From contig CAMZZN010000002.1 of the NCBI GenBank assembly GCA_947345935.1, forward strand, positions 62,001 through 126,000: DNA of 64,000 nt, read 5' to 3'. Of this stretch, positions 1-64,000 are shown piece by piece. A program made the position numbers and the translations under genes. Every line of letters starts with the position of its first letter. Position 1 is the first letter of the stretch. Below the pieces are notes generated by a model. It was given only the letters and a program-made list of their open reading frames with translations. It searched no databases and was not told where the DNA came from. Source of the DNA: an uncultured Ruminococcus sp. (GTDB lineage Bacteria > Bacillota > Clostridia > Oscillospirales > Ruminococcaceae).

Positions 1-54
1 AAGATCAGTGTGCTGAATTTCAAAGCTTACAGTAAACTCAGACAGTTACTGTAA

Positions 55-192
55 TTATCTCTCGCACTTCTGGTTAGCAACTGTGCATGAAGTTTTGCAG
101 GCAGACTGACATGAAGCCTGGCACTTGCCGCAACCGCCCTTCTTAGCGGACTCCTTGAGATTAGCCTTATTGATAGTCTTGATGTGTTTCAT
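55..192 (-). CDS. scfA: SCIFF (six cysteines in forty-five residues) ranthipeptide precursor
   Basis: Manual translation of minus strand: MKHIKTINKANLKESAKKGGCGKCQASCQSACKTSCTVANQKCER*, 45 aa with 6 Cys; AGGAGG RBS just upstream; not in ORF track (too short). Confidence 0.95.
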   Translation of the reverse strand: MKHIKTINKANLKESAKKGGCGKCQASCQSACKTSCTVANQKCER

Positions 193-257
193 TTTAAAAA
201 CCTCCTGTTTTCCAATTATCGACGCCGTATTCACAGAGCCGTCATATCTTTATGACC

Positions 258-286
258 ATTATATCACAATACCGTAAACTTTTCAA
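258..286 (-). promoter_or_regulatory. Predicted sigma-A promoter for the SCIFF gene (TTGAAA-17-TATAAT)
   Basis: minus strand TTGAAA (281-286), 17-bp spacer, TATAAT (258-263). Confidence 0.75.
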
Positions 287-378
287 TACCTTTTTGTTTT
301 TTCGTTATTTTCGACAAAGCAGATATTATGTTATCGTTATTTTTGACTGAATACCCAAAAATCAAGAACTGTTCCCGA

Positions 379-2304
379 CTACTCATCCAATTCTATAAGA
401 CGTTCAAAATTTTCGTCGATCTTTGCCTTTAGAGTCTCTATTTCGGAGCACTTGGAATTCATCAGTTCATAGTCGCTGTAGATCTCTTCACGGCTTATTT
501 CTTCAGTGAGCGCATCGATCTTCTCCTGCAAGTCGTCTATTTCCTTTTCAAGAGCTTTCATTTCATTTTTTCTTGCCGCATCAGCGCTCCGCTGCTGTTT
601 GCTTCGGTATACCTTTGCCGATTTTTCTCTTGAAGCTTCCGCAGCCTTTGCAAATTTTTCAGCGTCGGCAAGACGCTTCTGCTCCGCTTGCTCTTCACGC
701 AGAACATCAAGGTATTTATCAAAATTATAATTGTGCAGCCGGCATTCGCCGTCTGTAAGCTCGATCAGTCTGTCGGCGATCTTACTGAGAAGATAACGGT
801 CATGCGACACAAAAATAATGGTGCCGGTATACTCGGTAAGAGCCTCCTCGATAGCCTCCTTTGAAGAAAGGTCGAGATGATTGGTCGGCTCGTCAAGAAT
901 AAGAACGTTGCCGTGCTCCTGCATCATAATGGCAAAGCAGAGTTTAGCACGTTCGCCGCCGCTTATCACTCCCGTTTCCTTGAAAACATTCTCCCCGACA
1001 AGGCGCACCTGAGCCAGAAGTCCACGCACCTCCAGTTCTGTCATTGAGGGATATCGGCTGTGAAGCTCCTCCATAACAGTAAGCTCCCGGTTAAGATTGG
1101 CGCTTTCCTGTTCAAAATAGGATATCTTGACATTGCTGTTCCAGCGCACAAGTCCCTTATGCGGAAGCTGCTCCTGGATTATTCTGAGGAGCGTGGATTT
1201 TCCGATGCCGTTGTCGCCGATAATGCCGATTTTTTCTCCTCTGCGGACATCGAAGCTGAGTTCTTCGACAAGAGTTTTCCGTGAATCTCCATCTCCGACA
1301 GAAATGTCCGCACCCTTGACTTTCAGCACGTCTATGGGAGGTTCTACAGCATATGTAAACCGTATTTTAGCCGATCTCGTATCATGAAACGGCTTTTCAA
1401 TCCGTTCGATCTTTTCCAGCTGCTTCCTGCGGCTCTGCGCCATTTTAGTGGTAGACGCACGCACAAGATTCCTTGCAACGTAATCTTCAAGCTGAGCTAT
1501 CTGCTTCTGCTGCATTTCATATTCTTTTTCACGGCGTGCGTCATTTTCACTTCTCTGGCGGACAAACGCCGAGTAATTGCCCCTGTATCTCGTCAGCACG
1601 CCACGTTCTATCTCACATATGGAACTGCACAGCCTGTCCAGAAAATACCGGTCATGAGAAACGATAAGCACAGCTCCCCTGTAAGAGCGCAGATAGTCCT
1701 CAAGCCACATTATGGTCTTGAAATCAAGGTGATTCGTTGGTTCGTCCAGTATAAGGAGATTAGGTTCTTCAAGAAGAAGCTTTGAGATACACAGACGAGT
1801 TTTTTCTCCGCCGCTGAATCCCGAACAGGTACGTTCCAGATCGTTCCCGGAAAAACCCATGCCGTTGAGGATCATGCGGATTTTAACGTCCGTATTGTAA
1901 CCGTCGTTTGCTTCTATCCAGGAAGAAAGACGCTGATATTCGTCATCAGACGAGTTATCGCCAAGTTCCATTTCAAGCTCGATCTCACGCAGCCTGTCTA
2001 TGGCGTCAAGAACCGGTCTGAAAACGCTCCTCATCTCCTCAATGACCGTTTTTTCAGAGTCAAGACCGTTCATCTGCTCCAGATATCCGATAGTAGTCTT
2101 TGACGCAATGGATACGATGCCGTCCTTTTCGGTAAAGCGGTCAGGCTCAACGGAACCGGTAAGGATTTTTAGCAGCGTGGTCTTACCGCAGCCGTTGTTT
2201 CCCACAAGACCGATCTTGTCGGATTCGTCTATGGTTAGGGATACATTATTAAGAAGCTGATTTCCATTATAGAATTTATTTATATTTATCAGACTTGCAA
2301 GCAT
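379..2304 (-). CDS. ABC-F family ATP-binding cassette protein
   Basis: Two ABC domains with Walker A (GNNGCGKTT, GDNGIGKST), signatures (SGGEKTRL, SGGERAKL), DEPTNHLD twice, no TM segments. Confidence 0.95.
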   Translation of the reverse strand: MLASLININKFYNGNQLLNNVSLTIDESDKIGLVGNNGCGKTTLLKILTGSVEPDRFTEKDGIVSIASKTTIGYLEQMNGLDSEKTVIEEMRSVFRPVLDAIDRLREIELEMELGDNSSDDEYQRLSSWIEANDGYNTDVKIRMILNGMGFSGNDLERTCSGFSGGEKTRLCISKLLLEEPNLLILDEPTNHLDFKTIMWLEDYLRSYRGAVLIVSHDRYFLDRLCSSICEIERGVLTRYRGNYSAFVRQRSENDARREKEYEMQQKQIAQLEDYVARNLVRASTTKMAQSRRKQLEKIERIEKPFHDTRSAKIRFTYAVEPPIDVLKVKGADISVGDGDSRKTLVEELSFDVRRGEKIGIIGDNGIGKSTLLRIIQEQLPHKGLVRWNSNVKISYFEQESANLNRELTVMEELHSRYPSMTELEVRGLLAQVRLVGENVFKETGVISGGERAKLCFAIMMQEHGNVLILDEPTNHLDLSSKEAIEEALTEYTGTIIFVSHDRYLLSKIADRLIELTDGECRLHNYNFDKYLDVLREEQAEQKRLADAEKFAKAAEASREKSAKVYRSKQQRSADAARKNEMKALEKEIDDLQEKIDALTEEISREEIYSDYELMNSKCSEIETLKAKIDENFERLIELDE

Positions 2305-2416
2305 AAAAAACTTCCTTAAACAGCAGCACTCTGCAAAAATTAAAGCGCTGCCAAAAATATTTTTGTGTAAACATCGGATTTCACGGATAGAAAAAGTTCT
2401 CCGCTATTAAAATTTA

Positions 2417-2451
2417 CAAAAAAATGCCGGACGCAAATTAAAAATCCGGCA
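2417..2451 (-). terminator. Intrinsic terminator / putative attenuator in leader of ABC-F gene
   Basis: TGCCGGA...TCCGGCA stem followed by T7 on the minus strand, between a divergent promoter region and the ABC-F start. Confidence 0.5.
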
Positions 2452-2477
2452 GTTTTGATAAATGTTTCCAAACCCTA

Positions 2478-2506
2478 TTGACACGCCAGGCGTTTTGTAT
2501 TATAAT
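2478..2506 (+). promoter_or_regulatory. Predicted promoter of rpoBC (TTGACA-17-TATAAT)
   Basis: TTGACA 2478-2483, spacer 17, TATAAT 2501-2506. Confidence 0.85.
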
Positions 2507-2710
2507 TATATAATGTATCAATATAGGAAAGTATCACTATTCTGTTAAGATATTATAGCATACAGAAAAGCTTTTGTCAAGAGCTTTGTGAGATTTTTTC
2601 CGTAATCCGCTCCGTACGGTACTCTGCGGCAGCCGATTCCGGACAAAGTGCAAAATCCGTCCGGACTCCGTACCGGGGCAGGACAGGTAAAATATAAGGA
2701 GGTTCCGCCT

Positions 2711-5700
2711 ATGGTGAATGTCACACCTAAGCAGTTGGGAAAAAATGTCAGAATGAGCTTCGGTAAAATTACCGAGCCTCTCGAAATGCCGAATCTCATT
2801 GAGGTTCAGAAAAACTCCTATGAGTGGTTCAGGGGAGAAGGTCTGCGTGAAGTTTTCCGTGATATGACTGCGATTACCGATTACAACGGAAATCTTGTCC
2901 TTAACTTCAAGGATTACCGCTTCGACGACACCCCCAAATACACTCTTGCCGAGTGTAAATCAAGGGGCGCAACATATCAGGTTGCCATGAGAGCTACCGC
3001 TACGCTCTGCAACAAGGAAACGGGAGCAGTCAGCGAAAGCGAAATCTACATGGGCGATTTTCCGCTTATGACAGAAAGCGGAACCTTTGTTATCAACGGT
3101 GCAGAGCGTGTTATTGTTTCGCAGCTTGTACGTTCGCCCGGCGTTTACTATGCCTTTGAAAAAGACAAGACCGGAAAGGATCTTTTTAATACCACCGTTA
3201 TTCCTAACAGAGGCGCATGGCTGGAATATGAAATGGACTCAAACGACGTTATATACGTCCGTATTGACAAAAACAGAAAGATTCCGCTTACCACCTTTAT
3301 TCGTGCTCTCGGCGTTGGTACAGACGAGGAGATATACGAGATGTTCGGCGAGGACGAGCGTCTTAAACAGACTATCCTGCAAAAAGATCAGACCAAGAAC
3401 AATTCCGACGCTCTTATCGACGTTTACAAGAAACTCCGTCCTGGTGAGCCTCCTACGGTAGAAAGCGCTTTATCGCATCTCAACAACCTCTTTTTTGATG
3501 CAAAGAGATATGATCTCTGCCGTTTTGGACGATATAAATACAACAAAAAGCTCGGCATTGCTTCACGCCTTGCAGGTCATATTATCGCACAGCCTATCAT
3601 CAACCCCAACACCGGTGAGATCATGGCTGAAGAGGGCGAAACTATTTCCTACGACAAGGCTCTGGAGATTGAACAGGCAGGCGTTTACTACGCATTTGTC
3701 AACGTCGAAGCTAAGGAATACGTTACTGATGAACACGGTGAAACTTCTATCAGAATGGTAGAAAGAACAGCTAAGATAATCGGCAACGGCATGGTTGATA
3801 TCGGCGGTTATATCAGCTTTGACGCCACAAAGTACGGCATTAATGAAAAAGTTTCTTATAAGGTTCTCAGGGAGATAATGGAAACTTCCGCCGACGAGGA
3901 TGAACTTGAAGAAAACATCAAGAAACGTGCCGACGAGCTCGTTCCGAAGCACATTATTCTTGACGATATATATGCGACAATCAGTTACTTCCTCAACCTT
4001 TGCGAGGGCGTAGGAACGGTTGACGATATCGACCACCTGGGCAACAGACGTATCCGCAGCGTGGGAGAACTTCTCCAGAATCAGTTCCGTATCGGCTATG
4101 CTCGTATGGAAAGAGGCATCCGTGAAAGAATGAACATCCAGACGCAGGATGTGAATACTCTTACTCCGCAGACACTTATTAATATAAGACCTGTTTCTTC
4201 TGCTATGAAAGAATTTTTCTGTTCCTCGCCTCTTTCGCAGTTCATGGATCAGAATAATCCTCTTGCCGAACTTACACATAAAAGACGTCTTTCAGCCCTC
4301 GGTCCCGGAGGTCTTTCAAGAGACCGTGCCGGATTTGAAGTACGTGACGTTCACTACAGCCACTACGGAAGAATGTGTCCTATCGAAACACCAGAAGGTC
4401 CTAATATCGGTCTTATCTCTTATCTGGCTACTTTTGCACGCATTAACGAGTACGGATTTATTGAAGCGCCGTACAGAAAAGTTGACAAGACTACCGGCGT
4501 AGTTACAAACGAAGTTATATACATGACAGCCGATACAGAGGACAACTACATCGTGGCACAGGCAAACGAACCTCTCACCGAGGACGGAAAACTGGCAAGA
4601 CCTCGTGTAAACGCCCGTTACCGTGAACAGATCCTCGAATGTCCCAGAGAAATGGTTGACTTCATGGACGTTTCGCCTAAAATGGTCGTTTCTGTCGCAA
4701 CATCAATGATCCCGTTCCTTGAAAACGACGATGCTAACCGTGCCCTCATGGGTTCAAACATGCAGCGTCAGGCAGTTCCGCTTCTAAAAACAGAGCGTCC
4801 GTTCGTCGGAACAGGAATGGAATACAAAGCAGCCGTTGACTCCGGCGTATGTATCGTTTCCAAATATGACGGAACTATTTCATACGTTGACGCCGACAGC
4901 ATCCGCCTGATCGACGACAACGGTCTTGAACACAAATACGATCTTATCAAATTCAAGCGTTCCAACCAGGGTACGTGCGTAAACCAGCGTCCTATCGTTT
5001 CAGTAGGCGAAAAGGTCGCAAAGGGTCAGGTGCTGGCAGACGGCCCTGCAACGGCAGACGGCGAGATCTCACTCGGAAAGAACGCACTTATCGGATTCAT
5101 GACATGGGAAGGCTACAACTACGAGGACGCCGTTCTTCTTAACGAAAGACTTGTGCGTGAGGATGTATTCACTTCCGTTCATATTGAAGAATACGAGATT
5201 GAGTGCCGTGACACAAAACTTGGTCCGGAGGAAATCACACGTGATATCCCCAACGTAGGTGACGACGCACTGGCAAATCTTGATGAAAACGGAATAATCC
5301 GTATTGGTTCTGAAGTAAATTCCGGCGATATCCTTGTCGGAAAGGTAACCCCCAAGGGCGAAACGGAACTTACTGCCGAAGAAAGACTCCTCCGTGCTAT
5401 TTTCGGTGAAAAGGCAAGAGAAGTGCGTGATAATTCTCTTAAAGTTCCACACGGAGAATCGGGCGTTATCGTTGACGTAAAGGTATTTACAAGAGAAAAC
5501 TGCGACGAGCTCAGCGCAGGCGTAAATATGCGTGTTATATGTTATATTGCACAGAAGAGAAAGATCACGGTCGGCGATAAGATGGCTGGCCGTCATGGAA
5601 ACAAGGGTGTTGTGTCACGTATTCTTCCCGAAGAGGATATGCCTTTCCTCCCTGACGGAACTCCTCTTGACATCGTGCTTAACCCTCTGGGCGTACCTTC

Positions 5701-6622
5701 CCGTATGAACATCGGTCAGGTACTTGAAGTTCATCTTGGCATGGCATGCAAGGCTCTCGGCTGGCATATCATGACACCTGTATTTGACGGCGCACACGAG
5801 GATGATATCCGTGATTGTTTCCGCATGGCTGACGAGCGCAGCAGGGAGCATCGTGACGATATGTTCGAGCTGAACAGTATGGATAAGGTCATTAACCCAA
5901 ACGCACTCACGTTTAATGAGGACTGTAAGTTTACACTCTACGACGGACGGACGGGCGAGAAGTTCGACAACAAGGTAACTGTTGGATATATGTACTATCT
6001 CAAGCTCCACCACCTTGTTGACGATAAGATCCATGCACGTTCCGTAGGTCCGTACGCTCTTGTTACACAGCAGCCTCTGGGCGGTAAGGCTCAGTTCGGC
6101 GGTCAGCGTTTCGGAGAAATGGAAGTATGGGCTCTTGAAGCTTATGGAGCCGCCTACACCCTCCAGGAGATCCTTACCGTTAAATCAGACGATACCATTG
6201 GACGTGTCAACACATACGAAGCTATCGTCAAGGGTCAGAACGTTCCTACTCCGGGAATTCCTGAATCCTTCAAGGTTCTTATTAAGGAAATGCAGGCTCT
6301 CGGTCTGGATGTTCGTGTTCTTGATGAAAATCAGCAGGAGATCGATCTTAAACAGAGCTTTGATGACGACGATCCCATGCCTTCCAACGACTCTTACTCC
6401 GATGAAAATACCAATGATCCTTCATCATATTCCGACAGCGACATTGAGGACAGCGGATTTACCTTTGAGGACGGCGATGACGACGACTTCAGTTCTCTTG
6501 ACGACGGACAGGATTTCAGATTTGACGACGAGGAAGACGAGGACGATCTCGGACTTGACGACGATGATGACGATGATATTTTTGGCAGCTTTGATCTTGA
6601 CGGCTCCTCTGACGAGGACTAA
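2711..6622 (+). CDS. rpoB: DNA-directed RNA polymerase subunit beta
   Basis: Conserved RpoB motifs ([45 protein letters not shown]); start ATG 2711 after AAGGAGG rather than ORF start 2648. Confidence 0.97.
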
Positions 6623-6719
6623 TATAAATAGATATAAACCAGTGATCCGGACCGCAAAGGCGGTATTCATCGCTTTTGTAACCGCCGGATCTTATACCTA
6701 CTAAACAGGAGGTAGCAGT

Positions 6720-9700
6720 TTGGAATTTACAACTTTTGAATCAATTAAAATCGGTCTTGCATCCCCGGAAAAGATCAGAAGCTGGTCATACGGAGTTGTT
6801 GAAAGACCTGAAACCATAAATTACAGAACCCAGAAGCCTGAACGTGACGGCTTATTCTGCGAAAGGATCTTCGGACCGACAAAAGACTGGGAATGTCACT
6901 GCGGAAAGTTCAAGAAGATACGCTTCAAGGGCAAAGTCTGCGACCGCTGCGGCGTTGAGGTAACAAGAGCAAGAGTCCGCCGTGAAAGAATGGGTCACAT
7001 TGAGCTGGCAGCTCCCGTTTCCCATATCTGGTACTTCAAGGGTACGCCGTCACGTATCGGACAGGTTCTGGAAGTTTCACAGAAGCGTCTGGAAGAGATC
7101 CTGTACTTTACAAAGTATATCGTAATCGATCCCGGCAACACCGAACTCATAAAGAAGCAGCTCCTTTCCGAAAAGGAATATCTGTCATACCGTGAAAAAT
7201 ACGGCGATGATTTTAAGGCTGAAATGGGCGCTGAAGCCATTAAAAAACTTCTTAACGAATATGATCCCGCAAGATATGACACTCACAAGAACCGTCTTTC
7301 TGAAATGGGAAAGATATCTCTGGGCGGCAGAAAAATACAGTGCTTCAACAGACCGGATCAGTGTAACTGTGAAGAATGCGAGATGTTCAGAGAGCTTGAC
7401 GATATCGATTGGAAAAACAATCTTGAGATAGTTGCAGACGACCTTAAAGCAGAACTGGTAGGTCTCCCCGCAGGACAGAAGAAAGTAAAAATTCTCAAGA
7501 GACTTCAGATAATTGAAGCTTTCCGTCTCTCCGGAAATAAACCGGAATGGATGATCCTGGACGTAGTTCCGGTTATTCCTCCGGATATCCGTCCTATGAT
7601 AATGCTGGACGGCGGACGCTATGCTACATCTGATCTTAATGATCTTTACAGACGTGTTATTAACAGAAATAACCGTCTTAAAAGAATGCTTGAGCTTGAA
7701 GCTCCCGATATCATCGTGAGAAACGAAAAGAGAATGCTTCAGGAAGCCGTTGACGCTCTTATCGACAACGGCAGACATGGCAGACCTGTTACCGGTCCAA
7801 GCAACCGTGCTTTGAAATCTCTTTCGGATATGCTTAAGGGTAAGCAGGGCCGTTTCCGTCAGAACCTTCTCGGTAAGCGTGTTGACTACTCCGGCCGTTC
7901 GGTTATCGTCGTAGGTCCTGAACTTAAAATGTATCAGTGCGGTCTGCCAAAGGAAATGGCTCTTGAACTCTTCAAGCCATTCGTCCTGAAAAGGCTCGTT
8001 GACAAAAAGGCGATCGCCAATATCAAATCAGCAAGAAAGCTTATCGACCGTGCCGACAACAAGGTCTGGGACGCTCTGGAGGACGTTATCAAGGATCACC
8101 CTGTAATGTTGAACCGTGCCCCCACGCTTCACCGACTTGGTATCCAGGCGTTTGAACCGGTTCTTGTCGAAGGACGTGCGATCAAGCTCCACCCTCTCGT
8201 ATGTTCCGCTTTCAACGCCGACTTCGATGGCGACCAGATGGCTGTACATCTTCCCCTTTCCGCAGAAGCTCAGGCAGAAGCACGTTTCCTTATGCTCGCT
8301 GCAAACAATCTGCTTAAACCGTCAGACGGAAAGCCTGTAGCAGTTCCGTCACAGGATATGGTTCTCGGTTCTTACTACCTGACAATGGATAAGCCCGGCG
8401 AACCCGGCGAGGGCAAGATATTCCGTGACGTAAACGAAGCGCTTATGGCATACAATGAGCACGACGTATCCCTCCACGCTAATATCAAGGTAAGAATAAC
8501 CAAGGATATTGGCGACAAAAAGGTATCAAAGATAATCGACGCTACAATAGGACGTCTTATTTTCAATGAAAATATCCCCCAGAATCTGGGATATGTTGAC
8601 CGAACAAACTCTGACAAGCAGTTTGATCTTGAGATCGCTTTCCTGGTAGGCAAAAAGCAGCTTTCCGACATTATCGAACGCTGTATCAAGATCCATGGTA
8701 CAACAACTACCTCAGAAGTTCTTGACAGGATCAAAGCGCTGGGATATAAATATTCTACAAAAGCCGCCCTCACTGTTGCAGTTTGCGACGCTACTATACC
8801 TCCTCAGAAAAAGGAGATCCTTGCCGCAGCCGACAAGGAAGTTGAGCAGATCACAAACGAATACGAGTACGGTTACATCTCCACTCAAGAAAAGACAAAG
8901 AAGATAATCTCTCTCTGGACGAATACTACGGACGACGTAACAAAGGCTCTTAAAGCAAACTTTGACAGATATAATCCTATCTGGATGATGGCTGACTCCG
9001 GCGCCCGTGGTTCTATTTCACAGATCCGTCAGCTTGCCGGTATGAGAGGTCTTATCGCCAATACTTCCGGTACGGTTATCGAGATCCCGATCAGAGCCAA
9101 CTACCGTGAAGGTCTTAACATTCTGGAATACTTTATCGCATCACGAGGCGCCCGTAAGGGACTTGCCGATACCGCTCTCCGTACCGCCGACTCAGGTTAC
9201 TTGACACGTCGTCTTGTTGACGTTTCACAGGATGTTATCATCCGTGAGGAGGACTGCGGAACTACAGACGGCATCGAGGTTTACGAGATCAGAAACGGCA
9301 ACGAAGTCGTTGAGCCTTTCGCAGAGCGTCTTGTCGGAAGATTCCTTTCGGAAGATCTGCGTGACGAATCAGGCGAACTTATCGTTTCACGCAACAAGAT
9401 GATAAACGACGCAGACGCAAAGAAGATCATCGACGCAGGCATTGAAAAGATCAAGATCCGTTCCGTACTCAACTGCAAGGCAAGAACCGGAGTATGCGCT
9501 AAGTGCTACGGCGCTAATCTGGCAAACAATAATATCGTATCCGTCGGCGAAGCTGTCGGCATCATTGCCGCTCAGTCAATCGGCGAACCTGGTACTCAGC
9601 TTACAATGAGAACTTTCCACACCGGAGGCGTTGCTTCTGCCGATGCAGAAGATATCACACAGGGTCTCCCCCGTGTTGAAGAACTCTTTGAGAGCAGACG

Positions 9701-10454
9701 TCCCAAGGGTGCGGCTATTCTTTCAAGACTTTCAGGAAAGATTCATATTGAAGAAATCAAAACCACCAGAAACATTATTGTTACAAGTGATGAAACAGGC
9801 GATTCTGAAAGCTATATGATCCCCTATAACCTCAAGATCCGTGTTCAGGAGGGCGGGTACATTGAAAAGGGTACACGTCTTACCGAGGGTAACATCTATC
9901 CTGCCGACATTCTCAATATCCTGGGAACACAGGACGTACAGAACTATATTATCAACGAAGTACAGAAAGTTTACCGCTTACAGGGTGTTGACATCAACGA
10001 CAAGCATATCGAGGTTATCGTGCGTCAGATGCTCAGAAAGATCAAAGTCGAGGAAACAGGAAGCAGCTACCTCCTCCCCGGAACTCTCGTTGACCGCAAG
10101 GAGATCGACATTATCAATGAAGAACTCCAGGCAAGAATTGACGCTGGAGAATACGATCTCCAGCTCGTACAGACCAGTCCGGTTCTCCAGGGTATCACAA
10201 AGGCTTCGTCCAACTCCGACAGCTTTATGTCAGCAGCTTCATTCCAGGAAACAACAAAGGCTCTTACTGACGCAGCTATCAGAGGAAAGAGCGATAAACT
10301 GCTCGGTCTTAAAGAAAACGTTATTATCGGTAAGCTTATTCCTGCCGGTACCGGTATGGAGTGCTACAACCGTGTTGAAGTCGTAAAGAACGAAGGCTTC
10401 AATGAACACGCTCCGCAGCAGATGCCCATGCCAATAACCAATCCAATAGTCTGA
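6720..10454 (+). CDS. rpoC: DNA-directed RNA polymerase subunit beta'
   Basis: [12 protein letters not shown] catalytic motif; TTG start after AGGAGG. Confidence 0.98.
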
Positions 10455-10460
10455 TTTAGA

Positions 10461-10494
10461 AAAATTCCCCGGTACTTTGTATCGGGGAATTTTA
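10461..10494 (+). terminator. Intrinsic terminator after rpoC
   Basis: aaaattccccg...cggggaatttt inverted repeat. Confidence 0.85.
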
Positions 10495-10501
10495 TGGTTC
10501 T

Positions 10502-10530
10502 TGACAAATCACTTTTATAGTGATAAAATA
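10502..10530 (+). promoter_or_regulatory. Predicted promoter (TTGACA-17-TAAAAT)
   Basis: Upstream of the TraB/GumN-like lipoprotein gene. Confidence 0.7.
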
Positions 10531-10575
10531 ATATACAGATCATACACGCATCAGAAATCAAGAAAGGACAGACAA

Positions 10576-11673
10576 ATGAAAAAACTTACAGCTATTTTTA
10601 TGGTATCAGCAATGATTCTTTCTTTTACTTCATGCGGAAAGAACGAAAGCGATAAAGAAAGCAGCGGAACATCCTCAGCAGATAAAGGTACTTCAGCGGC
10701 GGAAGAAACATCCGGAACTACAGCAGAAGAAGAAACAGAACTAACGACAGAAGAACAAACCGATTCTCCAGATGATAAAAATAACAGCGAAACTCCGGAC
10801 ATAAACGACTATATAACGGTAGATACTCCCACCCCTGCACTCTGGAAAGCTACAGATCCGGATTCCGGCAACGAGCTTTATCTGATGGGCACTATCCACG
10901 TTGTCAGCGAAGAAAAATTTTCGCTGCCCGACTATATCACAGAAGTATATGAAAACAGCAGCGGTGTTGCCGTTGAATACGATATTCGTCAACTGGAGGA
11001 AATATCAGGCGCACAGGAACTGCTTCAATACACGCTTTATACTGACGGTACAAAGATAAGCGATCATATTTCTGACGAAGCATACGAAATCGGAAAATCA
11101 TGTCTTACAGATCTGGGAATGTATGCAGGCGTACTTGATTACTATATGCCGGGACTCTGGCTAAATCAAATAGAACAATCAGCGATCATGAGCATAAAAA
11201 ATCTCTCCAGCGACGGCGTTGATTCAAAATTTATTGACATGGCGGCAAAAGACGGCAAAGAAATAGTCAGCATTGAAACACTTGAGATCCAGGCGGACGC
11301 TGTAGTCGGATACTCTGACGACTACGCCGACTATTGTCTCAGAATGCTGCCGGAAGATCTTCAGGATATTGAGGGACTTGCCGAATCATTAGGAAAACTT
11401 TACGATTTGTGGGCGTCAGGAAAGATAGACGAAATGGAAGAATTTTCCGATGACGAATCTGACGATATTCCTGAAGATCTGCTTGACGACTATGAGGAAT
11501 ACAACGAAAAGATACTCTACTCCAGAAACAAAGGTATGGCGGACAGAGCTGCTGAATTCCTGGAAAACGGCGATAACTACTTCTTTATGGTCGGAGCAAT
11601 GCATTTTGCTGGCAGCAGGGGCGTTGACGATCTGCTTGAAGACAAGGGATATACCGTTGAAAGACTTTATTGA
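10576..11673 (+). CDS. TraB/GumN family lipoprotein
   Basis: Lipobox signal MKKLTAIFMVSAMILSFTSC; TraB-like LYLMGTIHV motif and C-terminal YFFMVGAMHFAG. Confidence 0.85.
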   Translation: MKKLTAIFMVSAMILSFTSCGKNESDKESSGTSSADKGTSAAEETSGTTAEEETELTTEEQTDSPDDKNNSETPDINDYITVDTPTPALWKATDPDSGNELYLMGTIHVVSEEKFSLPDYITEVYENSSGVAVEYDIRQLEEISGAQELLQYTLYTDGTKISDHISDEAYEIGKSCLTDLGMYAGVLDYYMPGLWLNQIEQSAIMSIKNLSSDGVDSKFIDMAAKDGKEIVSIETLEIQADAVVGYSDDYADYCLRMLPEDLQDIEGLAESLGKLYDLWASGKIDEMEEFSDDESDDIPEDLLDDYEEYNEKILYSRNKGMADRAAEFLENGDNYFFMVGAMHFAGSRGVDDLLEDKGYTVERLY

Positions 11674-11688
11674 TGAAGGGGAAGAAAA

Positions 11689-12297
11689 ATGAAAAAAAAA
11701 TTATCCGTAATTCTTTTATGCGGTCTTATGGCGGTCTGCGGAACCTCGTGCAGCAGCAATAAAACTACAGAATCCGACAGCACGGTAATTTCCTACGGTG
11801 AAGCGCAGAAGGGAGATTCCGCTGAAGAGGCACTTAAAGAATTCTTTCGTATCAACTACACCAGAGATTCCGGAGAGACTGCTTTCAATTATATGTACAT
11901 CCAACCGATAATTGACAATATGATCGAAAAGGACGAGTACAGACAGCGTGTACTTGAATATAATAACGGAAAAAATGAGTATCTTAATCTTGTAAGCACC
12001 GTTCCGTATATCAAAAGCGTTAATGAAACGACGCCGTTTACTGAAGAACAGCTTGGCTGGGCAAGTCGGTATTTTATTGATTTTGCAGCTTCCATGGATG
12101 TTACTATCGACAGCGTAAACGTTACCGAGGGGTACAGTTTTCAGTGTACTATTGTAGATCAGAACGGAAACGAAACGCCTGATACGGAATATTTCGTAAA
12201 AGTAGAGAACGACGGCTGGAAATATATACAAAGCACTAAAGTTCTCGAATCAATGTATGGCGGCGGAGCGGAAACGACTTCTGATGCTGCCCCCTGA
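11689..12297 (+). CDS. Hypothetical lipoprotein
   Basis: MKKKLSVILLCGLMAVCGTSC lipobox signal; RBS GGGGAAG. Confidence 0.75.
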   Translation: MKKKLSVILLCGLMAVCGTSCSSNKTTESDSTVISYGEAQKGDSAEEALKEFFRINYTRDSGETAFNYMYIQPIIDNMIEKDEYRQRVLEYNNGKNEYLNLVSTVPYIKSVNETTPFTEEQLGWASRYFIDFAASMDVTIDSVNVTEGYSFQCTIVDQNGNETPDTEYFVKVENDGWKYIQSTKVLESMYGGGAETTSDAAP

Positions 12298-12474
12298 CCA
12301 AAATCATGAAAAAATCCGGGATTACCTGAATAATTATGATAATTATAGCCTGTGAACATAAAAATAAAATGCACATTTTTCCGGCGAGTTTTGACGGCTA
12401 CTGCGTTAAAAACATTTGACGGGCGTCAGCCCGTCTGCATATTTTCGAGTCTCGATTCAGGAGTGAGATGGAGT

Positions 12475-12921
12475 ATGATTTATAAGGCTGAACAAAACGA
12501 TTTGCAAGAAATATTACGGCTTCAATACCTTGCGTATCAAAGTGAAGCTGAATTATTTGGAAACAAGGATATTCCTCCGCTGAAACAGACATTAAGCGAG
12601 ATCATTGACGAATTTAATAAGGGAATTATTCTGAAAATGGTCATTGACAATAGAATCATCGGCTCTGTCCGTGCAAAAGAAGAAAACGGTACGATATATA
12701 TAGGCAAACTTATGGTACATCCTGATTATAGGTGCAAGGGATATGGTTCAGGTCTTCTTTCAGAGATTGAACGATGTTTTCCTAAAAAACGATATGAACT
12801 TTTCACAAGCACACGAAGCGTAGATAACATTCGCCTGTATCAGAAAATGGGATATACCATTTTTAACCGTAAAGCAGTTAATGACGAATTGGTATTTGTG
12901 TATATGGAAAAAACATTATAA
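12475..12921 (+). CDS. GNAT family N-acetyltransferase
   Basis: IGKLMVHPDYRCKGYGSGLLSEIE acetyl-CoA binding motif; start ATG 12475 after GGAGTGAGATGGAGT. Confidence 0.9.
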   Translation: MIYKAEQNDLQEILRLQYLAYQSEAELFGNKDIPPLKQTLSEIIDEFNKGIILKMVIDNRIIGSVRAKEENGTIYIGKLMVHPDYRCKGYGSGLLSEIERCFPKKRYELFTSTRSVDNIRLYQKMGYTIFNRKAVNDELVFVYMEKTL

Positions 12922-13054
12922 AGTCAACTTTGAATCAAATGTATTCAAGGTTTCTGACAAACGAAAAAGGACGGTCACACTGATGACTTTCTGTGAGTAT
13001 TAAACAAACTGACAGTTCAGAAATTATACATATTGACGAATTTTTTAAAATCAC

Positions 13055-13085
13055 TTGACTCTGACCTTACGTAATAGTTTATACT
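13055..13085 (+). promoter_or_regulatory. MerR-type promoter with 19-bp spacer and central palindrome
   Basis: TTGACT (13055-13060), 19-bp spacer containing TTACGTAA palindrome, TATACT (13080-13085). Confidence 0.8.
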
Positions 13086-13104
13086 AATTACATACACGGA
13101 AGGA

Positions 13105-13851
13105 GTGGTCAAAATGATGACTATAAAACAAGTTAGCGATTTCACAGGGGTAAGTGTGCGCACACTGCAATATTACGATAAGATCGGTCTGATGAGTCCT
13201 ACTGAACTTACAGATGCCGGATATAGGCTGTATGACGATACAGCTTTGGAACGATTACAGCAGATACTTCTTTTTCGTGAACTTGAATTTCCGCTCAAAG
13301 AGATCAAAACGATTCTTGACAGTCCGAATTTTGACAGTAAAAAGGCGCTTTCTCAACAGATCGAACTGCTTGAATTAAAGAAGCAGCACTTAGAAAACCT
13401 GATTCATTTCGCCCGTGGTATAAAAATGATTGGAGTGAGAGCTGTGGATTTTTCAGCATTTGACAGGACAAAGATGGACGAGTATGCCAAAAAAGCCCGT
13501 GAACAGTGGAGCGATACCGATGCATACAAGGAATTTATTGAAAAGACGAAAGACCGTACTCAGGAGGAAGATGAGCTTCTTGCTGAGGGATTTATGAGCT
13601 TATTTGTGGAATTTGGAACTATGAAAAATGAAAATCCCGATTCAGATAAGGTACAGTCGCAGGTAAAGAAGATCCAGGACTACATTACAGAACATCTATA
13701 CACCTGTACCGATACGATACTTGCTTCGCTCGGCAAGATGTATGCAGGCGGCGGAGAACTTACTGATAACATCGACAATTCCTGCGGAAATGGTACGGCG
13801 GCATTTGTGACAAAGGCAATAGAGTGTTATTGCGCAAAGCGAAAAGAATGA
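13105..13851 (+). CDS. MerR family transcriptional regulator with TipAS-like antibiotic-recognition domain
   Basis: N-terminal MerR HTH (VRTLQYYDKIGLMSPTELTDAGYRLYDD); C-terminal TipAS-like region (EQWSDTDAYKEF...YAGGGELTDNIDNSCGNGTAAFVTKAIECYC). Confidence 0.9.
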   Translation: MVKMMTIKQVSDFTGVSVRTLQYYDKIGLMSPTELTDAGYRLYDDTALERLQQILLFRELEFPLKEIKTILDSPNFDSKKALSQQIELLELKKQHLENLIHFARGIKMIGVRAVDFSAFDRTKMDEYAKKAREQWSDTDAYKEFIEKTKDRTQEEDELLAEGFMSLFVEFGTMKNENPDSDKVQSQVKKIQDYITEHLYTCTDTILASLGKMYAGGGELTDNIDNSCGNGTAAFVTKAIECYCAKRKE

Positions 13852-13855
13852 TAGA

Positions 13856-13885
13856 AAAAGGACGGTTTCGCTTACCGTCCTTTTT
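13856..13885 (+). terminator. Intrinsic terminator
   Basis: aaaaaggacggtttcgcttaccgtccttttt. Confidence 0.9.
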
Positions 13886-13966
13886 CGTTATTTATAATAG
13901 TGTAGACAAATCCACGATTTTATGGTATAATGACATGAAATTAACACTTGAAAAGGAGAGAGCGTT

Positions 13967-14575
13967 ATGAAACGAAAATTGAATCAAGATATAAAGTATT
14001 TTGCAGTAATTGACACCGAAACAAACTGGTATAATGAAGTCATGTCTATCGGTATAGTTATTGCAGACACAGTTACTTTTGAACCGGCTGCTAAAAGGTA
14101 TTATATTATTACTCCGGAATGCAGCGTTGGCGGAATGTATTCCGACGTCATGATCGTAAAAGGCATCGGTGTTGACTTGAAAAAGTCACGGGACGCTGTG
14201 CTGGAACAACTTATAAAGATATTTCAGATGTATGAAATAAAGTCTGTTTTTGCGTATAATGCAACCTTTGATTATAAGCATTTGCCGGAATTACAAGAAT
14301 ATATGTGGTTTGACATAATGAAACTTGCAGCATACAGGCAGTACAATAAGAAGATCCCGGCTAATGCTGAATGCTGGGCTACCGGAAGATTGAAGCGGAA
14401 TTATGGTGTAGAGCCGATCATGCAGATGCTTTCAGGAGACTATACTTATCACGAAGTACATAATGCTGTTTGCGACGCCGCTGATGAACTCAGAATTATG
14501 AAGCTTCTCGGCTATGATATAGATGAATACTTCTGTACTCAGATTAAATCAGAAAAGAAACTCATAGCTCGATAA
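13967..14575 (+). CDS. DnaQ-like 3'-5' exonuclease family protein
   Basis: DTETNW exo I, NATFDYKHL exo II, HNAVCDAADELRIM exo III motifs. Confidence 0.8.
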   Translation: MKRKLNQDIKYFAVIDTETNWYNEVMSIGIVIADTVTFEPAAKRYYIITPECSVGGMYSDVMIVKGIGVDLKKSRDAVLEQLIKIFQMYEIKSVFAYNATFDYKHLPELQEYMWFDIMKLAAYRQYNKKIPANAECWATGRLKRNYGVEPIMQMLSGDYTYHEVHNAVCDAADELRIMKLLGYDIDEYFCTQIKSEKKLIAR

Positions 14576-14653
14576 TCTGCAAACAGATTCATTACAAAGG
14601 TATCAGCTGTTCTTTATGCGGCGTTGTCAAAAAGGATGATTATTTGGTTCAGA

Positions 14654-16963
14654 TTAAATCAGAAGGTATGAATCATCGGCAAAATAATAATTATCGTTCA
14701 TAGATAATCTCCAGTAAAAAACGTTCCGTGGATCGACGCTCAGAGTCTTGCCCGGAGCATATTGTTCTATTTTGTCGTATCCGTGATCTATAACTCCTGT
14801 TTCGCCGCTGTCGTCAAGGAAAACATAAACATACGCTGCATCGTCGTCGAACTCCTCTTCAAATTCTTCCGGCATGGGAAGTTCGAGTCCGACCAGCATT
14901 TCTCCTCCGTTTTTTCTGAATGCGTCCAGCGCATATCCAAAACGTGCTTTTGAACATTTATCGTCGTTGGCATAATGAACGTTCGATTCTTTAAACGCCA
15001 ATTTCTCTCTTTCTTCATCAGGAAAATCATTTATATATATACCCTTTTCGCTGTTGCTGCGGTGCAGAAAAGGAACAGCATATTCACTGAACGGAGCTTC
15101 CTCATACTCAGGATAAACTTTTTTTACGGGAACCCATGAAAATTGTATATTGGACTCTTCGTTGTATATTACTCCGAACGGTGCCGTAACGCCCTCGTCG
15201 CTCATTTGTCTTACACTGATGACGCTTTTGCATATCTGAGCGATAACGTTTCCTACAAAATCAATATCGTTTTCCCTGATTCCCAAAACAGCGAGATTCC
15301 TCGAACCAAACTGGGGGAGTCCGGCAGTGAACAAGTCGTACAGTTCTTCGTTTTCGTCCGAGTGGTAAACGTCAATTTTATACAGATATTTTTCGGGAAC
15401 GGGCATGAAGTCCTTTGCTTGCAGACCGACCCAATCAGCTGAAAGCAGCTTTCTGTTTTCAAGATCGGCAAAAACGGGAGCAGAGTTGGCGTTTATGGCG
15501 TCAGCCGCCGCAAGAAGCAGATTATAGCAATACATTTCCTGGTTTTTAATAAATTTGCAGGTAATTACTATCATTGCTTCATAGCTTTCGATGTTCTCGA
15601 TTTTTTCATCGGGAATATAGTGCGCATGGAACAGCTCTGCAATACTGTCAGCTTCTCTGAAAAATAAAGAAAACTCTATTTCCTCATCTATCAGGGTATT
15701 TTCTGTAACAATGTTTAAAACGCCATTTTCTTTATCAAGCGACACGTCTTCGATCTTAGTATCGGGCAAAGCGCTGAATTTGTCGATTATGCATTGTATT
15801 TCCGGAACGCTTTCTGTACTTTTAAAAAGAACAGCGATAGCGGCAGGCTCTGTAGGTACGATGCTGTGGGCAGGCAGATAAAGTTCACCTGTAGGTTCGG
15901 TGGGGTATTCGTAATTCAGCAGATCGTTGTAATGACACGAGCCGTTTCTTTTGTCAAATTTATCTGCAATGTCCTTTGCAATCTCCGCAAAATAATCTCT
16001 CATCTTTTCAAGTTCGTATTCGTTATCAGCGTTATACAGTGGAAAAGACGGCGACAGCTTTATTATTATCTTTTTATGGTCATTATTAATAGCAGCATCA
16101 AAAAATCGAGCGGCAGCATGAGCAAAATGAAATCTCATGTCCGGATTTTTTGAGTCAACAAATATATTTACAGAACGCTTGAAGATATCGTAAGCCTCGT
16201 TTGGCGAGGTAAGCGCCTTGAGAAGAAGAACGTTTGATATCTCTTTAAGAAAATTGCATTCTTCTCCCTTTATCATCGGCATCATCATTTCGGCATAATA
16301 TTCCGCTTCTGCAATATTTCCTGTCTGAGTAAAGTGCTCCACGCATTCGCCGAATGTTGCCTCAGGAATTTCGGCGCAGCTTATTCCACGGTGAAGCATA
16401 TCAGCCAACATTTCCATTGCCTTTTTTTCCGAGCCGTAACGAAGTTCCATGCGGATATCGTTGTTAAGCTCGCAGGCAGCACAGTCGCTTAATTCGTCAC
16501 GTTCAAGCCTTCTGAACTGCTTTTGACATTGTTTCATCTTTTCGATATCCATGTAGGAATAAAAATTCATCTTTTTCATATAGTACGTCCTGAGGGAATA
16601 GCCATATTCCTCACAGCGTCTGCGGAATTCCTCGAAATATTCTTCGATCTTTTCACATGACACCTGATAGAAATCTATCACGTCCTCCAGGATCCACTTG
16701 AAGACCCACATAAGCGAATGATGTTCGCACACATCGCTGTGAGCGTCGTAATATGCCATAAATTCGGGAAACATTATAATTCCTTTAAATAAGTCGTCGT
16801 GCATTACCGATTCGGTTATGTATTTATAACGAAGATCGAACGCTTCGCTGTAATTATGTGCAGCGTCCTCCTCGGCTATAAGTCTTTTGAGGTATTTGTA
16901 CCTTTCTTCACCATGTTTAAGCTGATCGTAAAAAATTTTGTCGAACATTTTTATATCCCCCAT
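14654..16963 (-). CDS. Uncharacterised protein: helical (TPR-like) N-terminal half plus C-terminal domain of unknown function (possibly DUF4026-like, not verified)
   Basis: 769-aa ORF overlapping the 3' end of the upstream Hsp90-like gene by 13 bp; helical repeats inferred from sequence pattern. Confidence 0.7.
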   Translation of the reverse strand: MGDIKMFDKIFYDQLKHGEERYKYLKRLIAEEDAAHNYSEAFDLRYKYITESVMHDDLFKGIIMFPEFMAYYDAHSDVCEHHSLMWVFKWILEDVIDFYQVSCEKIEEYFEEFRRRCEEYGYSLRTYYMKKMNFYSYMDIEKMKQCQKQFRRLERDELSDCAACELNNDIRMELRYGSEKKAMEMLADMLHRGISCAEIPEATFGECVEHFTQTGNIAEAEYYAEMMMPMIKGEECNFLKEISNVLLLKALTSPNEAYDIFKRSVNIFVDSKNPDMRFHFAHAAARFFDAAINNDHKKIIIKLSPSFPLYNADNEYELEKMRDYFAEIAKDIADKFDKRNGSCHYNDLLNYEYPTEPTGELYLPAHSIVPTEPAAIAVLFKSTESVPEIQCIIDKFSALPDTKIEDVSLDKENGVLNIVTENTLIDEEIEFSLFFREADSIAELFHAHYIPDEKIENIESYEAMIVITCKFIKNQEMYCYNLLLAAADAINANSAPVFADLENRKLLSADWVGLQAKDFMPVPEKYLYKIDVYHSDENEELYDLFTAGLPQFGSRNLAVLGIRENDIDFVGNVIAQICKSVISVRQMSDEGVTAPFGVIYNEESNIQFSWVPVKKVYPEYEEAPFSEYAVPFLHRSNSEKGIYINDFPDEEREKLAFKESNVHYANDDKCSKARFGYALDAFRKNGGEMLVGLELPMPEEFEEEFDDDAAYVYVFLDDSGETGVIDHGYDKIEQYAPGKTLSVDPRNVFYWRLSMNDNYYFADDSYLLI

Positions 16964-18708
16964 TCTATAAGTTTTATAAGATTTTCATTCATGATATTCA
17001 TTTCTGCTGCACGTATCGGAAAGCCTCCGGATATAAGCGACTGAATATACATTATTCTTGCATATACAGAAAGCTTTTTGGCGTCGGTTAATTCGGACAG
17101 TTTCATTATCAGCGGATTTTTGCTGTTCAGATAGAGAACAGCGGAAGCGCTGCATTCGATCTCTTTTTCAAAATTATCCAGCATTTCTGAAAACATATCG
17201 TTTGCAGTTTCTTTTACCCTGCCGATATCTCTTTTTATCTCGCCGTCGGCATTTATGCTGTATATGGCGGCAAGCTGGCTGGGTGAGAAACTTTTCAGCT
17301 GTGCAAGACAGTCATAGTCTGCAAGTGCGGAGGAAAACGTATTGAGCATAAATTTAAAATCTTCTTTATTTTCCGCATCTTCAAGCATATCGTCAAGCAG
17401 AGACTTATTCATTTGCTCAACGGCGGCTTTATTTGTTTCGCCGAGTTTTTCTATCAAAGCCTTTTCGTAAACATAACAGGTGTTTACAAGCATCTCATTT
17501 TTTTCGGCAAAAACAGGTCTTAGCTGACGGAAGGAATTGATGTCCGACGTATAGAAAACCGTATTCTGATAATGGGATAATCCGGCGCCGCTGAAAATTC
17601 CAAGGCTTGTTTCAAAAGTAAAATACGGCATGAAAATGTCAAACAATCTATCGTTTTCTGTGGCTATAGATTTAAGCGCCGTTCCGTGCAGCGAAACTAT
17701 TTTTTCGAGAAGCGCCGGTTTTTTTATGGAAAGTCGTTCAAGATATGAAGATATGCACTGAGAAATCTCTTCCCTCGCCTCAGAAAGCAGATCGTCTTTG
17801 TAAAAATCCTCTCGTGACGCTGTCGGACGCAGTTTATCGGTATTGAAAAAGCACTTTACAAAGAACGCCCATTCAGGAAGAATAGAAGCTCCGTCCTCGG
17901 TCAGCAGCATATTTTTCAGATATATCCGATGCTTGTTGACCGAAGCCGCCGACTGAGAATAAGGCAGAATATAGGCTGCACCGCTGAATAGTCCGTTTTT
18001 TGAAACGAGTGGGATATAGTCAAGAAAATCGTACTCCACTCCGAATATCCTTCGTCCCATTTCAAGCGCATTTTCATGCTCGTCACTCTTAAAAGTTCCG
18101 AATAATACGTTTGCACGCACCTTAACGTTATCGGCTGACGAAATATAGATAGGATAGGGGATAGGCATACCGTAATATTTTATACTTTCCAGCACTTCGT
18201 CAAATGTGCAAAGATCGGCATGAGATTCGGAAACGGTTATTATTATCTCCGTTCCGATCTCCATATCGCTTTGTATCTCCTTTACGTCATATCTTCCGTC
18301 GGAAAAACCGTGCCATTCAAGTACCTTGTCGGATTGCTTGAACGACCGTGTTCTGAGTATGATTTCATCGGTCACTATAAAGCAGGAAAGCAAACCTATT
18401 CCGAAACGACCGATAAAGGCTCCGTTATCCGAGCGTTTTGAGGATTCTCCTATTACTGAAATAAATTTATGTATTTCTTCCTCGGTAAGTCCGCAGCCAT
18501 TGTCTCTGAAGCTCAGAGATTTATTGGTTTCAACAAATATGTTTATTTCGGGGGAGGAGTAATCCTTGTCGATATTTTTCCTGAGACTGACGGCGTCAAC
18601 CGCATTTTGCAGAAGTTCACGCAGAAATACCTTTGGCGTACTGTAGAGATGATTGGAAAGGATATCTATCATTCCGCCGAGATTAACATTAAAATGATGT
18701 TCGTTCAT
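16951..18708 (-). CDS. Hsp90-like GHKL ATPase (truncated HtpG-family protein)
   Basis: ELLQNAVDA, DNGCGLTEEEI, GRFGIGLLSCF Bergerat-fold motifs; 585 aa. Confidence 0.9.
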   Translation of the reverse strand: MNEHHFNVNLGGMIDILSNHLYSTPKVFLRELLQNAVDAVSLRKNIDKDYSSPEINIFVETNKSLSFRDNGCGLTEEEIHKFISVIGESSKRSDNGAFIGRFGIGLLSCFIVTDEIILRTRSFKQSDKVLEWHGFSDGRYDVKEIQSDMEIGTEIIITVSESHADLCTFDEVLESIKYYGMPIPYPIYISSADNVKVRANVLFGTFKSDEHENALEMGRRIFGVEYDFLDYIPLVSKNGLFSGAAYILPYSQSAASVNKHRIYLKNMLLTEDGASILPEWAFFVKCFFNTDKLRPTASREDFYKDDLLSEAREEISQCISSYLERLSIKKPALLEKIVSLHGTALKSIATENDRLFDIFMPYFTFETSLGIFSGAGLSHYQNTVFYTSDINSFRQLRPVFAEKNEMLVNTCYVYEKALIEKLGETNKAAVEQMNKSLLDDMLEDAENKEDFKFMLNTFSSALADYDCLAQLKSFSPSQLAAIYSINADGEIKRDIGRVKETANDMFSEMLDNFEKEIECSASAVLYLNSKNPLIMKLSELTDAKKLSVYARIMYIQSLISGGFPIRAAEMNIMNENLIKLIEWGI

Positions 18709-18749
18709 TTTTTCACCTTTTTACTGTAGTTTACTGACAACGTTATATA

Positions 18750-18908
18750 ATACTAATCTCCACAATAACAACAGACAAACTTTTGGCACAAATTCCGTCA
18801 TGCTGCGTCGAACATCCTTGATAGACGGAATCCTGCCTTGCGGCGTTCTCCTTGCCTGACAAAATTTCTGCCTGTAATTTTGTCTAATAACATTTTGGGG
18901 ATTAGTAT
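18750..18908. repeat. Candidate MITE / non-autonomous element with terminal inverted repeats
   Basis: ATACTAATCtCCAcAAT...GACAAA at left matches reverse complement of right end ATACTAATCcCCAaAAT...GACAAA; internal ATTCCGTC/GACGGAAT hairpin; no ORF. Confidence 0.55.
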
Positions 18909-18975
18909 AAATTTGCTGTCAGTAATATTTTACCACATTTTTTGTCAATGTGCAATAGTTTTTATTTAATTGTTA

Positions 18976-19025
18976 AAAACAGCGCCGCACAATGAAATGA
19001 TATCACAATTGTGCGGCGCTGTTTT
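18976..19025. terminator. Strong bidirectional terminator hairpin
   Basis: aaaacagcgccgcacaat...attgtgcggcgctgtttt. Confidence 0.85.
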
Positions 19026-19032
19026 GTATTTA

Positions 19033-20310
19033 TTAACCCGGCAGGTTTTCAATAACTTTTATAAACTCTCTGTACATATAGAGAGAACCCAGGGCGATAA
19101 GCGGTATATTCTGCTTTTTGGCGTATTCGTATGCGGCGATGACGCCTTCTTCAAATTTTGTAAAATAGATTGCCGGAATCCCTTTGGCATTAAACGAATC
19201 TGCCAGCAGTCTGCTGTCAAGAGCACGTGGATTATCCGGTGTGACGGCAAACGCTTTGTCGGTCAGATCGCCCAGCATATCAGCGTAAAGGCTATACTCC
19301 TTATCAGCCATTACACCAATGAGAAGAGCAACTTTTTTCTCTGAACAAAGGCGAATGCTTTCGGCGGCACAGTTTATGCCGTCTGGATTATGAGAACCGT
19401 CAAAAATCACAAGGGGATCGTTTTTGAGTACCTCAAATCGTCCGTGCCATTTTGCTTCTTCAAGACCTGCTCTGACGTCATCGTCGGTTATATCCATACC
19501 ACGCTTCCTCAGAACTTCAACTGCTGTCAGTACATTTGCAGCATTATAAAGTTGATAAGTTCCGGTAAGGCGAATATGCATTCTGCCGAATCCCCTAAAG
19601 CAGAAATCCGTGCCGCCGACAGAACAGTAAACATCGGATATCCGGCTGAGGTCTGTTCGGTAAAGCTCTGAACCGGCTTTTTTTGCGGCTTCGGCTATCA
19701 CTCTATCTGCATCAGGATCATTTCCCCCGAAAAGAACAGGGCATCCTGGACGTATGATTCCGGACTTGTGACTTGCAATCTCCTCGGGAGTGTTGCCGAG
19801 AAAACTGCAATGGTCTTTTTGAACGTTTGTGATTACGGAGAGCAGGGGGGATTCAAGGACGTTGGTAGAATCAAGATCACCGCCCATTCCGCATTCGACA
19901 ACAGCAACATCACAGTTTTTTTCTGCGAATAATTTGTAGGCGGCAGCGGTAAGAACTTCAAATTCAGTTGGTTTGTCATTTATGCTTTCGCAAAGGGGAG
20001 TAAGCGAGCATATGAGTTCTCCGAATTCCTCACGGGAGATCTCGGCGCCGTTGATGCGAAAGCTGTCAGTGACTTCTGTAATTGCAGGGGAAGAAAAACT
20101 GCCTGTAAGATATCCGGCTGCTTTCAGGATGGAACAAAGCATAGCTCCGAATGAACCTTTTCCGTTTGTGCCCGATATATGAACGGTCTTTACTTTGTTC
20201 TGCGGATTGCCCAACAGCGACAAGATCCGGCTGATGCGTTCAAGACCCAGCTTGCTCCCTCTGAGTGAGGCGGTTTTCAGATATTCCAGGGCGTTGTCGT
20301 AAGCTGTCAC
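19033..20310 (-). CDS. folC: Bifunctional folylpolyglutamate synthase/dihydrofolate synthase
   Basis: HISGTNGKGS, ECGMGGDLDSTNV, FDGSHNPDG motifs; GTG start overlapping the folT stop. Confidence 0.95.
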   Translation of the reverse strand: MTAYDNALEYLKTASLRGSKLGLERISRILSLLGNPQNKVKTVHISGTNGKGSFGAMLCSILKAAGYLTGSFSSPAITEVTDSFRINGAEISREEFGELICSLTPLCESINDKPTEFEVLTAAAYKLFAEKNCDVAVVECGMGGDLDSTNVLESPLLSVITNVQKDHCSFLGNTPEEIASHKSGIIRPGCPVLFGGNDPDADRVIAEAAKKAGSELYRTDLSRISDVYCSVGGTDFCFRGFGRMHIRLTGTYQLYNAANVLTAVEVLRKRGMDITDDDVRAGLEEAKWHGRFEVLKNDPLVIFDGSHNPDGINCAAESIRLCSEKKVALLIGVMADKEYSLYADMLGDLTDKAFAVTPDNPRALDSRLLADSFNAKGIPAIYFTKFEEGVIAAYEYAKKQNIPLIALGSLYMYREFIKVIENLPG

Positions 20311-20867
20311 TTTTTCACTCTTTCAAGCTGATCTGAAAAAGCTTTGTTTTTCAGCAGCAGATAAATAATATAGAATTCTAGTATTCCTATTCCAATGTAC
20401 AGCGGTATTCTGAGAAGCAGCACTTGTACAGGCGTATGAAAATATAAATACATACCTATTGATTTTAACAGCATAGAGCCTGTTGCATGAGCGGCAAGAA
20501 CGGAAAGAGCTGTTCTGGGACATTTATTCATCTTTGAAAGAAGAATAGATACAAGTCCTGAAACGAATCCGATAGAAGCCGCACCTATAGTTATGACCGG
20601 GTTAATAGAGTAGCCCACCAGGAGACATCCGATCAGGTCTGCGCCGGCGCCGACGGCTGCTCCGATAAACGGTCCGAAAAATATTCCTGCCATGAGAAGC
20701 GGCAGGTTCTCAAAGCTGATTCGGATGCTAGTTCCGATGTTGAAAGCCAGCACCTTTCCGAGCACGATGCTCATGGCGATGAACAGCGCTGATACAACCA
20801 GCACACGGGTGTTGCCGAAGAGTCTGAGACTCTTAACAGCGGAAGTTGTCTTGTTTGTTGAATTCAT
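20307..20867 (-). CDS. folT: Folate ECF transporter S component
   Basis: S-component membrane topology, FENLPLLMAGIFFGPFIGAAVGAGADLIG motif; co-transcribed with folC behind a THF riboswitch; start ATG 20865-20867 after GGAGGT. Confidence 0.88.
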   Translation of the reverse strand: MNSTNKTTSAVKSLRLFGNTRVLVVSALFIAMSIVLGKVLAFNIGTSIRISFENLPLLMAGIFFGPFIGAAVGAGADLIGCLLVGYSINPVITIGAASIGFVSGLVSILLSKMNKCPRTALSVLAAHATGSMLLKSIGMYLYFHTPVQVLLLRIPLYIGIGILEFYIIYLLLKNKAFSDQLERVKK

Positions 20868-20934
20868 AAAAAATACCTCCTTTTCCTCACTCATATGACA
20901 AGAAAAGAAGGCATAATGCTTTTAATTGTCCTAT

Positions 20935-21051
20935 GAAGCGGGATGCAAGATGCGAATCGCAGCCGCATGGCTTTCGTCCGCCGGACAACTCCCCGTCCCG
21001 GCAGCACTGGAATACCGGATCTCCGGTATAGCGAACACACCTTTACTCTTC
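20935..21051 (-). ncRNA. Tetrahydrofolate (THF) riboswitch
   Basis: minus-strand GAAGAGTAAAGGTGTG...GATTCGCATCTTGCATCCCGCTTC matches THF aptamer ends (GGAGAGUAGAUGAUUCG...AAUCAUUGCAUCCGCUCC type); P1 GAAG/CTTC and P2 GGTGTG/CGCATC pair; upstream of folT. Confidence 0.85.
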
Positions 21052-21089
21052 AGTGATAATGTCGGCATAATTTTTAATGCCGCATATTT

Positions 21090-21118
21090 ATTATACTCCC
21101 GCAATTATGAATTGTCAA
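21090..21118 (-). promoter_or_regulatory. Predicted promoter of folT-folC (TTGACA-17-TATAAT)
   Basis: minus strand TTGACA 21113-21118, TATAAT 21090-21095. Confidence 0.85.
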
Positions 21119-21214
21119 TACGGAACATTGGTGAAATCATTCGTTTATTACGTATCTATTTTGTGCGTTTTCGACTATAAAACGGAAAATTATGCAGTAT
21201 GCAGGAAAAATCTG

Positions 21215-21243
21215 TTGACAATACGTAAAAAAAGTGATATACT
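21215..21243 (+). promoter_or_regulatory. Predicted promoter of the XRE-cupin-AMP-binding fusion gene (TTGACA-17-TATACT)
   Basis: TTGACA 21215-21220, TATACT 21238-21243. Confidence 0.8.
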
Positions 21244-21256
21244 AATTCTTATGTAA

Positions 21257-21286
21257 GCGTATACGCAAAGTATACAATATGTATAA
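21257..21286. promoter_or_regulatory. Candidate operator array: three GTATAC/GTATAA sites at 11-bp phasing
   Basis: gcGTATACgc (21259-21264), aaGTATACaa (21270-21275), atGTATAAat (21281-21286) directly downstream of the -10. Confidence 0.55.
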
Positions 21287-21333
21287 ATTCAGCATAAAAA
21301 TCAGCTGATTTTACAGAAAGGAGCAGGCTTACT

Positions 21334-23640
21334 ATGAGTAATTTATTAAATCCGGAATTTAAGATAAGAGAGGTCGCTGAGCGAATTAGAGCTACACGTG
21401 AGTCGGTAGGTCTGACCCCTGAGGAAATGGCTGAAAAAGTAGGAATGACATCCTTTGAATATCTTGCCTATGAGGGTGGGGCAAAGGATTTCAGTTTCTC
21501 GTTTATCTATAAATTCGCAGGCGCAACAGGCGTTGAGATCACTGATCTCATGGAGGGCGAATCCCCTCATATCAATAGTTTTGATATTACGAGAAAAGGT
21601 GAAGGTCTGCCCATTGCACGCCGAAAGGGTCTTACCTATCAGCGTCTTGCCCCGAACTTCAGAAACAAAATCGGAGAACCGTTCCTTGTTACGATTCCAT
21701 ATGTTGATGAAAAGTTCAGAGTTGCCCATCCTCATACCCATGAGGGACAGGAAATGGATATTGTTGTAAGCGGTCAGCTTAAAGTTCAGGTCGGAGATAA
21801 TATCGAGATCCTGAATGAGGGAGACTCTATATATTATGACAGTTCAGAACCCCACGACGAATGGGCTGTAGGCGGCAGCGAGTGCAAATTCTATGCCGTT
21901 GTATTCGGTGCAAACGCTCCGCAGAGAGCTATCCAGCACCTTGATCCCGTTATTCTGCCCGGTGTTACAAACTTCGATCTTGCAAAGGTGGAAAATCCTG
22001 TTGCAGATAAATTTGTGGAAGTTGAAACCGATGAAAACGGCGCAATGAAGAATATCCGCTTCAAGAACGTTGAATCATTTAATTTTGGCTTTGATGTTGT
22101 CGATGTTCTTGCCGAAAAGAATCCTGACAAGTGCGCTCTCATTTATGTTTCCAACGAAATGGAAGAAAAGCGCTTTACGTTCAGCGATATCAAGAAATAC
22201 TCCAATCAGGCGGCTAATTATTTCCGTTCAATGGGAATCCGCAAAGGCGACAGAGTAATGCTCGTCCTCAAAAGACACTATCAGTTCTGGTTTGCAATCA
22301 ATGCGCTCCATAAGCTTGGCGCTATAGTAATTCCGGCTACAAATCAGCTTGTTCAGCATGATTTCACATATCGTTTCCAGGCAGCCGACGTAAAAGCTAT
22401 CGTCTGCACAGGAGACGGCGATGTTGCACATCAGGTCGATCTTGCCGTTGAGGAATGCGGTATGAACATCATTAAGATGATGGCGCACGGTCAGCGTGAC
22501 GGATGGTTCAGCTTCGACGAAGGCATTAAGGGTTGCAGCGACGTATTTGAACGTCCCACTGATCCGAACGAACTCTCCTGCGGTCATGAGCCTAACCTCA
22601 TGTACTTCACTTCAGGAACCACAGGCTATCCTAAAATTGCGGCGCACAGTCATCTGTATGCGCTCGGTCACTTTGTGACAGCCCGCTACTGGCACAATGT
22701 CGATCCTAACGGCATTCATTTTACTATCTCCGATACGGGCTGGGGTAAGGCTCTCTGGGGCAAACTCTACGGTCAATGGCTCAGCGAGACCTGCGTTTTC
22801 GTTTATGACTTTGACCGCTTTGACGCAAATAAGATCCTGCCTATGTTCGCAAAGTACGGTATAACTACTTTCTGCGCTCCACCCACAATGTTCAGATTCT
22901 TTATCAAAGAAGATCTGTCAAAGTTTGATCTCAGCAGCATCAAGTATGCGACAGTAGCCGGAGAAGCTCTTAATCCGGAAGTATACAATCAGTTCCTCAA
23001 GGCAACGGGAGTAAAGCTCATGGAAGGCTTCGGTCAGACTGAAACAACTCTCGTTATAGGAAATTTCGTAGGTATGACGGCTCGTCCCGGTTCTATGGGC
23101 AAGCCTAATGTACAGTATGATGTTGACATTGTTGATCCGGAAGGAAATCCTGTAAAACCCGGCGAGACAGGTGAGATAGTTATACGCACCGACAAGAATA
23201 CGCCTCCCGGACTTTTCCTGGAATACTATAATGACGAGGAAAAGACAACGGAAGCATGGCATGACGGAATTTATCATACGGGCGACACCGCCTGGAAGGA
23301 TGAGGACGGCTATTATTGGTATGTCGGACGTGTTGACGACGTTATTAAGTCGTCCGGCTATCGTATCGGACCATTTGAGATCGAAAGCGTTATTATGGAA
23401 CTTCCGTATGTTCTGGAATGCGGCGTAAGCGCTGCTCCCGATCCTATAAGAGGTCAGGTCGTAAAGGCTTCTATCGTTCTCACTAAGGGAACTGTCGGAA
23501 CTGATGAACTGAAAAAGGAGATCCAGAATTACGTCAAGGAGCATACTGCTCCTTATAAATATCCGAGGATCGTTGAGTTCCGTGACGAACTTCCAAAGAC
23601 TATCAGCGGAAAGATCAGAAGAGTTGAACTTAAAGGTTAA
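21334..23640 (+). CDS. XRE-HTH + cupin + AMP-dependent acyl-CoA synthetase fusion
   Basis: N-term HTH (IRATRESVGLTPEEMAEKVGMTSFEYLAYE), cupin (HPHTHEGQEMDIVVSGQLKVQVG...SIYYDSSEPHDEW), AMP-binding (YFTSGTTGYPKIA, GEIVIRTD, YHTGDTAWKDEDGYYWYVGRVDDVIKSSGYRIGPFEIE). Confidence 0.93.
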   Translation: MSNLLNPEFKIREVAERIRATRESVGLTPEEMAEKVGMTSFEYLAYEGGAKDFSFSFIYKFAGATGVEITDLMEGESPHINSFDITRKGEGLPIARRKGLTYQRLAPNFRNKIGEPFLVTIPYVDEKFRVAHPHTHEGQEMDIVVSGQLKVQVGDNIEILNEGDSIYYDSSEPHDEWAVGGSECKFYAVVFGANAPQRAIQHLDPVILPGVTNFDLAKVENPVADKFVEVETDENGAMKNIRFKNVESFNFGFDVVDVLAEKNPDKCALIYVSNEMEEKRFTFSDIKKYSNQAANYFRSMGIRKGDRVMLVLKRHYQFWFAINALHKLGAIVIPATNQLVQHDFTYRFQAADVKAIVCTGDGDVAHQVDLAVEECGMNIIKMMAHGQRDGWFSFDEGIKGCSDVFERPTDPNELSCGHEPNLMYFTSGTTGYPKIAAHSHLYALGHFVTARYWHNVDPNGIHFTISDTGWGKALWGKLYGQWLSETCVFVYDFDRFDANKILPMFAKYGITTFCAPPTMFRFFIKEDLSKFDLSSIKYATVAGEALNPEVYNQFLKATGVKLMEGFGQTETTLVIGNFVGMTARPGSMGKPNVQYDVDIVDPEGNPVKPGETGEIVIRTDKNTPPGLFLEYYNDEEKTTEAWHDGIYHTGDTAWKDEDGYYWYVGRVDDVIKSSGYRIGPFEIESVIMELPYVLECGVSAAPDPIRGQVVKASIVLTKGTVGTDELKKEIQNYVKEHTAPYKYPRIVEFRDELPKTISGKIRRVELKG

Positions 23641-23652
23641 ATAATATAAAGA

Positions 23653-23683
23653 AAAGCGGCGGTCATTAACTGACCGCCGCTTT
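23653..23683 (+). terminator. Intrinsic terminator
   Basis: aaagcggcggtcattaactgaccgccgcttt. Confidence 0.85.
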
Positions 23684-23719
23684 CCTATTGGAGATATTGT
23701 AAATTGAAGATGTCTTATT

Positions 23720-26242
23720 TTATCCGAAATTTTCCGAAAGGTAGATAGAAATACGATTTTGTAACATATATGCACATTCATCCGGAGTTATTTCATTGTG
23801 GAATAAACGCTGAAGCTCTTCATGATAAATGTCATATACATCATTATACTTTTCCTTATCTTCATTTGTGGCATTGTCAATATCGTAAGATAAAACAGCG
23901 CCGGCAATGTATTTATCAACAATTGCTATGTCATCATCCGTTAAATTTCCAAGTTCGATATACTTCACGTTACCGTTTTCGTCCAAATATCCGGTGGGGT
24001 AGAGGTAGCCGGTATAATTTTCGTATCCGACTGAATATTCATTGTTCTGCGGTTCCTGGTCATTTTTCCTGTATATCTCAAGACCGCTGTTCGTGACCGG
24101 GAATCCGGCTCCTGTATTATATGCGTTCTTACAGCATTTGTCGCTTAGTTGATACTTTATGAACTCCCAGGCAAGTTCTTTGTTTTCCGAGCATTCCGGA
24201 ATAGCAAACTGACGATTCCGAAAGCTGAATACAGCCGTATCCATTTTTCCGTCTACTTCGCCAAGTACGGTAACGTCTTCATTGCCGAAAGTTCCTTTTA
24301 TTTGATATAAATAATTCATGTATCTGCTGATGTGGCTGTTGTTTAAAAGCACCTTATTCTCGATATACCGGCATTGCTGATCTATCCACTGCTGCTGTCT
24401 CTCCTCCTCGGAGGGTTCTTCATAAACGTAATTTTCATCAGGTTCAGGATCGGGCTCGCCTGCCTGACAGTATTCAAGAAATCGGAGGAACTGCGGCGAA
24501 TCAAAGTGACATTCAGCTTTGTCTATGTCCATCCAGTGCCAAAGGCTTATAATGCCTGATCTGCTATACTGCGTCTTATAGCTTTCGTCCTGGGCTTCTC
24601 TGCCAAGTATATTGCTTTCGTTTTCGATATAATCCATGTAGGTATCAAAATCCCATTCTTTTACATCCTTGACAAATTTTGTTTTTGCAGTATTTGGAAG
24701 TAAAAGGCTGAAATTTGTCGGAATTGAATAAATATGACCGTCAAAGTATTCGTCTACGGCGTTCAGCAGACTGGGGACAAAGCTTTCACGGGTAAGGGTA
24801 TCGTCCTTGTCCATAAAATCGTAAAGATCGCATAGAGCGCCCATGCCGGCAAGATCAATTCCGCCGCAAACTCCGGTGGGGGAGTTTCCGCCGTCAAGAA
24901 CCAATATATCCGGCAGATCTCTTTTTGTAACATCTTGTCTGAATTTATTGACGGCTGCGTCGTGAGCGTCATCTAATTTTTTAAAGTAAGCTTCCATCGC
25001 TTCGTCGTCGTTGAAGTCCATATTCTGCGGAACAGGATTATTTTCATTATAATATTTTACCTTGATGCGGCAGTTGCTGTTGTTGTCGTTAAAATCTTCA
25101 ACGACGGAGCTGAAAAATTCATCTTCATTGAACATTCCGACAGTTATTGTCAGAATATTTTCAAGTTCTGCCGGATCGCACTGCGTGAAGCTTTTGAGAC
25201 TGACCGACCAGTCACTGTAATTGGTGATCGGAACAATAAATTCACCGTCAGAGCCAATGGCAAAGTCTGAAAAATTGCTGGAATTAAGTCCGGCTGCGTT
25301 AAGGCTGAAAAGTGATTCTATGGTATTGTTATCTGATCTTATGCCGTAGATCGTTGTCATAGAGCTGACATACATCGAGTAGTCTCCAGAACCGGGAACG
25401 ATATCGTACGATACAGTTTCCGGAAACTTATATGTCAGATCTGTTTTTTCAGCTTTTCCCTCAGAATTTACTTTACAGAACTGTACGATTTCGTCGTTGG
25501 TACGGACAGCGCATATTATATTTCCGTCCTTATCCAAACCGATACTTTCGGCAGAACAGCCGTCATCAACGGTAAGTTCATTGATGTAAGTACCGTCGAT
25601 TGAGAATACCTCGTATGTTCCGTTGATGCTTACCACTAATGTTTTTCCGTCCGAAGCCATTCCGCTTATTGCGGTATCCCTTTCAGGCGTTACTGGACAG
25701 CTTATTATATCGTTTGCAGTGACCACGTTTCCGTCGGGGGCGTAGGTGTATATCCGGAAACTGTAGCTTGCGGCTACGTCATATTCTTCCTGGCTGTAGT
25801 CGGGGGATGATGTGTCAGGGGCGGGGAGATCGCCGTAATCCACGTTGTTTACAAAAGCCACGGCAGTTCCGTCGTCAAGTACGGTGATATTGTAGTTTGC
25901 ACCAACGTTAAAGTCGGGATAATCTACTTCTTTGAATTCCGTAAAGTCACGGTCAGTGATCCAGAACTGCGGAGATTTTTTTCCTGCGCCTAACAGAAGA
26001 TAATTGCTTCCGCCGTTAAAAACGTTGGAGCAGTAGATCATATTCATATCCGTAGGAATCTCAAGAGATTTTCTTTTGTATGCCACATCCGTAAGCTTTA
26101 CGGCAGACATTCCCTCAGCGTCCGGAATTTCATTTCAGGAAACGCCGCCGCTGTTTTTGTTTTTATCTTTATTTTTGCTTTCACATGAAAAGCACGCTGT
26201 GCAGACTGTCAGTGCAGAGATAAATGCAAGTAATTTTTTCAT
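23720..26242 (-). pseudogene. Beta-propeller-like/extracellular solute-binding lipoprotein interrupted by an in-frame TGA after the signal peptide
   Basis: ATG at 26242 gives MKKLLAFISALTVCTACFSCESKNKDKNKNSGGVS-TGA(26135-26137)-NEIPDAEGMSAVKLTDVAYKR..., same frame as the 796-aa ORF starting 26110; paralogous to the upstream gene. Confidence 0.8.
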
Positions 26243-26261
26243 TCTAATCAACCTTTCTTAA

Positions 26262-28676
26262 TTATCCGAACTGCTCGGAGAGATAAATGGATATACGACT
26301 CTGTATCATTGCAGCGCAATCCTCGGCAGAGGATTCACCGTGGAAGAACTTTTCAATTTCATCGTTAAAGATGCGCATTGTTTCAGAAGTCTGTTCGTTG
26401 GTGAAGGCAGCGTAGATGTAGGACTGATCGCTCGGCTTTGCGGAATCTATAAGCTCGTTTACTTCTGCAACGACACTATCATCTACATAGCCGAGACGCT
26501 CGTAGATATAATTTCCGTCTCTATCCTTTATCCACGTATTGTAAACGCAGCCGCCGTAATCTTTGAGAGTAGGTTCGTGTTTATGATCCTCCGGCTGTCT
26601 TTCATATTCCTCTAAAATCTTCATGCCGCTTTTAGTCGGAACAAAATATTTTCCCCAGCCGTAGTTTTCTGTTAAGTAATGATTTTTGTAATAATCGTCG
26701 CTGAGCATATGCTTTATAAATTCCCATGCAAGCTCTTTATTTTCCGAAGCTTTTGTGATTCCGTATGAATTAGATTCAGTCTCTATGACCGGACCGCCGT
26801 TTTCCGATCCGGGTTTACCGAGAACGGTAAACGGTTCACCGCCGAACTCGCCTTTGGTCAAATTAATGTAATCTTTATAACAGAATATAGAACCGTTTGT
26901 AAAAAGCTCACGGTTTTCTCTGATAGCATAGGCATATTTGCGTTCTTCGGCGTCCTGGTCGTATTCTTCGCCCTCGGATGCATATGTGTACTGATTGTCC
27001 GGAATACCCTCATATGCATATTTCAAAGCACGTATAAAGTCAGGAGAATCAAAGTTGCATGAGACATTTTTAAAGTCAAGATAATCGCTGAAACTGTCAA
27101 TACGAAGCCGCTGCCATTGAGTTTCTTCCTTGTTTTTAAATTCGTCAGCCATACCTGCCGGAGGATCTTCAAGAAGATCCAGATATGTATTGAAATTCCA
27201 GTTTTCTATATCTTCCACAAGTTCGGTCTTTGCTATATATGGGAGACGAACTCTGAATGATTCCGGCATCAGGTACAAATGACCGTTAAAATTATAGTCA
27301 AGATGTTCAAGCAGACTTGGTACAAGCGCATCACGGTTGAGGTTTTCGTCATTGTCCATGAACTCATAGAGATCGCAGTAAATATCCATGTTCAGAGTGT
27401 TGAAATCGCCGATCATTCCGTTTATTTCGCTTGAAACGATAATGTCGGGAAGATTACCGCCAAGAGCGTCCTGCTTTATCTGTTCCGTGGCGTCCTCATA
27501 TTCTTCGCTGTCGCCGCCGTATGATTTCAGCGTGATCTGGTAATCCTGATTTTCGTCATTGAAGATTTCAATATATTCTTCCAAAGGCCAGTTCCTGCCG
27601 TAAAAGCCGATTGTGAGCGTCGGGATATTTTCAAGCTCTGAGGGGGCGCAGGGAATAAAACGATTTATTTTGCAAGTCCAGTTGCTGTAATTGGTAATCG
27701 GAACTGCAAAATATCCGTCCGGACACATGACAAAGTTGGAGAAGTTGCTGGAGTTAAGTCCGGCACGGTTGACGTTGAACAGAGGAACGATGGAATCGTC
27801 CCCGGATCTTATGCCGTATATCGTAGTCATGGAACGTATGAACATAGTATAATCGCCCCAGCCCGGCTCTATTTCCCCGTAGACAGTTTCGGAAAGTCCG
27901 TATGTCACAGAGCTTTTCTTTGTCTCGCCCTTGTCGGTTATCTCACGGAGCTGCACGCTGTCGGCATCGGTGCGGATGGCTGCCATAAGCTTTCCGCTGT
28001 TGTTCTTGCCGATATTCTCGATCGTTTCGCCGTCGTTTGCGGTCAGTGCGCCGATATATGTACCGTCTACAGAGAATACTTCGTAACTTCCGTCGATATT
28101 TGCGATAACTGTTTTTCCGTCTGAAACGCAGTCGGTTATTTGCGTCATTTGTTCCGGAAGCGTTGAAAAGCCATTGACTTCGCTGTCGGAGATAAGCTTG
28201 CCGTCGGTGGAAAATGTCATAATCCTGAACGTGTACTCCGCCGCCGCTTCGTATTCTTCAATGTAACGATCATCAGAATTTTCGTCAGGGGCGGGAAGAT
28301 CGCCATGAGTTATGTCGTTCAGAAATACCGTCAATACCCCGTCATCTGAAACGTCCGGCATATAGGAAGCACCGTATCTGAAGTCGGGGATATCCACCTT
28401 TTCAAAGGACGAAAGATCTGCATTTGCGATCCAGAAAGCAACGCCGTCTGATGATGCTCCGGTGATAAAATATTTTGAACATTTGTCAAAAGCATCGACC
28501 CTAAAAATCATCTTCGTGCCGTCCGGTATCTTTATCAGTTCTTTTTTGTAGGCGGTATCGCTCATTTTTTCAGCGTTAAATGAGAGTTCTTTATCCTGTT
28601 TTTCATTTTTTTTTGCGCATGATACAGCGGAAGCACAAAGTGTAATTGCGGAAATTATTGCGAGTATTTTTTTCAT
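26262..28676 (-). CDS. Beta-propeller-like N-terminus plus family-1-like solute-binding domain lipoprotein
   Basis: Signal MKKILAIISAITLCASAVSC; propeller-like repeats; C-terminal SBP features (LPDIIVSSEIN..., ENKELAWEFIKHMLSDDYYK). Confidence 0.8.
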   Translation of the reverse strand: MKKILAIISAITLCASAVSCAKKNEKQDKELSFNAEKMSDTAYKKELIKIPDGTKMIFRVDAFDKCSKYFITGASSDGVAFWIANADLSSFEKVDIPDFRYGASYMPDVSDDGVLTVFLNDITHGDLPAPDENSDDRYIEEYEAAAEYTFRIMTFSTDGKLISDSEVNGFSTLPEQMTQITDCVSDGKTVIANIDGSYEVFSVDGTYIGALTANDGETIENIGKNNSGKLMAAIRTDADSVQLREITDKGETKKSSVTYGLSETVYGEIEPGWGDYTMFIRSMTTIYGIRSGDDSIVPLFNVNRAGLNSSNFSNFVMCPDGYFAVPITNYSNWTCKINRFIPCAPSELENIPTLTIGFYGRNWPLEEYIEIFNDENQDYQITLKSYGGDSEEYEDATEQIKQDALGGNLPDIIVSSEINGMIGDFNTLNMDIYCDLYEFMDNDENLNRDALVPSLLEHLDYNFNGHLYLMPESFRVRLPYIAKTELVEDIENWNFNTYLDLLEDPPAGMADEFKNKEETQWQRLRIDSFSDYLDFKNVSCNFDSPDFIRALKYAYEGIPDNQYTYASEGEEYDQDAEERKYAYAIRENRELFTNGSIFCYKDYINLTKGEFGGEPFTVLGKPGSENGGPVIETESNSYGITKASENKELAWEFIKHMLSDDYYKNHYLTENYGWGKYFVPTKSGMKILEEYERQPEDHKHEPTLKDYGGCVYNTWIKDRDGNYIYERLGYVDDSVVAEVNELIDSAKPSDQSYIYAAFTNEQTSETMRIFNDEIEKFFHGESSAEDCAAMIQSRISIYLSEQFG

Positions 28677-28926
28677 ATAAACACAACCTTTCATAAAAGT
28701 GTTTTCACAAGTAAGTGATTTCATCGTATGAAAAAGACGAAATATTTTTGATAATTGTAGATATGCACAAATAACGGCTTGTCGATGTGTGTAATATCAC
28801 GAATTTTGATTTAGGTCTTTTATTTTTTTCAAGGTTGTGTTATAATTAAAGAAATATACGGAATGCACTTTAAGGCGGTCAATATATGACTGCTTTGATA
28901 AAATTTTTGTTCAGTAGGTGTTGAAA

Positions 28927-30837
28927 ATGGGTAATTTAATTAATATTGCGGTTATTGTTTCAGGTCTGGATGAAGAATACCAGAGCAACATTATAAGCGG
29001 AATCAACAGGTTTGCCCGTGAAAACGAGGTGAATGTTTCCTACTTCGCCGCTTTTGGCGGAATGCTGGCGAGCAAAAGATTCGATATAGGCGAGTACAGC
29101 ATATATAATCTTGTGGATTTCACTAAATTTGACGGCGTTCTTCTTATGACAAATACTATCTGTGACCCGGATGTAAAAGAACGCATAGTTAACAAAGTAA
29201 GAAAAGCAGGCATCCCGGCTGTGGTTATCGACAATTCGGAATATTCAGATATGTATGATATATGTATTGACAATACCACCGCTATGGAGGAAATAGTGCA
29301 TCATGTTATATCTGAGCACGACGCAAAGATCATAAATTATATTTCAGGTCCGCTTTCAAATCCGGAGGCTAAGGAAAGATATGAGGCTTTTCTCAGAGTG
29401 ATGAGTGAAAATGATCTTGAAGCCGACCCGGCAAGAATATTTTACGGCGAATTCAGAAGCGGCGACGGCAAAACGGCTGTGGACGAGTTTGTTAAATCCG
29501 GCTTATCTCTGCCCGACGCTTTTATCTGTGCCAATGACGCAATGGCTCTGACCGCCGTTTCCGCTCTGCAGAAGCTTGGATACAGAGTGCCGGAAGATGT
29601 CATTGTGACCGGTTTTGATTATACGTACAACGCACGAAATTTCTGTCCCGCCCTTACTTCGGTAAAAAGACCACTGTTTACGTCGGGATATAAAGCCTGC
29701 AGCATTGTTTATGATGTAATCAGCGGGGGCAAACCTCACAAAAGCACGATGCTGGAGGCATATCCTGTATTTTCGGAAAGCTGTGGCTGCCTGACAGAAT
29801 CCCCCGACGATTTCAGGGATTTCAAGAGACGTACATATAAGAATACGGAAACTTCAAATTCCAATGTTTCCATGCTTAACCGCCTTACGGCAGGGCTGGC
29901 TGAAACTGAAACAGTTGATGAGCATATGAACGTTATCGGTGATTTTGTGGAGGAACTCGGCTGTGAGAAATTCTGTCTGTGTCTTGCCGACGATTGGCAG
30001 GACGCATATGGCAGCTCTACTGTTACTGAGGACGGCAGCAGTTCTTTTTCCTCGTATATGACGGCTCCTATTATCTGGGACAAGGGAGTAAGGAGAACGG
30101 TCAGCTGTTTCCCGAGCAGCAGTATGTATCCGGAGGAGCAGCTTACGGGAGGTAATATCAGTTATTTCCTGCCGCTTCATTTCCGTGAAAGATGCCTGGG
30201 ATATTACATAATCACTAACGGAGATTTCCCTGTCAGCAGTCTTCTCTGCCATACTCTTACAATGACGATAAGCAATTCTATTGAAAATATCCGCAAGCTT
30301 TTCCACCTGAATAAAGCTATGGAAGAGCTTAACAGAATATACGTTATCGACCCGCTGTGCAATATCTATAACAGAAACGGATTTATAAATCAGGCTGACG
30401 ATATGTACAAGGAATGTGTGAAACAGAAAAAACGCATTATGCTCAGCTTTATTGATATGGACGGATTGAAGTTTATCAATGACAACTACGGTCATAACGA
30501 GGGGGATTTTGCTATACAGCGTCTGGCAGGAGTTATAAGCGACTGCTGCGATCATTCTGCAATATGCGCACGTTTCGGCGGCGACGAGTTTGTGATCTTT
30601 GACACAAATGCGTCGGAGAGCAGCCCTGATACGCTGGCAAGAAAGCTCTGTGTGAAGTTGGATAGTATAAACGCTATTATCAAAAAGCCATATACTCTTT
30701 CTGCAAGCGTAGGAAGCATTCTGTCAGTTCCGGGAGATAACGATACCCTGTACAGCCTTATCAAACAGGCTGACGACAAGATGTACGAGATAAAGAAAAA
30801 GAAACACAACGCAAGAAAGTCTGAAAAAATATCATAA
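28927..30837 (+). CDS. Periplasmic-binding-protein-like (LacI-type ligand domain) fused to GGDEF diguanylate cyclase
   Basis: Peripla_BP_3-like N-terminus (VIVSGLDEEYQSNIISGINRFARENEVNVSYF...VPEDVIVTGFD); GGDEF motif intact (ARFGGDEFVIF); no TM segments. Confidence 0.88.
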   Translation: MGNLINIAVIVSGLDEEYQSNIISGINRFARENEVNVSYFAAFGGMLASKRFDIGEYSIYNLVDFTKFDGVLLMTNTICDPDVKERIVNKVRKAGIPAVVIDNSEYSDMYDICIDNTTAMEEIVHHVISEHDAKIINYISGPLSNPEAKERYEAFLRVMSENDLEADPARIFYGEFRSGDGKTAVDEFVKSGLSLPDAFICANDAMALTAVSALQKLGYRVPEDVIVTGFDYTYNARNFCPALTSVKRPLFTSGYKACSIVYDVISGGKPHKSTMLEAYPVFSESCGCLTESPDDFRDFKRRTYKNTETSNSNVSMLNRLTAGLAETETVDEHMNVIGDFVEELGCEKFCLCLADDWQDAYGSSTVTEDGSSSFSSYMTAPIIWDKGVRRTVSCFPSSSMYPEEQLTGGNISYFLPLHFRERCLGYYIITNGDFPVSSLLCHTLTMTISNSIENIRKLFHLNKAMEELNRIYVIDPLCNIYNRNGFINQADDMYKECVKQKKRIMLSFIDMDGLKFINDNYGHNEGDFAIQRLAGVISDCCDHSAICARFGGDEFVIFDTNASESSPDTLARKLCVKLDSINAIIKKPYTLSASVGSILSVPGDNDTLYSLIKQADDKMYEIKKKKHNARKSEKIS

Positions 30838-30843
30838 GAAAAA

Positions 30844-30872
30844 CGGCGTCTGACTAATTTAGTCAGACGCCG
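30844..30872. repeat. Copy 1 of 29-bp palindromic terminator stem (direct repeat of 32147-32175)
   Basis: CGGCGTCTGACTAATTTAGTCAGACGCCG. Confidence 0.95.
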
Positions 30873-31026
30873 CAGTTGTTTTGCCAGGCTTTATCGACAA
30901 TCTGGAACGATAGGATAAGCTGAATGCCCTTGCCTTTTTACAAACAATAGTATGTATTTATATACTTTTTTCTTGTTTGATTCGTTTTTAGGAACATATT
31001 AATAAAACTGATTCACTATCATATAA

Positions 31027-32115
31027 TCACTTTCTTGCATTATATTTTGTTCCGGTTAGAAAACATAGAATAGGTATTTTTATACTAATTTCACAACAAA
31101 CAAAGGTTGCCAAATAAGACAATAACATTGTAGTCATAAACAAGACAAAAGTTTTATTTCCAATAAAACCATATAATATGTACTGACATAAAACAACCCA
31201 TATAAAATGGTATATGTAAAAAAGGAATGACCTTTTGTTCATGTAATTTGATATTTTTCCATTAAAGTTCAAATGTTTTTTTCCCAGTCCTATTAAAGCA
31301 ATTATCATAATCCACTCGGATATATATTTAGTAATGAAATTAAGAAGAACGGATTCTTTTTTTATCCAAATAAAGAAATACACATTTAAAATAGTTGCTT
31401 CTAACCCAATACCGAACAGCCACCTACTATTCTTCTGTACTGTACTTATTATCCTTTCATCAGCAAATACGTAATAACCCAGCATAAAGAGATAGGTATA
31501 TTCTACAAGGCTTTTTCCACCTATGGAAAGTAACTCATTTAAGAACGGTAGAGGTAATCCCAAAACACATACAAGCCAAAATGGGATTGTTGCTTCTGTT
31601 TTCGAAACGAATTTTTTAGATAGGGTTATTATCTCAACACACACAATAGAAATAATCAACAGATATAATATAAACCAGAACTGTCCTAACGAAAATCCTC
31701 CATCTGCACCTGTTAAATCCGTATATTTTGTAAAAAATACAACATAATGTTGCAAAAAACTGCCATGGTAAGAACAATTAAACTTATCAGCTATATATGT
31801 CATAATTGGCATTAAAGAAAGCGTTCCAAACAAAAACGGAATAAACAATCTTTTAACTCGCTCAACCAAATATTGCTTTTTTGTTCTCTTTTGCAATGCA
31901 AATTTCGTACTTATTCCTGACAACACAAATATCAAAGGCATAAAAAAAGGACTAAAAAATACAACGATGCTGCTAATCAACCTGTTTGCTTCAAAGAAAA
32001 CATAATTGGCTTCACCCCAAGTATTCCACGCCATTGCAGTGTGATATGGTATAAGTATTAAAAGTATTATCCATCTTAAATTGTCAATATAATGCTTTCG
32101 TATATTTGAAGTCAT
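31027..32115 (-). CDS. Acyltransferase family 3 membrane protein
   Basis: YIDNLRWIILLILIPYHTAMAWN N-terminal motif, multiple TM helices, FLFYIYHFIWVVLCQYI C-terminus; AT-rich composition. Confidence 0.88.
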   Translation of the reverse strand: MTSNIRKHYIDNLRWIILLILIPYHTAMAWNTWGEANYVFFEANRLISSIVVFFSPFFMPLIFVLSGISTKFALQKRTKKQYLVERVKRLFIPFLFGTLSLMPIMTYIADKFNCSYHGSFLQHYVVFFTKYTDLTGADGGFSLGQFWFILYLLIISIVCVEIITLSKKFVSKTEATIPFWLVCVLGLPLPFLNELLSIGGKSLVEYTYLFMLGYYVFADERIISTVQKNSRWLFGIGLEATILNVYFFIWIKKESVLLNFITKYISEWIMIIALIGLGKKHLNFNGKISNYMNKRSFLFYIYHFIWVVLCQYILYGFIGNKTFVLFMTTMLLSYLATFVCCEISIKIPILCFLTGTKYNARK

Positions 32116-32146
32116 ATCCTCCCATCACCAATTTTGAATTTATATG

Positions 32147-32175
32147 CGGCGTCTGACTAATTTAGTCAGACGCCG
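32147..32175. repeat. Copy 2 of 29-bp palindromic terminator stem
   Basis: Identical to 30844-30872. Confidence 0.95.
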
Positions 32176-32193
32176 TTTTCAAGGAATCATTCA

Positions 32194-32595
32194 TTAATTC
32201 TTTTTAAAGCCGAGAATTTTTACTGCGGCTACGGGATTGCCTGCTTCGTCACTTACACTCACGTTGTAGCAGCACGTGGTTCTGCCGTCTTTTATAAGTT
32301 CGGTTTCAGCAATGATGCGTTTAGTTTTTGGAGTGCCTACAAAAGAAATGTCTGTGTTTATAGATACCGTGCCGATCTTCTGCCAGTTGGCAGCGACAGC
32401 AAAGGCAAAATCAGCCAGTGTAAAGTATACGCCGCCCATAATGCCTCCGGCAGCGTTTTTGTGATGCTCGCTGACAGTAAGGCTGACCTTTGCATAATGT
32501 TCTCCGACTTCGTCGATAACAGCTCCGGCTTCCGTTGCAAAGCGGTCGTTTTTGAATACTTCACGGATTCGCTCAAGTTCCTCCGGGGATACCAT
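32194..32595 (-). CDS. PaaI family hotdog-fold thioesterase
   Basis: KNAAGGIMGGVYFTLADFAFAVAAN motif, 133 aa. Confidence 0.88.
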   Translation of the reverse strand: MVSPEELERIREVFKNDRFATEAGAVIDEVGEHYAKVSLTVSEHHKNAAGGIMGGVYFTLADFAFAVAANWQKIGTVSINTDISFVGTPKTKRIIAETELIKDGRTTCCYNVSVSDEAGNPVAAVKILGFKKN

Positions 32596-32608
32596 ATAGT
32601 TCCCCTCC

Positions 32609-33361
32609 TCAGTCTAAAACGGCGGACATATCGTAAAGTCCGGGTTCCTGATCTTTCAGGAAAACGGCGGCGTTTATTGAGCCTTCAGCGAAAACCGTTT
32701 TTGAAGCGGCAGAGTGCGAAAGCGTGATTACTTCGTCATGTCCGGCAAAGATAACGTCGTGTTCGCCTACGATAGTTCCTCCACGGATAGCGTGCATACC
32801 GATTTCCGACTTTTCACGTTTCTGACGGCGTGAATGACGGTCATATACGTAGTGCTTTGAGTTGCCAAGGGTTTCGTTGACAGCGTCAGCCAGCATGATG
32901 GCTGTACCGCTCGGAGCGTCAATTTTCTGATTATGGTGCTTTTCAACGATCTCTATATCAAACTGACCTCCCAGAACGGAAGCAGCCTTTTTGGCAAGCT
33001 GTACAAGCAGATTGATACCCAAGGACATATTGAAAGTAAAGAAAACGGGGATCTGCTCAGAAGCGTCTTTGATTTTTGCGACCTGTTCCTCGCTGTATCC
33101 TGTAGAAGCAACAACAAGCGGAACTCCTGTTGACAGGCAGTAGTCAAGAAGTCCGTCAAGAGAGGCAGGGTTGGAAAAGTCGATTATAACATCAGGCTTT
33201 ATTGGAAGTTTTGCAGGGGAATCCACAATGGGAAAGTTGGCGTACTGCTGTGTGTACAGATCGATTCCGGCAGTGACAGTACAATCGTCACGATTCTGGA
33301 CACAGCTGTAAATGGTTTTGCCCATTTTTCCGTTAGCGCCGCATATAGCAATATTTGTCAT
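32609..33361 (-). CDS. dapB: 4-hydroxy-tetrahydrodipicolinate reductase
   Basis: GANGKMGKTI, EKHHNQKIDAPSGTA motifs. Confidence 0.96.
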   Translation of the reverse strand: MTNIAICGANGKMGKTIYSCVQNRDDCTVTAGIDLYTQQYANFPIVDSPAKLPIKPDVIIDFSNPASLDGLLDYCLSTGVPLVVASTGYSEEQVAKIKDASEQIPVFFTFNMSLGINLLVQLAKKAASVLGGQFDIEIVEKHHNQKIDAPSGTAIMLADAVNETLGNSKHYVYDRHSRRQKREKSEIGMHAIRGGTIVGEHDVIFAGHDEVITLSHSAASKTVFAEGSINAAVFLKDQEPGLYDMSAVLD

Positions 33362-33434
33362 GTTTTACACTCCTATTTTTTGATATCACAGTATTCGGAA
33401 CCTGTCTCTTAAGACGGATTCTTATGGTAAATGA

Positions 33435-34325
33435 TTATTTGATAAGACCATGCTTTTCCATAGAAGCACGAAGTACAGCCTTATGTTCCTCGGACATTTC
33501 ACAGAGAGGAAGTCTGCACGGTCCTGCGCCCATGCCCATCATATTTACGGCTGCCTTTACGGGAATGGGATTTACTTCTATAAACAGGTTGTTTATAAGA
33601 TCAAGATATTTTATCTGAAGCTTTGCAGCCTCGGCAAAATTATTGTCAAGGCAGAGTTGCACCATATCGTGCGTCTCTTTCGGAAGAACATGGGAAAGTA
33701 CGGAAATTACGCCCTTTCCGCCAAGAGACATGATAGGTACAATCATATCGTCGTTGCCGCTGTAAACGTCGATCATATCGCCGCATTCTGCAATAAGCTT
33801 AGCGGCATAGCTGATATTTCCGCTCGCCTCCTTGACTGCCACGATATTTGGATGCTTTGCAAGCTCCTTAACGGTGGCAACATCCATGTTCATGCCTGTT
33901 CTGCCGGGGATATTGTAAAGAATTATCGGAATATTGACAGCGTTTGCAACAGCAGTGAAATGAGCTATAAGACCGCTTTGAGTTGTTTTGTTGTAGTAGG
34001 GGGTGACAAGGAGAAGTCCGTCAGCGCCGACAGCCTCAGCTTCCTTTGAGAGTTCAACGGCATAGGATGTATCGTTGCTGCCCGTTCCTGCAATAACCGG
34101 GACACGTTGCGCTGTTCTTTCAACGGCAAAACGAATGCATTCAAGATGCTCTTCGTCCGTCATTGTAGAAGCTTCGCCTGTAGTACCGCAGATAACGACA
34201 GCGTCGGTGTGATTTTCTATCTGGAAGTCGATAAGTTCTCCCAGCTTTTCATAATTTATAGAACCGTCGGCGTTCATAGGGGTGATAATTGCTATAGCTG
34301 CGCCGGTAAAAATGGTATTCTTCAT
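33435..34325 (-). CDS. dapA: 4-hydroxy-tetrahydrodipicolinate synthase
   Basis: GTTGEASTMTDEEH, YNIPGRTGMNM, VKEASGN motifs. Confidence 0.96.
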   Translation of the reverse strand: MKNTIFTGAAIAIITPMNADGSINYEKLGELIDFQIENHTDAVVICGTTGEASTMTDEEHLECIRFAVERTAQRVPVIAGTGSNDTSYAVELSKEAEAVGADGLLLVTPYYNKTTQSGLIAHFTAVANAVNIPIILYNIPGRTGMNMDVATVKELAKHPNIVAVKEASGNISYAAKLIAECGDMIDVYSGNDDMIVPIMSLGGKGVISVLSHVLPKETHDMVQLCLDNNFAEAAKLQIKYLDLINNLFIEVNPIPVKAAVNMMGMGAGPCRLPLCEMSEEHKAVLRASMEKHGLIK

Positions 34326-34364
34326 AAATAAGTTCCTTTCATATATGCGGACGTTTATCAGAAA

Positions 34365-35444
34365 TCAGTCGAAGTATCCCTTAGCTGCAAGAAGCTCGGC
34401 AAGAAGCACGCCGCCGCCTGCCGCACCTCTTAATGTGTTGTGTGAGAGACAAACAAACTTGTAGTCGTACTGTGTATCTTCACGGAGACGTCCTGCGGAA
34501 ACTGCCATGCCTCCTTCAAGGTTTCTGTCAAGCTTAGACTGCGGACGGTTGTCGTCCTCAAAATAGTGGATAAACTGCTTCGGAGCGCTGGGGAGTTTAA
34601 GTTCCTGGGGAACACCCTTGAAATCAGCCCAGAGCTGAAGTATCTCTTCCCTGGATGGTTTGTTTTCAAAGCTTACGAAAACAGCGGCTGTATGACCGTC
34701 TGAAACGGGAACACGGAGACACTGCGTCGTGATAGAGGGCGTCTCAGCCTTGACGATCTCATTGCCCTTGATCTCTCCCCATACTTTGAGAGGTTCCTGC
34801 TCGGATTTTTCCTCCTCGCCGCCGATAAACGGAATAAGGTTATCTACCATTTCAGGCCATGTCTCAAAGTTCTTTCCGGCGCCGGAAATAGCCTGATATG
34901 TACAGGCAAGAACATTTTTGAGACCGAACTTTCTCAGGGGATGAAGCGCCGGAACGTAACTCTGGATCGAGCAGTTTGATTTAACGGCGATAAAGCCCTT
35001 CTTGGTGCCGAGACGCTCTCTCTGAGCTTTGATGATCTCAATGTGATCCGGGTTTATTTCCGGAACAACCATTGGAACGTCCGGAGTGAATCTGTGGGCG
35101 GAGTTGTTGGAAACGATAGGACATTCAGCTTTTGCGTATGCTTCTTCGAGTGCCTTTATTTCATCTTTTTTCATATCGACGGCGCAGAAGCAGAAGTCTA
35201 CCATTCCGGCGATCTTGTCAATATCCGACGTTGCGTCCATAAGGATCATATCTTTCATGGATTCGGGCATTGGAACTGCCATTTTCCAGCGGTTGCCAGC
35301 GGCTTCCTGATATGTCTGTCCGGCGCTTCTTGGTGAAGCGGCAAGAACCTTGACGCTGAACCAGGGATGATTTTCAAGCAGGGTAGCAAATCTCTGACCT
35401 ACCATGCCCGTTGCGCCGATAATACCAACATTGTACTGTTTCAT
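34365..35444 (-). CDS. asd: Aspartate-semialdehyde dehydrogenase
   Basis: GATGMVGQRF, SNCSIQSY active-site region; start ATG 35442-35444. Confidence 0.95.
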   Translation of the reverse strand: MKQYNVGIIGATGMVGQRFATLLENHPWFSVKVLAASPRSAGQTYQEAAGNRWKMAVPMPESMKDMILMDATSDIDKIAGMVDFCFCAVDMKKDEIKALEEAYAKAECPIVSNNSAHRFTPDVPMVVPEINPDHIEIIKAQRERLGTKKGFIAVKSNCSIQSYVPALHPLRKFGLKNVLACTYQAISGAGKNFETWPEMVDNLIPFIGGEEEKSEQEPLKVWGEIKGNEIVKAETPSITTQCLRVPVSDGHTAAVFVSFENKPSREEILQLWADFKGVPQELKLPSAPKQFIHYFEDDNRPQSKLDRNLEGGMAVSAGRLREDTQYDYKFVCLSHNTLRGAAGGGVLLAELLAAKGYFD

Positions 35445-35481
35445 AAATGATCTCCTTTTATAAAAAATTACTGAAAATAAC

Positions 35482-35504
35482 AAAAACCGGTTGCAAACCG
35501 GTTC
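35482..35504 (-). terminator. Terminator of the lysine riboswitch expression platform
   Basis: minus strand GAACCGGTTTGCAACCGGTTTTTG. Confidence 0.8.
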
Positions 35505-35529
35505 ATCATACGTTATAATAGAAATATTG

Positions 35530-35712
35530 ACATCGGTATAAACAATGCCGATAGCTCTCCACCATAAAGCATGATGACAGTCGCAGACCTGTTGAGCCTG
35601 TGACCAGAACTGAATTTACCGGAGACAGTCCTTCGGCGGAATTGCCTTTCATCGGACTTCAAAGGAACGGTCATCCTCTGTCCGCTTACTGATCGCATCC
35701 GCACCTCTACCT
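35530..35712 (-). ncRNA. Lysine riboswitch (L box)
   Basis: minus strand AGGTAGAGGTGCGGATGCGATCAGTA...GTCCGATGAAAGG...GCCGAAGGACTG...GTGGAGAGCTATCGGC, upstream of asd-dapA-dapB. Confidence 0.93.
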
Positions 35713-35719
35713 TGTTACT

Positions 35720-35748
35720 ATAATAGCACTTAATTTTTGATATGTCAA
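35720..35748 (-). promoter_or_regulatory. Predicted promoter of asd-dapAB (TTGACA-17-TATTAT)
   Basis: minus strand -35 at 35743-35748, -10 at 35720-35725. Confidence 0.8.
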
Positions 35749-35792
35749 GAGTTTTTTTACATAATTGCAAATTAAACGAAAAGGAGAATTCC

Positions 35793-36824
35793 ATGCAAAT
35801 TTTAAAATCTGATTTTTATTATGATCTTCCCGAAGAGCTTATAGCTCAGACGCCGGTGGAGCCGAGAAGCGCTTCCCGGATGATGTGCGTTGACCGCCGA
35901 ACCGGAGAGGTCAGCCACGACCGCTTCTATAATCTATGCGATCATCTGCGGGAAGGTGATTTGCTTGTAATGAACGATTCCCGTGTTATTCCCGCCAGAC
36001 TGTACGGAGAGAAGATCGGGAACGGTACGTTTATCGAGTTCCTGCTGCTGGAGCAAAAGGGCGATAAAGTCTGGGAGATAATCTGCCGTCCCGGCAAAAA
36101 GGCAAAGGTCGGCACAAGGTTCAGCTTCGGCGGCGGACGTCTTATTGCCGAGGTCATTGAAGTCAAAGACGACGGAAACAGAATAGTCCGATTTGAGTGT
36201 GAGGGGAATTTCTTTACCGCTCTTGACGATGTGGGACAGATGCCTCTGCCTCCGTACATTACGGCAAAATTGGAGGACAAGGAACGTTATCAGACTGTTT
36301 ATTCCAGAGAACTCGGCTCTGCCGCCGCCCCCACAGCAGGACTTCACTTCACGCCTGAGCTTCTCGACAAGCTTCATGGAATGGGCGTAAAGACGGCGTT
36401 TGTAACTCTTCATGTGGGACTTGGAACTTTCCGTCCGGTAAAAGAAGATAATGTTCTGGATCATAAGATGCACAGCGAACATTATCATCTTCCGAAAGAA
36501 ACAGCCGATCTTATCAACGAGACAAAGGCGAAAGGAGGACGTGTTATTGCCGTCGGAACTACATCCTGCCGGACTCTTGAAAGCGTGGCAAGCTTTTACA
36601 ATGAGATCGCAGAACATGAGGGATATACGGATATCTTCATTTATCCCGGCTATGAATTCAAATGCATTGACGGACTTATAACCAATTTTCATCTGCCTGA
36701 GAGTACGCTTATCATGTTGGTATCGGCGTTTATGGGCTATGATAATACGATGAATGCATACAAAAAAGCCGTTGAGGAGCGTTACCGCTTTTTCAGTTTT
36801 GGAGATTCTATGTGTATTTTGTAA
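35793..36824 (+). CDS. queA: S-adenosylmethionine:tRNA ribosyltransferase-isomerase
   Basis: [46 protein letters not shown]; start after AAGGAG. Confidence 0.97.
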
Positions 36825-36837
36825 AGGAGCATTGCAA

Positions 36838-37212
36838 ATGGATATTTCAGTATTTTTTAGGAGTATAGTCGAGAACGACCCGGCACGGGTGATCGTCTGC
36901 GACCTTGGGCATAAGATAATCTATATGAATCCGGCGGCTTCCGCATTTTATGAGAGGAAAGGGGTTCATCTTCTCGGCAGCTCGCTTCTCGACTGCCACA
37001 GCGGAGAATCGAACGGCAAGATAAAAGCCGTTGTAAGGTGGTTCGGTGAAAGCCGTGATAACAACAGAGTTTTCACGTTTCATAATTCGAAAGAAAATAA
37101 GGACGTCTATATGATGGCTCTCCGTGACGAAAGCGGCAGGCTTATCGGCTACTACGAGAAGCATGAGCACCGTACGCCGGAAACGGACGAACCATATAAG
37201 GATATAAAATAA
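36838..37212 (+). CDS. Small stand-alone PAS-domain protein
   Basis: PARVIVCDLGHKIIYMNPAASAFYERKGVHLLGSSLLDCH...ALRDESGRLIGYYEKHE; start ATG 36838 after AAAGGAG. Confidence 0.8.
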   Translation: MDISVFFRSIVENDPARVIVCDLGHKIIYMNPAASAFYERKGVHLLGSSLLDCHSGESNGKIKAVVRWFGESRDNNRVFTFHNSKENKDVYMMALRDESGRLIGYYEKHEHRTPETDEPYKDIK

Positions 37213-38352
<1,140 letters not shown>

Positions 38353-38362
38353 GGTGATTTGT

Positions 38363-39013
38363 GTGATAACAGCAATTTTTGATCTTGACGGCACTCTTGC
38401 CGATACATTGCAGGATCTTGCCGACGCTGTGAATTACGGTCTGAAAGAACTCGGATGTCCTATACATTCCGTAGAAAGCTATAAGCAAATGGTGGGAAAC
38501 GGAGCACGGAAGCTGTGTGTTCGTGCGCTTCCGGATGACGTCAGTGACAGGGCGGGGGAACTTTACAATATATTTTGCTGCCGCTACGGAGGCCATTATC
38601 TGGATCATACCCGGCTATATGACGGAATTGCGGAAACGATAAAAATCCTTTCCAAGTCCGGAGTGAGGCTTGCAGTGGCTACAAATAAGCCGCAGGACGC
38701 CGCCAGAAAGATAATTGCCGCACTTCTTCCGGAAGCAGGTTTTTTCAAGGTGCTGGGCGGCTGTGATGAACGTCCGAAAAAGCCTGATCCTACTGTGATA
38801 AGAGAGATACTTGACGGGCTTCCGGATAATAACAGGGTCTACATGATAGGCGACAGCAATGTGGATATACGGACGGCAAAAAATTCCGGGATTGTTTCCA
38901 TAGGATGCGTATGGGGATTCCGTGGACGGCAGGAGCTCGAAGCGGAGGGGGCTGCGTTTATTGCAGAAAAGCCGCAGGATATCGCTGAAATAATACTTGG
39001 GCGGAAAGTATGA
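38363..39013 (+). CDS. HAD-superfamily hydrolase, phosphoglycolate phosphatase-like
   Basis: VITAIFDLDGTLADTLQDLADAVNYGL; MIGDSNVDIRTAKNSGI; GTG start. Confidence 0.88.
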   Translation: MITAIFDLDGTLADTLQDLADAVNYGLKELGCPIHSVESYKQMVGNGARKLCVRALPDDVSDRAGELYNIFCCRYGGHYLDHTRLYDGIAETIKILSKSGVRLAVATNKPQDAARKIIAALLPEAGFFKVLGGCDERPKKPDPTVIREILDGLPDNNRVYMIGDSNVDIRTAKNSGIVSIGCVWGFRGRQELEAEGAAFIAEKPQDIAEIILGRKV

Positions 39014-39148
39014 CAACGGCTCGTGCAATAATAAGTTTCGCAAGATGTGAAGTAGGTATTGACAAATGTGCTGATTTGCTGTAAAATATATTATATGTAT
39101 TTATATCTTAAAGAAATAATCATCAATACATGAAAAGGCGGTATACAA

Positions 39149-41908
39149 ATGGGTTTATTCAAAGGAATTTTCGGCGCTAACGGCTACAGCAACAGAGAGT
39201 TGAAGCGTATCGAACCTATTAAAAATAAAGTCCTTGCACTTGACGAGGAGTATCAGCAGCTTTCTGACGCTGAACTGAAGGAAAAAACTCAGGAATTCAA
39301 GGATAGGCTTGAGGACGGCGAGACACTTGACGATATTCTCCCCGAGGCTCTTGCAACGGTAAGGGAAGCAGCCTGGCGTGTTCTGGAAAAAAAGCCTTAT
39401 CCTGTACAGATCATCGGAGCTATCGTTCTTCATCAGGGACGTATAGCCGAAATGAAAACAGGTGAAGGAAAAACTCTCGTTGCCTGCGTTGCTTCGTACC
39501 TTAATGCCCTTTCCGGTCTTGGCGTTCATGTTGTAACGGTAAACGACTATCTTGCAAAAACTCAGGCTGAGGAGATGGGAAAAGTTCATCGCTGGCTGGG
39601 GCTTACTGTAGGATGCATCCTTCATGGTCTTACTAATGATGAAAGACGTGAAGCATATAACTGCGATGTGACATATGCAACAAACAACGAACTCGGATTC
39701 GATTATCTCCGTGACAATATGGTAACTCATAAGGAAGAACGTGTTCAGCGTGCTCCTAATTTTGCCATCGTGGACGAGGTCGATTCGATACTTATCGACG
39801 AAGCACGTACTCCTCTTATCATTTCCGGACGTGGGGACAAGTCTACGGATCTTTATTCAATAGTAGACCGCTTTGCCAAGACGCTTACGCCTACGACCGT
39901 TGTTGAAATGGACGACAAGGCAGACCAGGACGCTCTTAATGAGACAGCCGACTATATTATTGACGAAAAGGCAAAAACGGCAACTATCACTCAGCGAGGC
40001 GTAAAAAAGGCGGAGACTGCTTTCAATGTTGAAAACCTTATGGATCCTGACAATATGACGCTTCTTCACCATATCAACCAGGCCATAAAGGCAAACGGTA
40101 TTATGAGAAACGATATTGATTATGTTGTCAAGGACGGAGAAATTATAATCGTTGACGAATTCACAGGACGTCTTATGATGGGACGACGTTTCAATGACGG
40201 ACTTCATCAGGCAATCGAGGCAAAGGAAGGCGTAAAGATCAAGAGCGAGTCAAAAACCCTTGCAACGATCACTTTCCAGAATTTCTTCCGTCTTTATACA
40301 AAGCTTTCCGGAATGACCGGTACTGCTATGACCGAGGAAGCAGAGTTCAAGGAGATATATAAACTGGACGTTATCTCTATCCCGACAAATAAGCCTGTTA
40401 TAAGAATCGACCATAACGATCAGGTTTTCAGTTCTGAAAAGGGAAAGTATGCCGCTATCATAGAAAAGATCATTGAATGTCACGATAAAGGACAGCCTAT
40501 CCTTGTAGGTACGGTTTCCATTGAAAAATCTGAACTTCTTTCCGCTATGCTGAAAAGAAAGGGGGTTAAGCATGAAGTGCTTAATGCCAAGCAGCACGCC
40601 AAAGAAGCTGAGATCGTAGCGCAGGCAGGTAAGTACGGCGCTGTTACTATTGCCACAAATATGGCAGGACGTGGTACCGATATCATGCTGGGCGGAAACG
40701 CAGAATTTCTTGCAAGAGCAGAAATGAGAAAGCGTCAGATACCTGAGGAGATAATCACTGAGGCTATCGGTTTTGCAGATACTGATAATCAGGAAATTTT
40801 GCAGGCAAGAGAACTGTATCGCCAGCTTTACAATAAGTTTAACGAGGAAGTAAAGGAAAAGGCTGTAAAGGTCAAGGAAGCAGGCGGACTTTATATTCTT
40901 GGTACAGAGCGTCATGAATCAAGACGTATTGACAATCAGCTGCGTGGACGTTCGGGACGTCAGGGCGATGAGGGCGAAAGCTGCTTTTTCCTTTCGGTAG
41001 AGGATGATCTCATGCGAATCTTTGCCGGCGAGCGTCTTGAAAACATGATGAGAACACTTAATGTGGACGAAAGTATGCCTATTGAAAGCAAGCTTCTCAC
41101 AAAGATCATTGAATCCTCGCAGAAGAAAGTCGAAGGCAACAATTTCAGCATCAGAAAGAATGTACTTAATTACGATGACGTTATGAACACTCAGCGTGAG
41201 ATCATATATAAGCAGAGAGCGCAGGTTCTGGACGGAGAAGATCTCCACGAGAGCATTCTCAAGATGATGGAGGAGCTTATTACTACTACTGTCAATACCT
41301 ACCTTGTTGATGAAACGGTAAAGGAAGAATGGAATATCGTAGGTCTTAAGGATCATTTCCAGGGATGGCTCCTCGGACCGGAAGATCTGGAATTCACTGA
41401 TGAGGAGTTGGAGGATGTCACCAAGGAGGACATAATCGAAGCTCTTAGTGAAAAGGCAGGAGAGATCTACCAGGCTAAGGAAGAAGAATACGGCGAAGAG
41501 GTAATGCGTGAGCTTGAACGTGTTATTCTGCTTAAGGTTGTTGATACAAAGTGGATGGCTCACATCGACGATATGGAAGAACTGAAAAAAGGTATCGGAT
41601 TACGCTCCTACGGTCAGAAGAATCCTGTAATTGAGTACCGTTTCGAGGGATTTGAAATGTTCGACGCAATGGTTGAGGCTATCCGTGAGGATACTATCCA
41701 TATGCTTCTTACCGTAAAGGTGAGAAAGGACAGTATGCCGGAGCGTGAACAGGTTGCCAAGCCGGATGCTCCTAATGCCGGAGCAGGCGACGGCAGTTTT
41801 TCCAATCAGGCTAAGGCAAAGAAGATAAAAGATAATGATCCGTGTCCGTGCGGCAGCGGCAAGAAGTATAAGAAGTGCTGCAAGGCAAAGGATATGGAAA
41901 ATAAGTAA
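39149..41908 (+). CDS. secA: Preprotein translocase subunit SecA
   Basis: [32 protein letters not shown]-terminal [17 protein letters not shown]. Confidence 0.98.
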
Positions 41909-41921
41909 TACTAAAGTTCAC

Positions 41922-41947
41922 AAAGGCGGATGCATAGTCCGCCTTTT
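41922..41947 (+). terminator. Intrinsic terminator after secA
   Basis: aaaggcggatgcatagtccgcctttt. Confidence 0.8.
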
Positions 41948-41974
41948 GTTGCAGAAGGGTCAGGTAAGGATCAG

Positions 41975-42691
41975 ATGAGAAAGTATTTTATTTTTCTGAT
42001 AGCAGCCGGAATCTTATCTGGATGTTCTGACAGAGAAAAAAGCTCTGCTTCAAGCGAAAAAGAAAAAGCTCCTGTTTCGGACATCAAAGGGGAAATAACA
42101 ATTCCGGAGACATCTGAATCCGCAGCTTTGAAAGATTCGGAGTATAAATTCAAAGTTGAAGACGCTGGCATCTTATATTACAACGGAGGTTCTGTTTTAC
42201 AGAAAATAGAGATCGACTGCACGGAACTTCTGAGAATGGCGGAAATTTATGATAAAGATCCGGCAAATCTGCTTGTTGTCAGTGATTTTGATTTCGACGG
42301 CTATGATGATCTTTTTGTGCCAAAAACAACGCTTGTGGCAAATATGCCGGGAACTTATTATCGTTTTAACCCCACAGTGAATTTTGATCCTTTTGAAAAA
42401 TGGGATGTGCTGAATGAAGTTGGTTTTCTGATGAAAGCCGACAGTGAAAACGGAATTTTACATTTTTCATTACGTGGCAGCGCTGTGGATCACGACTGGA
42501 TCATCTATAAATGGGAAAGCGGAAAACTCCAACCTGTTTCCCGTGAGCTTCAGTATATGAATGGCAGCGATATCTACATAGACTGCTTTGAATATGACAA
42601 TGACGGAAAAGAAACTCTTGTAAAAAGAAAACGTGCTGTTCTTGGAGAAAATAATGAATGGCTCGGTACGGAAGATGTTGAATTAAAGTGA
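41975..42691 (+). CDS. Hypothetical lipoprotein with D-rich repeat (DFDFDGYDDLFV)
   Basis: Signal MRKYFIFLIAAGILSGC lipobox. Confidence 0.75.
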   Translation: MRKYFIFLIAAGILSGCSDREKSSASSEKEKAPVSDIKGEITIPETSESAALKDSEYKFKVEDAGILYYNGGSVLQKIEIDCTELLRMAEIYDKDPANLLVVSDFDFDGYDDLFVPKTTLVANMPGTYYRFNPTVNFDPFEKWDVLNEVGFLMKADSENGILHFSLRGSAVDHDWIIYKWESGKLQPVSRELQYMNGSDIYIDCFEYDNDGKETLVKRKRAVLGENNEWLGTEDVELK

Positions 42692-42709
42692 AAGGAACTT
42701 ATCAATTAT

Positions 42710-43477
42710 ATGTCGGATTACAGCGCTTTTGCACGATTTTACGATAAGCTTACGGCGAATATTGACTATCGTAAGCGGGGAGAATATTTTCATGAGATAA
42801 TAAAGAAATTCAAGACAACAAGCGGAAACATCCTCCTTGATCTCGCCTGCGGAACGGGCAGTATTTCAGAGGTAATGGCTGATCTCGGGTACGATGTTAT
42901 CGGCGTTGACAATTCCGATGAAATGCTGGGAATAGCCATAGAAAAGAAGTTTGACAGCGGCAGCAGCATACAGTATCTTTGTCAGGATATGCGCTGCCTG
43001 GATATGTACGGAACAATAGATGTAACGATATGCGCTCTTGACAGCATAAATCATCTGTCGTCTATCGGGGATGTCCGGAAAGTTTTTGAAAGCGTGGCTT
43101 TCTTCTCGGAGCAGAACGCTTTGTTTATCTTCGATGTGAACACACTATATAAGCATCGTAATGTTCTCGCCGATAATACTTTCACCTATGAGGCAGAGGG
43201 CGTTTATTGTATCTGGGAGAATACTCTCGACAAGGAAACTGACGAGGTACGGATGAATCTGGAATTTTTTGAAGAGCTTGACAGCGGTTTGTATGAACGC
43301 AGTTCAGACAGCTTTTCCGAGAAAGCGTACAGTGAATCGGAACTTGAAAAGCTGCTGGCAGAATCGGGATTTGAGCTTCTTGTAAAGTACGGAGATGATA
43401 CATTCGCACTGCCTGCTGATAATACGCAGCGTATAGTGTATGTTACGAGATGCATACGAAATGGTCAGAATATATGA
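42710..43477 (+). CDS. Class I SAM-dependent methyltransferase
   Basis: LLDLACGTGSISEVMADLGYDVIGVDNS motif. Confidence 0.92.
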   Translation: MSDYSAFARFYDKLTANIDYRKRGEYFHEIIKKFKTTSGNILLDLACGTGSISEVMADLGYDVIGVDNSDEMLGIAIEKKFDSGSSIQYLCQDMRCLDMYGTIDVTICALDSINHLSSIGDVRKVFESVAFFSEQNALFIFDVNTLYKHRNVLADNTFTYEAEGVYCIWENTLDKETDEVRMNLEFFEELDSGLYERSSDSFSEKAYSESELEKLLAESGFELLVKYGDDTFALPADNTQRIVYVTRCIRNGQNI

Positions 43478-43489
43478 AAGGATAATACA

Positions 43490-44377
43490 ATGAGTAAATT
43501 ATATAGAGCGATTTCAGCGGACGGTTCTGCATTTGCGGAAGTTCTTGACGCTAAGGATATCGTATCAGAGATAGAGCGGATACACACAACGTCTGCGGTT
43601 ATAACCGCAGGTCTGGGACGTCTGGCTATAGCCGCTTCCCTTATGGGATATATGCTTAAAGGAGAGAATGATACTATTACTCTCCGTATAAACGGAGGCG
43701 GTCCTGCCGGACAGCTTACCGCTGTTGCAGACAGCCGGGGAAATGTAAAAAGCTGCGTGACGAATCCGGTAGTGGAGATCCCGCTTAACGCTCAGGGAAA
43801 GCTTGACGTTGGCGGAGCTGTCGGACGTGACGGTAATCTTTCCGTTGTGCGTGATATGGGACTTAAAGAACCATACGTGGGAGTGATCCCCCTCGTTTCC
43901 GGTGAGATCGCCGAGGATATTGCAAATTATTATGCAGTCAGCGAGCAGATACCTACAGTGTGTAGTCTTGGGGTTCTGGTAAATCCTGATCTGACGGTAA
44001 GGTCGGCAGGAGGATTTTTGGTACAGCTGCTGCCGTTTGCCGACGAAAAATGCATAGATATCATTGAGGAAAATGTCAATAAAATGCCGCCGGTGTCAAA
44101 GCTGCTGGATGATGGAACATCACCGGAAGAAATTGCCGGAATGCTTCTTAAAGGTCTTGATCCGAACGAGCTTGATACCGCTTCACCGGAGTATCACTGC
44201 GATTGCAGCCGTGAGAGAACGGAAAGGATTTTGCTAAGCATCGGTGAGGAGGAACTTTCAGATATAGCTGCGGAAGAAAAGGACACGGAAGTGTGCTGTC
44301 ATTTCTGCGGAAGGAAATATGTTTTTACTCCGAATGAGATCAGAAAACTGATGGGAAGCTTAAGAAAGGAATCCTGA
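43490..44377 (+). CDS. hslO: Hsp33 redox-regulated chaperone
   Basis: CDCSRERTERIL...CHFCGRKYVF zinc-binding cysteines; INGGGPAGQLTAVAD. Confidence 0.97.
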   Translation: MSKLYRAISADGSAFAEVLDAKDIVSEIERIHTTSAVITAGLGRLAIAASLMGYMLKGENDTITLRINGGGPAGQLTAVADSRGNVKSCVTNPVVEIPLNAQGKLDVGGAVGRDGNLSVVRDMGLKEPYVGVIPLVSGEIAEDIANYYAVSEQIPTVCSLGVLVNPDLTVRSAGGFLVQLLPFADEKCIDIIEENVNKMPPVSKLLDDGTSPEEIAGMLLKGLDPNELDTASPEYHCDCSRERTERILLSIGEEELSDIAAEEKDTEVCCHFCGRKYVFTPNEIRKLMGSLRKES

Positions 44378-45630
44378 TGTACGAAAATAAAACTGAAAAT
44401 ATTCCGGTCAAGGCGGTTCTTGCCTGCGTAGATACCGGAGAATTTGACGCAGAAATATCTATTCGTGAGCTGGAGGAGCTTGCTTCAACTGCCGAAGCCG
44501 AGGTTGTCGGTACTGTCATACAGAAACGTCCGTCGTACGATCCTGCAACCTGCATGGGCAGCGGGCGCCTTGAAGAACTGAAAGAACAGCTTGAAATATT
44601 TAAAGCCGAGCTGGTTATCTTCGATCATGAGCTGACAGGCGTTCAGGTGCGTAATATCGAGAATATTCTTGATGTACGGATAATCGACAGGACTACGCTG
44701 ATACTGGATATCTTTGCCCAGCGTGCCCGAACCAAAGAGGGAAAGCTGCAAGTTGAACTGGCGCAGCAGAAGTATCGGCTGCCTCGTCTTACCGGAATGG
44801 GAACAGCTCTTTCAAGACTTGGCGGCGGTATCGGCACAAGAGGGCCGGGTGAAACAAAGCTGGAAACGGATAAGCGGCATATCAGAAAAAGGATCTCCTA
44901 CCTTGAGAATGAACTGGAAGAACTTAAAAAGCACCGTGATTTTTCACGCTCACGCAGGAAGAAAGACGGAGTTCTCTGCGCAGCGATCGTTGGATATACC
45001 AATGTGGGAAAATCGACCCTGCTCAATGCCATGACAGATGCCGGGGTTCTGGCGGAAAATAAGCTTTTTGCGACTCTCGATACTACTTCCCGCTCGATAG
45101 AACTTCCCGACGGACGAAGCGTTATGCTTATCGATACGGTCGGACTTATACGCAGACTGCCGCATAATCTGATAGAGGCTTTCAAGTCAACGCTGGAGGA
45201 AGCTGCTTCTGCGGATGTAATTCTGAATGTTCAGGATCTTTCCTCTCCCGAAAGGCAGGAACAGGCTGAGGTCACCGAACAGCTTCTCACGGAACTGGGC
45301 TGCGGCGATATACCGAGAATCAACGTAATGAATAAGATGGACGCTGCTCTTGATGCCGATATGGTCTTTGAGGATGATTCAACAGTTATGATAAGCGCCA
45401 GAGAACGTTGTGGATTCGACAAACTGCTTGAATGTATTGTAAGGAAGCTTCCTGTGACGGCAAGGAGGATGCAACTTCTTATCCCATATTCCAAAGCCGG
45501 ATTTGCAGGCAGGATACGAGAGGAAGGAAAGATTTTTTCCGAGGAATTTGTTGAAACCGGCACGTTGACAGACGCTTTGATTGATGTAAAACTTATCAGG
45601 GAAGCGGAGCAGTATCGGATAAAAGAATAA
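44377..45630 (+). CDS. hflX: GTPase HflX
   Basis: GTRGPGETKLETDKRHI, GYTNVGKSTLLNAM, DTVGLIRRLPH. Confidence 0.97.
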   Translation: MYENKTENIPVKAVLACVDTGEFDAEISIRELEELASTAEAEVVGTVIQKRPSYDPATCMGSGRLEELKEQLEIFKAELVIFDHELTGVQVRNIENILDVRIIDRTTLILDIFAQRARTKEGKLQVELAQQKYRLPRLTGMGTALSRLGGGIGTRGPGETKLETDKRHIRKRISYLENELEELKKHRDFSRSRRKKDGVLCAAIVGYTNVGKSTLLNAMTDAGVLAENKLFATLDTTSRSIELPDGRSVMLIDTVGLIRRLPHNLIEAFKSTLEEAASADVILNVQDLSSPERQEQAEVTEQLLTELGCGDIPRINVMNKMDAALDADMVFEDDSTVMISARERCGFDKLLECIVRKLPVTARRMQLLIPYSKAGFAGRIREEGKIFSEEFVETGTLTDALIDVKLIREAEQYRIKE

Positions 45631-45726
45631 ATAAAAACAGCCGCATACCTTCCAATGCCATTAACTTAATGGTCTATGACCCTTTCACTTTTGTTAAGAG
45701 GGAATTTGCTCTATGAGCAATCATCC

Positions 45727-45769
45727 TACTTAAATTAAGCGCCTCTTTACGAGGCGCTTAATTTAAGTA
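45727..45769. terminator. Perfect 19-bp stem hairpin
   Basis: TACTTAAATTAAGCGCCTC-tttac-GAGGCGCTTAATTTAAGTA. Confidence 0.75.
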
Positions 45770-45780
45770 ATATTGGGTTT

Positions 45781-45831
45781 CCAAAGGGGATGTACTCCTC
45801 TTTGGCAGGGGTGTGGGGACAGAGTCCCCAC
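45781..45831. repeat. Tandem-hairpin intergenic repeat
   Basis: CCAAAGGGGAtgtaCTCCTCTTTGG followed by GTGGGGACagaGTCCCCAC. Confidence 0.55.
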
Positions 45832-45852
45832 TTAAGTTTTTGTATATAGGGA

Positions 45853-47091
45853 TCATTTTGTTTTTGTCTGATCTTTTTTCGGCTCTTTCTTCTTTTTGGT
45901 CGGTTCTGGTGCGGTCGGAGCATAATCAGCGGTAACTGCGGACATATTTTTAGATTCAAGACGATAGCTGATATACTCGCTTATCAGCGAATACACGACA
46001 GCAAATACGGGAACGCCGAGTATCATTCCGGCAAATCCGAAGAGACCGCCTCCCACAAGAATAGAGAACAGCACCCAGAATGAGGAAACGCCTGTAGACT
46101 GACCAAGGATCTTCGGGCCGATGACATTTCCGTCAAGCTGCTGTATAATAAGTATGAGAATTGCAAAAGGAATTACCTGCTTTGGCGACGATACAAGAAG
46201 AAGCAGTCCGCTGGGGATAGCTCCGATAAAGGGACCGAAAAACGGGATTACGTTGGTGATTCCTACTATAACGGAAATGAGGACTGCAAAATTTATCTTC
46301 ATTACCGTCATGCAGATGAAACAGAGGAATCCGATAATTATGGAATCTATGATCTTTCCGGAGATAAATCCGCTTATTGAACTGTTTGTCTGAGTGCACA
46401 CCCGGAAAAAACCTGAAGCGCCTTTTTCCGGAAGTATCGCATAAGTGAATTTTTTGATTTGAGCCTGGAAATGCTCCTTATCATAGAGAAAATAAACGGC
46501 TACGATCATTCCGATGAGAAAATCCTTGATAGCGATCATGAAAGCAAATGTACGGTCGGTTATTTTGACCATAAGATCGCCGACTTTAGGAAGTAAATTC
46601 TCTACAAATTTATTGACATCAATTTCCAGACGGCTTATCTGTTCGTCAGCGCTTTTTACCAGTTCAGGATATTTATCGGAAAGAGAATTTATCCAGTCAC
46701 GACAATTGTCAATATATGTGTTGACGTTTTCAAAAATACCGGTTATGCTGTTGAGTACCTGAGGCAATATGATCGCAAGAAGCGCTGAAATTATTGTAAT
46801 GAACACAATCATTGCGCTTGCAGCAGCAATTATGCGGTTCAGCCTGGGATGCGGCTTTTTGCGTTCAGTAAATTTTTTTGTTCGCTTTTCCACAAACATC
46901 ATTATAGGATTTACCAGGTAGGCTATAACAAGCCCCCAGGTGATAGGCGCTGCCACGGACAGAAATGTTTTTATCACTCTGCCCACTATAGTGAAATTGA
47001 AAAGTATTGCGTAGACCACAAGGCAGGCTGTAAATGTCAGTACGGTGTAAATGGAAATTGTGTTATATTTTGTATTCCAGTTTATTTTCAT
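45853..47091 (-). CDS. AI-2E family transporter (PerM-like)
   Basis: Multi-TM with GITNVIPFFGPFIGAIP motif and QQLDGNVIGPKILGQSTGVSSFWVL. Confidence 0.92.
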   Translation of the reverse strand: MKINWNTKYNTISIYTVLTFTACLVVYAILFNFTIVGRVIKTFLSVAAPITWGLVIAYLVNPIMMFVEKRTKKFTERKKPHPRLNRIIAAASAMIVFITIISALLAIILPQVLNSITGIFENVNTYIDNCRDWINSLSDKYPELVKSADEQISRLEIDVNKFVENLLPKVGDLMVKITDRTFAFMIAIKDFLIGMIVAVYFLYDKEHFQAQIKKFTYAILPEKGASGFFRVCTQTNSSISGFISGKIIDSIIIGFLCFICMTVMKINFAVLISVIVGITNVIPFFGPFIGAIPSGLLLLVSSPKQVIPFAILILIIQQLDGNVIGPKILGQSTGVSSFWVLFSILVGGGLFGFAGMILGVPVFAVVYSLISEYISYRLESKNMSAVTADYAPTAPEPTKKKKEPKKDQTKTK

Positions 47092-47587
47092 ATCCTAATC
47101 CCTCGTTTCACTGGTGTAAGAATCTATACCAACAGATGATAATTAATTATAGCATATATTTCATTGGTTGGCAAGTCCTGAATCCTCATTTTGCTGAAGA
47201 TCATTGATAATTTATTTTATTATTGTGAATGTCAGAATGTTAAAATAAAAAAATATAGTTCAAGCAATCTTTATGTATAAAAAATCTCTTGTGGAATTCA
47301 GCAGAAATATGTCTGTGATTCCATGATATAGAGTAAATGATCACGGAAGAATATTTCCTGAAAGTTAGCAAAAAATGACTGATTTATTAATAAACAGCAA
47401 CATACGACTTGATTTGTTCATGAAAACGCAATAAAATATTAATATAAGATGATCCCCTGAAAACTCATTTACCAGAAGTGCTTTTCAGAGGAAGCCATTT
47501 GCTGACAGGGATCTGCACACTGTTCAGTACTTGATTCCGGATACGTTTCCGGATGAAGTTTACCATTATATTAATTAAAAGCGAGGA

Positions 47588-47692
47588 ATGATGCATATTA
47601 AGAAAAGCTTTTTAAGCAGAATTCCGACAGAGTCCTTAATGCGGCGTTGCCGTAAAGAACTCAAAGAAATCCAGATGGATTTCACCTACTGA
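47588..47692 (+). CDS. Putative 34-aa leader peptide / sORF upstream of xylanase
   Basis: MMHIKKSFLSRIPTESLMRRCRKELKEIQMDFTY*, GCGAGGA upstream. Confidence 0.3.
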   Translation: MMHIKKSFLSRIPTESLMRRCRKELKEIQMDFTY

Positions 47693-47715
47693 TTATTTCT
47701 AAAAGGAGGATTTTT

Positions 47716-50586
47716 ATGAAACTGAAAAGTAAATTAAGCAAATTGGCTGGTGTGTTTACAGTTGCAGTTATGTGTTTCACGATGCTTCCAAAAATGCCGA
47801 CTTCTTCTTCGGCGGCAAATGTTGGTGATAAGCTCAGCGTTGGCAACGGTACGAATCAGCATAAGGGCAATTGCGACGGTTACAGCTACGAGGTCTGGAT
47901 TGACACAACTGGCGGCAACGGTTCCATGACACTCGGTCAGGGCGCTGCTTTCAAGGCGGAGTGGAATGCAAGTGTCAGCAGCGGTAACTTCCTTGCTCGC
48001 CGTGGTCTGGACTTTGGTTCCCAGAAAAAGGCTACCGATTATCCATACATCGGCATGGACTATGAAGCCGACTATCGTCAGACCGGCAGCGCAAACGGCA
48101 ACTCACGTCTTTGCGTATACGGCTGGTTCCAGAACAAGAACGCCGGCAACGTACCGCTCGTTGAGTACTACATCATCGAGGACTGGGTAGACTGGTGCCC
48201 GGATGCTAACGGCAAAATGGTTACCATTGATGGCGCACAGTACAAGATTTTCCAGATGGATCACACCGGTCCGACTATCAACGGCGGCAGTGAGACATTT
48301 AAGCAGTATTTCAGTGTCCGTCAGCAAAAGAGAACCTCCGGTCACATTACTGTTTCCGATCACTTCAAGGCATGGGCAGACGAAGGTTGGGGTATCGGTA
48401 ATCTTTATGAGGTTGCTCTGAATGCTGAAGGCTGGCAGAGCAGCGGCGTCGCAGATATCAAAAAGCTCGATGTTTATACAGATCCCAGCGGAAATCCAAA
48501 CCCCACACCAGACCCTGCTCCTTCAGTAGAACCCGATGCAGACGGCAATTATTTCAAGAGCACATTTGAGTCCGGTACTGACGGCTGGTCTGAGAGAGGC
48601 GATGCATCTGTTTCAACTGATTCCGATAATTACTATGCCGGCAAGAAGTCGCTTTATGTTACAGGACGTACAGATAACTGGCACGGCGCTTCTATCGCTC
48701 TCGATCCTGATGCCTTTGTTGCCGGAAATACCTACAGTTTCAGCACCGGTGTTCTCCAGAAGAGCGGTTCGGCAGTTGATATGCAGCTTACACTCCAGTA
48801 TTCGCTTGACGGTGAAGATCACTACGATCAGATTGCTTCCGCAGCAGCAAAAAGCGGTGAGTGGACAAAGCTTGAAAATACTTCGTTCACTATCCCAGCC
48901 GGAGCAGTAAATCTTCTGCTTTATGTAGAAGCTCCTGACAGCCTTACAGATTTTTATATTGACGAAGCACGGGGATCAAAGTCAGGTGTAAAGTCATCTG
49001 TAACAACAGGCGGCGGCACTGTCGCAGGCGCAACAATTACAACTACTACAACTACTACAACAACTACAAAGAAGCCATCCGTAACAACTACAACAACAGC
49101 TAAATCTGAGAATCCCGGTTTAGAGGTAACCCTCTGGGGCGATGCAGACTGTGACGGAGAGGTGCTTCTTAACGATGCAATACTTGTTATGCAGGCGATA
49201 GGAAATCCTGACGTATATGGTGTAAACGGAAGTGATGCAAGCCATATCACTGAACAGGGCAGACTTAACGCAGACGTAAACGAGAATGGAAACGGTCTTA
49301 CAAACCTTGACGCTCTTGCTATTCAGAAGTATCTTCTCAACATGATAAGTAAACTTCCTGAGAGTGTTCAGGATGGTAACACAGAGCCTATAGTTACAAC
49401 TACAATACCTACAGTTTCAGATACTGATTTTTTTGATGACAGCTTCTCTTCGGGAACAGACGGCTGGGAGCAGAGAGGAGCAGCTTCGCTCTCGCTTGAT
49501 AATTCAACTTATTATTCAGAGGGATCATCCCTTAAAGTTACAGGCAGAGAGGATACATGGCAGGGCACCGCAAAGTCTCTTGACAGTTCATATAAGGCAG
49601 GAAATACATACAGCTTCAGCGCCGCAGTTCTTCAGGCGTCCGGCTCATCCCAGACCGCCAAAATGACTCTCCAGTATAATCTTGACGGAGAAGAACATTA
49701 TGATGAAATAGCTTCTGTAACAGCAGCAGACAAAACATGGACAAAGCTTGAAAATACAGCTTACACAATTCCGGCAGGAGCAACTGATCTTCTGCTTTAC
49801 GTTGAACTTCCCGATTCGACAGCCGACTATTATCTTGACGATGCTCAGTCAGCTGCAAAGGGAACAGCCTCAAAGGTCGTAACAGGCAAGGGCACGGTAG
49901 GAGTTGTTTCAGATCCTGCTGTAACACCTGCCGGAAAGGTTGATCCTTCAAAGCCCATGGTCGCTATCAGCTTTGACGACGGAGCAGTCGGATCATCCGC
50001 AAACGCTACATCCATGAGGATAATCAATGCTCTTGCAAAGCAGGATTTCCGTGCTACTTTCTTCTATGTAGGCGACTGGATCAGAGGAACTGACGGCGAA
50101 CAGGAAGTTAAGTATGCATATTCAAAGGGCATGGAGATCGCAAATCATACAAAGTCGCATCCGAACCTCACTGAGAAGTCTGCGTCTGAGATCAGAAGCG
50201 AGTACGATCAGTGTGCATCCAAGCTTAAAGGAATTATCGGAGCAGAGCCTTCAAAACTGCTGAGACTTCCTTATCTGGCGTCAAATCAGACAGTACAGTC
50301 AACTCTTAATGATGTTCCGCTTATAACCTGTTCTATTGATACGCAGGACTGGAACGGCGCATCAAAGGATCAGATGGTAAGCAAGATAAAAAGTGCTATG
50401 AATGACGGTTCTCTTAACGGATCTATCGTACTTTGTCACGAAACATACGAAACAACGGCAGCTGCAATTGAAGAGCTTGCGCCTTACCTTAAGGAACAGG
50501 GCTGGCAGATTGTAACTGTTTCCGAGATGTTTGAGGCAAAGGGCAAGCAGCTTAATGGCGGACAGATCTACACAAAGTGCAATTGA
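47716..50586 (+). CDS. Cellulosomal bifunctional xylanase/esterase: GH11 - CBM22 - Thr-rich linker - dockerin - CBM22 - CE4 polysaccharide deacetylase
   Basis: GH11 core (YSYEVWIDTTGGNGSMTLGQGAAFKAEWN, LVEYYIIEDW, GHITVSDHFKAW); two similar CBM22-like modules (SGTDGWSERGDASVS / SGTDGWEQRGAASLS); dockerin DADCDGEVLLNDAILVMQAI...NADVNENGNGLTNLDALAIQKYLL; CE4 ISFDDG, NHTKSHPN. Confidence 0.93.
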   Translation: MKLKSKLSKLAGVFTVAVMCFTMLPKMPTSSSAANVGDKLSVGNGTNQHKGNCDGYSYEVWIDTTGGNGSMTLGQGAAFKAEWNASVSSGNFLARRGLDFGSQKKATDYPYIGMDYEADYRQTGSANGNSRLCVYGWFQNKNAGNVPLVEYYIIEDWVDWCPDANGKMVTIDGAQYKIFQMDHTGPTINGGSETFKQYFSVRQQKRTSGHITVSDHFKAWADEGWGIGNLYEVALNAEGWQSSGVADIKKLDVYTDPSGNPNPTPDPAPSVEPDADGNYFKSTFESGTDGWSERGDASVSTDSDNYYAGKKSLYVTGRTDNWHGASIALDPDAFVAGNTYSFSTGVLQKSGSAVDMQLTLQYSLDGEDHYDQIASAAAKSGEWTKLENTSFTIPAGAVNLLLYVEAPDSLTDFYIDEARGSKSGVKSSVTTGGGTVAGATITTTTTTTTTTKKPSVTTTTTAKSENPGLEVTLWGDADCDGEVLLNDAILVMQAIGNPDVYGVNGSDASHITEQGRLNADVNENGNGLTNLDALAIQKYLLNMISKLPESVQDGNTEPIVTTTIPTVSDTDFFDDSFSSGTDGWEQRGAASLSLDNSTYYSEGSSLKVTGREDTWQGTAKSLDSSYKAGNTYSFSAAVLQASGSSQTAKMTLQYNLDGEEHYDEIASVTAADKTWTKLENTAYTIPAGATDLLLYVELPDSTADYYLDDAQSAAKGTASKVVTGKGTVGVVSDPAVTPAGKVDPSKPMVAISFDDGAVGSSANATSMRIINALAKQDFRATFFYVGDWIRGTDGEQEVKYAYSKGMEIANHTKSHPNLTEKSASEIRSEYDQCASKLKGIIGAEPSKLLRLPYLASNQTVQSTLNDVPLITCSIDTQDWNGASKDQMVSKIKSAMNDGSLNGSIVLCHETYETTAAAIEELAPYLKEQGWQIVTVSEMFEAKGKQLNGGQIYTKCN

Positions 50587-50831
50587 GAAATTGTGTTCGT
50601 TGAGAAGAAGTACGGATTTTTCTGAAAGTATGTTTTTAAATTAAGATTTCTTCAATTCATATCCCCTTACAGCAGCCGACTATTCAGGTCGGCTGCTGTT
50701 TTATTTAGCTAAAAACAGCGGTTTGCAACTGCCTATTGACAAATTGTAAAGTCCGGTTGCTTGACTTCAACTGAAATATATCATATAATTAGAGCGTAAT
50801 CAATTGATATACAGAAAGGTGGAAAAAATTT

Positions 50832-51836
50832 ATGATTTTTGCAGATAAGCTTGTTGACCTAAGGAAGAAGAACGGTATGTCTCAGGAAGAACTTGCTGAA
50901 AAGATGAACGTCAGCCGCCAGTCGGTTTCTAAGTGGGAGGGAGCACAGTCTGTGCCGGATTTAAACAGAATACTTGCACTGTCACGTATTTTCAGCGTAA
51001 CTACTGATTATCTTCTGAACGATGAGATCGAAGTATGCGCAGACGCCTCTGTTATCGGAGATGACGATGAGAAATCCCTCAGAAAAGTGACAATGGAAGA
51101 AGCGTCGGTTTTTCTTAAAATTAATGAAAAAAATGCACGGCGTACAGCTTTTGCCGTTTTTCTTTGCATTGTTTCGGTAATTCCGCTTTTGCTTCTTGGC
51201 GTTGCGGGAGAAAGCGGCAGATTTCCATTATCGGAGGACAGTGCAGGAGTGATCGGACTTATAATTCTTTTGCTTATTGTTGCTGCATCAGTGGGGATTT
51301 TTATGATATCGGACAGTGAAATGAATCCGTATAAATATCTGGAAGAAGAAAGTATAGATACCGAATATGGTGTTTCCGGAATGGTAAGGGAAAAAAGAAA
51401 AAACCATGGATTTTCTTATATGCGAAATAAAATTATGGGTTCAATTATTTGTATAATTTCTGTTATTCCAATGATTGGTTCAGTACTTATTTCCGAATCT
51501 GATTTTGTCTGTACTGTCGGATTATGTATTATGCTGTTTGTCTGTGGTCTTGGCGTATATTTTCTTGTCATGGCTGAAAATATCAATGAAGGGTTTGATA
51601 AACTTCTTGAAGACGGTAAATATTCCAAAGAAAACAAATCAGTCAAAAAAGAATGCGCCAGCAGACCAAGCATCGGAAAAATATATTGGCTCATATTAGC
51701 GGCGCTGTTTCTGGCTGTGGGATTCATTGCAGACGATTGGGGACATAACTGGATAATTCTTGTTATCGGAGCTGTTTTATACGGCGTTGTGGTTGAATTT
51801 TCAAAGTTTTCCGGCGGTAAATCCGGCAAATTATAA
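50832..51836 (+). CDS. XRE-family regulator with C-terminal transmembrane segments
   Basis: LRKKNGMSQEELAEKMNVSRQSVSKWEGAQSVPDLNRIL; several hydrophobic segments. Confidence 0.9.
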   Translation: MIFADKLVDLRKKNGMSQEELAEKMNVSRQSVSKWEGAQSVPDLNRILALSRIFSVTTDYLLNDEIEVCADASVIGDDDEKSLRKVTMEEASVFLKINEKNARRTAFAVFLCIVSVIPLLLLGVAGESGRFPLSEDSAGVIGLIILLLIVAASVGIFMISDSEMNPYKYLEEESIDTEYGVSGMVREKRKNHGFSYMRNKIMGSIICIISVIPMIGSVLISESDFVCTVGLCIMLFVCGLGVYFLVMAENINEGFDKLLEDGKYSKENKSVKKECASRPSIGKIYWLILAALFLAVGFIADDWGHNWIILVIGAVLYGVVVEFSKFSGGKSGKL

Positions 51837-51940
51837 AAATATTAAATATAAATTTGTCACTAATCAACAAAGTTTTTATCATTCTATTTACAAAGTGTTT
51901 ATTATGTTATATAATAAATATTAAGGTATAAATTTAAAGC

Positions 51941-52813
51941 GTGGTGAATAATGTGATAAAGTATCTTTCAGGAGATTACGAAACAGTTGATTATGACGAA
52001 AAAAAGTATGTATTGCTCCATGATAATTATGATAACGAAGCATATCCTGTACATTGGCACAGCGCAGTTGAACTGCTCATGCCTCTGAAGAATCATTATA
52101 TCGTCAATGTGGGCGGCATTGATTATCGTATTGAAGAGAATGAAGTACTTATTGTTCCTCCCGGAGAGCTTCACAGTATGCCAGCGATTCCAGGTCACAG
52201 ACTGATATTCCAGTGCGATAATGTTAATTTGGGTGACGTTCCGGTGCTGGAAACCGTTATGAGAGCTTTAAAGTCGCCTGTGCTAATTACTCCTGGGTAT
52301 AGCAGGGAACTTCACATTTTCGCCAGAAAAACCATGATGGATATATATAAGATGTATAATTCAAAATCAGAGCTTGCCGTAGTCAGAACTTATCTGATGA
52401 TGATAGATCTTTTTATGGCTCTGCGGGAATTTCAGTTGGAGCAGAGCAAAATACTTATGGATTGTGATGACGAGAAAATCAGTGAATACAGTGAAAAATT
52501 CGGTACAGTTTTTAAATATATCGACAATAACTATATGTATGATATTTCACTGGATCAGCTTGCAAATGTTGCAGGCTACAGCAAATATCATTTTTCAAGG
52601 ATATTCAAGCAGTATAATTCCATGTCGTATTTACAATACATAAATGCACGCCGTACAAGAGCGGCAGAGCTTCTGCTTCTTGACCCGACTATCCCTATAA
52701 CTGAGGTGGCAATGAGATCGGGATTCAAGAGTCTTACCACGTTCAATCGTATCTTCAAGGAGATTAAGCACTGTACTCCTACAGATTTCAAGAAGCTCTA
52801 TTCTAATCATTAA
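51941..52813 (+). CDS. AraC family transcriptional regulator with cupin-like N-terminus
   Basis: HWHSAVELL cupin; C-term ISLDQLANVAGYSKYHFSRIFKQYN...ITEVAMRSGFKSLTTFNRIFKE; start codon uncertain (GTG). Confidence 0.93.
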   Translation: MVNNVIKYLSGDYETVDYDEKKYVLLHDNYDNEAYPVHWHSAVELLMPLKNHYIVNVGGIDYRIEENEVLIVPPGELHSMPAIPGHRLIFQCDNVNLGDVPVLETVMRALKSPVLITPGYSRELHIFARKTMMDIYKMYNSKSELAVVRTYLMMIDLFMALREFQLEQSKILMDCDDEKISEYSEKFGTVFKYIDNNYMYDISLDQLANVAGYSKYHFSRIFKQYNSMSYLQYINARRTRAAELLLLDPTIPITEVAMRSGFKSLTTFNRIFKEIKHCTPTDFKKLYSNH

Positions 52814-52866
52814 GAAGATGTCCGCATAGAAAACTTCACGTATAATTTCTATGCGGATATCTTCTT
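52812..52866 (+). terminator. Intrinsic terminator after araC-type gene
   Basis: aagaagatgtccgcatagaaa...tttctatgcggatatcttctt. Confidence 0.75.
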
Positions 52867-53139
52867 AAACCAAATTCTTTTGTTTTGAAAAATTTCCCTT
52901 TTGTCAGAAAATCAGGTATAAGGCATACCGATATGAAATCTGACAAAGGGGCATTTTTATGTCTGAATGAAAGCTTGATCATGATCGTATCTCATCTGCT
53001 GATTACAGTTTTAATGCCGCATATATTATCCAAAGACAGGTTCAGAGTTTATTGTAAGAGAAAAAATAAAAATAACCGACTAAAATAATATAAAGACAAT
53101 GCTTTGAATCATTGTAACATAAAATCAGAAAGGAGCAGT

Positions 53140-53187
53140 ATGATTTATAACGATCTGCAAAAAATGATCGATATATCATACAAATGA
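53140..53187 (+). CDS. 15-aa leader peptide uORF overlapping the CotH-dockerin start (ATGA)
   Basis: AGAAAGGAGcagtATG; MIYNDLQKMIDISYK*, TGA at 53185-53187 overlaps ATG at 53184-53186. Confidence 0.5.
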   Translation: MIYNDLQKMIDISYK

Positions 53188-55286
53188 GAATTATGATTAT
53201 TAAGCTGATCAGGAGACTCGCTTCATGCGTAATAGCCGCAATTATTTGCTGCGGATGCTGTGTATACAGTGTCTCTGCCGGGGACGAATCGTTTTATGAA
53301 AACAATCCTGTTTCCGAACGTCAACAGGATTACCTTGATCTCTTTTTTGATAATGGAATATCCTTTTTAAGCAATGAGAACGATCCACCGGAAATGTACT
53401 ATTCAGATATTCCGGTAATAAAGTTTCAGGTCAGCGGACTTTCTCCTCAGACTGATACCGGAATCGACTATACGGATTGGTGGTACAGTGAATGGGATGA
53501 TTGCCGTTATGTTTTTCTGCCTGCAACTGCTGACAGAAACAGCCTTATTATATCTTATCAGACTGAAAACGGCGATCTTTCTTTAAACGGCGAAAAAATC
53601 ATATCAGGAGCAGCAACATCTCTCCTGAACTCCGCTGATGAATTCAATGTTACAGTCGGCGATGTGGACTGCGGAAAATTAAAGGTCATGCAGTCTGAAC
53701 TCGGATGCATATACCTTTCAACATCAAGCGGAGGTCTTGATACTCTTGATAATAACGGCTGGATGACTGAAACAGGTTCGGCTGTTATGCTGGACGCAGA
53801 CGGAACCATCGAGTATCAAGGAGAGCTTGAAAAAATAAAATCTCATGGTAATTCATCCTGGGACTATAGCAAAAAGAAATCCTATAATATAAAGCTCCCT
53901 GAAAAGAAAAATCTTTACGGCATGGGTAAAGCTAAAAAATGGGCGCTGTTATCAAATTATCTCGATCATTCCATGCTGCGCAACAAGGTCACTTCGGAAA
54001 TAAGCCGTGCCGGCGGTATGGAATATGTAATGGATTCGGTGTTTGTAGACCTGTATGCCGACGGTTCCTATCGTGGTACATACCAGCTGACAGAACGTGT
54101 TCAGATCCAGAAACAGCGTGTCAATATCCGTGACCTTGAAGAAGAAACCGAATTGCTTAATAATAAGGAACTTGATGAATATCCTCAGATACTGTCAGGA
54201 ATTCCTGAAAATTCTAACGATCAGTATGTGGTAAACAGCTATAAATACTACGATACTCCCAATGATCCTGATGATATCACCGGCGGATATCTGCTTCAGT
54301 TTCAGTTGCCGGGCAGATACAGCTATAAGGCAGAAAGCGGATTTATAACTTCAAGAGGGTCAGTTATTGAAATAGACGGTCCCGAATATGCAAGCAAGGA
54401 ACAGGTTCTTTACATACGTAATTTTGTTCAGGAAATGGAGGATGCCGTTTATTCGGAAACAGGATATAACTCAAAAGGAAAACATTACAGCGATTATATT
54501 GACGTTGATTCCCTTATAACAGCGTACCTTGTGCAGGAAATATCTATGAATATTGATGTGACGAATACCAGTTTCTATTTTTATAAAGATTCAGACCTTA
54601 GAGGAGACGGTAAAATCCATTTTGGACCTGCATGGGATTTTGATCTTGCTTATGGAAGCTTCCCAACAGTCAGGCAGAACTCATACGGTGATATATGCTA
54701 TTCACTGGATACGAAAAAGTTGTTTGTTATTTGTTTTCCGATTGTCGGGTATGAGGAATATGCTGTAAATCAGCCATCCATTGAAGGAATAAACTGGATC
54801 GGGAAATTGTACAAAAAGGGAGATATAGCAGAAAGATCCGCTGAAATATATTTTGAGCGTTTTGAACCCTATATAAATGAACTCACCTCGGCATCAGACG
54901 GCGGTGCGGCGCTTATAACTCAGATGGCGGAAGAAATAAGATCCTCCGCTGAAATGAACAATGCACGCTGGCATACATACGGAGGACGCGAGTACTGTGT
55001 TTTCGGCTCGTCAAGCGGAGCGGATTTCATGGAGTCTGTCGATATAATGAGACAATTTTTAGCTGACAGAAAAAATGGTCTTGATCAGATCTGGGCAGAA
55101 TACAGAAGCGTTAAAGGCGACGTAAATTCCGACGGCAGGTTCAGTATTGCAGATATTGTAATGATGCAGGGATTTCTGCTCGGAAGATCAGAGCTTTCGG
55201 ACTGGAAAGCCGGCGATCTTTGTCAGGATAATGTAATAGACTCTTTTGATCTTGCCGCTATGAGGCATTTAATTATAAACAACTAA
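53184..55286 (+). CDS. CotH kinase-family protein with C-terminal type I dockerin
   Basis: CotH features (IKSHGNSSWDYSKKKSYNIKL, KKWALLSNYLDHSMLRNKV, GPAWDFDLAYG); dockerin KGDVNSDGRFSIADIVMMQGFLLG...GDLCQDNVIDSFDLAAMRHLI. Confidence 0.93.
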   Translation: MRIMIIKLIRRLASCVIAAIICCGCCVYSVSAGDESFYENNPVSERQQDYLDLFFDNGISFLSNENDPPEMYYSDIPVIKFQVSGLSPQTDTGIDYTDWWYSEWDDCRYVFLPATADRNSLIISYQTENGDLSLNGEKIISGAATSLLNSADEFNVTVGDVDCGKLKVMQSELGCIYLSTSSGGLDTLDNNGWMTETGSAVMLDADGTIEYQGELEKIKSHGNSSWDYSKKKSYNIKLPEKKNLYGMGKAKKWALLSNYLDHSMLRNKVTSEISRAGGMEYVMDSVFVDLYADGSYRGTYQLTERVQIQKQRVNIRDLEEETELLNNKELDEYPQILSGIPENSNDQYVVNSYKYYDTPNDPDDITGGYLLQFQLPGRYSYKAESGFITSRGSVIEIDGPEYASKEQVLYIRNFVQEMEDAVYSETGYNSKGKHYSDYIDVDSLITAYLVQEISMNIDVTNTSFYFYKDSDLRGDGKIHFGPAWDFDLAYGSFPTVRQNSYGDICYSLDTKKLFVICFPIVGYEEYAVNQPSIEGINWIGKLYKKGDIAERSAEIYFERFEPYINELTSASDGGAALITQMAEEIRSSAEMNNARWHTYGGREYCVFGSSSGADFMESVDIMRQFLADRKNGLDQIWAEYRSVKGDVNSDGRFSIADIVMMQGFLLGRSELSDWKAGDLCQDNVIDSFDLAAMRHLIINN

Positions 55287-55301
55287 TTGTAATCAGCGTT
55301 T

Positions 55302-55333
55302 AAAGCCCGTTCACATAATGCGAACGGGCTTTT
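55302..55333 (+). terminator. Intrinsic terminator
   Basis: aaagcccgttcacataatgcgaacgggctttt. Confidence 0.9.
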
Positions 55334-55361
55334 ATTGTAAAAACAGATTCTTAAAAAGGTA

Positions 55362-55390
55362 TTGACAAAAGCGAAATAGTGTGGTATAAT
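55362..55390 (+). promoter_or_regulatory. Predicted promoter of metY-cysK-rrf2 (TTGACA-17-TATAAT)
   Basis: TTGACA 55362-55367, TATAAT 55385-55390. Confidence 0.85.
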
Positions 55391-55399
55391 CTATTTATA

Positions 55400-55414
55400 A
55401 CCTACAAAGTATGT
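55400..55414. promoter_or_regulatory. Candidate Rrf2-family operator (ACCTAC-aaa-GTATGT)
   Basis: Imperfect inverted repeat immediately downstream of the -10 of an operon encoding an Rrf2 regulator. Confidence 0.35.
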
Positions 55415-55454
55415 ATGATTAGTATATTTGCTAAAATGAAAGGATGTTATAACT

Positions 55455-56750
55455 ATGAGCAAACAATACAAATTTGAAACCATCCAGATTCATGCCGGAC
55501 AGGAAGCTCCGGATCCTGCAACGGATGCCAGAGCCGTACCAATATACGCTACTACTTCATACGTTTTTAAGGACTCAGCACAGGCAGCCGGACGGTTCGG
55601 TCTGACGGAGGGAGGAAACATCTATACACGTCTTATGAATCCGACGTCCGATGTTTTTGAAAAAAGAATAGCTGCTCTTGAAGGTGGAGCTGCCGCTCTT
55701 GCAACGGCATCCGGTTCTGCTGCAATTTCTTATGCAGTTCAGAATATCGCTTCAGCAGGAGATCATATCGTAAGCTCTATAGACTTGTACGGAGGCACAT
55801 ATAACCTCTTTGCAAATACGCTGAGAGAACAGGGAATCACAACGGATTTTGCCGATCCTTCTGACTTAAGCAGCTTTGAAAAAGCGATACGTCCTGAAAC
55901 CAAGCTGATCTACGCTGAAACTTTGGGAAACCCTAACTCCAGCGTTATTGACATCGAATCACTTGCAGAGATCGCTCACAGGCACGGCATTCCGCTGATT
56001 GTTGACAATACGTTTGCAACGCCGTATCTGCTTAGACCCATTGAACATGGCGCCGATATCGTGGTTCATTCCGCTACTAAGTTTATCGGAGGTCACGGAA
56101 CCGTAATGGGCGGGGTTGTCATTGACAGCGGTCGTTTCGACTGGACGCAGAACGATAAATTCCCTGGTATTACAAAGCCGAATCCTTCCTATCACGGAGT
56201 CGTTTTTGCCGAGGCGTGCGGAAATATAGCCTATATTATGAAACTCCGCACTACTCTTATGAGAGATCAGGGGGCAGCTATTTCGCCGTTCAATTCATTC
56301 CTGCTTTTACAGGGACTTGAAACGCTTTCTCTCCGCCTTGAGCGTCATGTAGAAAACGCACTGAAAACTGTAGAATTTCTCAGCAGACATCCGCAGGTAG
56401 AGAAGGTAAATCATCCGTCGCTTGCCGAAGGAAAGGAAAAGGAACTTTACGACAGATATTTTCCGGATGGAGCAGCTTCTATCTTTACCTTTGAAATAAA
56501 GGGCGATGCCGAAACCGCAAAGAAATTTACGGAAAGTCTGGAACTTTTCTCGCTTCTTGCCAATGTGGCAGACGTTAAATCGCTCGTTATACATCCTGCC
56601 TCGACTACTCATTCTCAGATGACGGAGGAAGAGCTTCTTGCAGCAGGGATAAAGCCGAATACAGTACGGCTTTCTATCGGAACAGAACATATCGACGATA
56701 TAATCGCCGATCTTGAACATGGCTTTGAATCCGTAAAACAGGAGGGATAA
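55455..56750 (+). CDS. metY: O-acetylhomoserine aminocarboxypropyltransferase/O-acetylserine sulfhydrylase
   Basis: PLP Cys/Met metabolism family: ALEGGAAALATASGSAA, VHSATKFIGGHGTVMGGV. Confidence 0.9.
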   Translation: MSKQYKFETIQIHAGQEAPDPATDARAVPIYATTSYVFKDSAQAAGRFGLTEGGNIYTRLMNPTSDVFEKRIAALEGGAAALATASGSAAISYAVQNIASAGDHIVSSIDLYGGTYNLFANTLREQGITTDFADPSDLSSFEKAIRPETKLIYAETLGNPNSSVIDIESLAEIAHRHGIPLIVDNTFATPYLLRPIEHGADIVVHSATKFIGGHGTVMGGVVIDSGRFDWTQNDKFPGITKPNPSYHGVVFAEACGNIAYIMKLRTTLMRDQGAAISPFNSFLLLQGLETLSLRLERHVENALKTVEFLSRHPQVEKVNHPSLAEGKEKELYDRYFPDGAASIFTFEIKGDAETAKKFTESLELFSLLANVADVKSLVIHPASTTHSQMTEEELLAAGIKPNTVRLSIGTEHIDDIIADLEHGFESVKQEG

Positions 56751-56752
56751 TT

Positions 56753-57679
56753 ATGAAGATTTATAAGACCGTTACAGAGCTTATCGGCGGTACGCCGTTA
56801 ATGGAGCTTTCAAACATTGAGAAAAAAGAGGAACTGAACGCAAGAATTCTTGTAAAGCTTGAGTATTTCAACCCTGCCGGATCGGTCAAGGACAGAGTTG
56901 CTGCCGCTATGATAAATGATGCGGAAGAGAATGGACTTCTAAAAGAGGGAAGCGTAATTATTGAGCCGACCAGCGGAAATACCGGTATCGGGCTTGCTGC
57001 CGCTGCCGCATCAAAGGGATACAGACTTATAATCACCATGCCCGAAACAATGAGCGTAGAGCGTCGTAATCTCATGAAAGCTTACGGAGCGGAGCTTGTG
57101 CTTACAGAGGGCGCAAAGGGCATGAAAGGCGCTATCGAAAAAGCAAATGAGCTTGCAGCCGAAATTTCCGGCAGTTTTATTCCCTCTCAGTTTACAAATC
57201 CTGCAAATCCTGCCGCTCACCTGAAAACAACAGGTCCGGAGATATGGGAGGATTCAGATGGCAATGTTGATATTTTTGTAGCAGGCGTCGGAACAGGAGG
57301 AACTGTCAGCGGAGTCGGCGCTTATCTTAAATCAAAAAATCCTGAAATAAGAATTGTTGCCGTTGAACCAAAAGATTCGCCCGTTATCTCCGAGGGAAAA
57401 GCGGGCGCTCATAAGATACAGGGTATCGGCGCTGGATTTATTCCGAAGACGCTCGATACTAAAATCTACGATGAAGTTATAACGGTCGGTCATGACGACG
57501 CATTTGCTTTTGGAAAAGCCGCAGCAAGGACAGAAGGGGTTCTGGTGGGAATTTCATCCGGAGCTGCATTATGGGCAGCAGTTCAGCTTGCCAAAAGACC
57601 GGAAAATGCAGGAAAAACGATCGTAGCTTTGTTTCCTGATTCAGGCGAACGCTATCTGTCAACGCCGATGTTTGAATGA
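56753..57679 (+). CDS. cysK: Cysteine synthase A
   Basis: NPAGSVKDRVA, PTSGNTGIGLA, GTGGTVSGVG. Confidence 0.96.
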   Translation: MKIYKTVTELIGGTPLMELSNIEKKEELNARILVKLEYFNPAGSVKDRVAAAMINDAEENGLLKEGSVIIEPTSGNTGIGLAAAAASKGYRLIITMPETMSVERRNLMKAYGAELVLTEGAKGMKGAIEKANELAAEISGSFIPSQFTNPANPAAHLKTTGPEIWEDSDGNVDIFVAGVGTGGTVSGVGAYLKSKNPEIRIVAVEPKDSPVISEGKAGAHKIQGIGAGFIPKTLDTKIYDEVITVGHDDAFAFGKAAARTEGVLVGISSGAALWAAVQLAKRPENAGKTIVALFPDSGERYLSTPMFE

Positions 57680-57691
57680 GAGGGTCTGTTT

Positions 57692-58105
57692 ATGAAAATT
57701 TCAACAAAAGGAAGATACGCTCTGCGCCTGACTGTAAATCTGGCACGTAATGAAAAGGGGGCTTATACTTCTCTCAAAGACATCGCCGAAGATGAAGGGA
57801 TTTCCAAAAAGTATCTTGAACAAATCGTTCCTATGTTGAACAAAGCCGGTATACTGCGTACCAACCGTGGAAATCGAGGGGGATATTGTCTTGCAAAAAA
57901 CGCCGCCGATATTTCTGTTGGAGACGTACTTCGTGCTACAGAGGGAAACCTTGCGCCTATCGCCTGTCTTTCATACGATGTCAACGATTGTCCGAGACGT
58001 GAAAACTGCTCTACTCTTTATGTATGGGAAGGATTGAATGAAGTTATAACGGGATATCTTAACAGCATTACGATACAGAGTATTATAGATAAGTCTAAAT
58101 CGTAA
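57692..58105 (+). CDS. Rrf2 family transcriptional regulator (CymR/IscR-like)
   Basis: MKISTKGRYALRLTVNLA...GISKKYLEQIVPMLNKAGILRTNRGNRGGYCLA; three cysteines in C-term half. Confidence 0.93.
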   Translation: MKISTKGRYALRLTVNLARNEKGAYTSLKDIAEDEGISKKYLEQIVPMLNKAGILRTNRGNRGGYCLAKNAADISVGDVLRATEGNLAPIACLSYDVNDCPRRENCSTLYVWEGLNEVITGYLNSITIQSIIDKSKS

Positions 58106-58143
58106 TAAACGTAATATATCTCCCACCTTGGTATTTTGTATGC

Positions 58144-58190
58144 ATAGCCGCCCTACCTGAACTTGTTTCAATTTCAAGTAGGGCGGCTAT
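58144..58190. terminator. Bidirectional terminator hairpin
   Basis: atagccgccctac...gtagggcggctat. Confidence 0.8.
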
Positions 58191-58193
58191 AGA

Positions 58194-59981
58194 TTATTCA
58201 GAAAATCTTAATGAAAGAGTGTCCGGAACATTGGTGTCGGTAAGCTGATACCAGTGTTCTTCTATTGTTTTTCCTGTATAAGAACTCTGATGAATCCAAT
58301 GAACCTGACCGTCGAGGGAAACGGAGATTATGTTTGTATCAGAGTCATTGTAATCATAGCTGAAAGTAAATTCCGCCGGCATAATAACAAGATCTTCGGC
58401 AATTTCACATTCATCCCAGTTGTAGCCGTAGAAAAGCTGATGGAGCAGATCTCCCTCAAGCATTACGATATCGCCGCTGCTGCGTTTTACTTCGTATGTT
58501 CCGCCGTTTTTTGCCAGATTTCCAAAAGGCGGATAAGAAGTATTGCTGTCAGTGGTGCTGCCGTTTCTGAACGTTGTCTCAATTTCAGCGTGCATCCGGC
58601 TGCCGGAATATTTATACCATCCAGAATGCTGCGCAATATCGCTTTTGATATAGATGTAGTCATCGCTGTAAATCAGAACGGAGAACGTTGTATCGGGAAT
58701 TTCTGAAACCTCAAATTTTATTACGGGTTCTGAAAAAGGAATGTGCTCGTCAACAGCTTGAAGCTTATCAAAGGTTTTCTCAAGGTAATCGTCCAGGAGT
58801 ATGCACTGCTTCTGAGTAAGATCAGGCATAGGTTTGCCGGAAAGGGTGTATTTTATTTCAGAACCACTATTAATGGAAGATTCAAAATCAATAAACGGAT
58901 ATGACTTGATACAAGAATTGTTATTATTGTCTGCATAGATTATCTGATTGACAGTATTGTTGAACAGTTCATAATCTATCTTGTACTTTTTCATTGTATA
59001 ATCGCCGGAGTAAGAAGGAGATTTGCCGTATGTTGCTCTGAGGCATCCTGTAATATCAAAAGATATGTCGCAGAAGAAATAATCATTGCTGCCGTGCAGA
59101 TTATATTCTCCCTTTGCAGGATAGCTTGAAAGTGCCACTTCGGCTTCATCCTCGTCAGTCCATTCAGCGTAATCCGCATTATTAAGGAATTCTGCAAGGA
59201 TTGTTTTTTGTTCTTCGTTGACAGGAATAGCATGGCTGCTCTCATTATATTCGCCGTAGATAATGGCAAAGTCGTATTCACGCATATCGCCGAACGGTGA
59301 TGTTTTTTCATTATTGTCAGTTTCCATGATAAGATTGAAAGCATTCATGAACTTTTCAAAGTCTATCTTGTATTGTTCAATGACGGCAGATTGGTCTTCA
59401 CCGGAGCTGCGTTCTATCGTAAGGCAGTTATTGCAGTCAATAGTGATAGTGTCAGATCCCGTTTCGCTTTTTTCAATAAAAGTATATGCTGCGTAGTATG
59501 ATCTTATCATAGCGTATGTTTCATCCTCTTCAGTCCATTCGCCGTATTCGCACTCGTTAAAAAAGTCAACAAACAGCAGTTTCTGTTCCTCGGTGAGATT
59601 TGTGGTCTGGACAGAACCTATTGTATTCGTTAAAGCGTAATTGTGATCGCAGAAATCAGACAGAGGATTATTTTTAATTTTTGTATCCTTGACTCCTCCC
59701 ATTTGATTTTCTGTTCCGGGGGCAGATCGTTTCAGGAAATGCGCTGCTGCGCCGATGCTTCCTGTTATAACGGCAAAAGCTGCCGCTGCGCTTATTATTC
59801 TGGAGATATAGTGAGAACGTGCCTTTTCAACGCCGCTGACCTGCTGAGAAAATACGCTGCCGCAGGTATTTTTTTCATCGGAGCGTTCGGCGGCTTTGCA
59901 GCATTGTGCAATTATTCTTTCCTTCATATTTTCGGGCATTTTTATTTTTTCAGCGGATCGTTTTATTTTATTATAATTCAT
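58194..59981 (-). CDS. Putative anti-sigma-factor-like membrane protein
   Basis: Single TM near N-terminus, large extracytoplasmic region with repeated units (YNESSHAIPVNEEQKTILAEFLNNADYAEWTDEDE / TTNLTEEQKLLFVDFFNECEYGEWTEEDE); overlaps upstream sigma gene stop. Confidence 0.65.
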   Translation of the reverse strand: MNYNKIKRSAEKIKMPENMKERIIAQCCKAAERSDEKNTCGSVFSQQVSGVEKARSHYISRIISAAAAFAVITGSIGAAAHFLKRSAPGTENQMGGVKDTKIKNNPLSDFCDHNYALTNTIGSVQTTNLTEEQKLLFVDFFNECEYGEWTEEDETYAMIRSYYAAYTFIEKSETGSDTITIDCNNCLTIERSSGEDQSAVIEQYKIDFEKFMNAFNLIMETDNNEKTSPFGDMREYDFAIIYGEYNESSHAIPVNEEQKTILAEFLNNADYAEWTDEDEAEVALSSYPAKGEYNLHGSNDYFFCDISFDITGCLRATYGKSPSYSGDYTMKKYKIDYELFNNTVNQIIYADNNNNSCIKSYPFIDFESSINSGSEIKYTLSGKPMPDLTQKQCILLDDYLEKTFDKLQAVDEHIPFSEPVIKFEVSEIPDTTFSVLIYSDDYIYIKSDIAQHSGWYKYSGSRMHAEIETTFRNGSTTDSNTSYPPFGNLAKNGGTYEVKRSSGDIVMLEGDLLHQLFYGYNWDECEIAEDLVIMPAEFTFSYDYNDSDTNIISVSLDGQVHWIHQSSYTGKTIEEHWYQLTDTNVPDTLSLRFSE

Positions 59982-60460
59982 ACCAGATACTCCTTTATAT
60001 ATATTTCTTTTAATAATGCCCTGCCTTTCTGGAGGCGCATTTTTACTGCCGATGAGGATTTCCCTATTATTTTTGCGATATCATTTACCTTATATTCTTC
60101 TACGTAGTGGAGTGTCATAACGATTCTGAATTTTTCAGGCAGTTCAAACAGAGCTTCAAGTATTCCGGAGCAGTCCTCATCCTGATTAACGGATATGTTT
60201 TTGAGTATTTCCTCACTTTCATCTTCTGTTCTGCCACGTTTCCGAAGCATATCACGGCACTTGTTGGCAGAAACGGTTATGAGCCATGCCTTTTTGTGTT
60301 CGCTGCTTGTAAAAACAGGATCTTTCTGTATATATTTTATAAAAGTTTCCTGAACAGCGTCCTCGGCGTCCGCAGGATTTTTCAGCATAAGGAGACAAAT
60401 TCTGTATAGTGTATCACCGTATTTGTGGACATCCCGGGTAATGCTCTCAGCATCGGCCAT
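59978..60460 (-). CDS. ECF-type RNA polymerase sigma factor
   Basis: Sigma-70 region 2 (LMLKNPADAEDAVQETFIKYI) and region 4 (TLHYVEEYKVNDIAKIIGKSSSAVKMRLQKGR). Confidence 0.95.
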   Translation of the reverse strand: MADAESITRDVHKYGDTLYRICLLMLKNPADAEDAVQETFIKYIQKDPVFTSSEHKKAWLITVSANKCRDMLRKRGRTEDESEEILKNISVNQDEDCSGILEALFELPEKFRIVMTLHYVEEYKVNDIAKIIGKSSSAVKMRLQKGRALLKEIYIKEYLV

Positions 60461-60557
60461 ATTGTCATCTCCTTTCCGAGTTCTGAGATACCTATAATTA
60501 TAACACGTTTCAGATCATTAAAAGGTCAATTTACAGAGAGAGTTTTTCAAAAATAAA

Positions 60558-60585
60558 ACCGGGAGCAGAATCATCTGCTCCCGGT
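60558..60585. terminator. Intrinsic terminator
   Basis: accgggagcagaatcatctgctcccggt. Confidence 0.85.
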
Positions 60586-60595
60586 AATTTTATTG

Positions 60596-61504
60596 TCAGA
60601 AATTAAAGTAATCGTAGTCGTCATCGTCATAAAGATCATCCAGATCAAATCCGCTGTAACCGCCTAAATCTTTAGCAAGGTCAAGCCAGCCGCCGTATGA
60701 ATCCTCGTCAGCGTAAGGTGCGAGATACCAGCCGCTGCAACCTTTATATTTTACAACGTAGATGTTAAAAGTAGCGCCGGCAGAAGCGCTTTCCTTTTTG
60801 TACTTAGCTTCTGCTTCAAGCTTAACCTTTACTCTATAAGCTTTCTTTACTTCAACTTCGTCAAGCCCCATTTCTTCAAACATCTCAGAAGCCATTTCTT
60901 CGATGTCGTCACGTGTGCTGCCGGATACCTTTTTCTTGCCTTTGAAATCTACCTTTACTTTGTAATCAAGTTTAGTATCTTTGAGAGTATCATTAATTTC
61001 ATCCTCAAGATCTTTTACAGCTTCTTTGTAGCTGTCACCGGTTTCGTCCTCAACGATATCCTTGAAATCCTTGAACTGATCCTTGGGGATAACAGCCTGG
61101 ATAACCTTGTCGACATCGACCTTATTTATGCCCTTTACGGCATTCTTTATAGGTTTCTTATAGCCGCCGAAGAAAATGTTGAAAAGGAACACAAGAAGAG
61201 CGATAAGTACTACGGCCGCAGCTCCGAGGATGATAAAGCCTTTCTTTGAGTTTGAGCCATTATTTTCCGGTATAAAAGAAGCGTTGAGATCGCCGCCGGA
61301 TGCTGCACCGTGATTATAGGCGCCCATATTTCCTCCGTTATCGCCGGGAGTAAACGGAGCAGATGCCTGCTGCTGACTAAAAGCAACGCCGTTCGGAGCG
61401 GTTGTCTGCTGTTGATTAAAAGTGGAGCCGTTCGGAGCAGCACATGATGCACACTGAGTCATTCCGTCAGGTATCTGTGCACCGCAAGTTTTACAAAATG
61501 CCAT
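60596..61504 (-). CDS. Zinc-ribbon membrane protein with acidic C-terminus
   Basis: MAFCKTCGAQIPDGMTQCASCA zinc ribbon, Q-rich linker, one TM, C-term DLDDLYDDDDYDYFNF; start ATG at 61504. Confidence 0.8.
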   Translation of the reverse strand: MAFCKTCGAQIPDGMTQCASCAAPNGSTFNQQQTTAPNGVAFSQQQASAPFTPGDNGGNMGAYNHGAASGGDLNASFIPENNGSNSKKGFIILGAAAVVLIALLVFLFNIFFGGYKKPIKNAVKGINKVDVDKVIQAVIPKDQFKDFKDIVEDETGDSYKEAVKDLEDEINDTLKDTKLDYKVKVDFKGKKKVSGSTRDDIEEMASEMFEEMGLDEVEVKKAYRVKVKLEAEAKYKKESASAGATFNIYVVKYKGCSGWYLAPYADEDSYGGWLDLAKDLGGYSGFDLDDLYDDDDYDYFNF

Positions 61505-61633
61505 AATAAACCTCCATAAAATAAAAAATATAAAAAATAAGTACCGTTGCCAGCAATTCCTGAAATATGGCAATATTCGCCATAAATTTACTGATAGTTC
61601 TTGTGTTTATAATATCATACAATTTTTGGTTTG

Positions 61634-62242
61634 TCAACAATATTTTTGCATTTTCTTTGCTTTTTTACCATTATTTATCCAATTTGTAATATAAAGAATC
61701 ACAAGTATGATAAAGATCGGAAAGAATTCCTTTATTCCCAGAAAAACAGCCGCAGCCGCAGTGATGAGCAGTCCGCACCTGACGGCGGCAAGAAGCATCC
61801 GTACGCCGTATTCGCAGCGGGTTCCGCTTATCAGAAGTTCAATGGCAGCTCCGCCGTCAAGATTAGGAAAGGGCATCATATTGTACAGGAAAAGTGTCAG
61901 ATTCAGCATCACAAAAAGCCGGCTGCCGCCCAGAAATTTGGTTATGCCGGCGAATGCCAGATTAACTGCAGGTCCTGACAGCAGCACGAAAAGACTGCGT
62001 TTTAGAGGAACGGCAGCATTTTTTTCCGCAGTTATAATTATTCCCGTGCCGCTCAGTACGATATCTTTTGTTGCTGTTCCCGCAATAACGGCGGCAAGAA
62101 TGTGTCCAAGTTCATGCAGAAGGCATCCGCCGTAAAAGCACAAGATAGTCCGGCGTTCTCTGACAAGAAAAATAAGAGCATTGAACATCAGGAATGAAAA
62201 GCTGATGCTGATCCGAATACTCCCTATTCTGAAACTAATCAA
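61634..62242 (-). CDS. M50 family (SpoIVFB/site-2 protease-like) intramembrane metalloprotease
   Basis: HELGH zinc motif, NLDGG motif, multiple TM segments. Confidence 0.88.
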   Translation of the reverse strand: MISFRIGSIRISISFSFLMFNALIFLVRERRTILCFYGGCLLHELGHILAAVIAGTATKDIVLSGTGIIITAEKNAAVPLKRSLFVLLSGPAVNLAFAGITKFLGGSRLFVMLNLTLFLYNMMPFPNLDGGAAIELLISGTRCEYGVRMLLAAVRCGLLITAAAAVFLGIKEFFPIFIILVILYITNWINNGKKAKKMQKYC

Positions 62243-62504
62243 AAAGCGGACGAAGCAGATCTATGGGATTTGGGAAAAGTTCTGCCGGATCTGCGGTAAG
62301 CTCTTTTATTTTATCAAATATCCCGGCAGCTGTTCCGGGAAAAATGATGTTGATAATAAAAACCGACGCAGCAAGCACTATGCATACTGCCGCCTGCATA
62401 GCCGGAGCGTCACCGGAGCGTCCACGGTACTTTTCTTCATATTCAAGCAGAAGCTCCTGGGTGCTGTCCTCCTCCGGTTCATCGGTATGTGTATGTTCCG
62501 TCAT
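62235..62504 (-). CDS. Small single-pass membrane protein paired with M50 protease
   Basis: 89 aa, one TM (AAVCIVLAASVFIINIIF), overlaps M50 gene start by 8 bp. Confidence 0.6.
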   Translation of the reverse strand: MTEHTHTDEPEEDSTQELLLEYEEKYRGRSGDAPAMQAAVCIVLAASVFIINIIFPGTAAGIFDKIKELTADPAELFPNPIDLLRPLFD

Positions 62505-62803
62505 ATATATTCAGCTCCTTTCACATATTTATAATATGTTTGTCCGGTTGATTCAAGAACAATTTTGATTAATTTGTAAAAAAGTGTTGATTCTTTTTCT
62601 TATTTGTGATAAAATTATAATTGTCTCGTACATTTGCTCAATAGCGTTCGCTGCGTGCGGATCGGCAAATAATAAACGCCAAATGGATTTGTCGTTTAAT
62701 TATATCAACCTGACGTGCAGAATTTATTTCCAGTACAGACGTTTTTATTTATTAGTTTTGTACGGAAAAATATCAGGAATACAGGGATAAGGAGAATTTA
62801 TTT

Positions 62804-64000
62804 ATGAAACAAAACAGTGAAGCATCTTCAAACAGAGGATTCGGCTCAAAAATTGGTTTTATTCTTGCGGCCGCCGGATCGGCTGTGGGACTTGGAAATA
62901 TATGGCGGTTCCCGTATTTGGCAGCAAAGTACGGCGGCGGAATTTTTCTGCTTGTATACCTGATCTTTGCCGTGACCTTTGGTTTTGCGCTGATTGTAAC
63001 AGAGATATCCATAGGGCGGAGGACAGGAAAAAGCGTTATCGAAGCATATTCGGATGTCAACAGGAAGTTCCGGCCTTTAGGCTGGTTGTCTGCGTTGGTT
63101 CCGGCGCTGATACTGCCTTACTACTGCGTAATCGGAGGATGGGTACTGAAATATATGACCGTTTTTGTCACGGGCGGAGGTTCGGAAATTGCCAGTGCAT
63201 CCTACGGCGTTGCGGAAAGTGGAGCGGAGATCGGCTTTTTTGATCACTTTATTGGACTTGTCGCTCAGCCTTCCGTATTTTTCCTGATATATGTCCTGGT
63301 GGGAGCTGTGGTGGTGTGTCTCGGCGTGGAAAAAGGCATTGAGAAATTCAGTAAGTTTCTTATGCCTGTGCTTCTGGTACTTATTCTTGGCATAAGCGTT
63401 TATACGCTTACTCTTGACGGTGCAGGCGAGGGACTGAAATATTACGTTCTCCCTGATTTTGAAGGATTTACCGGAGCAAAGCTTATGAAAACGATCGCCG
63501 CCGCAGTCGGACAGCTTTTTTATTCAATGTCAATTGCAATGGGAATTATGGTGACGTACGGCTCTTATATGCGCAGGGAAGATTCTATCGAGGGTTCTGT
63601 AAGACAGATTGAGATATTCGATACTCTTGTTGCTTTTCTGGCAGGACTTATTATTGTTCCGGCAGTATTCGTATTTTCAGGCGGCGATCCCGACGCTCTC
63701 AATAAGGGACCAGGACTTATGTTCGTTACCATGCCAAAGGTATTTGATTCTATGCCGGCAGGTCAGATAATAGGAACAGCATTTTTTGTACTTGTCGCTC
63801 TTGCAGCGCTTACTTCTTCAATCTCGCTTATGGAGACGGTGACTGCCGTTGTTATGGAAAAGACGAAACTTAACAGAGTAAAAAGTTGTTGTATTGTTAT
63901 TGTATTTACGATCGCATTAGGTATGCTGTCGGTGCTTGGTTACAGCATATGGTCTGATTTTACACTTTTTGGTATGCAGATGCTTGATTTCTTCGACTTT
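62804..64000 (+). CDS. Sodium-dependent transporter, NSS/SNF family (partial, runs off window)
   Basis: Manual translation: MKQNSEASSNRGFGSKIGFILAAAGSAVGLGNIWRFPYLAAKYGGGIFLLVYLIF...; not in ORF track because no stop in window. Confidence 0.95.
   Translation, partial: MKQNSEASSNRGFGSKIGFILAAAGSAVGLGNIWRFPYLAAKYGGGIFLLVYLIFAVTFGFALIVTEISIGRRTGKSVIEAYSDVNRKFRPLGWLSALVPALILPYYCVIGGWVLKYMTVFVTGGGSEIASASYGVAESGAEIGFFDHFIGLVAQPSVFFLIYVLVGAVVVCLGVEKGIEKFSKFLMPVLLVLILGISVYTLTLDGAGEGLKYYVLPDFEGFTGAKLMKTIAAAVGQLFYSMSIAMGIMVTYGSYMRREDSIEGSVRQIEIFDTLVAFLAGLIIVPAVFVFSGGDPDALNKGPGLMFVTMPKVFDSMPAGQIIGTAFFVLVALAALTSSISLMETVTAVVMEKTKLNRVKSCCIVIVFTIALGMLSVLGYSIWSDFTLFGMQMLDFFDF

Follow-up and report, generated by a model that had tools for sequence, protein, structure and literature searches.

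Why should a bacterial Hsp90 gene be followed directly by a gene for a large, partly helical protein, and do the two products belong together? An uncultured Ruminococcus sp. presents this arrangement on the minus strand of the 64,000-nucleotide stretch of DNA analysed here (hereafter, the window). The original prediction described the locus as a two-gene operon that combines a truncated Hsp90-like ATPase with a partner, helical and TPR-like in its N-terminal half and uncharacterised in its C-terminal half, and proposed a dedicated chaperone/co-chaperone or NTPase-effector module, possibly linked to stress or defence. The features of the locus, with the basis for each, are as follows.

16951..18708, minus strand: divergent Hsp90, 585 aa (NF010683 score, AlphaFold2 fold, tree)
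14654..16963, minus strand: partner protein, 769 aa as listed or 764 aa from the ATG at 16948 (open reading frame, AlphaFold2 pLDDT 93.6)
15914..16963, minus strand: predicted TPR-like alpha-solenoid, partner residues 1-350 (conserved beside Hsp90 across phyla)
14657..15883, minus strand: accessory C-terminal region, partner residues 361-769 (DUF4026_N, weak DUF4026_C)
16472..16483, minus strand: CxxC of the solenoid, C161-x-x-C164 ('SDCAACE'; in relatives both cysteines are present or both absent)
16376..16378, minus strand: C196 of the solenoid (never lost where the CxxC is present)
16957..16961, minus strand: GGGGG resembling a Shine-Dalgarno sequence, 8 nt ahead of the ATG at 16948 (read from the sequence)
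18927..18954, minus strand: weak match to an extended -10 promoter, upstream of the operon (consensus scan)
18976..19025, minus strand: perfect 18-bp stem separating folC from the operon, probable folC terminator (inverted repeat)

The divergent Hsp90 and its operon

The ATPase scores 572.1 bits over residues 2-584 against the NCBIfam model NF010683 (PRK14083, 'HSP90 family protein'; curated cut-off 455 bits), versus 160.2 bits against the HtpG model NF003555, which is under that model's curated cut-off of 371 bits. A tree of 43 Hsp90 sequences, in which the tree tool flagged long branches, splits 22 PRK14083 proteins from 18 canonical HtpGs by a branch with an SH-aLRT value of 100. By profile score and tree, the ATPase belongs to the NF010683 lineage and is well separated from canonical HtpG. 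The name of this family carries no specific function, and the Hsp90 paralogue itself is already known. Chen et al. (2006; PMC1525184) recognised Groups A, B and C among bacterial HtpGs, placed the HtpGs of Firmicutes and Actinobacteria in Groups A and C, and reported that the two HtpG copies of S. coelicolor fall in different groups. The window Hsp90 is probably a member of their HTPG Group C, an assignment drawn from the phyletic pattern rather than from a rebuilt version of the published tree.

The original prediction called the protein truncated, a description that its modelled structure contradicts. The AlphaFold2 model (pLDDT 88.3) matches full-length Hsp90 chains over their whole length in a fold comparison, with TM-scores of about 0.72-0.74, and is that of a complete Hsp90 with N, M and C domains. 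The predicted reading frame and its intact GHKL motifs, on the other hand, hold up: the coordinates are right, and E31, N35, D38, G71, G73, G100, F102, G103 and G105 are invariant in a 63-sequence alignment, as is the middle-domain catalytic R299 ('ASRE'). With the residues of the Bergerat ATPase and the middle-domain arginine in place, the protein has the sequence features of the Hsp90 superfamily, whose members hydrolyse ATP and form homodimers. Not one of 60 C-termini of bacterial Hsp90 sequences carries an (M)EEVD tail.

A further possibility, that the ATPase is simply the sole HtpG of its host, is rejected by a canonical HtpG encoded on another contig of the same genome (G000:C29, 710 bits), which the check suggested by the original prediction brought to light. 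The PRK14083 Hsp90 and a canonical HtpG likewise occur together in all seven whole Bacillota genomes tested.

The Hsp90 and partner genes form an operon with the Hsp90 gene first. The 13-bp overlap originally noted between the two reading frames is a consequence of choosing the partner's first in-frame ATG. Translation from the second ATG, at 16948, yields a 764-aa product and puts 2 nt between the Hsp90 stop codon and the partner start. We consider this start more likely because GGGGG lies 8 bases upstream of it and because the product begins with 'MFD', as does the downstream partner relative in another genome (G036); the overlap therefore stands only for the less likely start. The consensus scan found 18 sites of the -10 type, versus 11.9 expected by chance, so the promoter candidate at 18927..18954 is weak. 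Since the perfect stem at 18976-19025 probably terminates folC, the Hsp90/partner pair looks like a transcription unit of its own.

Conservation of the gene pair

We surveyed 80 named loci, which are the best 80 of 493 from one scan of a genome collection rather than a random sample, and which by their record titles come from Bacillota, Planctomycetota, Myxococcota and Acidobacteriota. Within this set of the best 80 of 493, a solenoid gene lies downstream of the Hsp90 gene on the same strand at 68 loci (at most 100 bp away or overlapping in 60 of these) and directly upstream at one. The gene-neighbourhood check proposed at the outset is thus answered by a partner that is conserved next to the ATPase. 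The solenoid also directly follows the PRK14083 Hsp90 gene in Paenibacillus, Listeria and Streptomyces, and a plasmid copy of the pair in Streptomyces adds Actinomycetota to the list. These comparisons place the Hsp90/solenoid pair side by side in at least five phyla once Actinomycetota is counted.

The pairing, though strong, has exceptions. Eleven of the 80 loci lack a solenoid match; three of them lie at a contig edge (L076, L092 and L094), and the other eight are Hsp90-encoding loci in MAGs of Oscillospiraceae or related Clostridia, with about 5-7 kb of downstream sequence in six cases and about 2 kb in two. These eight loci have a converse in one genome (G020) that contains the solenoid gene and in which no PRK14083 Hsp90 was found.

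A search of 398 Bacillota genomes found the solenoid and the PRK14083 Hsp90 in exactly the same six, the other matches being to the DUF4026 region alone. The chance of this co-occurrence is about 2e-13 if relatedness is ignored, but five of the six genomes belong to one family, so the test contains few independent events. Pairwise distances among Hsp90s and among partners are correlated (r = 0.87 over 61 pairs, versus at most 0.10 with permuted labels), a value that partly reflects shared ancestry.

One explanation would require no joint function. Hsp90s chaperone proteins generally, and genes of unrelated function can share an operon; the locus might thus hold a general heat-shock duplicate of Hsp90 and a second housekeeping gene, co-transcribed in independent roles. 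The breadth of the pairing makes this improbable: adjacency persists over four or five phyla, whereas the other neighbours vary from locus to locus. Nor is a solenoid neighbour a general property of Hsp90 genes, as a solenoid match was absent from the flanks (about 1.5 kb) of all 29 canonical htpG loci searched, even at E<10. A heat-shock role is further disfavoured by a search for the CIRCE element, which found none across the window.

The same neighbourhoods bear on the suggestion of a stress or defence module, in which the Hsp90-like ATPase would sense a trigger and the partner would act as the output. Two observations lean towards this suggestion, namely a weak similarity of the GHKL domain to TmtA defence proteins (48.5 bits) and the patchy presence of the PRK14083 Hsp90 module, found in 2 of about 90 same-genus genomes. 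Several others oppose it and leave it very improbable. The ATPase has a full-length Hsp90 fold, and domain-profile searches of the partner recognised no effector domain, whether nuclease, TM-toxin or another. A PADLOC scan of the pair matched only the shared GHKL domain, and among 100 flanking genes no PADLOC family appeared in more than two at E<=1e-10. The commonest matches in these flanks are to kinase-type PD-T4-6 models, in a gene set that includes two Pfam protein kinases, and nothing there resembles a defence island. In the window itself, the operon has an exonuclease-like gene on one side and folC on the other, and rpoB/rpoC lie close by (names assigned by eye). We therefore reject the defence-island reading, for which PADLOC gave no support in either the pair or its flanks. 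The module originally proposed survives as a dedicated Hsp90 with a TPR-type partner, given the conserved adjacency and the HtpG encoded elsewhere; its link to defence is not supported.

A viral origin was also considered and rejected, as a scan of viral contigs with the Hsp90 returned no relatives. Two unannotated records of 4.7-5.1 kb labelled 'Listeria phage' match the partner.

The partner protein: a conserved solenoid with variable ends

The partner's reading frame is as first described, and its helical, TPR-like N-terminal half is borne out by structure prediction. The AlphaFold2 model (mean pLDDT 93.6) consists of an all-helical solenoid at residues 1-350, with helices spanning 9-340, followed by an alpha/beta region. 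A Pfam search of the window partner's first half gave no match, TPR included, and a comparison of the solenoid with PDB folds returned nothing at E<=0.001 (best E 0.0036). The TPR identity comes instead from the modelled fold, from one Listeria orthologue, which exceeds the Pfam TPR_8 cut-off, and from the solved proteins nearest in sequence and fold, which are TPR and PPR proteins (fold matches at E>0.001). Taken together, these indicate that the N-terminal half is a TPR-type helical-pair solenoid of about 350 residues.

The C-terminal half matches Pfam DUF4026_N at 38.3 bits, above the cut-off of 27, and DUF4026_C at 18.6 bits, below the cut-off of 27. It is thus less anonymous than 'uncharacterised' implied, although the word remains apt for DUF4026 itself, which has no known function. 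DUF4026_N is present in nine of ten relatives of the window partner type, and a DUF2314-like end is hinted at by a match in one of the ten (E 0.0016). Among the loci examined, the DUF4026 half is limited to some Oscillospiraceae, and it appears to be a lineage-specific accessory, missing or replaced in other lineages. Sel1 repeats follow the solenoid in Laceyella and TPR repeats in Streptomyces. Other Ruminococcus MAGs have a conserved but unnamed domain, about 340 aa long, in this position, and some partners end with the solenoid and have nothing after it. Because the solenoid, not the DUF4026 half, recurs beside the Hsp90 across phyla, we take it to be the conserved core of the partner.

Partner genes also vary in number. 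Among the best 80 of 493 loci, 12 contain two partner matches and two contain three, with a single Hsp90 throughout, and full-length partners flank the Hsp90 on both sides in G036. Within the solenoid, C161 and C164 occur together in 50 of 62 sequences and are both missing from the remaining 12, neither ever occurring alone, and C196 is retained wherever they are kept. The three cysteines are a possible metal or redox site. In several loci with two partners, C161/C164 are gone from one copy.

A remote relationship between the Pseudomonas/Xanthomonas partner and the solenoid was considered and set aside, as a profile-profile comparison was not significant; that pairing is only similar in kind.

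A candidate Hsp90 helper and its known counterparts

A conserved gene next to a divergent Hsp90 suggests that bacteria possess a dedicated helper protein for Hsp90. We lean, if modestly, towards a two-component Hsp90 machine in which the divergent Hsp90 is served by a dedicated solenoid as co-chaperone or client adaptor. The Hsp90, with its intact catalytic residues, would work beside the ordinary HtpG, and the TPR-like solenoid would most likely bind it and bring selected proteins to the ATPase. As the window Hsp90 lacks the (M)EEVD tail, binding would need another surface in place of an EEVD carboxylate clamp. The clients may then be set by the domains that vary beyond the solenoid (DUF4026, Sel1, TPR or none) and by the duplication of partners. 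Physical binding, co-chaperone function and client choice are what we infer from the genetic link between the two genes.

The main rival reverses the roles. Dedicated chaperones are frequently encoded beside their own substrate, and the solenoid could be an obligate client that the Hsp90 folds or stabilises, while performing a cellular job of its own, such as scaffolding or sensing by means of its C-terminal domains. Both readings fit the present data, and we give this one a minority chance. It would account for a partner that diverges more than the Hsp90 (median distance 0.75 versus 0.58, the Hsp90 being the more conserved), for the duplication and diversification of partner copies beside a single Hsp90, and for the retention of the partner without a PRK14083 Hsp90 in G020. 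It sits less easily with the Hsp90s that occur without a nearby partner, and with ATPase residues that are invariant despite the very different C-terminal domains of the partners.

The co-chaperone reading can be extended to a bolder proposal, which we regard as possible and put forward tentatively: in at least five phyla, a deep paralogue of Hsp90 may be inherited as a unit with its TPR-like adaptor, and C-terminal domains that can be exchanged, together with the conserved CxxC...C site, may decide the clients.

According to a co-evolution study that left the hsp90B and hsp90C paralogues out of consideration, bacteria had so far yielded no obligate Hsp90 co-chaperone (Press et al., 2013). Of HtpG in a streptomycete, S. 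hygroscopicus, a review wrote that evidence for a specific function was lacking (PMC3603443). The hypothetical Listeria gene lmo0941, which we infer to be the first partner copy of the Listeria locus, has been reported to be under selection, with its function unknown (PMC6901971). Our searches of open-licence PMC papers turned up no account of the Hsp90/solenoid pairing, and the conserved TPR-like partner of this known paralogue is apparently undescribed. The partner gene thus provides a concrete co-chaperone candidate that is testable in, for example, Streptomyces or Paenibacillus, and the pairing offers a starting point for hypothetical genes such as lmo0941.

A comparison with known systems locates the pair among three relatives. 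Canonical HtpG shares the N-M-C fold and the catalytic residues of the window Hsp90, which differs in scoring under the NF003555 cut-off, in falling in a separate clade and in having a solenoid neighbour, unlike canonical HtpG loci. Pfam DUF4026 proteins resemble the C-terminal half of the window partner, but the DUF4026-region matches elsewhere are in proteins without a solenoid match and in genomes without the PRK14083 Hsp90. The third comparison is with eukaryotic Hsp90 and its TPR co-chaperones (Hop, FKBP51/52 and PP5), which likewise join an Hsp90 to a TPR-type helical-repeat protein. There the EEVD tail is present, whereas the 60 bacterial sequences lack (M)EEVD, which sets the solenoid apart from EEVD-clamp TPR co-chaperones, and the link here is a genetic one. 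If the two proteins do work together as proposed, they would represent a bacterial Hsp90-TPR pairing independent of the eukaryotic EEVD mechanism.

Partner variation among related loci

Four of the loci that encode two partner genes at a single Hsp90 (L060, L061, L062 and L072) share a pattern in which only one of the two partner copies retains the CxxC motif of the solenoid (C161-x-x-C164 in the window protein) and the long C-terminal extension; in the second copy the motif has been lost and the extension is absent. This asymmetry suggests a division of labour between partner copies. In a Listeria monocytogenes locus (L046:8803-11613), two solenoid proteins in tandem and an SMI1/KNR4 (SUKH) protein are encoded after the Hsp90.

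Long partners from other Ruminococcus MAGs (L058, L060, L061, L062, L063, L067, L071, L073, L074 and L090) contain, C-terminal to the solenoid, a well conserved domain of ~340 aa (mean column identity 60%). No Pfam or NCBIfam match to this domain was found among those carrier proteins that were scanned.

One genome (G020) encodes a solenoid-DUF4026 protein (L143:1121-3382), and a PRK14083 Hsp90 was not found in this genome. Because the genome is 86% complete, the Hsp90 gene may simply be missing from the assembly.

Other sequence features of the window

The following additional features were identified in the window:

18750-18908, imperfect inverted repeat (33 nt, 76%) around a 93-nt centre, directly upstream of the operon
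20934-21052, minus strand, THF riboswitch upstream of folC and a probable folate transporter subunit gene
21334-23640, 768-aa ORF, read by eye
35544-35717, minus strand, lysine riboswitch upstream of the gene at 34365-35483

Two partial, diverged copies of the inverted repeat occur at other places in the genome, and it may be a small mobile element or a repeat element. The THF riboswitch is an ordinary feature. Judged by eye, the 768-aa ORF resembles a fusion of an HTH-cupin regulator with an acyl-CoA synthetase.

Distant Hsp90-like ATPases in Pseudomonas and Xanthomonas

Plasmid records from Pseudomonas aeruginosa (L131:5884-10125) and Xanthomonas vasicola (L129:5950-10173) each encode a more distant Hsp90-like ATPase followed by a protein of 764-774 aa, which in Xanthomonas is annotated as TPR. 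A search of 5 kb around a Nonomuraea relative of this protein found no such Hsp90. Since the 764-774 aa proteins have no demonstrable homology to the window solenoid, these loci may represent a second, parallel Hsp90-TPR pairing.
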